Shown here: in pieces, positions 1-64,000 of the stretch
Layout of the letters: each line of letters starts with the position of its first letter
How positions within the stretch are numbered: the stretch's first letter is position 1
From: Purpureocillium takamizusanense
Lineage: Eukaryota; Ascomycota; Sordariomycetes; Hypocreales; Ophiocordycipitaceae
NCBI RefSeq assembly: GCF_022605165.1
Contig: NC_063070.1
Location: 992,001-1,056,000, forward strand
Length of the DNA: 64,000 nucleotides
Reading direction: 5' to 3'
The notes under the pieces: generated by a model
Told to the model about the DNA's origin: nothing
Databases searched by the model: none
What the model saw: the letters and a program-made list of their open reading frames with translations, nothing else
Program-made: the position numbers and the translations under genes

Positions 1-1
1 A

Positions 2-391
2 GCCACCAAACGCCCGGCCGAGGTTGGCTCCGCGCTGGACGCTCGGCTGGAGCTCGAGCGCGGCATCGCCGACGGCGGCGACAGGGAGCGCCTCGAAGGC
101 GCGAGGCTCCTCTTCGAATGGGGCGCCACCCGCGATCGCCTCTTGAAGTCCCAACAGCCGCCGTCGCCGCCGCCGCCGCCAACATCACAGGACGCGGCTC
201 ATTCGCAATCCTTTGACACCGCCGACAGCCAGTCTACCATAAGGCCGCCGCCGCCGCCCGGGGGCAGTTCGTCGCCCCCCGACACGCCCCCAACGCCGCG
301 AGCGGGTGAGGATGTCTGGTGGATGCGGGACAGCGCCATCGATGCCCTCAAGGGCAAGGTGTGGCTGGCGGCGCAGGAGGATGCAGAGTAG
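2..391 (+). CDS. 3' end of an unidentified protein-coding gene (partial)
   Basis: The frame is open from base 2 to the TAG at 389-391, giving about 129 residues, so the gene starts left of the window. The first 45 residues look like a charged helical domain (many Glu, Arg, Leu and Ala). A low-complexity linker follows with two proline runs and many Ser/Thr, and then a short conserved-looking tail, DVWWMRDSAIDALKGKVW, ending in an acidic stretch. The shift from helical domain to proline linker to aromatic tail, and G/C-rich third positions, argue for a real terminal exon. I do not recognise the family. An internal TTG is the only start-like codon here, so no start can be assigned. It converges on the eIF3e gene. 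Confidence 0.6.
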   Translation, partial: ATKRPAEVGSALDARLELERGIADGGDRERLEGARLLFEWGATRDRLLKSQQPPSPPPPPTSQDAAHSQSFDTADSQSTIRPPPPPGGSSSPPDTPPTPRAGEDVWWMRDSAIDALKGKVWLAAQEDAE

Positions 392-1287
392 TACGTCTAC
401 GTCTCCCGTCAGGGCCGAATTGCCGGGGTAAAGGGAGGGAGGTGATGTTGTGTGCATGGGGGATGATGGCCGTGTGGTCTGTGGAAAATACCAGACAATC
501 ATGATGTAAAGTTACGAGGCAAGACATAGATATACCACGGAAAAGACCCGTGCTCATGCGCGATAATCATTCATAGCTTCGTTTCGTTTCGCCGCCGGTG
601 ACCCTCAAGCACCGCACTCGCCAAAGGCTTATTTCACTTCAGCGTGTTTTAAGGAACAAGGTAGGGAATCATCTTAATGAGATCATCGATTCATCCGCTA
701 CCTCCACAAACGCCAGGAGGCAGCAGAAATACGTATTCCGCGACGTCTATGCCCCCGTCTCCCCCCTACACCTAACCTTTTTCTTCCCCCCGCCTACCTG
801 CCTCCCCACCCAACGCAACGCAACGCAACGCAGACCAAGCTCCTCCCCTCCCGGATTTCCTTCCGAAACAGAGACTTTAAATAACGCCATGCAATGCAAA
901 CCGCATCACCAGAGACCCAAAAAACAGGGACGGGAGGGGAGGAGGGAAGGGGGGAGAGGGGCGAGGCATGACAGTGGCATCCACCAGATATCTAGCCCCT
1001 GGTCAGACGGCGTGTTTTTCTATCACCCGTCTCGGGGTGTTCGACAACCCAACGACAAAAGTCTTGTATCTCGTTCCGTCTAGCAAGGCGCTTCGCTTTT
1101 AGCGACACACCGGAAGTCGCCGGCGACGCTCTGCAGCCCGTCCGCTCCAGAGAAGAGCGGGCGGGCGAGAGTCATATCATCCTCCCCACAACGGCAGCCG
1201 CTGAGCCTCCATCAGGCCACGGGCGGCACCCGCGGGGGGCGCGTCATATCGTCGTGTCCTCGCAGCGGCTGGCTGACGAGGGCAGCC
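392..1287. other. Intergenic, convergent 3' flanks
   Basis: This stretch lies between two convergent genes and should hold both 3' untranslated regions. It contains a short ACGCA-type tandem near 811-830 and a purine-rich patch near 920-965. No open frame here has coding character. Confidence 0.6.
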
Positions 1288-2698
1288 TTACTTGGACACG
1301 GCGGCGTTGAGGACCTGTGTCCTGAAGAAGCCGCCCTTGGTCTTCTCAATGACCTGCTGGTAGACGTTGTTGGGCGGGTGGTTCATGATGACGGTGCCGT
1401 CCTTGCTGTCGATCTTGGCGTCCAGCCTCGTCTCGCGGATCAGGTTGACGATCCACTTCTCGCCCTCGTCGGGGTTCAGGCCGAGCTTGCCGCTCAGGTC
1501 GCGGATATTCATGCGGCTAAAGATCTTGCAGTAGCTCTCGCAGATGAGGTGACGGGCGGCCGAGACAAAGGCGTCGGCCGAGGACGCGAGGAAGAAGTCG
1601 CTGCGGCAGACCTCCTCGGCCTCGCGGAGGGCGTCGCGGGCGGCGTCAAAGTCGTGGGCGATGTACAGCGCGTGGATGAACTGCGTGATGGGGTCGACGT
1701 ACTCGTACGCCTCCTGGCGGACGTAGCGGACCACGTCCTTGAGCTGCTTCTGCTGGATGGAGCTGTTGCGGGCACGCGTGCGGCCGGTGATGACGGCGGC
1801 GATCAGGTACCGCAGGACCCAGGGGCACGAGGTCTGGATGGTGTTGATGTAGGCGGCGGAGAAGAACATGTCCAGGATGGGCTCGCGGGCGCCGTCCCAG
1901 TTGAACAGGGGGAAGAGCGACCAGTGGATGAGCATGGTCCGGTGGTCGAGCTGCGCGCGCGGGTTGTTGAAGAGCTTGGTGTCGATGCCCTCCCTGACGT
2001 TCTTGAGCTCGTCCACGGCCGACTCCCAGTTGGTCGACAGGATCTCGGACGCGAGCTTGCCCCACGTCGAGGCCGAGACCTTGTCGTTGTCGGTCGACAG
2101 GACACGGAACTGGTACAGCATGTCGGCGGCCGGGCCGTACTGCCCGCATCGGAACTGGAACTGCCCAAAGTCGTACAGCGCGTTGACCATTTCCATGGTG
2201 ACCTGTCGTCGCGGTTCCCGTCAGCACTCACTCACTCGGGAGGGCGGCTCAACAACCCCTTGGCGCGTCCTTTCGGCGCGTCCCCACACTTACCCCATGC
2301 TGGTTCTTCAAGAACTCCAAGTTGGCAACCTTGTCGCTCCGGAGCCCGTTGACGACCTCGTCCTGCGTCAGGAGATCGGCAATCTTGGCCGTCGCCTGCT
2401 CGTACTTTTCCAGCTGCGCGAGCACCTCTTGCCGCTTCTTGGTGTACTCGGCCGGCGGGTCGGCAACGCCGTGGAGGTCGCAGTACAGGGTCGCGACGTA
2501 GTCGGTCATGTTGGTGTCCTCGAGCAGCTTGATCTTGCCCGACACAATCTTCTTTGCCTTTTCGTCCTCGCCCTTTTCCTCCGCCTTGTCGCCCTCGAAC
2601 TGGATCAGCGGGAACAGCAGGTGACGGCTGAGGTGCGGCGCCAGCAGGGGCATGATTGACGAGCCATCGGCCGACACGGCCTTGAGAACATCCTCCAT
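1288..2698 (-). CDS. INT6: Eukaryotic translation initiation factor 3 subunit E (eIF3e/Int6)
   Basis: Model: complement(join(1288..2202,2294..2698)), 439 aa, with one 91-nt phase-0 intron (GTAAGT...CAG). eIF3e is a PCI-domain subunit of eIF3, which binds the 40S ribosome and promotes mRNA recruitment in the cytoplasm. The N-terminus ([12 protein letters not shown], then [11 protein letters not shown]) and the spliced junction [19 protein letters not shown] are family hallmarks. The middle carries [17 protein letters not shown] and the TPR-like helices. The C-terminal PCI winged helix (about 240-400) includes [20 protein letters not shown]. The length matches the usual 435-445 aa. The gene is divergent from the mL49 gene, 521 bp away. 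Identification rests on many collinear family blocks; the start is the only ATG giving the conserved N-terminus. Confidence 0.95.
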
Positions 2699-3219
2699 GA
2701 TGGGTGTTTGAGGCTGGAGAGGTATCGACGGGATTCGATGGGATGCGCGTGGTCTCGCCGAGTCGAACGGGGGGTGCGTGCCGAGGAGGGTGGTTCGCTC
2801 GTCGTCGCAGAGGTGCAAAGGACGCTGCAAAACCGTACCGTTGCGAATGGAGGGGCAGATTTTTGGTGAATTTCGCCAATGCCACAAAGTGGTGTGGGGG
2901 GTTTGGCGACGCGCCGGGGATTTGCCGGCACCAGGCACGGCGGGCGGTCATGTGATCTTTGGTTTTTCTGAGGAAGCTCCTCCAGATGCGCTGCCGACGG
3001 CGAAGAGCTCGCGACGCGGACGTGCAAGGTTGAAGACGATTTTCTGCAGCCACTGTACCGATGAAATACGTCGGCCTTTGGACCGGTCGAAATACTGCTT
3101 GTCTTATTCTTTTTTCCGGCGGCTTCCGCACAAATACACAGAGACAAGACCGGGCCGGCCAGAGCTATCTGCGCTTGCAACTTTGCGACGCATAACCACC
3201 AGCAACCACACGGGACGGC
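2699..3219. other. Divergent promoter region of eIF3e and mL49
   Basis: These 521 bp lie between two divergent genes, so both promoters and 5' leaders must be here. There is no obvious TATA box and no coding signal. Confidence 0.6.
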
Positions 3220-3741
3220 ATGATGCACCAATTCCTCCCGCGCGTCGCCTTGCGAGGGCACGCGATTGCCCTCCGCACCACCTGCCCCCAGCGCATCCAG
3301 CCGATCTCCTCCCGGCTCCTCTCATCCGCGACCACACAAGCCGCCGCGCCGGCACAGGCCGCAGCCAGGCCAAGCCGAACACACAGCCAGCCCCCCGTCC
3401 CCCCACCGTCTAAGTCACCAGCGGAACTCGCGACTCTTCCCTACATTGTCAGGCGAACGCCATCCGCCCAGCTCCCTCTCTATAAGCGCACAATGTCGGG
3501 TGGCACGCGACACGTCGTGCTGATAAAGAAGGTGGACGGCAACCGGAGGAAGCTGCTCGACGACATGGTGGCGGCACTGCAGATCCCCAAGGGGGAAATC
3601 CGAATCAATCCTACAACACAACACATAGAATTGAAGGTGAGACTCTCGTATGCTTCGCTGCGCAATCACGTTGCTAACGCGCCTCTCAAGGGCGTCCACT
3701 TTGATAAGACGCGGGCGTGGCTGCTAGAGCAGGGATTTTGA
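3220..3741 (+). CDS. IMG2: Mitochondrial large-subunit ribosomal protein mL49 (Img2 family)
   Basis: Model: join(3220..3636,3691..3741), 155 aa. The first 60 residues are rich in Arg, Ala and Ser without acidic residues (MMHQFLPRVALRGHAIALR...), as in a mitochondrial presequence. The conserved domain follows: LPYIVRRTPSAQLPLYK, then GGTRHVVLIKKVDGNRRKLLDDM, and the terminal TRAWLLEQGF typical of Img2/mL49. The 54-nt intron (3637-3690, GTGAGA...TTGCTAAC...CAAG) is a multiple of three without an in-frame stop, so an unspliced reading also stays open. Splicing joins IELK to GVHFDKTRAWLLEQGF, which fits the family better. The product acts in the mitochondrial 54S ribosomal subunit. Two adjacent ATGs occur at 3220 and 3223; the first is used. 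Confidence 0.88.
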   Translation: MMHQFLPRVALRGHAIALRTTCPQRIQPISSRLLSSATTQAAAPAQAAARPSRTHSQPPVPPPSKSPAELATLPYIVRRTPSAQLPLYKRTMSGGTRHVVLIKKVDGNRRKLLDDMVAALQIPKGEIRINPTTQHIELKVRLSYASLRNHVANAPLKGVHFDKTRAWLLEQGF

Positions 3742-4192
3742 GGCACGGACAGGGCCGTCTGAAGCGACCGCCATTGTACAATTTGCAGTGCCTGCGAGGC
3801 ATGCGTGTATAGTACAGCGTGAATCATGTTGACGACAACAATCAAGCGGGCATTGTGCAAGGAGAGGGACGTGAAGCAGGAGCTCTCACCATTACTCGTG
3901 GTATCAGTATATCTCACATTCCTGCACCTATTTACACCTGCTTGAGTGCGCCACGGGGACCCCCCACCGTGTCCCATCTCCAATACAAACGAGCTGGAAT
4001 TTCCATGCAACTCTAACTGTGCGCCGTCGTCTGATGTGCCAAAACCCAAGTTGGAAACAGCCGGATGCGCCCGGTGGCACCCACTCCGCGCTTTCGCAGT
4101 CGCCTCGATCGCCGTATCCAAGACAATATACCGCTCCAGGAAACTATCAATAGACGCCTAATCATTTTTCCCCGCCGAGCCCCCCCTTGATG
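3742..4192. other. Intergenic, convergent 3' flanks of mL49 and SWI1
   Basis: These 451 bp hold the 3' untranslated regions of two convergent genes. Nothing else was recognised. Confidence 0.55.
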
Positions 4193-6590
4193 TTACATGT
4201 TGTAGATGGCCGTCAGCTGCGGGAGCATGCCCTCCTTGGTCCACTCCGGAGCCTGCATCGTCAAGGCGTTCATGAGCAACTGCGACTCCGGCAACAGGTC
4301 GCTCGGGACAGGCGACGAGCGGTTCTGAGGGTCCCGCGCCTTCTCCACTAGTCTTCTGAGCAGGGCGACCGCGACGACGACGATGTACACGAGCTCGGGG
4401 TCTTTTCTGGGAGGCGCAGCGCGGCTCGCACCCCTTGCGGCTGGTGGCGGCGGCGGCGGCGGCTTTTCGTACAGCATGCCGAGGTCCTGCACCAGCCGGT
4501 AGATGTTCTGAGCCAGCTGATTCTCCGACATGAGCCAGCTCCGCGCGACGCCAGCCTCGGAGCCGGGCGCCAAGGAGGCCAGGATCTCTGCGGACAGCAA
4601 CCCCTGCATCAGGAACGGCTTGCGGGTCTCGATGAGCGAGGGAAGGACGGGGTTCCGGGTGTGCTCCTTGGTCTTGTCGGGCAACGGCGAGATGGCCAGG
4701 GCAAACGTTCGGGTCAGCAGCTCGTACGCCCCGGCATTGTTGGCGTCTGTCGAGAAGAGCTGCTTGTAGTAGCCCCGGTTCGGCTCATCGCGCGCCAGCA
4801 GCTTCGCGAGCGCATCGACGGCGTGAGGGGCGTAGGAGTGGAGGCTCGGTTCGTAAGCCGGGAAGTGGAGGCCCTTGCTGGTCGTGGTAGGGCCGGGCGA
4901 CGGTGCAAACGAGAGCAGGAACTGGAGCAGGCAGAGCGCCTGTTCCCGCCCGGGTATCTCTGTCGAGCCGCCAATGTTGGAGAGCAAGACGACTACGTCC
5001 TTCATAAAGTCCAGGGTGTTGCTGTGCGTGCGAAGCAGCATGGTGCGGGTGCCGAGATACCGAATGACGACGCAGAGCATCTTGATGACCGATTCGTCCG
5101 CGAGGAAGTTGTGGTTGTCGTTTTGTTCGCCCGGGAAGGAGACGTTGCGCAGGATGGTGGTGATGCAGATGAGCCTGTCCACGGCGCGGTCCAACTGGTA
5201 GTCGGTCGAACCAAACACCGGGACGTCTCTGACTGCCCACCGCTCCACCCTGCAAGCTCTGACCACTTCCTCGTACGGGGTGAGCAGGATCTCGTCGCAG
5301 ACCTCGACCGTGTGCTCAGCCAGCAGGTCCAGCTGCTCTTCCGCGCAGTCAACCAGGGCATCGACTAGGTCCTCGCAGTACCGCAGCTGCATGAAGTGCA
5401 TCTGTCCTGGCGACGCCGACACCGTGGCGAGCGTGTCGAGAGCCAAGCGCACTTCGCCGTGTATGCCGCTCTGGAGGCTCCTGGTCAGGGCGTGGATGTC
5501 GATGTTGCCGAGGTCGTTGACCGAGGGCACCGAGGGCTCCCACCTCTCCAGTTCAGCCCCGAGCGAGCTCGCGGCATGCAGGTCGACACCGCCGTATGTT
5601 GATAGCTCCCGCGCGCAGGGGCTGTACTCGTCAGACTTGGGCGGTAGTCGCGGCATGGTCGGATCGGCGGCCGTTGCCGTCATGGGAACAGGATGTCGCG
5701 CGTCGCCCGGGCCCATGGACATGCTGCCCGGCCGCTGGTGAGCAGGGGACTGCATCGCGAAGTCGTTTTGGGCAGAGGCGTGCGACAGGCTATTCCGGTT
5801 GTGGCCGGGAGCATTCGGTGGCGGCTGCTGCTGCTGCGCCTGAGGCGTGGAGAAACCATTGACGGGAGGCTGTCCCGGCTTGACTGGCGTCTGTGCCTGT
5901 GCTGGAGGCGGTTGTTGACCGGGCTGCATCGGACCGGGGCTCATCTGCTGCTGGCCGGGTTGCATCTGCTGCTTCTGCGGCGTGCCTGGTTTCGCCATGC
6001 CGACGTTTTGCTGCTGCATCATCCGCTGCTTCTGCTGTGCCACCCACACTTCCTCAAACTTTGACAGATTCCTCTCGTAGACCTGTTTCAACGTCGGGGC
6101 AACGGTCGGGATCTGCGCCGGCAGCCCGATCGCATGTGCGATATGAACCCAGCCGTTCGCCGCCGTCACGTTCTTGAAGCCGCCCTTGGACTGGACGACC
6201 TGGAACAGCATGACGAGGTTGACGGGCCGATCAGCGACAATCGGGTTCGTGTCGAGCGGCAGGCCCTTGGCACTCATCAACGTGGTCAGGTTCTTCATGA
6301 AGTGCTCGGGGTTGATGTTGGCCATGGGCCGAGGCTGCTGTCGCATGCCGCCCTGAGGCGCCTGGCCATTAGGCACGCCCTGCATCGGCTGCTGCTGTTG
6401 CTGCTGCTGCTTCGGCATCATTCCTCGACCCATGTTTTGTGCCTGCATCTGCGCCTGCATCTGCATATTGCCCTGGAGCTGCTGCTGAAGGCGCATTTGA
6501 TACGCGGCCATCTTCTGCTGCTCCGACATGTTTGGCGGCCGATGTTGCGGTGGCACCTGGCCCTGCTGTGGTTGCTGGCCGTGTTGAGGG

Positions 6591-6625
<35 letters not shown>

Positions 6626-7567
6626 TTGTTGTTGTTGTTGCTGATGTTGCGGGTGTTGCGGGTGTTGCTGATGTTGCTGATGCTGCATCTGCTGCTGCAT
6701 CTGCTGATACATCTGGGGGGTCATTTGGCCCATATGCTGGGGCATCTGGGGCATCGGCCGACCCATCTGCTGGGCCATGTGCGGGCCAACCTGCTGGCCC
6801 ATCTGCACCATCATTTCGGCGGGCATCACGTTGGGGTTGGGCGACGGACGCGCGTTCGACGGCGACGGCGCAAAGGCAGGATTGTAACCCGGCGGCATGT
6901 TCTGCATGTACGCGTTCGGCTGCGGAGTGCCATGCTCCGAGGGTATGGGCGACGCCTGAGAGCCGCCGCCGCCGCCACCGCCGCCGGGAAACTGCTGGGC
7001 GCCGGGCGAGAACGGGTGGGGAGACGCGGTCGCTACGCGCTGGGGCACATTGCCCGGTCGCATTTGGTTTCCCATGATGGGCGAAGGGCTCGCGTTCGCG
7101 GAGCCGTTGGGTTGGAGGTGAGGAAACTGTCCCGCAGTCTGCTGCGGCGCCATGGAGACGCCGGCCTGGAAGCCAGGAAAGGTCTGCTGCTGAGGCGTTT
7201 CGGAACGCGACGGCGGCTGCATCCCAGGGTTCTGCCGGGGAGAGCCCGTGATGCTGTCTTCGCGCGGTCGGGGTCGCTTGGATGGAATGACCGAGTTTGA
7301 TTGATAAACGTGATTCGGGTTCGGCTGGCCCTGCGGCTGCTGAGCTTGGCCCGGGTAGGCGCCGGTCGGGGAGGCGTGGCGCATCGGACCGTTTTGCATC
7401 GCCGCCATCTGCTGCTGGTTCGCGAATTGGTTAGGGTTGAATTGGGCCTGGTTGGCCATGAAGGCGGACGGATCCATCATGGCACCCGCGGCGTTTGGGT
7501 CGTTGACGTGCGGGAAGCCGTTGTTGCCATTGTGGTTGGGGGCGGCGTCGTTCATCCAGGCGCTCAT
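4193..7567 (-). CDS. SWI1: SWI/SNF chromatin-remodelling subunit Swi1 (ARID/BRIGHT protein)
   Basis: A single exon encodes 1124 aa. Swi1 is the ARID1/BAF250-type DNA-binding scaffold of the nuclear SWI/SNF complex. The first 400 residues are Gln/Met/Pro-rich and disordered, with a run of about 18 Gln near 308-327. The ARID domain spans about 415-510: NPEHFMKNLTTLMSAKG, LPLDTNPIVADRPVNL, LFQVVQSKGGFKNVTAANGW and PTLKQVYERNLSKFEEVW. Another Gln/Pro linker follows. From about 660 to the end comes an all-helical, armadillo-like domain matching the fungal BAF250 C-terminal region, including YQLDRAVDRLICITTILRNVSF and a proline run near 1035. The start MSAWMNDAAPNHNG is the first ATG of the frame. 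The upstream spacer of nearly 6 kb suggests a long leader or complex promoter (inference). Confidence 0.92.
6591..6643. repeat. CAG/CAA trinucleotide array encoding the SWI1 polyglutamine tract
   Basis: A CTG array followed by TTG triplets on the plus strand reads as CAA then CAG codons (about 18 Gln) in SWI1. The codon mix means that only part of the array is a pure repeat prone to slippage. Confidence 0.85.
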
Positions 7568-7868
7568 GGCGACGAGCCAGCAGGCTGTGCGCGACGGAGG
7601 GTCAGCAAGCGGCAGTCAAAGAGCCGACGTCCCATTGAAGGGCGCAGGGATGGAAGGATGATGGGGCCGTGACACGGCGCGAAGTGGTGGTGATGGATGG
7701 ACAGAACGACAAGAGAGAGAGCCGAGTCGCGTCGCGGGTTGGTGGAGGAGTGTGTGCGTTTGGGTGTGTGCTGGGTGGTCTGGGTGGGAAAACGGGCGAC
7801 CAGGCGGGCGACGAGGGAGCCGGCGCAGGCCTGGGCCGGGACGAAAGGTGCTGGGCCCAGCAGCACAA

Positions 7869-7892
7869 GGGGGGGGGGGGGGCGGGGGTGGA
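7869..7892 (+). repeat. G homopolymer, G-quadruplex-prone
   Basis: Fourteen consecutive G are followed by C, five G and further GG pairs on the plus strand, which is the template strand for SWI1, about 300 bp upstream of its start. This could fold as a quadruplex, but it could also be an assembly-length uncertainty. Confidence 0.7.
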
Positions 7893-8523
7893 GGCAACGT
7901 CGGCGAGGGAGGGGCCACTGCCGCCAGCGCGCGCGGTGTCGCTGGGAGCAGCAGTACGCGGCTGGGGGGGTCGACCCAGAACCCAGAACGGGGGGGCCGG
8001 ACGGTGGGCGAGCCACTGGGCCCGGCGGCTGTAGTGCACCACTGAGTGCACAGGCACCTCACACAGGGGCGACAGGCACCTCGGACAGGTAGGGCAGGTG
8101 GGCGGGCGAGCAGGCTGGGGCTGGGGTGGTGGAGCGGCGAGACGGGCAGACAGAGTAGACAATAGGCAGAGGGCAAGCCAAGCACCTAGGCAAGGCAGGA
8201 CGGAGGTAGGTACATGCGAAGACGAGCAAAAGACAGAGACAGCGACGTACCGTGCGGAACGGCAGCGTCAGGGCCGGTGCGAGACGGTGCGGTTCCGGGA
8301 CAGGTGAGCCGCGTCGAGGCAAGGTAGGTAGGCAGGACTTGTGAGGACTCGCGACACCAGTCATGGACGGCCAGCTGGTCCGCCAGGCGCGCTCACAAGC
8401 AAGCCGGCGGGCAGGCGAGCGAGGGAGGCTCGGGCAGGGGGTGGAGTCGGAAGCGGCCAGGCCGTGATGCCAACTGGACAGGGCGGTGCGGCGCGAAAAC
8501 CCGCAGGCGCGCTGAAGCAACGG

Positions 8524-8543
8524 CGGGCGGGCGGGCGGGCGGG
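8524..8543 (+). repeat. CGGG tetranucleotide array
   Basis: Five tandem CGGG units give five evenly spaced GGG tracts, which fits a canonical quadruplex motif on the plus strand within the SWI1 upstream region. Confidence 0.75.
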
Positions 8544-9960
8544 ATGGCGTGGAGGGAGAAAATTTTCGTACGTACCGGGCCGGCAGCGTCCAGGCCACCT
8601 CGCCAGCCGCAACAATGCCCAAGACGTTGGAGAGCCACAACGGATGGGGGTCGCGGGTCGCCTCGTGACGCCTGAGCAAGAAATAACTCTCGGTTCTGCG
8701 GCCAGGGGGTACCGGCAACGGGGTGCGGTTCGGCTGCGGGCGAGTTGCGGTGCGTGGAAGCGAGGCGGAGGGAGGGAATGGCGACGCCAGCCTGGCGGGT
8801 GGTCTTACCCAAGGCCACGCCGCGTGCGATGCTCCTGAAATGCGCCCCATGCGATGCACTAAGCCTGTTTCGGCTTACCTCCGAGAATAGCTCCGCTTGG
8901 CGACCCGTGCCGCGTCCAATCAGCGAGGCGAATAGGGGCCAGATAGTGGCAGAGGGACTCGCGTTAGGAGGGTGCCTCCCACAACAGCGAAAGCCTAGCA
9001 GAGTTAGCACCATGACTACCATCCGCCTAACGAGACCTGGCCATGCGCGTCAGGACGGCTCGTCGCGACCGTCCTTCTCACACCTCCAAGCCACTGGGCT
9101 GAGCCGCGACAGCAGCCACTGAGCAGCTTGTCGCCCGCCAGCAACAGCGCGGCCTTGACGGAGCGAGAACGCCGCATGTTGGACAATGACGCATGTCCCT
9201 TGGACGGCACGAGGATGCCGCAGCGCCGAGTTGCGTCGTCTTTGCCGGATGGTGCTGTCGAATGGTGAGACCGGTGCTGACCGCCGTTCGGTGGCCCGGC
9301 CAGCATCTGCTTCGAAGTAATAGCGTCGGCGGTATCTTTTGGCGGAATGTGAGCGAATCATGAGGCCATCGCATCGTCGTCGTCGTTTGCTTCGTCGTCG
9401 CTTAGACTCGTTGATCCTTTGAACAGAGAAGCGGCGTCGTTCACATACGTCGGGGTCGGGCGCACACAGACCCGTTCGACGCATATCCGGCCAGGTTTGG
9501 ACACGACACAGAGCTCGGCGCGTTGTGACCACCACCTGGCCGAAAAAGATGATGTCGACCATGGGCTGGCTTCATGTGACGCCCGCCCGGCGTGCAAAAT
9601 GCCAGCCCGTGCGACGTGGTGACGATTGCAGATCTCGGACGGCGACAAACGGCCAAGGGCGGGGAGGTCGACAGTACCGCACTGACCGGCTCGACTTACT
9701 GCAGTCTCGTCATCGCCCCGACGGCCTCGTCGTGATTCGGAGGTGTTGCAACCCCAGGCCCAAGGCAATCGTCGCGCCCGATTTCGTCCTCGACACGAGC
9801 CCCGTTCGCCAGGGCGGAGTCGCAGCACCGCATCCCGCCCGGCCGTCGCTCCAAGCAGGTACGGGGCGTCCGAGGCACGTCGTGGAAGCTCGCCGACGAG
9901 GCAATGGCCGGATGCCCGCATCGCACCAGACGCCGCCTCGTCGCTTTCCTGATTTCCCTC

Positions 9961-9981
9961 CATCCATCCATCCATCCATCC
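9961..9981. repeat. CATC tetranucleotide array
   Basis: Five CATC units stand in tandem in the gene-free stretch upstream of SWI1. It is a simple microsatellite. Confidence 0.75.
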
Positions 9982-10190
9982 CTTTCATCGAACAAGATTT
10001 GGGTGTCGGCCTGACACGTCCTCCCGCCTGCATGGGCAACAGGATGGCGCTCCACGGCAGCCCCACCACAGGCACACGGCGAATGGGGCGGCATGCCACC
10101 ACAAGCCCAGGCGGGTGGACGGCCAGGACCACCCACCCTCATCCGCATTTGCGGCGGCAGATCGTCTCGGAGCGATGGCGCGATGAATCG

Positions 10191-10225
10191 GATGGGATGG
10201 GATGGGATGGGGTGGGGTGGGCGGG
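10191..10225 (+). repeat. GATGG/GGTGG G-rich array
   Basis: Four GATGG units are followed by GGTGG units and GGCGGG, giving seven closely spaced G tracts on the plus strand. This is a strong quadruplex-type motif in non-coding DNA. Confidence 0.75.
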
Positions 10226-13200
10226 CAGGCGAGAATGGCCGCAAATGTTTTGGTTGTTGTTGTTTTTTTCTTCCTTGTGTTTCCGTGCCATCGCTGCTGA
10301 AGCGCCGCCTGCCATGGCGCAAAGGTTGTGGCCCGGGCTGAGCTTGCGGACGTCCCTGTCGTCAATGATGACTGGCAGGCCGGGGGGGGGGAGGACCCTC
10401 GACAGCGTCGTGCTTGCGAAGTGGCTGGAAGCATATCCGCCGTAGATGGATCCTGGGGTCGCCTGGTGACGCCGTTTGATGCCGCTCTCCACAAGGGTAT
10501 GCCGGGCGGTCGAGCAACCCCTGTCACGCACGCCCGCGTGGCCAAACCCGTGCTGTCTGGCTGTCCGTCCGTCAAGCCTTCCGCTGCCCCCGTTGGGGTT
10601 GGGGGTGGAGGGGAGTCATTTCTCCCTGGCCGAAAGAGTCCGTCGTCGCGATTGAGACTGTCGGTTTTTGCCGGTGCGTTTTTTTTCCTCTTGGTTTTGC
10701 GAACCTGCCGGCGACTGGCGCTCATCCGTCTTCCATTCGGCAGCCAGCGAGCGCGGGCGCCGTCCACTGGAGGGACACGGCCGCCATAGCGGCCACTAAC
10801 AGCAGGGCGCGCTGTGTCGGCGGCGGGCTGGCGGCCATGGATGTAAGTGCGAGGTAGACCCGGCGGACGGACGAGCGCGGCGCGGGACAGCACAACGCCG
10901 CAGAAACCAACGCAGAAGGAGCCGGAAAACGTAGAAATGGGGAGGAGACCGCGAGGGAAGCAGAGGGGAAAAAAGGGTGTTTGGAAACGGGAGGAGCGAG
11001 AGCGGTCGCGAAGACAAAGGTCGGGGGAAGGGGGGTCAGTTATGTGAGCGAGCGAGCCAGCGGACGACTGCCTTGCCAGGTACCTTACGCAAGGTACGTC
11101 GGGTACGTGGCCTGGCCGGGCCTGGCCTGGCCGGCCCTCCATGGCGTGGCCTGGGCTGGGCTGGGCTGAGCTGCCCGCGCTGTGTGTGCGCTGTGTGCCC
11201 GCACTGCCCAGCCATTTCCAGTGCGGTCCACGCTCCCTGTAGGTTCACTGGCCAGCGCCCAGCCCTCCCGTCACCCAGCCCGCACCCAGTGGTCGGCAGT
11301 GAACCCAGTGCCTAAGAGAGACCTGGCGAGAGACGGGAAAAACCTTCACCACCCACGTCTACCTACGTCGGCCAGACGAAAACATCGCGTCGACGAGGCC
11401 ATCATCGAAGACGCATATCGTCCGATCCCTTGGCCGTCTGCAAAGGAGGCTTTTTCCCGCAAATCCCTCCTCCCGTCGTCATCCTTTTCTTCTTCCCACT
11501 CGCACGCGGGCAGGCTGCGCTGCGCTGCGGCGGGCAGCGTCGCGGCGTCGGGTCCCCCGCCCCTGCCCACCCGCGCGTGGGCCTCGCACACTCACTCGTC
11601 CCTCGATCCGTCCGCACAGCCCAGACCACACCTCACGCGCCGGGCCGCCCAGGCAACCCCCCCAGACGGACCGACAGATGGGCAATTCCGCGAAAGCCAA
11701 CGGAAGACGAGACGGAGTCACCATGCTCGCCAGCGTACGGCCCATCTGCCACGAGCACGGCGGCCGTCGGCAGGCTGCGTGCGGTTGGGTGGCAGCCGTC
11801 TTTCGTTGTTATCGTGGTGCTGGTAGTCGTGGTGGTGCTGTTCCATGTCCGGCAAACGCTAGACACACAACAAGGCCTCCCTCTCCCGGCACGGACGAGG
11901 CGTCCCCCCCCCCTCCTCCTGATTGCCCGGCCATCTATCCGTCAATCAGTCCGTCTGTCTGTCTTCCTTCCTGTCAATCCCAGGCAGCGCCCAAGCCCAA
12001 GTGTCCCGCGCACCCGAAACAGCCTGCTCGACTCAATGTGCTCCCGGCCCTGCGTGTAGGCATCTCTGCATCCCTCACCCCACATCGAGGCGTCTTGGGG
12101 TGGCGACATTTTGTTATTAGCCCTCGTCAAACCCCTCGCTCCCACCACCAGCGTGGCCTCCTCCGACTCTGCGGCGTGTCAGCCCGCCTCGATGCCGCAG
12201 ACGCGCTGACCTCTCGGCGACGGAACCGTCAAATGACTCGCCGTCGGCGAGACAGGCTGCACGGAAGATGCAGTTGCAAACGAGGGCTCAATCAACCCGG
12301 GTCGGCCGGTGCTGCAGCAGACAGCCGTAGCAGCTGCAGATCTGTTTCACGGCCCCAGGACGGGCCCCCGCGGTTTCGCTCCCCAGGACAGGGCAGGGCC
12401 AAGAACCGTCTTGACTCTGCCAAATACTCGACCACGTTCTTTTCTCTTCGCTGGTGACTTGGTTTTTTGATCGAATGCCGCTTGATTCCCCCCGGCAGGA
12501 GCTCGGAGGCCGTCGTCGAGAAGGCAATCAATGTCTGAGATAACTCGGCGTCCCCACGGCTGCACTAACGAGGCTTGTATGCTGGCCCCATGTTGATAGT
12601 AGTCTTGCACACCAAAAGTCCAACCCAGCTGCCGAGATGAATTGGCATGATTGATGCATTTATCCCGCTGCCAGGGAGGGAGGGCCCCTGCTAAAAGGCA
12701 GCTTCGTAAACGGCCAGACTCTTTTGCGCGCGCTCTGTCCGCAGCGTCGGAGGTACATGGTAGCCTGCCCTATCCGAGGTGTCGAGGTATTACAATGTGC
12801 TCGGCTCTCCGCACGCACATGCCCAGCCGCAGGAAATCACACGCACATCGTCTTCCTGCTCGTTTTCACCTGGACGGATTCTGGCTTCATGCATCATGCA
12901 GGGCGCGGCGCAGCCAGATCTTTCGGGGATGTCGTTGGACGGACGTCTTATCCTGCGTTTGGGCCGGGAGGTCGCACCGTTCACGCCGCCCGCTTCGCAC
13001 CTCGTCCTTTTTCTTCACAATGGTGTGCTGCAGCTTTCGGGAGCGCCCTGGCCTGCTGGCTCGAGAATATCCCGATTAAGCATTGCGCCCCCGCATGTCA
13101 ACCTGGGTGGTGTGGGGTCCCTCATTCATCCTTTGGCGGCCAACACCAAAGCGCAAAGCGTGACATGCACCTACGCTTCACACTGCACTTTGTCGTTACT

Positions 13201-13521
13201 TACCCTGTATGGCCTGGAGCCTGGAGCCCAGATGCTGTCGCCCTGCAAAAGCAAGCACAAGCAGGTGCATTGCCTCATGAGGCAGGTCGCTGTGTTAGGA
13301 ACTCGTTTTTGCTGCTATTGACATTCCTAGCGCTGTTGGGTTTCGTCTTTACGCAACGTACTCGTTGTTGCTGCACGAAGTAGCGGCTTTACCAAAGCCC
13401 TGCGAATGACGCCAGCGCTTGCAGTGAGCTGCGGCTAAGAAAGGCACCGCGGTTTATCTCGCCATACCAGTCGCAGTGTGGCACAACGGTCCGCATAGAC
13501 CCCGAGTATTCATCTGAGCAT

Positions 13522-14802
13522 CTACAGTACATCACCCGCCACCCTTTCCCTCGAAAGTTTCAGCACAGCCCGTATGCTGTCGTCGAGCCCGTCCAGCGCC
13601 AGGTACTCATCCATCCACGCAATCGTCTTTTGTGCGAGTCTCGCCCGATCAGTCGTGGACTCGAGCTTCTCCGTCAACCGGCCCAGCACCGTCCGTAGGT
13701 TCGCGGCAAAGTCTGCCGTATGCGGGCTCAGACCCAGGATGGGCTGTCTGATGTAGCAGCTGCAGGTGGCGGGGTCCTCGGGGAACTGCTCTTCTATGAC
13801 GTGCAGCACATGCTGAGCCACCTTGGGCTGCACCGAGACGCTGCGGAAGGCCCCGAGCATGACATAGAATGCCTCGGCGACGTCGGCCTTGAAGAAGGGC
13901 TGCTTCCGCGATATGTCGAAGATGGCGATTGGTATCGCCCCGTCCATGGCCGGATTCGACCTGAGCTGCGCCGATTCCTGCTCGTTGATGGCCTTGGCCT
14001 GGGCGCGCGACGGCACGGGCAGCTCGTTGTCGCCATCGTCGTCGTCGTCCTCGGCGTCGCTGTCTTCGATCCGTAGCTCGTCATCGGCGTCAGTTCGATC
14101 CGGCCGCAGCGGATCTTTGGCGGCTTTGCCTGGCTTGGCCTTGCGCTTGTCGACCTTGGCCAGCCACTCCATCTCAGACCGGGCATACTCCATCCACAAC
14201 CCGCACTCCTTGTTGCAGAAGCGGCAGCCGCGCATGAAGAAGCCGCGCGACGAGGCCATGTCTCCGTTGCGGGCGGCGCGCCGGCCGGCCATGACCCACA
14301 GCTCAGGGTCGGTCGGGTTCATGCGGAGGGCGTTGGTCATGGTCTTGCGCCACCGCTTCGTTGCCTTGACGCCGGCCGTGTAGGCCAGGTACTCGCGCCA
14401 CAGCTCGCCGCTGGCGGGGTGTCTGTTGACCGACCGCTCGTAGATGGCGAGGACGCGGCCCTGCCCGGCGTGCGCCGAGTTGAGGTGCCGGATCTTGAGC
14501 CGCTTGCAGCGCTTCGACTTGAGCGCCTCGAGCGACTGCTCCCACTTGGCGTACGAGGACCATTCAGCGGGCTTGTTGCCGGGCGAGAGGACCCTGTGCT
14601 CGTAGTCGTTGCGCTTCTGGACAATGTTGCGAATCTCGTCCTGCGACGCCCAGTCAGCTAGCTGCCTGCGGCCAGGCCGGCGAGGGGAGGGGGGGAGCAA
14701 AGCTGTTCGTACCTTGGAGAAGACGCCCTTGTCTTCCCATTCGCGCAGTTGCGGGACGGACCGCTCGAGGTAGAACCTCGCCTTTTCGGCGACGCCTGCC
14801 AT
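13522..14802 (-). CDS. UTP6: U3 snoRNP / SSU processome protein Utp6
   Basis: Model: complement(join(13522..14640,14713..14802)), 402 aa. Utp6 is a nucleolar UtpB subunit needed for early 18S rRNA processing. Exon 1 encodes MAGVAEKARFYLERSVPQL, the conserved Utp6 N-terminus. Exon 2 opens with DEIRNIVQKRNDYEHRV. HAT-type helical repeats follow: SSYAKWEQSLEALKSKRC, ILAIYERS-like AIYERSVNRHPASGELWREYL, and NPTDPELWVMAGRRAARNGDM. A run of acidic residues (DSDAEDDDDDGDNELP, about 225-245) interrupts the repeats. The intron is 72 nt (GTACGA...CTGAC...GCAG), a multiple of three with no in-frame stop, so retention would insert 24 residues between SK and DE. The length is close to other fungal Utp6 proteins (about 400-440 aa). 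Confidence 0.95.
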   Translation of the reverse strand: MAGVAEKARFYLERSVPQLREWEDKGVFSKVRTALLPPSPRRPGRRQLADWASQDEIRNIVQKRNDYEHRVLSPGNKPAEWSSYAKWEQSLEALKSKRCKRLKIRHLNSAHAGQGRVLAIYERSVNRHPASGELWREYLAYTAGVKATKRWRKTMTNALRMNPTDPELWVMAGRRAARNGDMASSRGFFMRGCRFCNKECGLWMEYARSEMEWLAKVDKRKAKPGKAAKDPLRPDRTDADDELRIEDSDAEDDDDDGDNELPVPSRAQAKAINEQESAQLRSNPAMDGAIPIAIFDISRKQPFFKADVAEAFYVMLGAFRSVSVQPKVAQHVLHVIEEQFPEDPATCSCYIRQPILGLSPHTADFAANLRTVLGRLTEKLESTTDRARLAQKTIAWMDEYLALDGLDDSIRAVLKLSRERVAGDVL

Positions 14803-15386
14803 GGTGTTGGATGTGCGCGGCGTGAGGGGGGAAAAGAGATCGACTGCGTTGCGCGCGGGGAGTCGGGGTCAGGCGAGACGCAGCGGCGACTCTTCATCCC
14901 GGGCGCTGGAAGTTTTCGCAAGGCTGCTGGAAATTTTAGCGGGGCTGCTTTCCAGGCTCAGCCTTGCTCGGGCGTGGCGCTGTGACTGGCCGGAGCCTCC
15001 AGCGTGGAGACGAGGGAAGCTCGTAAGCCGCTGACAGCGTCTGCGCCCTCCAATTGAGACGGGCAGCTCCAGGGGTCCGCTACTACTAGGTAGCAATTGA
15101 GTCTCGGCACGCTGCCGCGAGGTGGGCCAGCCTTGGGCAGGGGCACAGGCGCAGCGCGCGCTGGTCAGGGGATGGATGGATGGCTTGCAGCACGCGCCGA
15201 GTCTCACTGGACTGGCCCGAGGCGTTGCTGGCCCGAATCTTACCAATTCCACGACTCCAAGACTGTGCCTCCACTTCCTCACCCTCCACTTGTCCTCCAC
15301 CCCCGAGCCGTCCCCTCGGATCTTCCGGATGGTGGCACCCTGACCTTCCCTTCTTCACTCACGTTCGTTTCTCCTTGCCTGCCGCC
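14803..15386. other. Divergent promoter region of UTP6 and CWH43
   Basis: These 584 bp separate two divergent start codons. The CWH43 side is C/T-rich. No TATA box or other known element was recognised. Confidence 0.6.
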
Positions 15387-18300
15387 ATGGGATCGAAATA
15401 CAAGGACAAGGACGGCGGCGTCGTCCTGAGCTTCGGCGGCCAGTGGGTGAGCTGGGCGCACACGGCCGTCGCGTACAGTAAGTCTCGCCGCCGCCGCCGC
15501 CGCGGCGACGTGGAGCTGGCTCGCTGGTGCTGATTGATGCCGCAGCGGCCTTTCTCAGCGCGCTCATCATCGGCGTCGCGTTGCACTACCGCAAGATTGT
15601 CCAGAATGAGTTCTACGGCTACCCTGACGAGTGGTTCCCGTCCGTCTCCGCGACGATTGGCGATCGATACCCGGAGCGATCCTTCTTCATGATCTTCATC
15701 GCCATCACCTCTGGTACGACCACCGGCTTGCGCCAACGAGATGCGTGCTAACAGCTACCCCAGGCCCTCGCTTTGCCCTCGTCGGCCTCTGGTATCTCCT
15801 CACGCGGAGGCCCGGCTCCAAGCTCCCCGGCTTCGTCGCGTCCATGGGGCTTCTGCGCACCCTGACGTGCGGCGGCTGGACCTACATCACGTCGACCGAC
15901 GACCACGACTGGCACGACATTCTCATGATCTCCTACATCGTCGCGACCCTGCCGTGGACGACGGGGTGCATCGCCCTGAGCCCGGCGAACCCGACCGCCA
16001 TCAAGTACCGCAAGTATCTTGCTGGCGCCTTCTTCGGGACCCTGGTGCCCCTGATTTACTTTTTCATTCAGCACAAGGTCCACCGCGTTGCTGGCGGTGA
16101 GTTGCCCCCTCACGGGCGCCTGATCTGGAGCACGGGCTGACCGAGACAGCCTACACGACGTATGCCTTTTTCGAGTGGGCGTTGATCATCCTTGATGTTG
16201 GGTTTGATGCGGTCACGGCTCTTGACTTTTCAACATTTGAGGTTCTGGTCAAGGATGTCAAGGGAACCAGCAAGGGGTACGTCCAATGGCTTCCGAGATA
16301 AGGTAGTGCTGGCTTGGCGTGCAGTCACTCCCAAATAGACTTGATCCTTGAAACGTGAGCCGTTGTCTAAGATGGTTATAGTGAGAACCTCTCCTCGGTC
16401 CCGTCTGCCGTGCTGGAAAAGGAGTGAGTCGCCCCCTCCCCGGGAGCATCGCCCGTGCGCCGCTGACCGACTCGCAGACAGGACAAGGTCACTGCCGGCG
16501 TCTTTTCGTTGCGCTTCACCTGGATAGAGGCGCTCGACACTGCCGCGGATGTCTATCACGGCGTAAGAGATGTGCACGCTTGCTCTGCACAACGACGAAT
16601 CTGACCGACTGCAGTTTGTATTCTGGTCCATGTTGACCAGCCTGGGCCTGCTCGTCTGGTGTAAGTGCAAACAAACGCTGGCTGTTCGTGGTCCGCTGCT
16701 AACACCACCCAGTCTTTCCCCTCTGGCACATGGGCATTTCCGGCTACGAGGCCTTTGTCTTGGTTTCGATCTCGCCGGTGCTCCTGGCGGGGCCCCTTCG
16801 CCCCGTCATCATCAGTAATCTGCGCGTCATCCACGTCCTGTCGCTGGCGGGCGTCGCGGCGTACCTGGTGATTGACCCAGTCTACCGCCTCTTCACGGTT
16901 GGATTCGGCGTGGCCCTAGCCACGTTGGGCTGGGTGGGCACGCTGTACGCCGAGTCGATGCACGAGACGCGCTTCGAGTCGAAGCTGCTGGGCCTGATGG
17001 TGGGCCTGATCCTTTCGTCGACGGCCAAGTTTGCGTGGCAGACCAACAACCCCATCTGGCCCATCATGCACGGTGCCAACGGCGGCTGCAACGCGACGGG
17101 CCTTGTCCTCGGCCTCTTCGCCGCGCTGCGCTTCACCCGCAAGGCACCGCTCACCAGCGGTTCCGCTCCGGATGGCAAGCTGGGAGGGTCCGCTCTGCTG
17201 GCGGCCTTTGGTGTCGGCGGCTTGTTCTTTGGCCTCCACTCGCTCCTCTCCGACACCAGCACCATGATCCTCTGGGTCTGGGAAGGATTCCCCATCCGGG
17301 GACCCTACTTTTCCACCCACGGCTGGTGCACCCTGGCGGCCATGTCCCTGGGCCTGTTCGCCGGCATCTCGAAGCCCTCCCTGGCCGGCAGCTGGACGCA
17401 CTACGCCATGGGCACCGCGGGCGCCATGCTGCTCACCTTCTTCAGCCACTGGACCGGGTACTATGGCGGCCTCGCCCTCGCCTTCTACCTGATGGCCGTG
17501 GCCGTGCCGTTGATCTCGACGGCGTGCAAGAAGAGCCCGGCGACGACGTTTGGCCTCGGATTCGGCATCTACATCTTCCTGGTCCTCTTCCACGTCTGGG
17601 TCGTTGCGTACGCCTTCGTCCCCGGCGGCCCGCTCGTGCGCGAGCACACGGACTGGATCATGTACGTCACCATGGGCCTGCTCGGCGCCGGCGTCTTCAA
17701 CTACAACGCGTCGCAGCCGCCGAAGCGCCAGCAGCAGCAGAAGCCGCGGCGGTCGTCCCCCTCGCAGCACCGCAAGTACTTTGCCGTGTCGACGCTCGTC
17801 GTCAACGTGCTCTTCCTGTGCGCGGCGTTTAGGCGGTTCCCGACCAACGACTACAAGCCGTACCACGGCGAGGACCGCGTGCTGACGGCGGGCATCTGGA
17901 CCATCCACTTCTCGCTCGACAACGACATGTGGTCGTCCGAGTACCGCATGCGCGACCTGATCAAGGAGATGGAGCTCGACGTGGTGGGCCTCCTCGAGTC
18001 GGACCTGCAGCGCATCATCATGGGCAACCGGGACACGACGCAGTTCCTCGCCGAGGACCTGGGCATGTACGTCGACTACGGGCCGGGCCCCAACAAGCAC
18101 ACGTGGGGCGCCGCGCTGCTGTCCAAGTTCCCCATCGTCGAGTCCAGGCACCACCTGCTGCCCAGCCCCGTGGGCGAGCTGGCGCCGGCCATCCACGCGA
18201 CGCTCGACGTGTACGGCGAGCTCGTCGACGTCTTCGTCTTCCACTCGGGCCAGGAGGAGGACCCCGAGGACCGCCGCCTGCAGTCCGAGTACCTGGCCCG

Positions 18301-18712
18301 GCTCATGGGCTCGACGCCCCGCCCGGCCGTCCTCCTCAGCTACCTCGTGACCAAGCCGCTCGAGGGCAACTACAACACGTACGTGAGCGCTACGTCGGGC
18401 ATGCACGACGTCGACCGCACCGACTGGGACCGCTGGTGCGAGTACATCCTCTACAAGGGCCTCCGCCGCGTCGGCTACGCCCGCGTCAGCCGCAGCACCA
18501 TCACCGACACGGAGCTGCAGGTCGGCAAGTTTGTCGTCCCCCGCTCCGCCGCCGAGGCCGCCCAGCTCGAGGCCCGCCCCGCCGACGAGCGCGACCGCCG
18601 CGCCCAGGAGCACGAGGTGCCCGCCGGCTGGAGGTTCCCCGCCATGTTCCGCGGCAACGGCGTCCGCGACCACCGCTACCACGTCTTTGACGAGCCGCGG
18701 TACTTTAACTAG
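15387..18712 (+). CDS. CWH43: GPI-anchor lipid remodelling protein Cwh43 (PGAP2-like plus PGAP2IP/exonuclease-endonuclease-phosphatase-like)
   Basis: Model: join(15387..15477,15546..15713,15764..16096,16150..16276,16382..16423,16478..16562,16615..16660,16713..18712), 963 aa; all seven introns keep phase. Yeast Cwh43 (953 aa) installs ceramide in place of diacylglycerol on GPI anchors in the ER. The N-terminal Frag1/PGAP2-like part (about 1-300) has several hydrophobic helices ([38 protein letters not shown]). The central part adds roughly ten more membrane helices. From about 685 the soluble C-terminal domain resembles the endonuclease/exonuclease/phosphatase fold: [63 protein letters not shown]. 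The tail [13 protein letters not shown] is typical of the family. Small internal exons (42, 46 and 85 nt) are the least certain part of the model. Confidence 0.94.
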
Positions 18713-19242
18713 GCAAGAAGCACTGTCCGCGCCGGGGGGGGGGGGTATACACTATGTTGTGTGATGTATCCCGTGACGCGTGAGAGGGGACATACAGACG
18801 ACCTAGCATAGTAGTAATAAATGTGTACGATACGTCAACGCAGGTAAACCAAACCTGCACCCGGACGCACACCGAATTCCTGTGCATCAAGTCACTTGGC
18901 GCGCGGTCTTGATCAGACAGTAGTGAATTCGGTCCAGACAACCTATGTGACGGGATGGTATATAATCTTGCGTAGGCCGGCTTTCCCGTGGCCAGCTCGT
19001 AACAAATGTCCAAAAACGACAAAACGCAGCCTCCCTTCCCCCTTCCTTTTCCGAGGCAGTCTTTTGCTAAAAGGTGCCGTCTCCCTGCGATGCAAACAAC
19101 CCCCTCAACGCCGTCTAATGCCCCCACCGTCGTCGCCGTTGCCGCCCTAAACAACGTGCCCCTGCACGCGTTCTAGTATACGTCCCTCCCGCCAGGCCTG
19201 GCGAGACCGTGAAAGGATATGGTCATTTCCTGACCGTGCTGG
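18713..19242. other. Intergenic, convergent 3' flanks of CWH43 and NUP42-like gene
   Basis: These 530 bp contain a run of eleven G just after the CWH43 stop and a polyadenylation-like AATAAA. No gene was seen. Confidence 0.55.
18816..18821 (+). terminator. AATAAA polyadenylation-type signal downstream of CWH43
   Basis: AATAAA lies 104 nt after the CWH43 stop codon, in a spacer otherwise poor in A runs. Fungal signals are degenerate, so this is a candidate only. Confidence 0.4.
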
Positions 19243-21296
19243 CTAAAAGTCCCACTGCGTGCACTCCCTCGGCGGGGGCAGCTCCGGCATGACGCCGCCC
19301 TCAAACGCCCCGCCGTTCCGGACAAATGCCTCCCACTGCGCCCGGGCCGTCTGGTCGTACGCCTCGGGTGGCAGCTCCGTGTCCTTGTAGTAGCCGGGCG
19401 GGCCGTTGGGGAACCAGATTCGCGTCCACGTGCCGTCAAAGGCGCGGAGGCCCGGCTCGCCGCCCTTGTACGAGACGGGCTTGCCCTTGAACGCCGACAG
19501 GCTGCCGTCCATGCCCCGGGCGGTGTAGCTCTCGATGGGCGGGTGCTGCCTCGTGCTGCCCGGCGGGTACGGGTTGCCAGCGGAGGCGGCTGCGGCGGCG
19601 GGCCGCTGTTCCTGCTGAGGGGCCGCGCCAAAGGGGTTGGGCCGCGATGCCGCGGGCTGCTGCTGACCAAAGGGATTCGGTGCGGCTTGCGTGTTTTGCG
19701 GCGCGTTCTGTCCAAAGGGGTTGCTGGCTGCCTGTCCCAGGGTTCCGTTCATCTGAGGCTGCGAGGGTTGCCCGAACGGATTGTTGGCGGCTGGAGGCTG
19801 CTGCTGCTGCTGTTGCTGCTGATGTGTGCCTCCGAATGGATTCGCCGCCGGCGTAGCCGCCTGACCAAAGGGACTGGCCCCGGCTTGGCCGCCCGCCTGG
19901 GCAAAGGGACTCGTCGTGTTCTGGGTTGGCGCCGCAGACGAGAAGGGATTCGGCGCCGCATTGGCAGGACCGGAGCCCTGCGCGCCAAAAGGACTCGTCG
20001 TCGCAGCATTGTCGCCCGCACCAGCGCCCATGTTCGCAAAGGGGCTGGCGGCCGGCGCCGCGTTGGTGTTGGCATTGGACCCGAAAGGGTTTGGCTTCTG
20101 GCCGAGCTGTCCGGCCTGTCCAAAAGCGCTGCCTTGGGTGCTGGGTTGCGCGGGCTGGCCGAAGGCTGGGGTCCCGAAGGGGTTGGGTTTTGCGCCGAGG
20201 GTTGTCGGTTGGCCAAAGGCAGAGGCAGGTTGAGCGGCCTGGCCGAAGGGGGGCGGGCCTCCTCCCTGCGCTGCCTGTCCGAATGGTGACGACGAGGATG
20301 AGGGCTGTGAGGGCTGGCCAAAGGCGGCCGCTGGCTGGGACGGTTGCCCAAACGCAGACGCCGGCTGAGCGGGCTGGCCAAACGCGGGAGTTCCGAATGG
20401 GTTGGGCTTCTGACCCAGAGCTGAAGGCTGGCCGAAAGCACCGGCCGCGGGCTGCGAAGGCGCGCCAAAGGCCGACGGGGCGTTGCCGGCTCCGGTGGAA
20501 AAGGGGTTCGCCTGCGCCGGGGCGGCACCCGTCTGCCTCGCCCGCTTCGCCACCTCAAACTCCCCGAACGGAGCGCCCTGCGTGCCTTCGCGGCAGACGT
20601 CGTGTCGGTTTGGGTGCTGCGACTCTCGTTCAACGATGAAGCGCGCGGCGCCCTCGACGTCTCGGAGGGCAGTGTCGATCTGCTGCTGCGCATTCTGATA
20701 GAGCTGCTGAGCCTCGTTGAGCTGCGCCAGGGTTAGTCCGTACGACTCGTTTCAATGGAACGCTGCCTGGGAACACATACCGCCTGCTGTTCGTTGCCCG
20801 ATGCCTTGCCCGCCAGGTAATGCAGCCGCAGCTCCTCGAAGCTCTGCTCGCGCGGGTATCCCCCAAAGAGCTGGTCGGGGGCATCCCTTCCGGGGCCGTA
20901 GGCGGACAAGATCCATTGGGGCTTCTCGAGTGTTAGGTCCTTTTCGATGGTGTCGCTTGAGACGCTGTACTTGGCTGGCCGCCGGGGTCAGCTTCTTTTC
21001 TCTTCGCCGCGGACGACACGAGAGTGTTGCTTACCTGGGGCATTCTGGGTCCCGCCAGCGGCTCCCCCGCCTAGGGCGCCGAAGCGGTTCTGATTCTGGG
21101 GCTTTGGGTGCTCGAATCGGCAGTTATCTGTGAATGGGAGCTCAGAGTCAGTCTCTGTTCGCGTTCAAGTCAAGGCTCTGTCTGCTCCGCCGCGGCCGGC
21201 AAGACAGAAGGCGCCGGCGCGCAGCGGATGGACGGTGGGGGACCACGTACTGCTATACTTGCAATTGCCCTGCTGGTAAAACCTGCAGAGGGCCAT
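19243..21296 (-). CDS. CCCH zinc-finger FG nucleoporin (NUP42/Amo1 type)
   Basis: Model: complement(join(19243..20721,20781..20974,21035..21127,21251..21296)), 603 aa. The 46-nt first exon carries MALCRFYQQGNCKYS, and splicing completes a CCCH finger with C4, C12, C18 and H22 (CX7CX5CX3H). Exon 3 encodes the conserved segment KPQWILSAYGPGRDAPDQLFGGYPREQSFEELR. Exon 4 starts with a Gln-rich helix and then about 20 FG-type repeats (FGQP, NPFG, SPFG) from about 125 to 500. A short conserved C-terminus ends in REGPPPE-like acidic residues and CTQWDF. Known members sit on the cytoplasmic side of the nuclear pore and aid mRNA export. Ser/Pro/Gln-rich FG repeats plus the N-terminal finger make NUP42/Amo1 the best match. 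The tiny first exon is inferred from the finger pattern. Confidence 0.85.
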
Positions 21297-22203
21297 GACA
21301 GGCAGCGGCGGCAGCGGCCTCCTCCCGAGGACGGGCGCGGCAAAGGTCCTGGTCCTTGCTGCGACGCTGGGTGTCTGGATGAGGGCGGCGGCCGCGGTCA
21401 CGTCATGTCGGGAGAAGAACGAGGTCGGCGCGGCGGCGGACGCGACAATGGGGCGGCCGATGGTAGTGCTCCGGTCGCGGCGGCGGAAGCGAAGGAGGAA
21501 AGGCGGCAATGGACGGTCGAGGGCGCGAGGGGGAGGGGGCGAGGTTGAGGTCGAGAAGCGGGATCGAAGGTGAGGATGGAACGCGAAAACGACCATTGCT
21601 AGACCTTTGCGGCGTCCATCAAATTCTGGGTACCTCCAGGGCTCGGCTCAGCCTCGTGCAGCCTCGAACCCGCCTTGGGGCTGCTGGCGTGCTGTGCTGT
21701 GCTGTGCTGCGCTGCGCTGTGCTTCAGTTGAGGTCGGGTGCCCTCCAGCGGCCGGGCAGCCCCTGTCCACGGGTGCTCTGGCTGCCCTGGTGCCCTGAGC
21801 TCCGGCAGTGCAGTGCCTACGCGAGCTCGAATATGGTACTCCCAATCGTTAGGTACCTGGTAGCGCGTTTTCGGCAGTGATGTGCTACGAGACCCACTGG
21901 AGCCCCAAGACGCTAGACGAGTGAAGATGGGCCGCTGGTGATGTCTCCTTGCTTGGATCAGTGTCCTGAGGATGATGACAACGATGAAACAACTCGATCG
22001 TGGCATTTTCCTGACCTTGGAAAGCCCTGCGGCCGTGTCACCTCGGAAGGATTGCCGTCCCCTCTCCGACAACACGTGGGCGTCATCCGAGCGTGCCGCG
22101 CCAGGGCCACTTCGGCTCACGTCATGCATGGGCTGCCAAGGCGTCCCTTGATCCATTCATTAATAATGCATCATCACCAAGGACAAAAAACCATCGTCAC
22201 ATT
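21297..22203. other. Intergenic, between NUP42-like start and first HRQ gene
   Basis: These 907 bp hold the NUP42-like promoter (G-rich on the plus strand near 21300-21560) and the 3' flank of the HRQ gene. A short CTGTG/CTGCG pentanucleotide array lies near 21690-21722. No coding frame is convincing. Confidence 0.55.
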
Positions 22204-23828
22204 TTACTGCTTCAGCTGCGCCTGCTGGCGCGTCCACTTCCCCTGCCAGCCCGGGAAGAAGGGGTTCTCCTCGAGCGTCCGGGGCTCCCAGCCCGCCTCC
22301 ACCATGCCCGTCGCGACCTGATGGCGCTCGTACTCTTCCAGCAGCGGGTTCAGCATGGGCGCCAGTGCCAGCGTCTTCTTGTACCGCAGCAGGTTGCTCT
22401 TGCTGTCGCTCACCACCTTGAGCGCCAGCGACGGCACGTACGGCTCGTCGCGGAGCTCCGCCAGCGGGTAGAAGAAGAGCTTGAAGTTGAAGGCGACGGC
22501 CCCCGACAGCGGCAGCCGGCGCAGCGTCTGCCAGTCGACGCGGAAGAAGATGTCCTCGGGCCGCACCGACGGGTCGCCGGCCACGTCGCGGCTCAGCTCG
22601 GGGTGGCCTGGGGGCACGTGGACGTGCTGTCCGACCTCGAACCCCCACGCCCCGCGCTGCACCGGCTTGTCCGTCGGCATCTTGGTGAAGAAGCTGTCGC
22701 GTGGCCTCGAGTCAGTCCAGCCCCGGGGATGGAAGGGGGGAGGGGGGCGGGCGGGCGGGGGATCCGTTGGTTATGGGAGCGCGCCGGTCGGCACGAGGAC
22801 TCACCGATCCATGCTCATCGCCATCTTCTCCTTGTAGTCCGGCACCGGGCCGTGGATGCCCGGCAGCCCGAGACCGATCTTGGACCCCAGACTCCAGCCC
22901 GTGGACGCGCAGATGACGCCCGCGCGGAACCGGTAGCTGCCCGTCTCCGGGTCGCGCAGCATGAGGGCAAAGTCTTCGGGCACGTTCTCGAGCAGGAACA
23001 TGAGCGGGTCGGTGCCGTCGAGGTCGAACCTCTTGCCGCGGATGCCGTTGACAAACGTCCTGTTGCCCTCGAGCGAAAACTGGCGCGGATATCTCGCGCA
23101 GAGGAACTGGATCGCCATCTCCATGAGCTCCTTGCAGGCGAGCTCAGAGCCGGGGAGGGCCTGCAACACGCCCTTGCCGTACTCGGCAAAGATGTCGAGC
23201 CGCCGCTGGACCATCTCCAGGTACGTGCTCTCGAGCTCGATCCAATAGTCGTGCTCCATTCTCGAGATTGCTGGCAGCGCAGTCAGTCCCCGTTGCGGGC
23301 TTCTCAAGGGCGGGGAACCGGCTCACCCATTGTCTGGTGGTAAGGCCACCTGAACGGCCTGTATGGCCTGGGCAGAGTGGCGTTGATGCCAAAGTCCTCG
23401 AGAGGCTCTGGCAGAGGAACCCCTGACAGCTCTGCGTAGTTGGGAAAGTCTCCCAGGCGCAGCACCTCGCCGACCCGGAAGCCGCTGAAGACGAAGCTGT
23501 TGGGGTCCGCACGCCGATAGTCTTCGTCCATTGCGAGCACCGACTTGGCCAGCTTCGACGGGTCGATGTCGTTCTTGTCTGGGGGGAACCGCGGGTCGAC
23601 GCGAGCGAGCAGCCGGCGCTGCGAAGGAGGAAACGTCTGTGAATGCTCATGCCCCGTCTCTGGGCGCTTTCCCCTGGCCGCATCCTGATCAGGCCCGAAC
23701 CTCTTGTATGCGGCCCTCAGACACTGCACGATGATGCCAAAGAGCAGGAGGACGCTGCCGAAGCGAAGCGTCAAAGGCAGGGACGCAATGGACTGAAAGA
23801 ACGGGCCATGCTGGGTATCAAGAGACAT
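22204..23828 (-). CDS. DUF3445 / HRQ family protein A (haem-dependent oxidative N-demethylase-like)
   Basis: Model: complement(join(22204..22693,22805..23270,23327..23828)), 485 aa. The family (Pfam DUF3445, HODM alpha-subunit-like) includes a bacterial haem-dependent oxidative N-demethylase; fungal substrates are not established. A hydrophobic helix at about 23-41 (FGSVLLLFGIIVQCL) suggests membrane anchoring. Family blocks are FRWPYHQTMAISRMEHDYWIELESTY across the first splice junction, LCARYPRQF, GVICASTGWSLGSKIGL, IHGPVPDYKEKMAMSMDRFF across the second junction, and GAWGFEVG. An upstream in-frame GTG at 23846 was rejected in favour of the first ATG. A paralogue lies directly upstream on the same strand. 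The haem ligand was not assigned. Confidence 0.85.
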
Positions 23829-24844
23829 TGCAATGACGTTGAGCACAGTGAGTGTGGTTTAGCCGTGGCGAGACGCGGACATGAAAGGACGAAGAGCGTA
23901 CACCACGCAGGATGCTTGGACTAGGCTTGCAACAGCCCCGAGCATCGTACACGACGTTGATAGAGGGGGAGGGGGAGGGCTTGAGCCTCCAGCCCGCCCT
24001 GACTGGCCCGGTCAACTCTAATCGGACCACGAGGAGTTGGTTCCCCGCAGTCACGATATGGCATGGCCGACGACAACACCCATTCACACCGAACACGTAC
24101 GATAGCCCCGGGCTACTATCTGCAAGTGTCGTTGCTCCCCGATCGCGGACCTCCCTCCGGCCGCCGGGGTCGCCTCCTGGCTCCCATGCTACGAGACATG
24201 AAGAAGTGTTCCCTGATCATCCCTGTGCCACTTGCCGGTCGAGCACATGACCGCTGTCTCGTGGAAGCCACGGCCTTCTCCCTCCAGCCGCCTAATCTAG
24301 TCAACCACCGGAGAGAGATGGAGTGAGAGGGCAGCCACATGCTGTTGGCCACGATACGGATCCCGTATTTGGTCTAGTGGCCAACCCCCCGCGATGGGAC
24401 CATGGGGGATGGGAGACTACGGGAGCCCAAGCCGACTTGTCCCACACGCACGCACGCACCCCACACACCACGACGCCCGCACACACCCATTTGAGACGTC
24501 GGCGTTCGGGATTGTGGCCCTGACGCGTGCTGGACAATAAGGGGGCGTGCGTGTGGACGTGACGAGCCACATCGAGATTCTCACTGCCATGTGTACGAAG
24601 TAGGCATGTAAAGTGTACGGAATTGTGATGTACTACGGTAGTTACTGTACTGGCAATGGTCGGAGCTGTGTTGTCAGCTCTTGACTCCGGTCACTTACAC
24701 GGCCTGGCGTTGGTGACATGGTGTTGATGCGTCATGACGCTCGCCGACGTTGACGCACCATTGCAGACGGACAAAGACCATTTGTCTCCTCACGCCAAGG
24801 CACAACCCATCAATCACAGTACGGCGACTGTTGGATTTCTAGTC
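23829..24844. other. Spacer between the two HRQ genes
   Basis: This spacer of 1.0 kb contains the promoter of HRQ gene A and the 3' flank of gene B. A CACGCACGC-rich patch lies near 24449-24485. No gene was seen. Confidence 0.55.
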
Positions 24845-26305
24845 TCACGACCGCAGGTAGCTGCACACCGCCGCCGCCCATCGCGGCGCCCCCTTGTAGT
24901 CCCACATGTCGGGCACGTTTCCCTGGCGCAGCCCGGCGATGGCGTCGGCAAACTCGGCGCCCCGGCCCTCGGCCTTGACCTCGGTGACGCCGTACAGGTA
25001 CGTCTTGAAGCTGAAGAGGATGGCCTGCGTCTCGGGCAGACGGGTCAGCGTCTGCAGCTCGGAGCGCAGAAAGGTCTAAAGGGTCGCATCCGTTAGCGGG
25101 CGAGGGCGTTGATTCATGCGCGTACGCATCTCGGAGAGAACTGGCATCGGCAGTGGGGAAGAAACGCACCTTGTCCATATCGACCTCTTGCTCGGGCGCG
25201 TCCTCGTGCTCTTTCACGCGGGGATTCGCTCGGCAGGCAAACAGCTCTGCATGAGTCTGTACGGACCACTGCTCAAAAGTCCAGCCGTCAGCGCCGCCAA
25301 CCATGGAGAAACGTCAGAAAGAAATCGTCACGGGGACGGGAAGAAAGAACAGGACCCCTCACGTTGGCCCTCTTCACCGGCCTCCCCACCGCGAGCTTCG
25401 CAAAGTACCGCTCCATGCTCGGCCCAATCTTGTCGTACCCCGGCACCGTCGCATGAATGTCCCTCAGCAGCTTGCCCAACTTCTCCGCCGGGTCGAAGCT
25501 CGACGGGAAGCAGCACGCGTACGCGACGAGGCGGTGGCCCTCGGGCGTGGGCCGCAGCAGGAAGAGCTCCTCCTCGACCGTCTCGCCGAGCGTGCGCAGC
25601 GCGTCTTGGGTGTCGGCGGGGGGCTCGGCCGGGGAGGTCCTGCCGGTGACGAGGTTCTCGAAGAGGGCGCCGTCGTCGTGGAGGCGGAACATGGCCGGGA
25701 AGCGCACAGGGAGGTACGCGGCGAGGAGGTAGCGGTAGAGCTCCCGCACGGGGGCCTCTCCGCTGCCCGGCACGTAGCCCAGGACCGTGTTGGGGAAGTC
25801 GCGCAGGAGCTGTCGCCGGTGCTCGACGCGGTCGAGGTAGCCCTTGTCCATGGTGATGAGCTCCGAGGGGGTGTCGGCCTTGATCCCTGCGTGGCGTCAG
25901 TCAGGTCAGTTCAGGGTCGTCCCTTGGGCTCTCTCGTGTGTGCTTGCTGCTGCTGCTGCTTACCCATGGAGATGTTGTAGATGGGCCGAAAGACGCGCAT
26001 CGTCCGCCGGTCCGCCGACTGCCACTCAAACCGGTCCAGCGGCTCGATCAAGGCCGCCTTGTCGCTCGTCGTGTGAGCTGGTGCCCGTGGCGTTGCCGTC
26101 GAAGCGCGCTTCCATCTCCGCGTCTGCGAGTTGAATCCGCGTCAGAAGAGTAGATCCCAGGGCAACGACGCCCACAACCCGGATCTGATGATACCTTTGA
26201 ATATGCGAGCAGCAGTGATAGAGCTGCCGCGGCGAATACCACAGCCTTGAGCAAGTCGGCACTGCAGACGGATCTGAGCCGTGCGATGTAGCCGTCGAGC
26301 ATCAT
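24845..26305 (-). CDS. DUF3445 / HRQ family protein B (haem-dependent oxidative N-demethylase-like)
   Basis: Model: complement(join(24845..25075,25170..25268,25363..25886,25964..26123,26195..26305)), 374 aa, with all phases consistent. It belongs to the same DUF3445/HODM-like family as the downstream neighbour, but is shorter and strongly diverged. The N-terminus has a hydrophobic helix (about 16-36, ADLLKAVVFAAAALSLLLAY), then RPIYNISMGIKADTPSELITMDKGYL across a splice junction, LGYVPGSGEAPVRELYRYLL, YLPVRFPAMF, TVPGYDKIGPSMERYFAKL and VKRANWSVQTHAELF across another junction. The end, WDYKGAPRWAAAVCSYLRS, is compact. Two ATGs open the frame (26305 and 26302). Exons 1 and 2 are the least certain. 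The tandem, same-strand arrangement suggests an old duplication; low similarity argues against recent gene conversion. Confidence 0.83.
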
Positions 26306-27145
26306 GAACGCCGGCCTGGCCTGTCTTTCTTGCCGTGTTGCGACGGTCAAGCACGACAACAGCAACTTGAATGTTTGAAAGAGACGAAACAGTATGGTGG
26401 GGTCGTCGACTACGTGACCCGATGTTAAGCCCGCATGATATTCGTGACCGTCTCCCCTGGGCTAGGGTAGGAATTTGGCGGCGGGAGGGCTGCCGGAGGC
26501 TTGGGGCGGCCGTGATGGATTCATGCTTCGCCCACCCCACGGGTGGCCGGGGCCGAGCACCACCGAACAAAGTGGTCCTTATCGGGGGCCTAAACATGAA
26601 GCATCGCGGACCATGGAGACACGCGCGGCACAGTGCTGAACTGTACGGTACAGTTTAGTCTGCTCCGCGACCGCCCTTGTCGGGGTCATGCGGTGGCTTC
26701 GGTATCGCGGTCCGGGCCCTCCGAAGCCGGTGTAAGTGCCCCGGCCTCGGACACGACGGGACGACGACCACCACACAAAGTAACGGGATGATGGTACTGC
26801 TGCTGCCGCTTCTGTCAAGAAATGGATGCTCTCGCCGGCACCGCAGCTGAGACGCATTACACGTGGCGGACAGCGCACCACGTGCCCCTATCCACGACGG
26901 ATCTGTAACGACCTCCCCGTGCCGCCGGGGAAGCATGCGGCGCGTGTCCCGGGCCTGCCAGATACGGAGACGAAGGCCAGGTGTCAGACTTATCAAGAGC
27001 GAGGGTCTGTCTGCCGTCGGGCAACGGCCCCGCCATCTGCTCCCCCGCGGTGTGGCGCCGGCATTTGTCGCCGCCGAGGGAGGGAGGGAGCAGGGATCGG
27101 ATATCCCGAGGGAGAGAACCCGAGCAACTACATGGCATACGTGTG

Positions 27146-27177
27146 ACCACCACCACCACCACCACCACCACCACCAC
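27146..27177. repeat. ACC trinucleotide microsatellite
   Basis: About ten ACC units stand in tandem in the divergent spacer. No reading frame with coding character uses it. Confidence 0.85.
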
Positions 27178-27525
27178 GATAAGCATTGCCACGGGAGCCC
27201 GACGACGCGCGGTGTCATGGCTGAACACAACAACACTCTGCAGCACAGCACAGTACGATATGATACAGTGCCGTGCCGGTAGGGCATGGTATGTGCGCGT
27301 CGGACAGACATGGAGTTAACCCGATGCAGTCCACACTCGACACGCGAAGCATATGGCCCGTTCGCCCAAGGGAGGGGAGGACAGCTATGGCATGGGGGGA
27401 GCTCCGGCACGGAGGAGCATGGGCCAGCCACGCTCGGCAGTTTTGACTTCCGTTGGTGAAGCTGTTGGTGGGAGGCGGAGAGAGGGGGAGGGGAGGAGGG
27501 GGAAGAGGAAAGGGGGGAGACGACT

Positions 27526-27534
27526 TATAAAATA
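27526..27534 (+). promoter_or_regulatory. TATA box of the 2OG oxygenase-like gene
   Basis: TATAAAATA lies 138 nt before the start codon at 27672 and directly after a purine-only tract of about 45 bp (GGGGAGG-type, about 27476-27520). Most other promoters in the window lack such a box, which suggests an inducible gene (inference). Confidence 0.6.
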
Positions 27535-27671
27535 TGCCATGGCACGCCTTGACGACGATGAAGACGGGCGGATGGCAGGCTCGTCGTGCCGCACTCGCCC
27601 TTGACTTACTCCATCCTCTCACGACAACCTTCTGTGATATCCAGGCAGCCTCCTCGACAAGAGCAAGCACC

Positions 27672-29010
27672 ATGCCCGGCCTAGTCGTCAACGGGCAGGC
27701 CGCCGCCACCACCGCCCCCAAGGCGCCGCACGTCGTCGGCCCGACGACCAGGACGGCGACGCGGCCCACGAACCCGCTCCCGCAGTACCTCAACGACGAG
27801 GCTCGGCGGACGCCGCGTGAAGCCTTTGACGCGCGGCGGCACCTCGCCTTCCAGCCGCCAGCCCGCGTCGTCACCATGAGGGAGATTGGGCTCGAGGGCC
27901 ACGGCATCTCGCCCAACGCCGTGTCGGACCCGTTTCCGCTCTTTACACACGAGGCGGTGCGGCAGATGCGCGCTGAGATTTTTAGTGATGAGGTGCTGCG
28001 GGAGTGCCAGTTTGCGTCGACGTTTAACAAGAATATGATTCGGGGCATGGGGCCTGCGTACGTCTACACTGGTCCACACTCTGGCGATGACGATGAACAG
28101 AAAAGAGTCTGATCCGTGATAGGCGCGCCCCGTTTGTCTACTCGGCGTGGAAGTCGCCCGAGCTCGTCGCCAGCATCTCCCAGGTCGCGGGCGTGGACCT
28201 GGTGCCGTCGATAGACTACGAGATCGCCACGGTCAACATTTCAGCCGACGACGAGGAGCAGCATCAGCAGCCCATGTCCGTGGAGCGGAGCTGCGCCGAT
28301 GGGCAGAACGAGAAGGGGGGGGACCCGCTGGGCGACGGGCTGTCGGCCGTGGCGTGGCACTACGACAGCTTCCCGTTTGTGTGCGTGGTGATGCTCTCGG
28401 ACTGCAGCGACATGGTGGGCGGGGAGACGGCGCTGCGGACGGCGTCGGGCGAGGTTCTCAAGGTGCGCGGGCCGGCCATGGTGAGTTGTCTTCTTTTGTC
28501 TGTCACGGGTCTGTTTTCTGGCTTGTCGACGTCACGGTCTCAGCTTCATCACCACCAGCTCTATCCATCCGTCACCACTTATATACACATGGAGACAAGA
28601 TGAAACCCTGCCACGTCCGTACCCGACGACACATCTTCAGAGGCTAATCTCACACTTCCCAGGGCACCGCAGTGGTGCTGCAGGGCCGGTACATCGAGCA
28701 CCAGGCGCTCAAGGCGCTGGGCGGGCGCGAGCGCATCGCCATGGTGACGTGCTTCCGGCCGCGCAGCCCGCACGCGCGCGACGAGACGGTGCTGACGGGC
28801 GTGCGCGCCATCAGCCACCGGTCGGACCTGTACGCGCAGTACACCGAGTACCGCCTCGAGGCGCTCGAGGAGCGCGTCCGCGCGAGGCTGCGCGCCGAGC
28901 GCCTGCGGGAGCGCGCGGCGAGGCCGTTTGACGTGCCCGGCGCGCGGGCCTGGCTGGTAGAGCAGATGGGCTACCTCGAGGCGATGCTGGCGGAGATGGT
29001 TGACGAGTGA
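27672..29010 (+). CDS. 2-oxoglutarate/Fe(II) oxygenase-like protein
   Basis: Model: join(27672..28057,28123..28480,28663..29010), 363 aa. The core resembles the double-stranded beta-helix of fungal Fe(II)/2OG oxygenases of unassigned substrate. The metal motif is H208-Y-D210 in VAWHYDSFPFVCVVML, followed by the strand GGETALRTASGEVLKVRGPAMG (across the second junction). The distal histidine is probably H261 in QGRYIEHQALKALGG, and the co-substrate Arg may be R280 in VTCFRPRSP. An N-terminal part (ARRTPREAFDARRHLAF, ITMREIGLEG-like MREIGLEGHGISPNAVSDPFPLF) and an Arg/Glu-rich C-terminal helix are shared with many ascomycete homologues. The second intron is long for this window (182 nt). The gene is divergent from HRQ gene B, with a TATA box upstream. 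The catalytic role is inferred from the motif. Confidence 0.8.
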
Positions 29011-29475
29011 GGGCGGTGGTGGTGACGATGACGATGACGATGATGCCATGATGTGACATGATGGGCTCTCTAGCAACATGAAGGGTAGCTGCTGTAGATG
29101 AGCGTAATGGATGGTGGGTTCACAATGTGCACTGACAGTCTACTGCGTTGACCCGTTGGCCCTGTGCCATATGCCGTCCATGAGCTGCCTTGAGATACTG
29201 CGCCGTTGACTTTCCCCTTATCGAGGATCCAGTCGAGATGCCAACCATAGCCGGCATGCTATCAACACCACCAGCCTCCAACTACCATCAACCACCACCA
29301 CCACCTGCACGACACTCGGTACCCCCCCGAAGCACATCCGACGCCCTGCCCCAGCCAGCCCAACGTCCCGCCTTGCCGGAGCTCAACGTCCGTCGAAAGG
29401 GGCGTGATAACGATGATGTGTGCTTCATTCAGCTGACTCAAGTCTGTAGTCAGCTGGGGTTCGCAGAGCTGAGAC

Positions 29476-29508
<33 letters not shown>

Positions 29509-30499
29509 GTCGAGCCCGACTGGAGTGTGTAGCACTGACCGCGTCCGAGCTGCTGCCCGTGCTGCCCCTCTGTCGGGAACACATGCCGTGGCGGCGGCGG
29601 CGGCGGCGTCTGGTGGCGTCGAACGGGTGGTTCCAGCCCCCCGCGTGCGCACGCATCTCGGCTTCGACATCCGAAATGGCTTACACGATTCGCACAGCTC
29701 CACGACGGCCAGCTAGGTCGTCGACAGTTCCTGACAGGAACGCGGTGTGCAGTACTAACGTTAGTAGTTGACGGCTGGCAAACTTACACCATACGCAAAG
29801 GTCATATGGACACGACACGACGCCGTAGCCGCTTGTAGGGTCGGTCGGATGTCTGGTGTCGGCCCAGCTGGATCCTGGGAACATGGCCGTCGCGTGCATT
29901 TAATATAGGTCTTGTACTGTGATGCATATTGCAGGTAGCGCATCCGCCTGCTGATTATATTACAACCTCCCCCTATAGTCGCGTAATGCCATCCTATCTT
30001 GGCCCCTATACGTTGGCTGCCTAGTACTTGGGAACTAGAAAGTCTTACTCCTAGAACAGCCGAAGCGTATAGGGAACTGAGGACTGGAGTCTCAACTCGT
30101 TCCTGGGTATTCGCGAATAGAGTCCCCCGCGCCGCGTAAATAGCACGACTCGCCCGAAAAGGCAGGTGTCAGTACTGCCTATATGTTGATGTATTTAGGT
30201 GAGGCATGCCATCTGGGCGAACCACTGTTGGCTGCCCGACCCCGCGCGCGTACGCAATCGATTCGTGTATAGTGGCGACTTATATATGTACCGTAAGCAG
30301 ACTGGAAACGTCTGGTCTTGGGGCTTTTGCCCGCAACATTGAAGACGCCATCTTTCTTCCGGCACATCATTCATCCCATCAAATTCAAACGTGAATATTG
30401 CACCATCGGCAACGACTCAGCCGAGGACCTCAAGCCCTTTTATGAGCTGCGGTTTTGGGCAGGCATACCTACTACTGTCAATATCAGAACTGCATCACC
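29011..30499. other. Spacer with CAG array and an AT-richer, possibly degenerate patch
   Basis: This 1.49-kb spacer holds a CAG microsatellite and, from about 29890 to 30190, a stretch clearly richer in A/T with many TA steps, unlike neighbouring DNA. It may be a decayed repeat. No gene was supported. Confidence 0.55.
29477..29506. repeat. CAG trinucleotide microsatellite (10 units)
   Basis: Ten uninterrupted CAG units lie in non-coding DNA downstream of the 2OG oxygenase-like gene. Apparent frames through it are low-complexity and unsupported. Confidence 0.85.
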
Positions 30500-30865
30500 A
30501 TGTCTGACCGACCTCAAATCAACTACACCGTCGACCCGTCGACCAACCCTGCCACATGGCCCGGTCCCGTCCCGACGTCCGGTCACGTCGACATCAGCAA
30601 GGTGGACGTCATCTACGTCAACGTCGACGGCGCCTCCGACTTCAACATGCTCCGCACCGGCACCAACGAGCACGTCCATCACGCCATCATGCAGGTGGCC
30701 AAGCACGTTGCGCGGGGTCTCTACCGCGTCGTCAGCTTGAACGCGAGCGAGTATTCCTGCGTCGTGGTCATGTCGACGGAGAAGTCGAGGGAGGCGCTCA
30801 TGTGGAAGAATGGGTTTCCGTGGGACAGCGAGGCCGATCCGCAGCCCGAGGTGGTGTTGAAATAG
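30500..30865 (+). CDS. Small protein of unknown function (121 aa)
   Basis: This is an uninterrupted frame from ATG (context ATCACCATGT) to TAG. The protein starts MSDRPQINYTVDPSTN, has a folded-looking middle (VDVIYVNVDGASDFNML, HHAIMQVAKHVARGLYRVVSL) and ends acidic. It lacks a signal peptide, membrane helix or cysteine pattern, so it is probably cytosolic. Codon use is G/C-ending like its neighbours, which favours a real gene. An in-frame GTG/ATG further upstream at 30455 would add 15 residues without improving the N-terminus. I do not recognise the family. It sits between the oxygenase-like gene and a possible secreted protein. Confidence 0.55.
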   Translation: MSDRPQINYTVDPSTNPATWPGPVPTSGHVDISKVDVIYVNVDGASDFNMLRTGTNEHVHHAIMQVAKHVARGLYRVVSLNASEYSCVVVMSTEKSREALMWKNGFPWDSEADPQPEVVLK

Positions 30866-31633
30866 ATGATGAACTGAGCTCTGGTGACTTGAGTGGTCCC
30901 ATGTCTGATGGGGAGACGGGCTTGCGATGATGGCCCCAGTGTCAGAAGCCGTATCGTGGGGACTGGTCTTGTTTTCTACACGCGTGATACTCTAGCGAAT
31001 TCTCTGAGCGCCTAATGATCCGTGACGTGAATAAGAGGCTGCCACGACCATCAACCGGCGCAGGCATCCATCGCCGCGTCCACCCCGCGAGCGGCGCATG
31101 TCTGCTCAACTACGCGGCGGACAACATGGTGAGCATACAGCATGACAGAACCCATTGCCACAACCACCGCTCCTCCTTGCAACTGGAGAGCTAGCGGCGG
31201 GGCCAAGATTGACATTGGCCATGGTGGCATGGGAAGCGGCCTGCCATGCCACGCAATTGGCTCCGCGTACATGCAGTTGGCCTATATACATGCTGGCGTC
31301 GAGCCGTTTCGCATTGCATTCATGCAGTTGGTCAGCGTTGATCATGTCCTCAAAACATGAATCGATGCGTGCTTGCGTGCTTGGTACTATTGACTGCGTC
31401 GCAGCGAGACGCTGACCGCAGGCCCCAGTCTGGAAAATTGCGTGGACTGTAGCCGACCGGGCATTGAAGTTTGTATGTAGTAACTTCACCCGGACGTCCT
31501 GACTCCTTTTATTATACAGAGCGTATCTCGCCGCTAGCATGACCCTTTCCACAGATGTAGCAAAGCAATCTCCCTCTCGTCCAGTCTCGACATTCTCAGT
31601 ATAGCCAAACTCAAAAAACTATCAATCGAAATC
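30866..31633. other. Spacer upstream of the small cysteine-rich gene
   Basis: These 768 bp lead into an A-rich leader (about 31590-31633, CAAACTCAAAAAACTATCAA) directly before the next start codon, which is typical of an expressed fungal gene. No other gene was seen. Confidence 0.55.
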
Positions 31634-32014
31634 ATGAAAGCGTCTTCCACCAAAGGTAATCAATCGACTTGTGTCATATCTGTACATGACCCCCGTCGGC
31701 CGTGCACCATCATAGCTCACGGCCATACAGCTCTTCTACTCTGCTTGACGGCCGGCGACTTGGTATCGACAGCTGTGCCACCGTCTACAGGTACGATCCG
31801 AGGAAGAGGAGGGGAGACCAACGCGCCGCTGGCTGCCGCTCTGCCCGTCTTTGTGTGCGGCGACAACGACCTCGCCAACAAATGCAGGGGCGCCCCGTAC
31901 CACTTTCGCTGCACCAGGGAAGGCTATATACAGTATGATGTGCCCTGGCCGCCCTGTAGGGATAAGAGCAGGTGCTCTTGTGAGCTTCCGTGTCTTAATC
32001 CGAGGACCTGCTGA
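31634..32014 (+). CDS. Small cysteine-rich protein, possibly secreted
   Basis: The frame 31634-32014 is open (126 aa). A likely 60-nt intron at 31656-31715 (GTAATC...CATAG, multiple of three) would be removed: join(31634..31655,31716..32014), 106 aa. After splicing, the N-terminus reads as a signal peptide: MKASSTKAHGH, a hydrophobic TALLLCLTAG core, then DLVSTA as a possible cleavage site. The last 60 residues hold eight cysteines (VCGDN, NKCRG, FRCTR, PPCRD, RCSCE, LPCLN, RTC), an even number as in disulfide-stabilised secreted proteins. An A-rich leader and AATAAA 33 nt after the stop support a real transcript. A second intron from 31791 is possible. Effector or antimicrobial roles are speculation; no family was recognised. 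Confidence 0.5.
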   Translation: MKASSTKGNQSTCVISVHDPRRPCTIIAHGHTALLLCLTAGDLVSTAVPPSTGTIRGRGGETNAPLAAALPVFVCGDNDLANKCRGAPYHFRCTREGYIQYDVPWPPCRDKSRCSCELPCLNPRTC

Positions 32015-32457
32015 GGAGGATTTCTCGCAACGCTCTATGCCCCTTGAATAAAACCAAAAGATTCTGGGTAAAGGCCACCCACAGTGGGACGTGACTAACA
32101 GTGCCAGCCCGGGTTGTGGCCGCAGCATAGCAGAGGGCACAAAATATCCATCGCCGGTTGACGATGCTGTGATCAGGGCGTTTGCCTCAACTTGAAATGT
32201 TACAAGGCACGGAAATAGCGCCTCGATGTGCTGACACAGCACGGTATTGTATAGTACTGCATGATCCATATCAAGTGCGCCCATATATGGAACCACCGCT
32301 GCCCTGTGGCCAAGACTGGAAGAGTCAACCCCCGTGGCCCGTGTCAAACATGCCCTCAACCTCCTGCCGAAGCCTCACCATGCCCGTGTCCCACGTTTGC
32401 ACGCCACGGACTGCAGCCCATCGGACATCATACCGTCGTGTGAATGAATTACCGCAT
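32015..32457. other. Intergenic, convergent 3' flanks
   Basis: These 443 bp separate the cysteine-rich gene from the Zn2Cys6 gene and include a polyadenylation-like signal. No gene was seen. Confidence 0.5.
32047..32052 (+). terminator. AATAAA polyadenylation-type signal
   Basis: AATAAA lies 33 nt after the stop codon of the small cysteine-rich gene, followed by an A-rich tract. It is a candidate by motif only. Confidence 0.45.
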
Positions 32458-35069
32458 CTACTGCGCGAGGTCCAACGCGTCGTAGCAGCCCTCCGGGTCG
32501 CCCATCTGGTCCACAATCGACAGAAACTCGTACGACGAGATGCCAATGTTGCCCAGGTACTCGTTGCTCACGGCCTCGGGCGCCAGCTGCGGCGCCAGCG
32601 ACTGCCCTTCTGCGCCCGCCGTCGAGACCGCCGTGCGGTCCGAGTGAGCGTGGTATCCGTCTCGCGAGTCGTCCTCGGCGGCGGCGGCGGCGACGTCGTT
32701 GTCGTGGCTCGTGCTGCCGTCCACGTCGGGCCCCGCGTCTGAGCCCGCCTGCAGCGAGGAAAGCGTCAGCGTCTGCAGGCCGCGCCGCTCGGCCCGCTTG
32801 GCCAGCTCGCCAAAGAGCGTCTCGAGGTGCGCGAGCTCCGACTTGCGCATCGCCGCCACCCGGTTGCCCTTGAAGACCATCTCGTCGAGGATCGCGTGCG
32901 CCTCCTGGCTCGACGTCGGCCCGTCGTCGAGGTTCGGGAACAGCGCGTTGGCCATGGCCAGATGCACCGCTGCCGCGTAGGCAAACTCTAGGTCAAACGG
33001 CAGGAAGAGCTCTTCAACGCCTGTCAGCGCCCGCCACTCCGAGTCGCATCTCGTTTCGCACATACCCAAAAGACCGTCGTCCGTGGACAGTATCTGGAGC
33101 GTCATCACGGCCGACTTGATGCCCGTGGATATCAGCGGCTGCGTAGTCTCGATGAAGCTCCGCCAGTCCTCTTCGCCACGGTCAATCTTTTCCAGGCGCT
33201 CCTTGAGCACCGACAAGAGCAGCGGCCTCGTGGCGACAATCACGCACTGCACTGTCAGCCAACGCCCGTCGCTCGCAAGCGTGTGCAACCCACCTGGTGG
33301 TACAGCAGCGTGATGTGGCGTGCCTCTTTGGAGATGGCGTCCACCGAGCTCTGGAAATTGATATACGTCGTCCGTTCCATCTCTCGGGCATGCGCCACCA
33401 TGCTGTGCAGGATGGACCGGGTCGCCTCGAGAAACTCCCCCAGCTGCGTCTGCTCCGTCTTGTAGATGGCTTGCGACGAGTCAGCGAGGCCATGACGATG
33501 CGACTGAGGGGGCAACGTACTCCTGATGATGAAAGAGAGCAGCCGCGACAGCCTCACCTGGAGCCCGAGGAGCGAGCCCTGCTGCGACGAGGTCCCGGGC
33601 GTGTTGACCAGCGCCGTAATGTCGCTGTCCTGCGTCGACATGGGCAGGCCCAGCGACGACGAAAAGTGCCTGTCCATGACGTACAGCGTCCACCACAGAT
33701 TGCGGCACCGCATGACAATGTCGACGCCGAGCTCGTCCTCGGGCAGCTGCGTGTGCAGCCCCTCCAGCTGCGCGATGCGTATCGCCTGACCGACCTGCAA
33801 ACTGCGTCAGCTTGGACAGACGGCAAGAGGCGGCCTCGGGCAACGTACGTAGACGTGCGCCGACTCCCTCTGGTCGATCGAGTACAGGTACAAGCCGGCC
33901 AGGGCCAGCACCTCAATCGCCATGATGCTGTCCTTCCACAGGGACGTGATCTCGGGCATCAGCGACATGGCGCGGACGAAATACTTGGACCCCGGCGGGT
34001 CCCTCGCGTTGGACCGCGACAGGAAGGCCTTGCCAAAGGCCAGCACCAGCAGAAACTGCACAAACCACAGGCGCGACTCGGCCGCCTTTCTGACGGGGCT
34101 GCCAGAGTAAAACTCGCGCATGTGCTTGACGAAGGCGTCCTGGTCAAAGAAGCGATAGTTTTGGCCGAGGTGGAACTTGACCGTCTCGAAGAGGTAGAGG
34201 GCGTGGTCGATGGACGGCAGCCCGCCAATGTCGGGCGTGGCCGAGGCCGTGGCCGGGCTCCATTGCAGCGGGTAGACGTCCTCGCCAAAGAAGTCCGGCG
34301 CGCTGTACGCCAGGTTGAGCTTCTCCGTCATGAGGAGCGTCAGCCGCGCGGTGAAGGACCACGGCGACGACGGAGCCAGCCAGACTGAACGCGTGTCAGT
34401 GACTAACTGTACTTTGTGTCATGCATCATATGGGCAGAGCGAGCACACCCCAGTTGGCCTTGTTCTTGTACGTGCTCTTGATTGTCGTCGAGGGCCTTGA
34501 AAACGGACTTGTCCAGATGCTGCGGCCGTCGTCTACCGTGCGCAGCGGCGGCAGCTCTTCTGACTGCGGACTCGCCGACCCGGCTGCTCGAGGGTCAGCG
34601 TCGACGTTGCGTGGCGAGGACCTGCCATGTTACCTTCAGCCTCACTGGGGTAGCCGAACGCGACATCGTACGGACGCTTGGGCTGCTGATGCCCGGCCTG
34701 CTTGCGCAGCTCAAGCAGGTATCTGCCTAAGTGTCAGCACTGTTCTATTGGTCAAGCTGAAGGTGCGAGGGTAGAACAGGGCGATGCGCGGCGCACCTCT
34801 CGGACACGGTGACGCGGTTGCAGCCCTCCTCGAAGCGGCACCTCACGAGACGGCGCTGGCAGTTGCCGCACGGCTCCGCGCCGGAGCACTTGATTTTGCT
34901 CTGGCGGCAGGCGATGCATCTTTTGCGACGCAGCGAGAGTCAGTCGGGTCGAAGGGGAACATGGAGAGGTTGGTGAGCGGGGGGGCAAGGGCCGTACGTA
35001 CGCATTGGCAGTCCGCCTCGCCTTGCGCGGCTGCTGGCCTTGGCTGGCGTCGCTGCGATGAGACGGCAT
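32458..35069 (-). CDS. Zn2Cys6 fungal transcription factor
   Basis: Model: complement(join(32458..33246,33294..33469,33521..33794,33849..34384,34449..34583,34634..34722,34797..34919,35002..35069)), 729 aa; eight exons, all phases consistent. The binuclear zinc cluster forms only after the first splice: C24, C27, C34, C40, C43 and C50 (CX2CX6CX5CX2CX6C, CIACRQSKIKCSGAEPC), preceded by Arg/Lys residues. A linker follows (YLLELRKQAG). The fungal-specific transcription factor domain (PF04082 type) spans about 160-480: SIDHALYLFETVKFHLGQNY, AHVYVGQAIRIAQLEGLH across a junction, NLWWTLYVMDRHFSSSLGLP. The C-terminus is acidic (YEFLSIVDQMGD). A nuclear DNA-binding regulator is expected. The nearby P450, HRQ and oxygenase-like genes are possible targets by proximity only. 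Confidence 0.88.
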
Positions 35070-35781
35070 TAAAAGGAGGCAGGCGGGCCGACCATGGTTG
35101 CGAGCTGTGCCGAGACTCGATGGGCCGTGGAGGCGGAGGTTGAGCGAGCTCGGTGTGTCACTGCTCTGAGCATGTCTGGAGTACGAAGTTGGTCGAGGTG
35201 AGGCGACGGAGCAACCCCGCATTTTGGTGGCTTGCATGCCGGGATGCCGGTTGGGCCAGAGGCGGCGTCGGCATCGCGGCAGATCAACCGCCGAGCGTCT
35301 CTAGCGGCCGATCGCTGCATGGCTGACGGCGACGACAAGAGACGTCGATGAATAGGATAATGCGACGGAAATTTGCGTCTTTACACCCGGGAGTGATCCA
35401 ACAAAATCTGCAGTCCAGGCTGCACATCTATACGCTACGTACACGCCTGCGTCGAAACGCAGACTCAGACATGGCCAGCGCAACGCTTTGCTGGGTGAAA
35501 CCCAGGCGCATGGCATGTCAGCATGCGTGCGTGTCACTGTCTCGGCTTCCTTATTTTGATGGTGGTGATATTCCGTTTCCCGCCCTTGTACCATCCATAC
35601 ACACCTCTCCTCAGAGACCGGTCGTCCGTCATGCCATCGTGAGTCTGCCTCTTTGATCCACGTGCCCCTAGCCTAATGTCCTGCATTATCATCCCAGCCG
35701 GCGGCCGCGGAGCCGTCTGTCTCCCACGCCAGAGTCACACCACACCCCGTCACACAGTCATCCCCATATCACAGCACGTAA
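35070..35781. other. Spacer between Zn2Cys6 start and P450 stop
   Basis: These 712 bp should contain the promoter of the Zn2Cys6 gene and the 3' flank of the P450 gene; both are on the minus strand. Nothing else was recognised. Confidence 0.55.
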
Positions 35782-37696
35782 TCAGGCCTTTTGCGCGGGG
35801 CGAAACTCAATCATGGGCCCCTTCTTGGCGCTGGTAAAGGTGTCGACCAGCTGGAACTCGTCGACGCGGTGCCGTCCCCACTCGAGGTCCGGCCGGCCCT
35901 CGCCCGGGTCCGCGACGCCGACGGCCTTGCGCAGGTCGTACAGGTACAGGGTGCGGGCCAGCGTCGTGGTCATCTCGACGTAGGCGAGGCCCTTGCCGAT
36001 GCAGCCGCGCGGGCCGACGCTAAAGGGGCAAAAGGCGCTCTGGGCGCGCGCCACGTCGTCCTCGGTCGTCGCGCGGCCCGTCACCGGGTTGGCCTCGCCC
36101 GCCATCCACCGCTCGGGCGTGTAGCTGTACGGCGTCGGGTAGTAGTCGTCGTTGTGGTGGATGGTGTAGTGCGGCGTGCCGACCACGGTGCCGGGGGGCA
36201 GCGTCTGGCCCTCGATGGTGATGCCGCCGGGCAGCACCTCGCGCGGGAGGATGCCGCCCACCGACGGCGACATGCGCATCGCCTCGTCGATGCAAGCGCG
36301 CAGGTAGCTGCAGCCGCCGAGCGTCGCGCCGTGCACAATCTCCTCGACGTCGCTGAACTTGCCGCGGATCTCCTTGGTCGCCCGCTCGAGCGCGCGCGCG
36401 TTGCGCACCAGGTAGAAGAGCGTCGCCGCCATGGCCGTGGACGTGGTGTCGGAGCCGGCGATGATTCTGGCCAAGCACACGTGAGCCACGATTCACATGA
36501 CGAGATATAGAGGAGGGAAGGAGAGACTCACAACAGGTTCGACTCGCCCCAGAGCTCCGGGGTGCTGAAGCCCTGGCCCGTCTCGGGGTCGCGGGCCTTG
36601 AGCAGGTAGTAGAAGAAGTCGCGGCGGTCCGTCTCCTCGCCGAGCTTGGTGCGCTCCGTCAGCTGGCCCTTGCTGTAGGCCATGTAGCGGGCGCGGCCGG
36701 CGGCGAGCTTGGGGAAGAGGAACTTGTCGATTTTGAGCCGGTCGACGACGGGCATGGTGCCGCACTGTCACGCACGGGTCAGCTCTCTGCTCCTTTTCAC
36801 TCGACTCGCGGAAAGGGGGACTCATGGACGCACAATCAGGTGGCGCGTGGTGGCCGCCTCGACCAGCTCCAGGGCGAAGCGGTTGTCGGGCTTCTCCAGC
36901 ATGTGAAAGGCCTTGCCGAAGCTCAGGTCGCCGAGAATGTCCATGGCCAGGTAGTTGCACCAGTGGCTCATGTCGCGCGGCTTGGTCCAGCCCTTGTTCT
37001 CGGCCACGGCGCCGCCGTCGACGAGGCCGAGCTGCTCGCAAAAGGTGCGCACGTTGCCCAGGATGTAGCGCTGCATCTCCTTCATGGCGCTGTCGGAAAA
37101 GGCGTGCGACAGGACGCGGCGCTTGCGGGCGTGCACCTCCTTGTCGCGCGTGTTGTGCGTGTTGGCGGCCGGGTGCACAAAGGCGTTGTAGAACTCGGCC
37201 TTGCGCACGTTGGACCGGAAGCCGTAAATCTCCTTGAGCGCCTGGCTCGAGTTGAAGGACAGCGAGTTGGGGCCGAAGCGCACCACCTTGCCGTAGCGCT
37301 GGTGCATGCGCCAGAACTCGAGGTGCCGGTCGCCCTTGTAGGCGTGGTAGAGCTGGTACGCATCCGTGACCTTGGCCAGGAGGGGGCCCGGGTACTTGGC
37401 GAGCGGGTGGAAGAAGATTCGGTAGACGACGAGGCCAGCGACCTGCGGGTGGTGGTTAGCTTGAGTAGGTTTGAAGTTGTCGCCATCGCCATCGTCACCA
37501 GCAGCAGCAGCAGCAGCAGCAGCACCACCACCACCACCACCACGACGACGCCTCAACGCCGTCACCACGGCCACAGGCACATCGCGGCAATAGGGAGTCA
37601 GTCCCAAGGGAAGGGCAAAAGAAAACTCACGTAGACGACGCCGCCGCCCACCAGCAGCCCCAGGTACACCCACAGGTGCTGCAAATCGAGCTCCAT
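35782..37696 (-). CDS. Cytochrome P450 monooxygenase
   Basis: Model: complement(join(35782..36466,36532..36764,36834..37442,37631..37696)), 530 aa. Exon 1 gives the ER membrane anchor (MELDLQHLWVYLGLLVGGGVVY), which continues after splicing into VAGLVVYRIFFHPLAKYPGP with the proline hinge. The I-helix oxygen-binding motif AGSDTT is at 306-311, ExxR at E364-R367 (EAMR), PERW in YTPERWMAGE, and the haem loop FSVGPRGCIGKG with C458 as thiolate ligand. All catalytic landmarks are present, so the enzyme should be active. The substrate is unknown and the CYP family was not assigned. The first intron (188 nt) holds a CAG/CAC composite microsatellite. The neighbouring Zn2Cys6 gene is on the same strand downstream. 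Confidence 0.93.
37499..37543. repeat. Composite CAG-CAC microsatellite inside P450 intron 1
   Basis: About eight CAG units pass directly into about seven CAC units on the plus strand, entirely inside the first intron of the P450 gene. Length variation here would not change the protein but could affect splicing. Confidence 0.85.
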
Positions 37697-40434
37697 CGTG
37701 ACGAGACGCTCGCTCTCGGCTGCCGGTCAATGCGAATGGGAGAAGGCGAGGGAGGGGGGAGCACGAAGCAGCGAGGGCGAAGGGGTATGGGAGAGAAGAG
37801 GGAAATGCGAGGGCACAGCTCGCGGGAGCACAGGCACATTAAGAACGCCAAATCCGGTCCTGTCCGTGTGCCGCCGCCGCCGCCGCCGCACACGTACGCA
37901 CGCACGCACTTTCGCACTTGGGACACGCACCGTCGCCCGCCCGGCGCCCGAGTGCCGACCGCCAGCAGCAGCAGCAGCAGTGCTGTAGTAGTAGCAGCAC
38001 GCCCCTCCCCCAGTACCTCACTTTGCGCTGCGCTGGAGCTACCTTGCAAGTACAGAGGCCAAAACCCGCAGAACACGGCACACAGCTCATAGCTGCGCCC
38101 CTCCCCCAGGCGTGCGGGCGTGTCTGTGTGTAATCAAGCGAGACCTGCCCAACGAGTGAGAGCACGCCGATTGGTGATACGTCGGCTGGACGCGGCACAT
38201 GACGTCTACTGAGCAAAGGGCCGTGTTAGCCACGAACCGCGGACGGTTAGGCTCGGCGGCTTCTTTGGCGGGCTCGAGTCCGTTCCCATTTTTTTTTTGT
38301 TTTGTGCTCGCTGAGTCGTGCCGCCTGCTAGGCGGTCTTTTTTCTCTCTCCCTGTCGCTGCCCCTTTGCTCTCTTAGCTCCCCCGGATGGAGCCCGCTCG
38401 GCTGCGCTCCAGGGCGGACAATTCCTGTGCGGGGCTCCGGACCCCCCGGAGCTGGTGGACCCGCCCGCGGGCAGCGCTGGAACAGCAGACACGGGGCGGG
38501 GCAGCAGCGCTGCAACCTGGAGCCTGAGGGGGGTTGCAGCAGAGGCACCTACGTACCTGAGTTTTCAGCGCTGAGATCGGGAACGCCCGCTACCTTACTA
38601 GCCAGCCTCCAGCGGGCATCTATTGGAAACGAAGCCAAGAGCACCAAGGACCTGGGAGCAAAGGGAGCGGTTCACATGGGGTGTCGAGCTCTGCTTCGTA
38701 CGTCCCGTCGACGCAGGACCAGCCGCACCGCCGTCGCCGATTCTGCCGTGAACCCGAGCAACCTGTGGCTGCCTCTTTCGGCCACTGCCGCCGCCGCCAC
38801 GCCATGCGTTCGTGCCGCCATGCCCGGCGCGTTTCATGCGCACGTCAGCGACCTGCACTGCAATGCCACCAACCTCCCTCCCTCCCCTCTCTCCCTCGTC
38901 GCCCATGTCCCTGGGCTTAGCAGGCAGGTGTTGGTGCTTTTGCAACCTGGGGGCCAAACGCCGCCCGTCCACCGCCCGTCTTGTTCTCGTTCTCGCCTCT
39001 TTTCTCGTTCGTTCGCTCCGGCGCTTCCTCCTGTCTCGCCCTGTAACCTCGTAACGCTGACTGCCTGCCCACCATATCAGCCTATTTCCCTGCCTTCCGC
39101 ACGCACGCACGTACGCACACCCGCGCGTGACACCAACAACAAACAGCCAAATGCCCCTTCTCCCTCCCTCGTCCGTCCTTAGCCGCCGTTGGAATGTTTC
39201 CGCCTCCGTTCCGCTGAGGGGCCGGAGCCAATTTGTGGAGAAGGTCTCGGGGCATCACCCGTCGACTGCCGCTTTTTCTCCAACTTTGCCTTCCCCACAC
39301 GTCGGCGGGCGGGTCTCCTCCAAAGTCCTCCAGGGCTGTGACCTGTGACCGTCCCACCATCAATGGTCAACTATACATACCCCTGTCAGCCCGCCCGGGA
39401 CGAAGCAGCGCGTTGTGACCGGGCGCACGCACTGCCTTTGCTCGTCCGGGCTCTCTCCCTTTGCTGAGGCATGGGCTGAGGTCGTCGTACTCATCCGATG
39501 CGCTGCATGTAGACTGAGCTGTTGGCCCCCATGTGTTGGTGACGACCTGAGTTCGCCGACTGCCCGAAGTGGAACAGAGATTCGAGTGGGTTGGTTGTTG
39601 GCGGCTCTTTATATAGGATTAGCAAGTCGTTGTTCTGAAACACAGCCTTCGGCGTTCATTGTAGCGAAGCGGGACGAGCACGGGCTCCGACGTCGCCGAG
39701 AAAACTCGCATCTCTCTGTCCGCCAGAGAGATGGCAACAATACGAAGTACAGTATACGAAGTACTGTACGATTGCGGAACGTAGCACAGATACGGCCTCA
39801 TATCCGCTGCCCATGCGTCGGCTCGTGGTGCACCTCACGGTCGTATGAACAGGCTTTGGCATTGGCTCTTGTCCAAGATAGCTCGTCCTCTGTACCGAGG
39901 CAGGACGCATGCCGGATGTGCCTGACATCTCGCGTGAAACAATGTCAACCTGTTGTGCGTTCTAGCAGGGGCTTCGGTCTGCAGATCATGAGCCTGGTCC
40001 TGGCCCAAGTTGCACAACGCCCAACGTCCGCGGCTCTGGGTTGGTCGGCATGATCGTCTTGCGGAATTCGCGGAAAGGGCAATTCCATCGCCCATCTACA
40101 AAATGCAGCGACCACAATGGCCGCATGCTTTGGCAAGCGCCGTTACGGAGGACGGGGCCGGCGGCGAGCCAATCGACAGGGTAGTCGGGCCCGAGGTCCG
40201 AACCCCCCGCAGCCTCCTCCGTTGGCTGCGTCCGATGACCCGCTCCAATGGCTGCCGGGACGGCCCCGGACCAACATGCTCCGTGGCAAACTACGGCAAG
40301 ACGACGGTGATGGCACATTACTCAGCGACGGCTCTCCTTCAGAAGCGTAACCAGTTGTATTGACTGTCTGGTCCAGGCCTCCACCCTTCCGCGGCCAGCT
40401 TGCGCCCGGCCGCGGCGTCCGCAGTCACCACCGC
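37697..40434. other. Long spacer (2.7 kb) between P450 and RPS20
   Basis: The part next to the P450 start contains a CAG/GTA repeat patch (about 37960-38000) and C/T-rich sequence as in fungal promoters. The central part is low-complexity C/T-rich. Frames of up to 327 codons exist but have no domain and biased composition, so none is called. Confidence 0.6.
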
Positions 40435-40928
40435 TTAAGCAGCAATGGTAACCTCGACCTCGACACCGGCGTCGATGTTGACAATGATCTGCTTGACGAC
40501 CTCGGTGGGGGCGTTGAGGCTGCAACGACCGGTTAGCACTCTTCGAACCGGGAGGGGACACCGACGGGGCAACGCACTCGATGAGACGCTTGTGGATGCG
40601 CATCTCGTAGCAGTCCCAGGTCTTGGAGCCCTCACCGCAAGGGGTCTTGCGGGTGGTGATCTTGAGGGTCTGGGTGGGCAGGCGGACGGGGCCCTTGACG
40701 CGCAGGTCCTTGCTCTTGGCGCGCTCGATGATCTCGGAGCAGACCTTCTCGAGGATGTTGACCTTGCGCGAGGACAGGGTGATGCGGATCTTGTGGGCCT
40801 TCTGTTGCGGTTGTCAGTCCTTGTCTTTGGCAACGGCTGCCCCGACTGGGCCGGGGGAGCGGCGCGCGATGCTGGAGGGTACGTACGGGGGCCTCGCCGT
40901 GATCCTTCTCGGGCTTCTGGTACGACAT
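40435..40928 (-). CDS. RPS20: 40S ribosomal protein S20 (uS10)
   Basis: Model: complement(join(40435..40519,40578..40801,40887..40928)), 116 aa; two short introns of 58 and 85 nt. uS10 is a cytosolic small-subunit protein near the mRNA entry/head region. The start [14 protein letters not shown] is followed after splicing by [20 protein letters not shown], then [37 protein letters not shown] across the second junction, and [27 protein letters not shown]. Sequence and length are those of the eukaryotic family (about 117-120 aa). It is divergent from the CUE-domain gene, 494 bp away. Confidence 0.97.
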
Positions 40929-41422
40929 TTTGAAAATGGTTGGGGGGTTGTCCTTCACGACTCGAACGCGGGGAAACAGCGACGTTTCGGCAAAGTGATG
41001 AAGGCGCGATTTGACGGTTGACGGGATGCAAGAGGAGCGTGCGAAGTCTGCGCGAACTTTTTGGCGGGGTGTTTTCGCTGCGTAGGGCTTTTGTGCGCGC
41101 TAGCCGCTTATGGCGGCCCGGCCGTAACGAGGCACGCTGATTGGCTTCGCGGGCTCGTGGGTCGGGCAGCGCGGTCAGCCTGCAAGGTACGTACCTCCAC
41201 CACTGGCGGGCCCTCACTGATGACTGCCTTGGCGGGATGAGCCTCCGCCTCTTTGGTGTGAATCATCCGGCGATGATATAGACCAGCTGCTGAGGGCGAC
41301 CACCACTCCCGTCACTCGACGATCAAAAGAATGGCGAGTTATCCTTGACGATTCAACTCCCAAACCACCTTTCGCGGCGCCTCAGCAGCACATCTCACCC
41401 CGCCGTTCCCTTCAGCGCCGCG
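40929..41422. other. Divergent promoter region of RPS20 and the CUE-domain gene
   Basis: These 494 bp must hold both promoters. Upstream in-frame sequence of the CUE gene back to 41345 lacks an ATG and is taken as leader. No known ribosomal-protein element was recognised. Confidence 0.55.
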
Positions 41423-43444
41423 ATGCCCAGCTTACCCCCGCTGGCGCCGTATCCCAAGGCGTCGTGGCAGCAACGCCTGAGCCCCCAAGAATGGGAGACG
41501 CTCCTCGAGACGTGGACGCTGCTCTGTCAGGCGTATCTTGCGCTTCCGGACGATGAGTTTCGGTCAGCAGCCTCCGATGAGTCTGTTGCGGCTTTCGCGG
41601 CGACATATGTCATTGAAACGGCCACGTCCCCGCCCAGCCCGACGTCGACGCAGCTGTCCCGACTCGTCTTTCAACTCACGAGCCGCCTGCTCACCTTGGA
41701 GCCGCCCCCACACCAATTGCTACAGTACAGCTTCCTCTGCGGGCTGGCCAAGCTGTACCAGAGGAAACGAGTGGCGCCCCTCGTCGCCAACGTCTTTGCC
41801 CGCCACGCCGCGCCCGCCGAGGCGTCGCTTGCCGCGCTCAAGAAGCTCCTCATCCTCCACCTGGACTCGGGCATCAAGGGAGACCTGAAGCTGGTCGAGT
41901 CACATCTCAGCACGGTCAACCCGCTTCTGCATGCGTCGCCCCATGCCTGCGCACTCTTCCTCGCCGGATCGGACTTTTTCGACGGCCTCGTCACCTGCTT
42001 CAAGGTGATGAACCCGCCGCTGCGCAAGGTCATCGTCACAACCACATACCTATGCCTCGTCGGGCTGACAGAGGCGGAGCCACCCAAATGGGCCATGCTG
42101 AGCGACGAGCTCTTCTCGCTCAAGAGCGCGGCGGACGCTCACAAGCTGGGCCCCCTCAACGTCAACGACTCCCTGGTCGCCGAACTCGTCACGGCGACGC
42201 CGCTGCTCAAGGTCCTCATGCGGAGGGCGCAGGACTCGAGCGCCGCCTCCGACTCGCTCAAGAAACGCATCACGGCGCTGGAGCCGTTCAAGAAGGGCGC
42301 CATGGTTCGCCCGAAGCGCCTCGCCAAGAGACGGCTGGACAAGGGCAAGGGCAAGGCCACGCACGACGATGCGCATGCGGAAATGCACATCCACCGCATG
42401 AGCCAGATTACGCAGGTCCAAGACCTGTTTCCCGATCTCGGCGCGGGCTTCGTGTCAAAGTGCCTGGACGAGTATCACGACGATGTGGAGCAGGTGGTTG
42501 CGAACCTGCTCAGCGAGACGTTGCCGCCGCATCTAGCCACTGCGGATCGAAGCGAGCCGCTGTGCGTTTTTCCATTCATTATTCCTACCGTGACTATACT
42601 AACATATCCTAGATTTGCCCACCAGGAGGCGCCGGTCCCCGACATGGCCCCGCGCCCGACACCACCGCTGGTACCAACCAGACGCAACGTTTTTGATGAC
42701 GATGAGTTCGATCGCCTGGCCGCAGACGTGTCTCAGATATCATTCGGCAAGAAGCCGGGCAAGACAGCCGACGATGTCTTAAAGGATAGATCCACCGCGC
42801 CAAACAAGGCCGCCATCCTGTCTGCGCTGGCGACGTTCGACTCGGATGACGACGAGCGCGACGACACGTATGACGCCGCCGACGTTGGCGGCACCGTTGA
42901 CTCGACGAACCAGGAAGAGGAGAGCGTGAATGACCGCAACGAGGAAACGCTATTCCGGGCGTACCAGACGGACCCCAAGGTGTTTGACAGGGATGCCGCC
43001 ACGAGGAGGGGCGCCGCACGCGCGGGCCTGCGCCAGGCCACGGACATGGCCGACGAGGCGATTGAGGGCTGGGCGCTGATGCTGACGAGGAATGCCCAGC
43101 AGAAGAAGCGGCTGGAGCTCAAGTACGCCTTTAGCGGGCAGCAGGCGCAGCTGGAGCGCACGGCGTGGAGGAGCAGTCCGGCGGGGTCCGGAACCGAGGA
43201 CAGCGATGCCGACGCCGGCGCGGGCCGGGGAGGAAGAGGGGCCAGGGGAGGAGGGCGGGGCGGCGGTCGGGGCCGTGGCCGTGGCCGTGGCGGGGGCAGA
43301 GGAGGGAGCGTCGCGGGCCCCACCGGCGAGCGGGAGACGGAGGCAGCGAGGAGGAACAAGGAGGCACACAAGGGAGCGCGGGCCAACCACAACCGCAGGG
43401 ATGCCCGAGCCAAGAAGATGGCCCGCGGCGGGTTCCCTGGCTGA
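41423..43444 (+). CDS. CUE3: CUE-domain protein, ASCC2/Cue3-like (RQT complex)
   Basis: Model: join(41423..42561,42613..43444), 656 aa. Yeast Cue3 (Rqt3) and human ASCC2 belong to the ribosome-quality-control trigger/ASC-1 complex that disassembles collided ribosomes, and use a CUE domain to bind ubiquitin. The N-terminal helical ASCC2 region (about 10-290) includes SPQEWETLLETWTLLCQAYL and VMNPPLRKVIVTTTYLCLVGL. The CUE domain is near 320-371 (MSQITQVQDLFPDLGAGFVSKCLDEYHDDVEQVVANLL as two halves). The C-terminus is disordered and ends in an RG/GR-rich, RNA-binding-like segment and basic tail. The 51-nt intron (GTGCGT...TACTAAC...TAG) is a multiple of three without a stop, so retention would keep the frame. 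The start is the first ATG. The stop is only 14 bp from that of the convergent neighbour. Confidence 0.85.
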   Translation: MPSLPPLAPYPKASWQQRLSPQEWETLLETWTLLCQAYLALPDDEFRSAASDESVAAFAATYVIETATSPPSPTSTQLSRLVFQLTSRLLTLEPPPHQLLQYSFLCGLAKLYQRKRVAPLVANVFARHAAPAEASLAALKKLLILHLDSGIKGDLKLVESHLSTVNPLLHASPHACALFLAGSDFFDGLVTCFKVMNPPLRKVIVTTTYLCLVGLTEAEPPKWAMLSDELFSLKSAADAHKLGPLNVNDSLVAELVTATPLLKVLMRRAQDSSAASDSLKKRITALEPFKKGAMVRPKRLAKRRLDKGKGKATHDDAHAEMHIHRMSQITQVQDLFPDLGAGFVSKCLDEYHDDVEQVVANLLSETLPPHLATADRSEPLCVFPFIIPTVTILTYPRFAHQEAPVPDMAPRPTPPLVPTRRNVFDDDEFDRLAADVSQISFGKKPGKTADDVLKDRSTAPNKAAILSALATFDSDDDERDDTYDAADVGGTVDSTNQEEESVNDRNEETLFRAYQTDPKVFDRDAATRRGAARAGLRQATDMADEAIEGWALMLTRNAQQKKRLELKYAFSGQQAQLERTAWRSSPAGSGTEDSDADAGAGRGGRGARGGGRGGGRGRGRGRGGGRGGSVAGPTGERETEAARRNKEAHKGARANHNRRDARAKKMARGGFPG

Positions 43445-43458
43445 GGAGCGAGCCGCGG

Positions 43459-46389
43459 TCACCCCGTCTTGCGCCGTTTCGAGGAATCTGCCCCTGCTGC
43501 TACGGTAGGCGGAAAGGGGCCCGGCATGGGGCCGGAGCGTTTCTTGGAGTCGCCCGCGCCGACGTCCAAGCCATCCTCGAGGTCTATGGACTGGGGGTAT
43601 GGGCTCCTGATGTCGCTGGCGATGAAGGGGGTGCTCGGCCCGGGGCGCGCCTCGGGCGGGGACATGATGGACGCGATGTTGCGGAACGATGCCCCGATCT
43701 CCTCGACGCCGGTGCCGCGGTACTCGCGCGGCGTAGCTAGCTCCTCGGCCTCAACAGACGTCAGATCCGCATCCCCCTCGGCCACGCACATGACCACGCT
43801 CTGGAACGAGGCCCTCGAGCTCCTGCGCGTGTCCAGGTACGCCCGCAGGTCGTAGCACTGTCGGCACGAGGGGTACACGGCGTACCGGTCGGCCTCGTCG
43901 AGGTGCCGCGGGAGCTGCGGCCGGCTGCCCAGCCCACACTTTTCCTGGACGTCGTCGAAGATGTCCGCCATCGGCGTGAAATACGTATGACGCGGGCCCT
44001 TGCCCCAATACTCGTTCCGGCCCCAGAGCTGACCGACGAGGCTGTTGGTGTCAGCGTCGACGATGACGCCCCCGCTGTCGCCCTCGACGCCAATGCCGGA
44101 GCGGATCCACTCGTCCTCGTTGTCTCCGGACGGCTCCTCGATGTACCACTCTCGCGTGAGCTTGCCCGTGCCGTAGTACTCGGGGCTGACGTACGCCGGA
44201 CATTCACCTATCAAGCCGTGCTGGTAGCCAGACGTCCGGCCGCTGGAGACGACCACGCTGCCGGGGACGACGCCCCCCGGCCCGCCGTCTGCCGACGTCG
44301 CGTTGACCAGCGGCTCCTGCGCAGACGGCTGCGTGTCCGAGGGGAAGTGACGCAGCATGTTGGCCCCGCGGGGTGGCTTGGCGGCCGAGATCAAGGCCCA
44401 GTCCGTCATGACGAGGGGGCGGTCCACCAGACAGTCGTCCCAGTACGGGTCGTGCGAGACGCGTGTCGTCTTGAGGTCGATGCCCGACGTGGCGCGGATG
44501 CGGCCGAGCGAGAAATCGCCGACGGCGTCCAGGGCATCGTGGCTCTCCCTGGTGCACAGGGCCCGGTCCTCGGGAGACGGGTGTTGGACCACGACATCGA
44601 CAAAGTCGTGGTACGCCTCCATAAACGGATGAAAGTTGGCCAGCCAAAAGTACGCTTCGCCAAAGTGGATGCAGGGCCCGAGAGTCGCCGTGCTGTCGAG
44701 GACGTCGCCGCTCCCGCGTATGCCGATGCTGTCGCCCATGCACGGATGGGCGAAGTGGAAGGGGTTCTTGGGCGAGCACACGTCGTCCCTGTGAGTCGGC
44801 GCGAGGCCCCTGGGCCACCTCCTGGAGCGGACAATCTTGCCGACGGTAAAGACGTACGACACGTGGTACTTGAACTGTTCGGGCAGCAGGTCGAAGACGT
44901 GGGCGGCGATGATGTACTTGCGAGCGCGTGAGAGTTTGCCGGGCGTCATGATGCACAGGCGCCTGGTATGCGCCTTACGGCCCCTGGCCACACTCACAAC
45001 GTGCCGCGGACCAGTCCATCTGGGCAGAAACTCGGCGAGGAACGGCAGGATTGCATGCTCAAAGACGAGCGGGAACGACGCATTGTCAATGATTCTGGAT
45101 GCGCGGGCGCGGACCATGTCGGTTGGCGAGTCGGCGTTTCGAGGCGTCCCCGCGTGGCTCCTCTTGAGCTTTTTCTCAACGATGTAGCGGAGCTGGTCGT
45201 GACACTTGCGCTTGGCGAGGGCGACGGCCCGCAGTTCGTCCTTGAGGGCCACCTCTTTCGGGCCGGGGAGAGGTGTCGTCGACTTGTTGCTCCCATCGGA
45301 CGCGGATCGGGCCATGGCTTCGGCGGGGTTCTGGTTTGGCTTCGGGAGCTGCCAGTCTCTGACGTCGCCCTTGCCGGATCGTGGATGCGCCACGACGACG
45401 TGCGACCGCACCATGCGAACGTCGCCAAACTCGGCCTCGGCGCAGCCCGGCACAGGACAAACGAGCAGGTGCTGCTCCTTGACGTGCCAGGCCAGGGCGT
45501 CGCGAGAGGCATGGCTCGGGGTGCGGCAGCCCTGCCAGTAGCAGTCGTGGACGTGCTTCTCCCTGACATGCTCCGTGAGGTCGGTCTGGGACGCAAAGGA
45601 CCGGAGGCACTGCGGGCCAAGGCACATGAGGGCATCGTCCGGGGCCGCCATCCTCTTGTCGTCGATGGACAGCGGGCTCGCGCAGCGTGACATTTCTCTC
45701 ACGGACGTGACGGTGGCGCTGTGGTCCGTCTCCACGGACGACATGGTCGAGCCGGAGGACGAGGGTGCGTCGACGCTGGGGCTGCTCAAGGCCTTGTAAC
45801 GTCGCCGCACGGCGCGCATTCGCGGGGGACGGTCGACCCGGAGCGGCTTCACGTCGTCTGGCGAGGATGAGCATTCCGCATCGGGGGTCCAGGGGCCCGT
45901 CTTCCACGCGGGGTGCGGCGGCGGTATGTCGCAGTACCCGGGCAGGGCGAAGTCGAAGCTGTCGCCGATGTCATACTTGACGTCGACGTACGGCGGGAAC
46001 GGGTGCGAGGCGGCAACATCATGGCCGTAGAAGCTGCCGGCGTCGTCGACGACGGCGAAGCCGGGCAGGCCCAGGCTCGGGCACGGGTCGGGGGTCAACT
46101 GGATAAAGGACACGGGCGAGGCGCCCGCGGAGGCGCCGTACGTGCCCGCCGGCGAGACGGGTGACGCGCTGCTGTTCGGGTACGGCGAGTTGGCGGGCGG
46201 CTTGAGGCAGTCGTCGGCCAGCAGCGGGACCTGCGACGAGACGGTGGAGCGACGGCTGCTCGCGGCGCTGCGGCCGCTCGACGGCGGGCGGTAGCCGGGC
46301 ACCGGCGAGGCGCGCGGCGAGGGCGTCGGCGAGGGCGTGGGACGGACGACGTGCAGCTCTGGCGGCTGGAGCAGGTCCGGCCGCGACAT
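43459..46389 (-). CDS. C2H2 zinc-finger protein with trypsin-like serine protease domain
   Basis: Single exon, 976 aa from the first ATG; the frame continues upstream to a TTG but without an ATG. A Pro/Ser-rich disordered N-terminus (1-245) is followed by three adjacent C2H2-like fingers at about 255-335: CLGPQC...H...H, CYWQGC...H, CPVPGCAEAEF...H. A basic coiled segment (LKDELRAVALAKRKCHDQLRYIVEKKLKR) leads to a C-terminal domain with trypsin-like landmarks: FWLANFHPF (H587 candidate), VMTDWALI (D663) and VEGDSGGVIVDA (S772), in the order and rough spacing of a serine-protease triad. There is no signal peptide, so an intracellular, perhaps nuclear, location is expected. Regions of this kind occur in ascomycete proteins of unknown role; activity is inferred from motifs only. 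The tail KKRSGPMPG...SSKRRKTG is a possible nuclear signal. Confidence 0.75.
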   Translation of the reverse strand: MSRPDLLQPPELHVVRPTPSPTPSPRASPVPGYRPPSSGRSAASSRRSTVSSQVPLLADDCLKPPANSPYPNSSASPVSPAGTYGASAGASPVSFIQLTPDPCPSLGLPGFAVVDDAGSFYGHDVAASHPFPPYVDVKYDIGDSFDFALPGYCDIPPPHPAWKTGPWTPDAECSSSPDDVKPLRVDRPPRMRAVRRRYKALSSPSVDAPSSSGSTMSSVETDHSATVTSVREMSRCASPLSIDDKRMAAPDDALMCLGPQCLRSFASQTDLTEHVREKHVHDCYWQGCRTPSHASRDALAWHVKEQHLLVCPVPGCAEAEFGDVRMVRSHVVVAHPRSGKGDVRDWQLPKPNQNPAEAMARSASDGSNKSTTPLPGPKEVALKDELRAVALAKRKCHDQLRYIVEKKLKRSHAGTPRNADSPTDMVRARASRIIDNASFPLVFEHAILPFLAEFLPRWTGPRHVVSVARGRKAHTRRLCIMTPGKLSRARKYIIAAHVFDLLPEQFKYHVSYVFTVGKIVRSRRWPRGLAPTHRDDVCSPKNPFHFAHPCMGDSIGIRGSGDVLDSTATLGPCIHFGEAYFWLANFHPFMEAYHDFVDVVVQHPSPEDRALCTRESHDALDAVGDFSLGRIRATSGIDLKTTRVSHDPYWDDCLVDRPLVMTDWALISAAKPPRGANMLRHFPSDTQPSAQEPLVNATSADGGPGGVVPGSVVVSSGRTSGYQHGLIGECPAYVSPEYYGTGKLTREWYIEEPSGDNEDEWIRSGIGVEGDSGGVIVDADTNSLVGQLWGRNEYWGKGPRHTYFTPMADIFDDVQEKCGLGSRPQLPRHLDEADRYAVYPSCRQCYDLRAYLDTRRSSRASFQSVVMCVAEGDADLTSVEAEELATPREYRGTGVEEIGASFRNIASIMSPPEARPGPSTPFIASDIRSPYPQSIDLEDGLDVGAGDSKKRSGPMPGPFPPTVAAGADSSKRRKTG

Positions 46390-48077
46390 GGCCACGTCGT
46401 GCTCTGGGCGTACTCTGGAGCGTACTCTGACGTACTCTGAGGCGTGTCTGAGGCGTACTCGAGGGCAATGAACAGCTGATGCAACCGGGTTGGACTCGAG
46501 GCTCGAGGGGGGTAGAGACAGTGTGTCGATCGATGCGTACAACGTCCCAACAGGCTGCAACGGCTGCAACGGCGGTGTCGGCCCCAACGTCTCAACAGCA
46601 ACAGCAACAGCAACAAGCTCAGTGGCGGTTAGAGAGGCAAAGAGAAAAAGGCAACCGAAGGGTCGCTACCAGCAGCCACCGTCTTTACCAGACTGGACAC
46701 GCACTCTACCCCTCAGTCATTCCGGAGAGACGGCCATATGAACAATAAAACGAGGCAACTCCACGCAGGACCGGGGGGGTTATGCAGCCCAGCCGCTGGG
46801 CGGGTTGCCTCGCGCGGCCTCCCATGGCGAACCAACGGGGTCGGCGGGCTGACTAGGACGACCCGGCCAGGGCTGACAATGCTTGGTTTCCTCTCTTCCC
46901 ACTGTGCATGCGGTGCTGGCTGCGGCAAACCCGGCAGCCGGGTCGCTTTCCGGCCCCCAAGCGCGCTCGTGCTCACCCGGCCCCCAAAGCTGCACATTCG
47001 GGACGGGCGGGGACAAGGGTTGCGGATGCTGTCTGGTTGTGCGCCGACCGTAGAAAGAGGGAGTGTCGAAATGATGGCGCTCTCTGCTCTCTTTTGCGGT
47101 TGCGTATGCCATGCACGGAGTTTTGACGCGGGATGCGCCTTGAGAAGTAAACGTGCTTATTGCATGATATCTGTTAGGTCTGTGTTGTTATGCTCCAAGC
47201 GTGGATTTCTCTGAGCGCTCCCACCTAGTCTGCTCCAAGTGACTAAAAAGACGGCGCCTATAACCAGGTACGCTACTGCTAAAACCTATACTTTTTATTG
47301 CTTGAGTTTTATTTCATTCGTGTTTTAGCGGAGTCTACTCGGACTAGAGCTTAGGCTTATTAACATATAGAGTCAATATCCTATATGCTAGAATTATAAC
47401 TGCAATCTATATAAGTCAGAAAAAGCAGCGTGCTAATTAGCCGTCCGTCTAGTTTTTTTTTCCCTGTTTAAAATCTAGCAGTTTTATAGTTAATTACTCC
47501 GCGTATTTATTTTTACTAAGTCTCGAGAAATAATATTAGAGGTGGATGAGGTTAATTTAACTCCAGTCGCTAGGACGACGCTATAACGAAAGAGTTTACA
47601 GAAAAGATTGATTCGCTGCCTCCTATGTCGGACGAGGGAGAAGAATAAAAAGAAGAAGAGGAAGAAGTAAACAAGCCTCGACGCAGTAGCAGCAGAGGAC
47701 AGGCGACTGGATATTGCTTGCTCTCAGCCGCTGTCCTTGAGGTACAGTATTCAACATACGTTAGTACTTGGACAGATATAATATTGCGGTCTACAGTCTA
47801 ACATTAATCGTTTCCGCGTAAAGAGCATCACGGCCCGTTTGTCTCGGCAGGATATGTCACCGCCGCAGACACCACCTCGCTTCGGCAGGATCATGTTTCC
47901 ATCATACTGTACTTTATACACCATTACAGCAAGACACAACGGCGATGCAGTATCAACATGCGTGATTCGTTCATATACACGTCTCAGCCCTTCCCAGTCA
48001 AGACATAATGCAACAGGCCCAATGTCAGCAAACCTCCGTGACTCCAAACTCCAGCAACTAGCAACTCGTCAAAGGAC
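46390..48077. other. Spacer between protease-like gene and POL2 3' end
   Basis: This 1.69-kb spacer contains the promoter of the protease-like gene (CAACAG/AACAGC repeats near 46595-46620), an AT-rich island listed separately, and the POL2 3' flank. No gene was supported. Confidence 0.6.
47215..47760. repeat. AT-rich island, likely RIP-degraded repeat relic
   Basis: Sample 60-base blocks here have about 17-19 G/C (near 30 percent), against well over half G/C in surrounding DNA. TA steps and runs such as ATATAG and TTATAG are frequent, and no frame survives. In Pezizomycotina this is the usual look of a transposon copy mutated by repeat-induced point mutation. The boundaries are approximate and the original element is not recognisable. 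Confidence 0.55.
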
Positions 48078-51000
48078 TCACAGCCCCGCGTACACGCCGT
48101 CGACGACGTCCCCCAGCATGCGCAGCTGGTAGTACCGGGCCACGCGCCTCATGACGGCCAGGCGGCGCGTCACGTCGTCGCGGGCCACCACCTCGGTCCA
48201 CTCGCCGCTGCAGGTGCAGTGCTCCATGAGGTCGTTGACGCGCAGGGCGCCGCAGCGCGCGCACTTGAGGTCCTGCGTCGCCCACTCGACGAGCCACGCC
48301 TGCACCATGGCCACGAGGCGCTCCTCGACGGCGACGCGGTCGTACTCGCTCCCGCACAGCGCGCACCGCCACGCCTGCGCGTCGGGCTCGCGGCCGCCCC
48401 CCCGCAGCAGGTCTTCGTCCCGGCACAGGTCCAGGTCCCGCGCCATGGTGCAGCTGTCGCACGACACCTGCGCCAGCCGCAGGCTCTCCGACGGGTTGGC
48501 AAAGGTGCCGTCGCGGGAGAACTCGCGCACCTCAAACAGCGCCAGCAGCTCCTTGCGCAGCAGCCGCGCCTCGAGCGTGATGTTCTTGTCGAGCGACAGC
48601 ACCTGCATGAGCGACTTGACCAGCTCCAGCACCGGCCCGCCGCGGTGCTGCAGGTGCGAGCCCGGCAGCGTGGGGAACGAGTAGTCCTCGGCCAGCTCCG
48701 GGTGCAGGAGCTCGCGCTTCTGCTGGTTGACGAGGCCCACGATGGCCTTTTTGAGCGGCTTCTCGAATGCCTTGCCCAGGATGATGTGCTGCTGCTGCCC
48801 CTCTCCGTCGCCGAGCTTGTCCGCCGGCAGCTGCGTGAGGCGCGGCGTCGAGTTCGGATCCGCCCCCGGCGCCGGCCGCTTGAGCGAGTGCATGAGCTGG
48901 ATAAACTCAATCACCCACTCCTGGAAGACGGGCTGCAGGCGCGCGGGCAGAAACGTGGCCATCTGCCAGTGCATGACGGTCTCGAGGCGCTGCTCCTCGG
49001 CCTCGACCACCTCCTGGCACGCCTTGCCGCCGTAGTTGAACTCGTCGTACCACACCAGGTAGTCCCAGTACTCGGTGATCTCGAGGTCGATGAAGTGGAA
49101 CAGCGGCTTGCTCTTGATGGACTTGATGACGTACTGGCTGTAGGCAAAGGCGTTGCCGACCTCGGCCTTGGTCGTCTGCAGGATCAGGCGGTTGGCGCTG
49201 GCGAAGACGACCTGCGAGCCGACGCGGCGGAAGTCGGCCATGAGCTGCTGGAACGCCTTGCGCGACATCATCTGCACGTAGTGGTGCAGCGCGCGGTCGT
49301 ACATGAAGGAGTCGGGGCTCTCGACCCAGCGCACCAGGTGCTGCACCAGCACGTCGGCCATGGTGCTGCCCTTGCACGCCTCTGCCCACCACGCCTTGAC
49401 CATCTCCCGCAGCACCAGCACGCCCGCGTTGGAAAAGGCGTTGTCCGACGCCAGGGCCTCGGAGCCGTCCGCCGTCGGGTTGAGGGAGACGGCGTCGGCG
49501 CCCTCGAGCTCGTTGATGAGCGACGACGTCAGCACCGTGTTGATGGCCAGGTTGCGCACGTCCAGGTCGATGCACACGGACGAGTAGGTGCCGGGGTTGT
49601 TAACGCTGGGCATCTTGACCGCGTCCAGGAGGGGGCCGACGACGTCGTCGTTCTCGTAGCCCGCGTGGTCGGGACGCGCGCCCGCCGACCACCACAGCAC
49701 CACCCCGTTGGCCTGCAGCCGCCGCGCGTAGGCGATGTCGATGAGGAAGCGCGGGTCCTCGCGCTCCAGGTTGCACAGGGGCACGTCGCCGTGCCGCGCG
49801 AGCGCCGTCAGGTGCAGGATCCACGACCCGAGCCCCAGGTAGTGCCCGACCAGGCGGCGCGCCACCACCGACTGCCATCCCAGCGGCGGCAGCGAGCTGT
49901 CCGAGGCGTCGTACTTGAGCGGCAGCACCGGGAACTCGCCCAGGACCGGCACGTCGTGCACGAGGAGGTTGCGCTGCGGCGACTGGATCACCATCATCTG
50001 CGGCCGGGCGGCGGCCTCGTCCTTGCGCATCTTCTTGACGATGTCGCCGATCTCGAGGTGGGCCTTGCGCCGCGTCGTCACCTGCGTGATCCGAAACGTC
50101 ACCCGCTCCTGGTACGTGAAGCAGTCCTGCCAGTTGGTGCCGGCCGCCTCCCGCGCCCGCGCCGCCAGCATCTCGGCGTACAGTCGCGTCACGTTGGGCA
50201 GGTCCTGCCCCGAGTCTCTGCTCTTCTGCAGGATCACCACGTGCGCCTGGTCGCTGGTCGTGGAGAAGATGCCAAAGACCTGCCGCTCGCCGGCGGTGAT
50301 GTGCGACATGTAAATGTACGCCAGCGGCGACGACTCCAGGTACGTCCGCGGCTTGAGCGGGCGCCGGAGGCCACCCAGGTCGAAGCCCGTCTCCAGGCCG
50401 CGGCCGAGGACGCCCTGCTGCTCCTCGTCGATGGTGCACAGGTTGCCCAGCTGCAGCACGGCCCGGACGTTGAGCGGCACCTGCTTCTCGTACACGCCCT
50501 CGACGCTCGGGTGGTTGAAGAGCAGCGAGAACTTGTCCGCCTGGCTAAAGTAGACGTCCTCGGGCACCGTCAGCTTGAAGAGGTGGCTCGACGGGTGCCC
50601 GTTGGGCAGCGTGTGGTTGACCTGCTCGACGTGGCAGCCGTCAATCTCAATGTCGGGCAGCTCCTTGCTCTTGAGGTTGAGAAACACCTGCCGGGGCACC
50701 TTGATCTTGACGGTGTGGATCTTGCCGTCGATGAGCATGTGCGCCGTGACGATGCCGGGGCTGTCCGTCGCCTTGAGGTGAAGCAGCTGCCACGTGCTCA
50801 TGAACGTCAGATGGGCCTGCTTGCGGAACGTCTGCTCGATGTTGCTGTTGCCGCCGCTGCCGCCGACGACGCCTTTGCGCTCGCCAAACAGCTGCCGCCG
50901 GCGAATCCGCGCCTGCTTCTGCAGCTTCCACTTTTTCTTCTGGTACTGCAGAAAGGCCGGGTAGTCGTCCGACGGCCCGGGCATCTCCTTGGGCAGCGCC

Positions 51001-54000
51001 GCCGCCAGGGGGTCCGCGCCCTCGGCCGGTTCGGGAGACTTGCGCTTCTGCGCCGTGGCCGCCGTGGCCGCCGTCGCTGCCTGCGAGGACGCAATCGCCG
51101 CGCTCACCGTCCTCGGCTTCAGCAGCCTGTCCCCAAAGTCCTCCATGTCCTCCACGCGCGTCCCACTCAGGTTGGTAATCTCCCCCAGCGGCTCCTTGCT
51201 AAACAGGTCCGTGAGCTTCTTCTGCTTCATCTTGTCGTCCTTGATGTTGATGCGCCGCTGCAGCCAGTCGGGGTGCGGCACGCGCGGCACCGGGTTGCGG
51301 ACCTTTTGCAGGGCCGCCGGGATGGTGATGAGCTTCTGGATGACGGAGCCCAGGCGCTCGAGGTAGTAGTCCCAGTCGAGCAGGGCCCGCGGGTCCGTGT
51401 CGGCGGGCTCCTCCTTGAGCCACTTCCTCAGGTACGTCCGCTTGACCGTCTCGTCGGCGGAGAAGATGGCCACGGGGACGGCGCGCTCCGTGACGGGCGC
51501 GCTGCGCGGCCGCGAGCAGATGATGAACTTGCAGTTGAGCCCCTTGTCCTTGACCATTTGCTCGCCGAGGAAGTCGGCCAGGCGCCGCGCCGTCGTGATG
51601 CTCGTCGACTTTTGGCTGCCGTACTCCTCGAGCGTCTTGGACATGCTGCGGTTCTCCGAGATGAGCTCCATGAGCTCCTCGTCGGCGAGCGTGGACCCCT
51701 TGCTGTGCAGCACGTCGAGCCACCGGTTCGCCACCTTGGCGACGGCCGCGTAGCACTGCGCCAGGTCCTCGCCCTCGAGGAAGAACTTGAAGATTTGCTG
51801 CTGGAAGATCTTGATGAGCTTGAGCTCGCCGCGTCGCTTGACCTCGAAGCCCTTGAGCTCCGCGAGGCTGCCGTCGTCGTTGAAGACGGCGTAGCGCTTC
51901 TTGAGGTTCTTGTCCTCCTCCTTGGACGTCGGCAGGATCATGGCCCGGTACGGCCCGTCGACCTCGAAGAAGATGGAGTTGTCGCTGTGCGTCTCGTACC
52001 GGAACGTCTTGGGGTCCGCGAGCGTCTGGTACTGGTGGTTGGTGAACCGGTCGTGCACCAGGTGGTTCAGCATCACGCACGGGTACGAGATGTTGAGCTT
52101 CTTGCCGTTCTTGAGCCGAAAGGCAAAGTTCTCGGGGAACGTGGCCGGCAGCATGCACCAGATGCCGTCCGTGTCGAGCTCGAGCGGGCGGCCGAGGCGC
52201 TCGACGAGCTGGCGCGCCATCTGGATGATGGTGGCGCCCGTCAGGCACGTCACGCCGGCCATCTCCATCGAGTACCAGCGCGAGCCCTTGCGCATGACGT
52301 AGCCGTAAAACGAGTTGAGGATGACCTTGTGCGCCAGCTGCAGCGAGTCGTACAGGATAATCATCTTCTTGGCCGCGTCCACGTCGCCCGCCGAGGCGCC
52401 CGACGACTTGAGCGCCTCCGTCTTGCCCTTCCACACCTTGGCCTTGCCCTTGTAGTCGTAGCGGCGGTCGCGGAAGTCGCGCACCGTGTTGATGTAGAAG
52501 GGGTTCTCGCGCTGGCAGATGATGGCCTCGCGCACAATCGTCGTCGAGTCGTGGATCTTGTGGTACACCTTTTGCGAAAACAGCTGCAGGCGCTTGCGCA
52601 CGAGGCCGGCCTGCTCGTCGGCGCCCAGGTCCTGGAACGTCCGCATCGGCGCCTGCGGCGTCTTGCCCGGGAACCGCTCGTTCTCGAGCGCGTTGCGGAT
52701 CATGTTGTACTCGTCGCGCTTGGCCGGCATGTACTCGCCGCGCCACGCCCAGGGCATCCGCCGGTCGCACGTCTTGCCGGGCCGGTTGAAGTCGCAGGCC
52801 GCGCAGTCCGACTCGGAGATCATCGAGTCCGGCTGCAGCCGGTTCGTCGTCATGATGTTGGGGTACATGGACGCCACGTCCAGGTGGTAGATGAGCGGCC
52901 GCTCGTGGCGGTTCGGCACCTCCTTGAGCTTGGCCAGCGCGTCGACGATTTGCCGCCGGACCTCGTCGTAGTTTTCCACCTCGTCGAGGCTCTTCTTCTC
53001 CTCGACCGTGATGACGAAGCGCAGCGCCGAGTCGAGGTCGCGCAGCAGCTCGTCGACGGCGCCCGGGTCCACGGCGAAGTCGACGGGGATGTCGGAGCGG
53101 AACACGCCCGCCTCGATGCTCTCGACGTGGCCGCCCACGTACGTCTCCGAGTCGAGCAGGTGCCCGTCCCAGAAGGCCTCCTTGGGCGACTGGTGCTTGT
53201 TGGGCAGCACAATCTCCTTTTGGTAGGCCTGCACCATGAGGAGCATCTCGCACAGCGTGCCCGTGCCCTTTCTCAGCGTGTCGTCGCCGCCCAGCGGCAG
53301 GATGGTGCACAGCGAGAAGATAAAGGGGTGCACGTACTTCATGTACAGGTAGTAGGTCGCGACGGCGTCCGACACCGAGTACTCGGCCAGCGTCTGCGGG
53401 CGCTCGCTCGCGTACGGCGTCATCAGCTCCGGGTCCAGCTCGTCCGGGTCGTAGCCCAGCTTGGCGACGGTGACGGCCTTGAGGCCGCGCGAGCCCTGCG
53501 GCAGATACGAGTCGCGGTTGACCCAGTGGAAGCAGTCCATGTGCACGCCGTAGCTGCACTTGAACTGGTCCTCGCCGTCCTTTTTCCACCCAATCTCCTG
53601 GTACATGTCGATGCCGTTGACGCTCGCCCGCGCCTCCACAAACGGCCAGTCGAAGAAGTCGCCGTTGTACGTGGCAATCACCGTCGGCCGCGCCTCCTTG
53701 ACGTGCAGGAAGAAGCGCTCGATGAGGGCCTTTTCGTTGGGCTCGTTGAAGATCATGAATGGCCCCGGGTACTCGGGCTTGGGCGTGTAGTCAAAGTCGC
53801 CAATGTCCTCGGAGATGATTTCGCGGTTGGTGATGAGGAACCCCTGGCCGTCAATCATGTACGAAATCATCATGATCTGGTCAATCGCCGCGTCGGGGAA
53901 CTTGAGCGGCAGCTTGGTCGTCTCAATGTCAAACGCCAGCACCACCGGGTCCGCGGGCAGCGAGCGCTCCTCGTTGAGCCACACCTTGGTCACGCCGTGC

Positions 54001-54910
54001 TTGGCCTCGACAAAGTACCATTTTCCCACTCGTATGTCTGCAACGGTCAGCTGGCCAACCCGGCAGACGTCGGGGACAGATAGCCGGGTCCGACTCACCC
54101 AAGTCGATCATGACTCGCACGTGGTACGGCACATCGTATTCGCGAATGTCGACAATGTAGTCGCTCGCGTCCGCAAACGAGCCGTTGGCCCGGTCGTTGT
54201 CGCGCAGGTCGTCGTCGAAGAGATCAAAGTTGCCGCTGGCTCTGTCACGGGTCAGTCGAGGAGCGAGCTGCAGGACGGGTGGCCATGGGCACATACGACA
54301 CCACCTCGGCGTAGGCGTCCATGGCATTCATGTTCTTCTTGTTCTTCTCCGCGACGGGCATTATGTCCCGCCTCGCCGCCATGAGGTCGCCGACGTTGGC
54401 AAACTTGAGCTCGAGAAACGTCCGGCGGTGGCCGAGCAGGTGGTTCGGCAGCTTCAGGTCGTCCTTTTCGATGCGCCGGACGCCCTTGACGAGGCCGCCG
54501 CCGCCGGGCACGCGCTTGATCCACTCCTCGACCTCGGACTCGTGGCCCCTCTTGACGGCGATGAGGAAATACGGATCGTACTCGACCGTCGCCTTGAACG
54601 TCGACCCGTCGAGCTCGATAAAGTAGCAGTCGAGCGCCGCCCGCCCGCCGGGTATCCTCTCGTCCTCGATGGCCGTCGACTGCACGTTGACGAGCCAGCC
54701 CTCCTTTTTCTTGCCGCTCTCGTACCGGCCGAAGCCCATGTTCTCGTCGATGGTGTGCGCCAGCCGCGTGCGCTCCCACTTCTCGTCGGCAGACGTGCCC
54801 TCGGCCCGCGACGAGGCCGCAAAGGTCCGTCCGCCCCGTCCGCCATGGTATGCCGCCTTGCCGCCGCGGCGGAAGCCCTTTTGCGGCCGCCGGAGGCTTG
54901 TGTTGGGCAT
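48078..54910 (-). CDS. POL2: DNA polymerase epsilon catalytic subunit A (Pol2)
   Basis: Model: complement(join(48078..54037,54099..54241,54297..54910)), 2238 aa (yeast 2222). This is the leading-strand replicase with proofreading. Exonuclease motifs are FDIETTKLP (D289/E291), NGDFFDWPF and YSVSDAVATYY. Polymerase motifs are LDVASMYPNI (A), NSFYGYVMRKGSRWYS (B) and LDTDGIWC (C). The inactivated second polymerase-like half fills about 1200-2000. The C-terminus carries two cysteine clusters, CDSCTMARDLDLC...CALCG and CARCGALRVNDLMEHCTC, which bind zinc or iron-sulfur and dock the B subunit. Both introns lie near the N-terminus, and splicing restores VVSASGNFDLF and MIDLDIRVGKWY. All catalytic residues are intact, so the protein should be functional. 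It is divergent from COX20. Confidence 0.97.
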
Positions 54911-54982
54911 GGCGGAGCTCGAGCTATGTGACGGTGGCTCCTTGGTGTGTGGCGGGCGTCATGGGTGTTGTGGATTGGGTTG

Positions 54983-55070
54983 GATGCCGCAGACGCTGGG
55001 TGTAGATGAACCTGCAATGGATTCGCAGACGCTGGGTGTAGATGAACCTACAATCGATGCCGCAGACGCC
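54983..55070. repeat. 36-bp tandem repeat, 2.4 copies, in the POL2/COX20 promoter
   Basis: Unit 1 (54983-55019) and unit 2 (55020-55055) share CGCAGACGCTGGGTGTAGAT followed by GAACCT; a third partial unit starts with GATGCCGCAGACGC. The copies differ at only a few positions, so the duplication is fairly recent. Confidence 0.8.
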
Positions 55071-55151
55071 AGGTTGTGGTACGGCGCCAGGATGCTCTTG
55101 GCGATGAGGGTGTCTCAAACGCAGTCTGTGGCTCAAGGGAGACGCGCTTCG

Positions 55152-55157
55152 ACGCGT
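55152..55157. promoter_or_regulatory. MCB-like ACGCGT element
   Basis: ACGCGT is the yeast MluI cell-cycle box bound by MBF at G1/S genes, including replication genes. It lies about 240 bp upstream of the POL2 start and 315 bp upstream of COX20. It is a single short match in GC-rich DNA, so weak on its own. Confidence 0.35.
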
Positions 55158-55470
55158 CCACCGCGCTACGACACGCATCTTTTCCGCCCCGCGACTGGCA
55201 GTTTAATGGATTCTGGTGGGCCCGCCTCAGCCACAGCGGGCCCGCGTCCGGCCTGCCCTGCACAAGCCACCGACCGACGGCTGTGGGCCGCCGCCGAACA
55301 TTTCGGCGTCATCGCCGGGCTTCCTCCAAAACCTCCCAACCGTTCCAAAACGCCCCCCGAGCCCGTTCCCGCGCCCGACCCCGCGCACTCGGGACGCAGA
55401 CCTCGTCTCACTCGCCCCCCGGCGCCTTGCATGCCACACGCTGCGCCGCCGCAGAGGTAGCCAGTCGGCC

Positions 55471-56048
55471 ATGGCGCCAGACACCCCCCGCGAGCCGACG
55501 ACACCCGGCCCGGACCAGAAGACCCTGCACGTGTGGTCGAAGCCGATAGAGCACAAGGACGCGCAGGGCCAGGACGGGTCCGGGACGCCGAGCCCCCAGA
55601 GCCGGCCGACGCTGTCAGACGCCGTCGCCACGATCAAGACAGAGGACTTCGCCACCGTGGCCAGCACGCCGTGCGCGAGAAACGGCTTCCTCACGGGCAT
55701 CGCCTCGGGCGCCGGCGTCGGAGGGCTCAAGTTTGTGCTCCAAGGTCCGTCGGCCCGCGCGCACACCCCGCCGCCCAGCGGCTGCTGCTACAGTTTTCTG
55801 ACACGCCCACAGGAAACGCAATCAAGGCCGCCAACTGGGCCGTGGGGATATTCGTCCTCGGCAGCACCCTGTCGTACGAGTACTGCCAGTATCAGCGGCG
55901 CGTCGAGAAGATACAGATGAAGAGGCACATTGAGATTGTCTCCGAGAACAGGAGAGAGCAGGCGCGCAAGCTGGCCGAGGAGAGACGGGAGAAGCAGAGG
56001 ACAGAAGAGGCCAAGGCCGCGCCGAAGCCATGGTACAGGTTTTGGTAG
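55471..56048 (+). CDS. COX20: Cytochrome c oxidase assembly protein Cox20
   Basis: Model: join(55471..55744,55813..56048), 169 aa. Cox20 is an inner mitochondrial membrane chaperone for Cox2 maturation. The N-terminal half is hydrophilic and Pro/Thr-rich and ends with the conserved segment RNGFLTGIASGAGVGGLKFVL, the first membrane helix. Splicing adds GNAIKAANWAVGIFVLGSTLSYEYCQYQRR, the second membrane helix with its Tyr/Cys motif. A long charged helix follows (VEKIQMKRHIEIVSENRREQ) and the tail KPWYRFW. The intron is 68 nt with a GTCCGT donor, slightly weaker than the others, but phase and family alignment support it. The gene is divergent from POL2. Confidence 0.88.
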
Positions 56049-56439
56049 GATTCCGGTGCCGTGTACGATCATGTAAAAAGACATGCCTAAAAAGACATGC
56101 ACGCGAGGCAGGAATGGGATTCCATCGTGTATTCATGGAGCGGTGCGAGAACGAGATTCCATCATGTATTCATGTATTCATGAAGGGTGCGGGAATGAAA
56201 TTGCATCATGTATTCATGTATTCATGGAGCGGCGCTATGAGGATTACTCTTGGATTTTCCGGAAATCGAATCCATGTCCATGCCCATGCCCATGTCCAGC
56301 GCGCAACGCCAGAAGCCAAAGCCCAGCAAGCCCGTCCGTCCGTCCGTCGAGCAACCGGCCGCCCAAACGCCTGCCTGCAAATCATGTGTTGTTATCATTC
56401 ATCGTAATGTTCATGCCCGTGCCCAGCCCCGTCGCGTCC
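56049..56439. other. Intergenic, 3' flank of COX20 with tandem repeats
   Basis: These 391 bp between convergent genes hold a tandem repeat of about 44 bp and a CCATGC/CCATGT array near 56272-56300. No gene was seen. Confidence 0.6.
56111..56235. repeat. 44-bp tandem repeat, three diverged copies
   Basis: Three consecutive units (56111-56146, 56147-56190, 56191-56235) each contain ATTCCATC or ATTGCATC, then GTATTCATG once or twice, then GGAGCGGTGC or a variant. The second and third copies carry a doubled GTATTCAT. The unit lies 63 bp after the COX20 stop, probably in its 3' untranslated region. Confidence 0.75.
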
Positions 56440-57441
56440 TTAGATGGTCGTCACGGCAATCTTTTGGCTCTCGACGTCGATGAACCGGACCCGTCGCGTC
56501 GGCGACTTCTTCTTGACCACGCCGCCGCCGCTGCCCGACGTTGGCGTGGGAGTGGTGCCTCGTCGTCGTTGGCTCCGCCGGGCCCGCGCCTCGCTCTCCT
56601 CGCGTCTGCGGTACTCGGCCATCTGCTGGCGGCGCTTCATGGCGCGGACCTGCGCCAGCGCCGGCGTGGGCTTGAACCCGACGCCGTTGATGCCGGTCCC
56701 GTCGTCGTCCTCGTCGTCTGGGTCGTAGATTGTGATTTCGTCCTCGTGCCACGTGAGGGCGGCGCGCACTGGGTCCACGACGGACGGCTCGTCGGCGGCG
56801 GCGCTCGCGGCCTTGCCCTTGGCGGACGGCGACCTCTTCAGCCGGAGCGGCGGGGTGCCGGCGCGGCGTCTGCCCGGGGGCTTGGGGTGGTCGTCGACGA
56901 CGGGCAGCTGCAGGGGACGGTCGGGGGCCTCGGTGGACGCAAAGGCGACGTCGGGCCGAGGCGACGACGCGCGAGCCGCGGAAGGGTTCAAACAGGCGGC
57001 CGTCTGGGGCGAGGATGCTGACGCTTGGGCATTCTGGGACGAGGCTGCCGACGTTGGGGTGCTCTGGGATGACGGCGGCTTGCTAGACGTCGTCTCCGCC
57101 TCGGCGACACCCGCCATGTCCTCGTCGGGCCGCCTGCGCTTGCTCTTGGCTGTCATGGCGGCATCGTCGTCGTCTCCGTCGCTGCCGTCCCGGTGGCTGT
57201 TGTCGCCGGGGGGTCCGTCGTTGTCCTTGTCGTTATCGTCGTCGTCGTCAACGACCCCGCCCCCACCAGCGCCTCCGAGCGCTAGGCCGCGGAACCTGTG
57301 GGCGACCCGCGAGGCCGGGCTGCTGTCGCCATCCTCGGCCGGCTGCGTCTTGGCTGGGTCAAAGGAGAACTTGATGGGCGTGATGGGCAGCTCCTGGCCG
57401 CGCTTCCGCTTCGGCGTGGCCTTGGGCGACGGCTCGGCCAT
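56440..57441 (-). CDS. Low-complexity, probably nuclear protein of unknown function
   Basis: Single exon, 333 aa. The N-terminus MAEPSPKATPKRKRGQELP contains a basic nuclear-type signal and leads to ITPIKFSFDP and RVAHRFRGLALGG, which look conserved. An Asp/Asn-rich acidic tract (about 66-90) and a second basic patch KSKRRRPDED follow. The middle is Ser/Ala/Pro-rich and disordered. The C-terminal third holds the best-folded part: RAALTWHEDEITIYDPDDEDDDGTGINGVGF split by acidic residues, KPTPALAQVRAMKRRQQMAEYRRREESEARARRSQRR as a basic helix, and RRVRFIDVESQKIAVTTI. I do not recognise a named family. The gene converges on COX20. Confidence 0.7.
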   Translation of the reverse strand: MAEPSPKATPKRKRGQELPITPIKFSFDPAKTQPAEDGDSSPASRVAHRFRGLALGGAGGGGVVDDDDDNDKDNDGPPGDNSHRDGSDGDDDDAAMTAKSKRRRPDEDMAGVAEAETTSSKPPSSQSTPTSAASSQNAQASASSPQTAACLNPSAARASSPRPDVAFASTEAPDRPLQLPVVDDHPKPPGRRRAGTPPLRLKRSPSAKGKAASAAADEPSVVDPVRAALTWHEDEITIYDPDDEDDDGTGINGVGFKPTPALAQVRAMKRRQQMAEYRRREESEARARRSQRRRGTTPTPTSGSGGGVVKKKSPTRRVRFIDVESQKIAVTTI

Positions 57442-58565
57442 GGTTGCGGTGCGTGGCCTCGAGAGGGATCGGGATCCGTGGTGGCGGCCGTTGCGGGCGG
57501 GCTGGCCGTGTGTCGGGTGGCTTTGAGCGGTGCGGTGGCCCGCTGAAGAGCCGAGCTGGGGCAGCTGCAGCCACTGGAGCTCGGCGTGCGACCTCGCTGG
57601 CTGACGTTTCGTATCGGGGTAGGTGTACTGTACTTTGTGGGTATCGGCGAGGACGGAATGCGATGCCGTGTCGTTTTCGGAACGTTTGGCAGCGAGACTG
57701 CCAGGTGGCCGACAGCCAAGGGAGCGAGCCGCAGGTAGCTTGCTATTGCAGGAGGAAGCGGAGTCGCATTGCGCGTGCGGCTCGCGGCGGGCGTGGTGTT
57801 AAGAAGGGTGGTGTGTGAGAGGCGTTGCAACTTTGGAGACGGCAAGGGCCGAGTCTCGCAGCCAAGCGCATTAGTGGTGACCGACACCACGTGGAAGCCC
57901 AGGTCACGTTCCACTTGCAACGGAACAGACACTATATCGGGAGCAGAATTCTTTCGTCGCTACAAGTCCACCGTCGCGTTGCAAATACTGTAACAGCAGC
58001 CAAACCACCTACTCGCCGCCGGACCTGCAAGACGTGCCAACAGCTCCCCCGACGAACTGTTCCACGTTGCCAATGCGCTGGGCCTCTAGAATCGGCCATG
58101 GCGCGCCTTATGCGCCTCGCCGCATATGCCGTGTCGCGCGCAGCATGTGCTGGTGAATGTGAGATGAACTTGATGTTCTCAATTGAAGTCGTCCAGGCGT
58201 CTTGCTGCTTATAGTGTGCTTACAGCATCGACTGGCCCCGCTGCTACAGTCAGCCAGATGCGTAAGCAGCCCGTGGAGTGGTTGGGTCATTCACTGTAGT
58301 GAGCTAGATAAACACTTAGTGGAGACCTGCTTACCGGCTTCCTGGGAAGCCGTACATTCGCAATACATTTGCTATAAATTAGAAATAACACAGCACGTAA
58401 TAGAACTAGGAATCGAGTACTCCGCAGTAAAGAATGATTATACGTATTTCAAAACAGGTATCATGACTCTGAATCTCATCGCCGTTTTTCACATGTCGTT
58501 CCACCCCTCACCGAAGCCGCCTGCATGTGTTGTCCCAGAGCTCATATGCAACTACCAGCAGGTCT
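57442..58565. other. Spacer between the nuclear protein gene and paralogue 1
   Basis: This 1.12-kb spacer contains the promoter of the nuclear protein gene and, from about 58290 to 58480, an A/T-richer patch with no coding sense, possibly another decayed repeat. No gene was supported. Confidence 0.55.
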
Positions 58566-60497
58566 TCAAGACGGCACCGCACCACCCTCGTGCACCCACC
58601 TCTGGTGCTGCCGTTTCATCGTCTTCTTGACCTCTTCTGTAAGCGGCTCAATGGTCAGCCTGAACACCTCCGTGTTGGTCGATGCCGCCCCGTGACCCCC
58701 GTCCCTTCGAGACCCGGTGACGAGGATCATGAATTCCCGGAAAGTCTTTCTAAAATTCTCCATCTCCCTATCCCCTCCATACCGTATCCAGTGGCATATC
58801 TCCTCCCCGCCCGGAGCCTTCATGGTGATGGAAACGCCCTTCGCGCCGCTGTTGTTGAAATCAAGTCCCGTGAGCTCCGCGATGCCCTCGTTGAAATCCG
58901 ACAGCTTCAGCTCTTCAAAGCGGCGACCGGGGAACCACATCGCCGTGTGAGTGTGGTTTCTGAGCTGATATATATACGGCTCCTCGGGGGCGTCGCCGGG
59001 GGCACGGACCGTGTCATCGAACGCCAATGTAGGCCCCTCCTCGAGGCCTGTGCCTGGTTGATGCACATGCGTGGCGGCGGCTGCGGGTTGCGTCGGCGAA
59101 GCATTGCTACATGTAGTCTCAACAGGCGGCGCCGGCTCCATCGCCACCGCACTTGCCGTGCCGGATCCTCCAGAAGGTGTCGGTGAAGACGTCGATGGAG
59201 TCTCGCGTGTCGGTGACGGTGGCGGCGAAGGGTGAGCCGAGGTCTGTTGGCCCGGTCTGTACAGCCAGGGAGGCGCAGTCTGGGCCCGGAACCCACGTCC
59301 ACGCGATGACGACGACGACACCTCGTCGTCTACCGGCCAACTGGGAACGGGAGGAGGGCCCATGCCGGCAGCATCCGAGGACCCTGCTGGAAGCGACGGG
59401 TCTGCGGCTGGCTGTGGCACCTCTGCCCTGTCGTCTTCTTGCTCGAGCGTGGGTGATCTCTCGCCGACACTGCGACGCTCCTGGTCCGGCAGCGTACGCG
59501 TCTCTTCGACCTGCTCGGTCTGCACGTCTCTCTGCACCGTCTCGTCTCCATGAGTGCTGGGCCGTATCGAGGGGCCTTCTGTCTCCCTGTCGTGGACACC
59601 GCCAGCCAAGGATGGAGTCTTGGACTGTGCCGAGAAGTCATTGACGAATTCCTCCATCATTCTGTCAAAGCGGGGGCTAAGCCCATACTCCATGCCCTCG
59701 GAGCCGCCTTGCGCATCTCTACCCGAGCCAACGGAGGATGGTGCCAGCTCCGTGCGAAACCCTGAAGCTTCTTCGGTACTGGGCCGCGCGACGGTGGGCT
59801 GTCCTCGTGGCGGCTGGGTTGCGCCCGTAGCTATGCCAGTCTGGTATGCCGCCGCGACGGATGGATAGGACGTTGGAAGCCTGAGGGTGACGACTCGGGC
59901 CTCGCGTGTCACCCGGCCGGCTTCGTGCAAGCCATCAGTACTGGCTGGCCGAGTCGCTGATGCTTGGCCCACCGCTTCTGCAAGGGACCGCCGAGGGGGT
60001 AGAGCAGAGGCAGCTTCACCGGCGCTGGTGCTGTCCACATGGGCTCGTGCCTGTCTCTTGGCTCTATGGGTATACCTGCCGCTGCCTCCATCACGCCTGC
60101 GCTTCCGACGTCTGGGGGCTGGGGTTGGTGGCTCCTCGGGGAGATCTGAAGCGATGAGGCGCTCAACAAACTCCTCGTCCGCCTGGTCCCCGCGATAAGG
60201 GGGCCTGGATTTGCGGGCGGACCTACGCGGACTTTGGCCACCCCTCCTCGCATATGACATTGGTGTTGCGCCCCCGGGGCCCTCGCCCGCACCCCGTGAG
60301 CCGCCGTCTGTCACCACGGAGTCAGCCCGCATCGAAGCGTAGGGGACCCGCGGCCCACCGCTTCCTTCGGCAGACAAGGCGAATGCTCGTGAGTCGAAGC
60401 GGCTGGAGGTGTGAGTCTCGGGAGCTCTCGACCCCGAGCCCTCAAGGGGCGGACGGGATGCAGGGGCTTCAGGGCTAGGAAACGTCCATGTCGTGGC

Positions 60498-60528
<31 letters not shown>

Positions 60529-61049
60529 CGGGTCGAGGGCTGGGCTGGGCTGCCCGACGACGTTGTGCTTCCTCGCCCCGTCCTGTTCATGTGGTTCTTG
60601 TGCCAGTACTTGTTCTTCTTGAAGATGATGTGGCGAAGCAACACGACGATCCTGGAAACAGAACGCTCAGTCAACGCAGTAACAAACCCGGAGCGGAGCA
60701 GGGGACACAAAACATGCCGCACTTACCGGTCGTGATCCCTCGTGTGGTGAAGTCTCCGCGTGGCGTCTGCCGCCACCGGTTCATGTTCGTCGGGCCACAG
60801 CTGCCGTCCATGATCCTCGAGAAACGCTGTTGCCGCCTCGGTTAGACCCTGCTGGTGGTCGTCCGAGTTCCAGTCATTCAGCCCGCGTCCCGGTATCCTC
60901 GTCTGCCGTGTGGTGAAGAGCGTTATGAAGCCTCTGAGTAGCCTGGTAAAGTGCTGTGCCGTGCCGACACCGAATCCCAACTGTGCCTCCAAGTCATACA
61001 CTCCGTCAGCACGAGACATAGTGTGGGAAGCCCGAGGGATCGGTGCCAT
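58566..61049 (-). CDS. Unknown family, paralogue 1 (N-terminal block, disordered middle, conserved C-terminal domain)
   Basis: Model: complement(join(58566..60651,60727..61049)), 802 aa, with one 75-nt intron splitting an Arg codon (CG/G, R108). I do not recognise the family. The N-terminal domain (about 15-130) has LGFGVGT, LNDW at 57-60, HQQGLTEAATAFLEDHG and, after the intron, IVVLLRHIIFKKNKYW. A 500-residue disordered middle is rich in Pro, Ser, Glu and Arg, with a PE repeat near 140, a basic nuclear-type patch after EEPPTPAP (RRRKRRR) and RAQTAPPWLYRP near 561. The C-terminal domain (about 664-790) looks like mixed beta/alpha: PYIYQLRNHTHTAMWFPGRRFEE, LTGLDFNNSGAKGVSITMK, ICHWIRYGGDREMENFRKTF, VFRLTIEPL. 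The start at 61049 puts LNDW at exactly the same position as in the divergent paralogue. A later Met at 61019 is possible. Confidence 0.75.
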
Positions 61050-61800
61050 ACGCTCTGACGAGAAACGTCATGTGAGGCAGTCGAAATGTCTATTTAATAC
61101 ACGCTCTGTCTATATATGCGTAGAGGCAGCCTGATGTGTTCGGAAACTGTCCGGTTCTCTTCCGCAAAACGCCCAAACCTGCACATTTGGGATTATGCCC
61201 CTCATTAATAGTTCCTGGTTACCAATCGGATTTCTTCCGTCAGTACTTGGTATAAGCAGTCCTGAAGCTTAGACCTCCTGAAACTGACCGGTCTCGATAT
61301 TCTGTTAGGTCTGGTATCCTAAGGTAGACTAGATGGAATACTATAGAAGTTATATCCAGTAACTATACAGAGCAGACCTACTACCTAAGCACGGGCCTTA
61401 CGTAGCAAATGAAAAGATAAAAGAAAACAAGTAAACAGGGGGTTCAACGAGTCATGACATCCCGCGGAGACTGGAAAATGTCTCGACGTGATTTGGGGGC
61501 TATGCACGCAGAACCGCACCGGTCAGGGCGGCACGGGATTTTTGCCCCATGTCGTCAAGTGCCAGCTCGTATGACCGGCATCCGCACAGGCATCCGCAGC
61601 AGACATGAGTTGCACTGGCTTTCGTCAGCCTTGGTTTCCTCTTTACTGCGTCTGCCTTGCTTTACTGCGCTGTGCTGTGCTGTGCTGCTCCTCGGCCGTT
61701 CCGGTGCAGCAGTGACTCCCTCCATCACTCGACTCCATGCCCTCAGTGTCTGGTCGTTGCGGTTCTAGAGACCAACGGTTCCTGCCAACACTGAACCAGC
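61050..61800. other. Shared divergent spacer of the two paralogues, with AT-rich patch
   Basis: This 751-bp spacer should contain both promoters. Between about 61135 and 61445 it is markedly richer in A/T, with many TA steps, resembling a RIP-mutated relic. A CTGTG pentanucleotide array lies near 61668-61690. No gene was seen. Confidence 0.6.
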
Positions 61801-64000
61801 ATGCCAGAGACTCTGCTCTACGCGGTCCCTCCGAGGCTTCCCCGGGCTCCCAACATCGGCAAGCTGAAAAAGAGCCTTGGATTCCCCAAGGGTGCCGACG
61901 TGCTCTTCAACGACCAAGTCAAGTCGTTTAGAGAATCATTCGTGTTCAAAGGATGCCCCTGCAGCAAACTCAACGACTGGCGCGACGAGTTCCACCAAGA
62001 GGGCCTCAGAGAGTCGACGGCGGCGTTCCTCGAAGAACATGGAGAGCGGTTCTGGCCCGCAAGAGTGCAAGCGCCGAGGGAGCGCAGTCGGTAGGGAAAG
62101 ACACTTGCACCATGTTCTGTGTGCGTATCGTGCTGACCACGTGCGCGCCCTCCAGCATCGCGGGCATGCTCCATCAGCTCATCTACGCGAGGAACTACTG
62201 GAAGCACTACTACGATATGAAGAAGAGCCACGCCCGCGGGGACTATTCGGTCTTGCCAAGAAGGCGTGGGAGACGACGGGCCGGCCCGGTGACGTCGGAC
62301 ATTGCGGGCATGGCTCACCCACCACGTGCGGACGGGGGGGAGGACAACAAGCCGTCGACCTCCAGTGTCGATTCACGCATATACGACTATATCGGGTCGG
62401 AGTCAGGTAGGAATACGGCCTCTTTGCCTTGGGCGACTGCTGACGCCCATAGATGACGGACCGGAGAGTTCCCACGAGGGCTCGCGGGTTACAACGCCGT
62501 CGGGAGATGCTGAACATGTACGTGCTCCGTGGTCAAAACCCTCGACCGCTGTCACGGATGGCTGATTGTGCATAGGGACGCTCAGATGCGGCCGCTCACC
62601 GTCCCAGTCCCGGGGACCAGTCCTCGCCCGGACTGCCTCGCACACCTTCTGCGTCTGCTTCTGGGGGTGCAGATGAAGCTCACCGAGATGACACGGACGG
62701 CGGGAGCGAGTACTACCCGACAGAAGGCGCCTATGAGGCGTCCGACGAAGAGCCTCCCCGAAAGAAGAAGAAGACGGGCCAGGGGTCTCATTGTACACCG
62801 CGTCGAGGCAACGGAGGCCGTGCCGAGCTCGACCCGGCGCGTGCCAGGCCCAAGGCCCCCGAGGCACCGCAACGCTCGCAGCCGACAGACGCCGCGAGAC
62901 CTGTCCCTGAAGAAGCGAGACCCCTGACGCCGACCACGACAAGCCCTGGGCGACACGGGCGGGAACCGTCGGGCAAGTGTGCGTATAGCACGCTCCAGTT
63001 CCAACCAACTCCGCACCGCCATGCCGACACGGATCGTGCAGCAAAGAACGTCGACGCCCCCGCGGTTGCCACCGGCGCTTCGCCCCCTACACGTCAAGAA
63101 CAGTCTGGCGACAAGTCTGTCGCCAGCCCTTGCGAGTCCCGTGCGGAACTTGCTAGCGGTGACCAGGTCCGGAGCGCACACCGACAGAGTGCCCCCGAGC
63201 GCACGTCACCGAGACGCCACGACACCGAGACTGGAGCGGACAAGGATCTTGAGCCACCAAAGGTCTTGCCATCTGATGACGCTGCTCGTGGCACGGGGGC
63301 AGAGACGGCACAGCACGGAAAGAACGCACATCAGGGAAAGAACGCACGGCACGAAAAGCATCAACGGCCCCTGGCACCGTCCACAGCCCTCGCCGACCCC
63401 GGGACGTCGTCTGCCTCCATCCCTGCAGTCACCGAGCAGGTCGCTGCGGTGCAACCATCGAAGCTGACAAGCCCGCAAGGCCAAGCGCCACACGAGCCGC
63501 ATCCTATGCCAAGTCAAGAGAAGGCGCAGGCGCCGCGGGCTGGCCCTGAGATGTGTAACACACCGTCGCAGCAAGACACGGCACCCGACGCGGAGAGAAT
63601 GCCCCCTCCGGCTGCTATACCGTCGGCCACGAGGCGTGTACGGGCGCAGACGGAGCCTCCTTGGCAGCAGGGGCCCGTCAAGAGTGCACCATCACCCCTA
63701 CCATCGCAAAGACCAGCTGCCGCACAAGCTCCGCCGCCGCCGCCTACGCCTCGCGCAGCCATGGCGACCCCGGCCGAGGACGTCTCAGTTGGTTCGACCC
63801 CGGGTCGACCCAAAGATGCAACGGCGTCACAGTCAAGTGCCCAGGCCGAGCAGCAGAGCGTCCCCCCGAAACCCGCTGCCGACTCTCGCCAACACAAGAC
63901 TGCAGGGCATCCTGCTGCCCAAACGGGATACGAATGGGAATACATCGTCAAGAGACGCACCGTTGGCGAGGTTGTGTGGCTACCCGGCTGCGCCTTTGAG
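61801..64000 (+). CDS. Unknown family, paralogue 2 (3' end beyond window)
   Basis: Model: join(61801..62090,62156..62406,62453..62517,62576..>64000), 677 codons in the window with no stop. The first exon carries LGFPKGADV, LNDW at 57-60 and HQEGLRESTAAFLEEHG. Its first intron (65 nt) splits an Arg codon (CG/C, R97) exactly like paralogue 1, and the next exon begins IAGMLHQLIYARNYWKHYYDM. A disordered Pro/Ser/Gln-rich middle contains SDEEPPRKKKKTG and VRAQTEPPWQQGP. The last 24 codons, YEWEYIVKRRTVGEVVWLPG and then CAFE, match the start of the C-terminal domain of paralogue 1. Introns 2 and 3 (46 and 58 nt) are inferred from splice consensus and phase and are less certain than intron 1. About 130 residues are probably missing to the right. 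Confidence 0.7.

Follow-up and report, generated by a model that had tools for sequence, protein, structure and literature searches.

An intact, strongly diverged pair of divergently transcribed paralogous genes without a match to known protein families in Purpureocillium takamizusanense

Near the right-hand end of the window (the whole analysed stretch of 64,000 nucleotides from contig NC_063070.1 of the insect-killing fungus Purpureocillium takamizusanense), two long coding regions on opposite strands raise the question of whether they are genuine genes, whether they descend from a common ancestor, and what kind of proteins they specify. According to the spliced models, both predicted from the sequence in this analysis, gene 1 (58566..61049, minus strand; exon 1, 61049-60727; exon 2, 60651-58566) encodes the 802-residue protein P1 and contains one GT-AG intron of 75 nt (60652..60726, minus strand), whereas gene 2 (plus strand; exons 61801-62090, 62156-62406, 62453-62517 and 62576-64300) encodes the 776-residue protein P2 and contains three GT-AG introns of 65, 46 and 58 nt. 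Splice sites are canonical and both spliced frames are open, that of gene 2 up to its stop codon; the greater part of P1 exon 2, read from an internal ATG, corresponds to a separate protein record of 674 residues (P0001). The divergent gene pair described in the first-pass annotation is thus confirmed, as is its AT-richer spacer of 751 bp (61050..61800; GC 0.507 versus 0.632 in each gene). Gene 2 was correctly placed there, but the end of the window is not the end of the gene: it occupies 61801..64000 in the window and continues to window-equivalent 64300, its final 300 bases lying outside (L002:2401-2700; L002:2700 corresponds to window-equivalent 64300).

BLASTP comparison of the spliced proteins revealed two separately conserved regions. 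The N-terminal blocks (P1 residues 11-130, 60585..61019, minus strand; P2 residues 13-119, 61837..62222, plus strand; each split by intron 1) aligned with an E-value of 3e-14 (37/120 identical), and the C-terminal blocks (P1 residues 667-802, 58569..58976, minus strand; P2 residues 658-776, plus strand, starting at 63941..64000 and extending to window-equivalent 64297) with an E-value of 7e-10 (32/117 identical); the score of either block was equalled by none of 1000 shuffles. The motif LNDW is located at residues 57-60 of both proteins, and a recount of the alignment from this point reproduced the 17 identities in 30 residues given earlier. The C-terminal blocks, whose starts had also been said to match, begin with YIYQLRN...WFPG at residue 667 of P1 and YIVKRR...WLPG at residue 658 of P2. 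In both proteins the two blocks flank a long Pro/Ser/Ala-rich middle, so that the single architecture proposed for the pair holds. In addition, intron 1 interrupts both N-terminal blocks at the identical position and phase: in P1 after codon 107 and two bases, inside the arginine of an aligned Arg-Ile pair, and in P2 (62091..62155, plus strand) at the homologous position after codon 96 and two bases. Conservation of the intron sequence itself was considered and left unused as too weak (11 of 12 bases match, equalled in 28/2000 shuffles).

Long reading frames as such are poor evidence for genes here, since GC-rich DNA yields long spurious frames, e.g. one of 1954 codons on the strand opposite Pol2. 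That the pair consists of chance open frames or of pseudogenes is nevertheless very improbable: two separately conserved blocks, canonical splice sites and open spliced frames argue against it, and a common intron position is not to be expected from chance frames. The block E-values and the position of intron 1 firmly support the earlier view of diverged paralogues, and it appears almost certain that P1 and P2 are real genes, real paralogues and without a match to a known family.

The last part of this statement is based on several searches. Pfam-A contained no family for the four exon-level ORFs of the pair (E up to 1), and with the spliced N-terminal blocks and both C-terminal blocks (E up to 10) the sole match was the bacterial T6SS_FHA_C at an E-value of 0.22, below the cut-off; a strong match of either block to a described domain, which the first-pass annotation had named as speaking against its reading, was thus found in none of the Pfam scans. 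Queries from P1 gave nothing significant among PDB sequences (best E-value 0.39 for the C-terminal block and 1.2 for exon 1). Structure prediction, proposed earlier as a check, returned no usable fold for P1 exon 1 and the C-terminal block: the exon 1 model was all-helical at low confidence (pLDDT 54), that of the C-terminal block likewise of low confidence (pLDDT 46), and Foldseek found no significant fold with these two models (best E-values 3.7 and 0.19, respectively). Descriptions of the domains are therefore tentative. Within Pfam, PDB (P1 queries), Foldseek and a short-word search of 5.8 billion proteins, the designation as an unrecognised family is supported.

In the last of these searches the P1 C-terminal block matched only itself at E-values up to 1, among 541 candidates. 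The method works by short words and loses much of its power under about 50% identity: in a rough simulation with uniform substitution, two or more words were shared with a probability of 0.96 at 60% identity, 0.71 at 50% and 0.26 at 40%. As a control, Pol2 of the window retrieved 832 proteins (7992 candidates scored), with many named Hypocreales among the 120 matches listed; the nearest of these, at 88% over residues 1000-1400, came from P. lavendulum, followed by Hirsutella, Drechmeria and Tolypocladium (81-82%). The database thus covers the phylogenetic neighbourhood, and in view of the simulation a relative above approximately 55-60% identity is unlikely to be present in it, while faster-evolving orthologues could escape. 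A search with the two N-terminal exons carries no weight (0 matches, 48 candidates), the window's own exons having been missed as well. No relative was detected in prokaryotic contigs (query A1) or viral contigs (queries A1 and A2), and a literature search, possible by words and not by sequence, found no paper on the pair. Taken together, a restriction to Purpureocillium or to the species itself is somewhat more probable than a wider distribution; lineage specificity is likely rather than established because relatives below about 50% identity could pass unseen. The earlier characterization as a "rapidly evolving, lineage-specific system" is plausible, where "system" would mean that P1 and P2 act together, the one argument for this being their common intergenic region.

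The limited reach of the word-based search, which loses relatives below about 50% identity, bears directly on a sober explanation: P1 and P2 may be an ordinary fast-evolving pair of structural or scaffold proteins (e.g. disordered proteins of the cytoplasm, the septum or the cell cortex) whose orthologues have become too diverged for detection. Homology detection failure has been published as explaining many lineage-specific genes, as far as the available part of the source goes (PMC7660931). Under this explanation, which has a real though uncertain claim, the conserved island and the basic clusters described below would be incidental; that the island and its spacing are kept better than expected, and that basic clusters occur in both proteins, speaks against it.

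How many members the family has was determined with separate blocks. The genome searched comprised 35,574,015 bases in 14 contigs; the published assembly of strain PT3 has 35.6 Mb in 14 scaffolds (maximum 6.1 Mb, N50 3.09 Mb, L50 4; PMC9302088), and the same paper gives the accession of a public RNA-seq data set of this strain from one culture condition (SRR16888993). Each of four block searches recovered the partner gene (E-values 6.7e-6 to 5.4e-10; the P1 C-terminal block found P2 at 4.3e-6), and together they revealed two copies and no convincing third, although a more diverged copy could escape. A hit on contig C4 (E 0.195) was rejected as a third copy, being devoid of LNDW and situated inside a frame of 74 codons. 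Degenerate DNA patterns for three motifs each matched both genes, one pattern having an unrelated extra site; this match of the LNDW..HQ pattern, on contig C10, was likewise dismissed as a further copy, the other block residues being absent around the site. The long ORFs, which consist mostly of low-complexity sequence, found only themselves when used as queries and missed even the partner gene, and copy number was therefore not taken from these searches.

The pair is located 1.05 Mb into a contig of 3.47 Mb and hence not near a contig end, between POL2 on the left (48078-54098) and an aldose 1-epimerase gene on the right (L002:6183-7226). Subtelomeric expanded families of the TLO type comprise several copies near chromosome ends; two copies at this internal position do not correspond to such a family. 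The same position is relevant to a possible function of the pair as allorecognition (incompatibility) or drive-like determinants, in which linked, diverged and lineage-restricted genes provoke a reaction when their products or alleles are mismatched. The linked divergent arrangement, the strong divergence and the failure to find a relative of the P1 C-terminal block would fit such a role, and lineage-specific genes of Neurospora crassa by the telomeres were mostly clustered with HET-domain genes in the available part of one report (PMC10684091); those genes, however, are telomere-adjacent in the same partial source, in contrast to the present locus. Moreover, a HET domain was absent from both proteins in the Pfam scans, and the 23 ORFs run against Pfam yielded neither HET nor transposase or integrase families; 20 of these ORFs belong to the window, where 70 ORFs of at least 200 residues, many of them spurious, are present. 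An allorecognition or drive function is accordingly considered unlikely.

To the right of the pair, a short ankyrin-repeat ORF and two AT-rich stretches (L002:3580-4260, GC 0.43; L002:5450-5710, GC 0.34) were observed, the TA/AT ratios of the latter (1.41 and 1.54) resembling those of RIP-mutated DNA by the usual thresholds. This neighbourhood could suggest domesticated or decaying mobile-element genes, or horizontally acquired ones, beside AT-rich relics, all the more as the GC3 of the pair (0.67 and 0.66) is below that of six Pfam-supported ORFs of the window (0.79-0.96). Against 20 sampled genome regions, though, such values are ordinary (GC3 <0.68 in 11 of 18 long ORFs, a set that may include antisense frames), so that a horizontal origin read from codon use was rejected and a foreign origin is unsupported. 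A mobile origin is further opposed by the finding of two copies, by the spacer and by the single AT-rich stretch searched, each of which matches only itself in the genome, by the lack of transposase and integrase families among the scanned ORFs, and by the flanks (54100-58565 versus L002:2701-6182), which share no significant repeat (best E-value 0.19 over 13 bases). A mobile or foreign origin of the pair is thus quite doubtful.

The middles of P1 and P2 (about 530 residues) consist to 54-56% of Pro, Ser, Thr, Gly or Ala. Their low hydrophobic content (14% and 10%) and their charge-hydropathy values, which place them on the disordered side (both N-terminal blocks fall slightly on this side, too), fit a disordered region. 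As a whole, the two middles align somewhat better than shuffled sequences (score reached by 3/1000), whereas their best ungapped segment is no better than shuffles (120/300 reach it). A short island nevertheless stands out once rare residues are given more weight: RAQTAPPW in P1 (residues 563-570; 59265..59288, minus strand) and RAQTEPPW in P2 (residues 558-565; 63641..63664, plus strand), situated 104 and 100 residues, respectively, upstream of the C-terminal block. Its BLOSUM62 score of 43 over eight columns was equalled anywhere in the middle by 8/2000 shuffles, and by 1/2000 at distances from the C-terminal block differing by no more than 20; by mere identity count, a 7/8 match in the middle is not rare (3/40 shuffles). 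The degenerate DNA pattern of the island occurred only at these two sites in 35.6 Mb, and the reversed-pattern control gave 0.

The island harbors the only R-x-x-[S/T]-x-P of each protein, i.e. one 14-3-3 client motif of the mode-1 docking pattern per protein at the matching position; two genomic loci scored above the 14-3-3 family cut-off. As about 1.5 and 1.1 such sites are expected by chance from the composition of the two middles, only the conservation of the island is informative. Both middles also contain NLS-like basic clusters, RRRKRRR in P1 (residues 288-294; 60093..60113, minus strand) and RKKKK in P2 (residues 264-268; 62759..62773, plus strand), preceded by EEPP immediately in P2 and four residues earlier in P1; P2 possesses a second cluster, RRRGRRR, from residue 132. 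These clusters may function as nuclear localization signals. Like the common intron position, the island and the basic clusters are additions to the first-pass annotation.

P1 and P2 are best read as intact but strongly diverged inverted duplicates from a taxonomically restricted fungal family; tentatively, they would be nuclear adaptors or regulators with a phospho-switch. A helical N-terminal domain and a small alpha/beta C-terminal domain would represent binding ends that possibly pair P1 with P2, and nuclear import would depend on a basic signal in the disordered middle; a single phospho-threonine in R-A-Q-T-[A/E]-P-P-W (Thr-566 in P1, Thr-561 in P2) might act as a switch, read by a 14-3-3 protein that sets location or partner. 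Co-expression would result from the common 751-bp region, presumably a bidirectional promoter, the two halves of which share no significant similarity (shared motifs as good in 270/500 shuffles). Confidence in the adaptor model is kept low because two short features per protein underlie it; that the role is instead incidental or structural and that orthologues have escaped detection is about equally likely. A more far-reaching version, in which heterotypic, disordered nuclear adaptors with new end folds, one promoter region and one 14-3-3 site form a two-protein system evolving fast enough to serve, within Purpureocillium, as a species-level barrier of recognition or regulation, is improbable as a whole.

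Fungi possess many such restricted gene families, and these are difficult to investigate. The present pair, with its end blocks, conserved intron and single candidate phospho-site, is amenable to cheap and concrete tests, and the interval between POL2 and the aldose epimerase gene offers a clean locus at which a comparison of sister species could show whether genes were gained or lost or whether homology went undetected. Compared with other orphan fungal families, the pair is alike in that the searches beyond its own genome detected no homologue, that its duplicates are diverged and that their middle is long and of low complexity; it differs in its location inside a contig between housekeeping genes and in possessing a conserved block at either end, together with a conserved intron, instead of a short single frame. 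Linked fungal allorecognition gene pairs, e.g. het-B and HET-S/NWD2, resemble it, as far as the available parts of the sources go, in being adjacent and possibly rapidly diverging (PMC10890737, PMC3321046), whereas P1 and P2 are paralogues of one architecture with no Pfam domain in either. By its possible way of working, the pair may also be set beside nuclear proteins of a regulated kind; in the Pfam and PDB scans, no DNA-binding or enzymatic domain was recognised in P1 and P2. FOXO and HDAC4 are nuclear shuttling proteins regulated by 14-3-3, and with this type the pair has in common a basic cluster and a single conserved R-x-x-T-x-P within a low-complexity region.

The first introns of the two divergently transcribed paralogous genes have the sequence CATGTT[T/C]TGTGT in common, located at window positions 60705-60716 (minus strand) in the P1 gene and 62111-62122 (plus strand) in the P2 gene, although the aligned N- and C-terminal protein blocks of P1 and P2 are less than 40% identical; the intron match is weak (28 of 2000 shuffles were as good).

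A low-complexity frame of 333 aa adjoining the pair (56440-57441, minus strand) gave no match in the Pfam search and possibly represents a further gene of poor conservation. Frame-based gene calls in the window have to be treated with caution, since an open frame of 1954 codons (48219-54083, plus strand) runs antisense to almost all of POL2, the gene left of the pair; it is probably a by-product of the very high third-position GC of POL2 (0.957). Immediately past the POL2 3' end lies an AT-rich kilobase (47001-48000, GC 0.45); GC per kilobase in the rest of the window was 0.52-0.71.

Right of the pair, in the overlapping stretch L002, the minus strand carries a short ankyrin-repeat ORF of 186 aa, possibly a gene that has been truncated (L002:4392-4952, equivalent to window positions 65992-66552). 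This ORF is flanked by two AT-rich stretches (L002:3580-4260, GC 0.43; L002:5450-5710, GC 0.34), both of which revealed RIP-like dinucleotide ratios.
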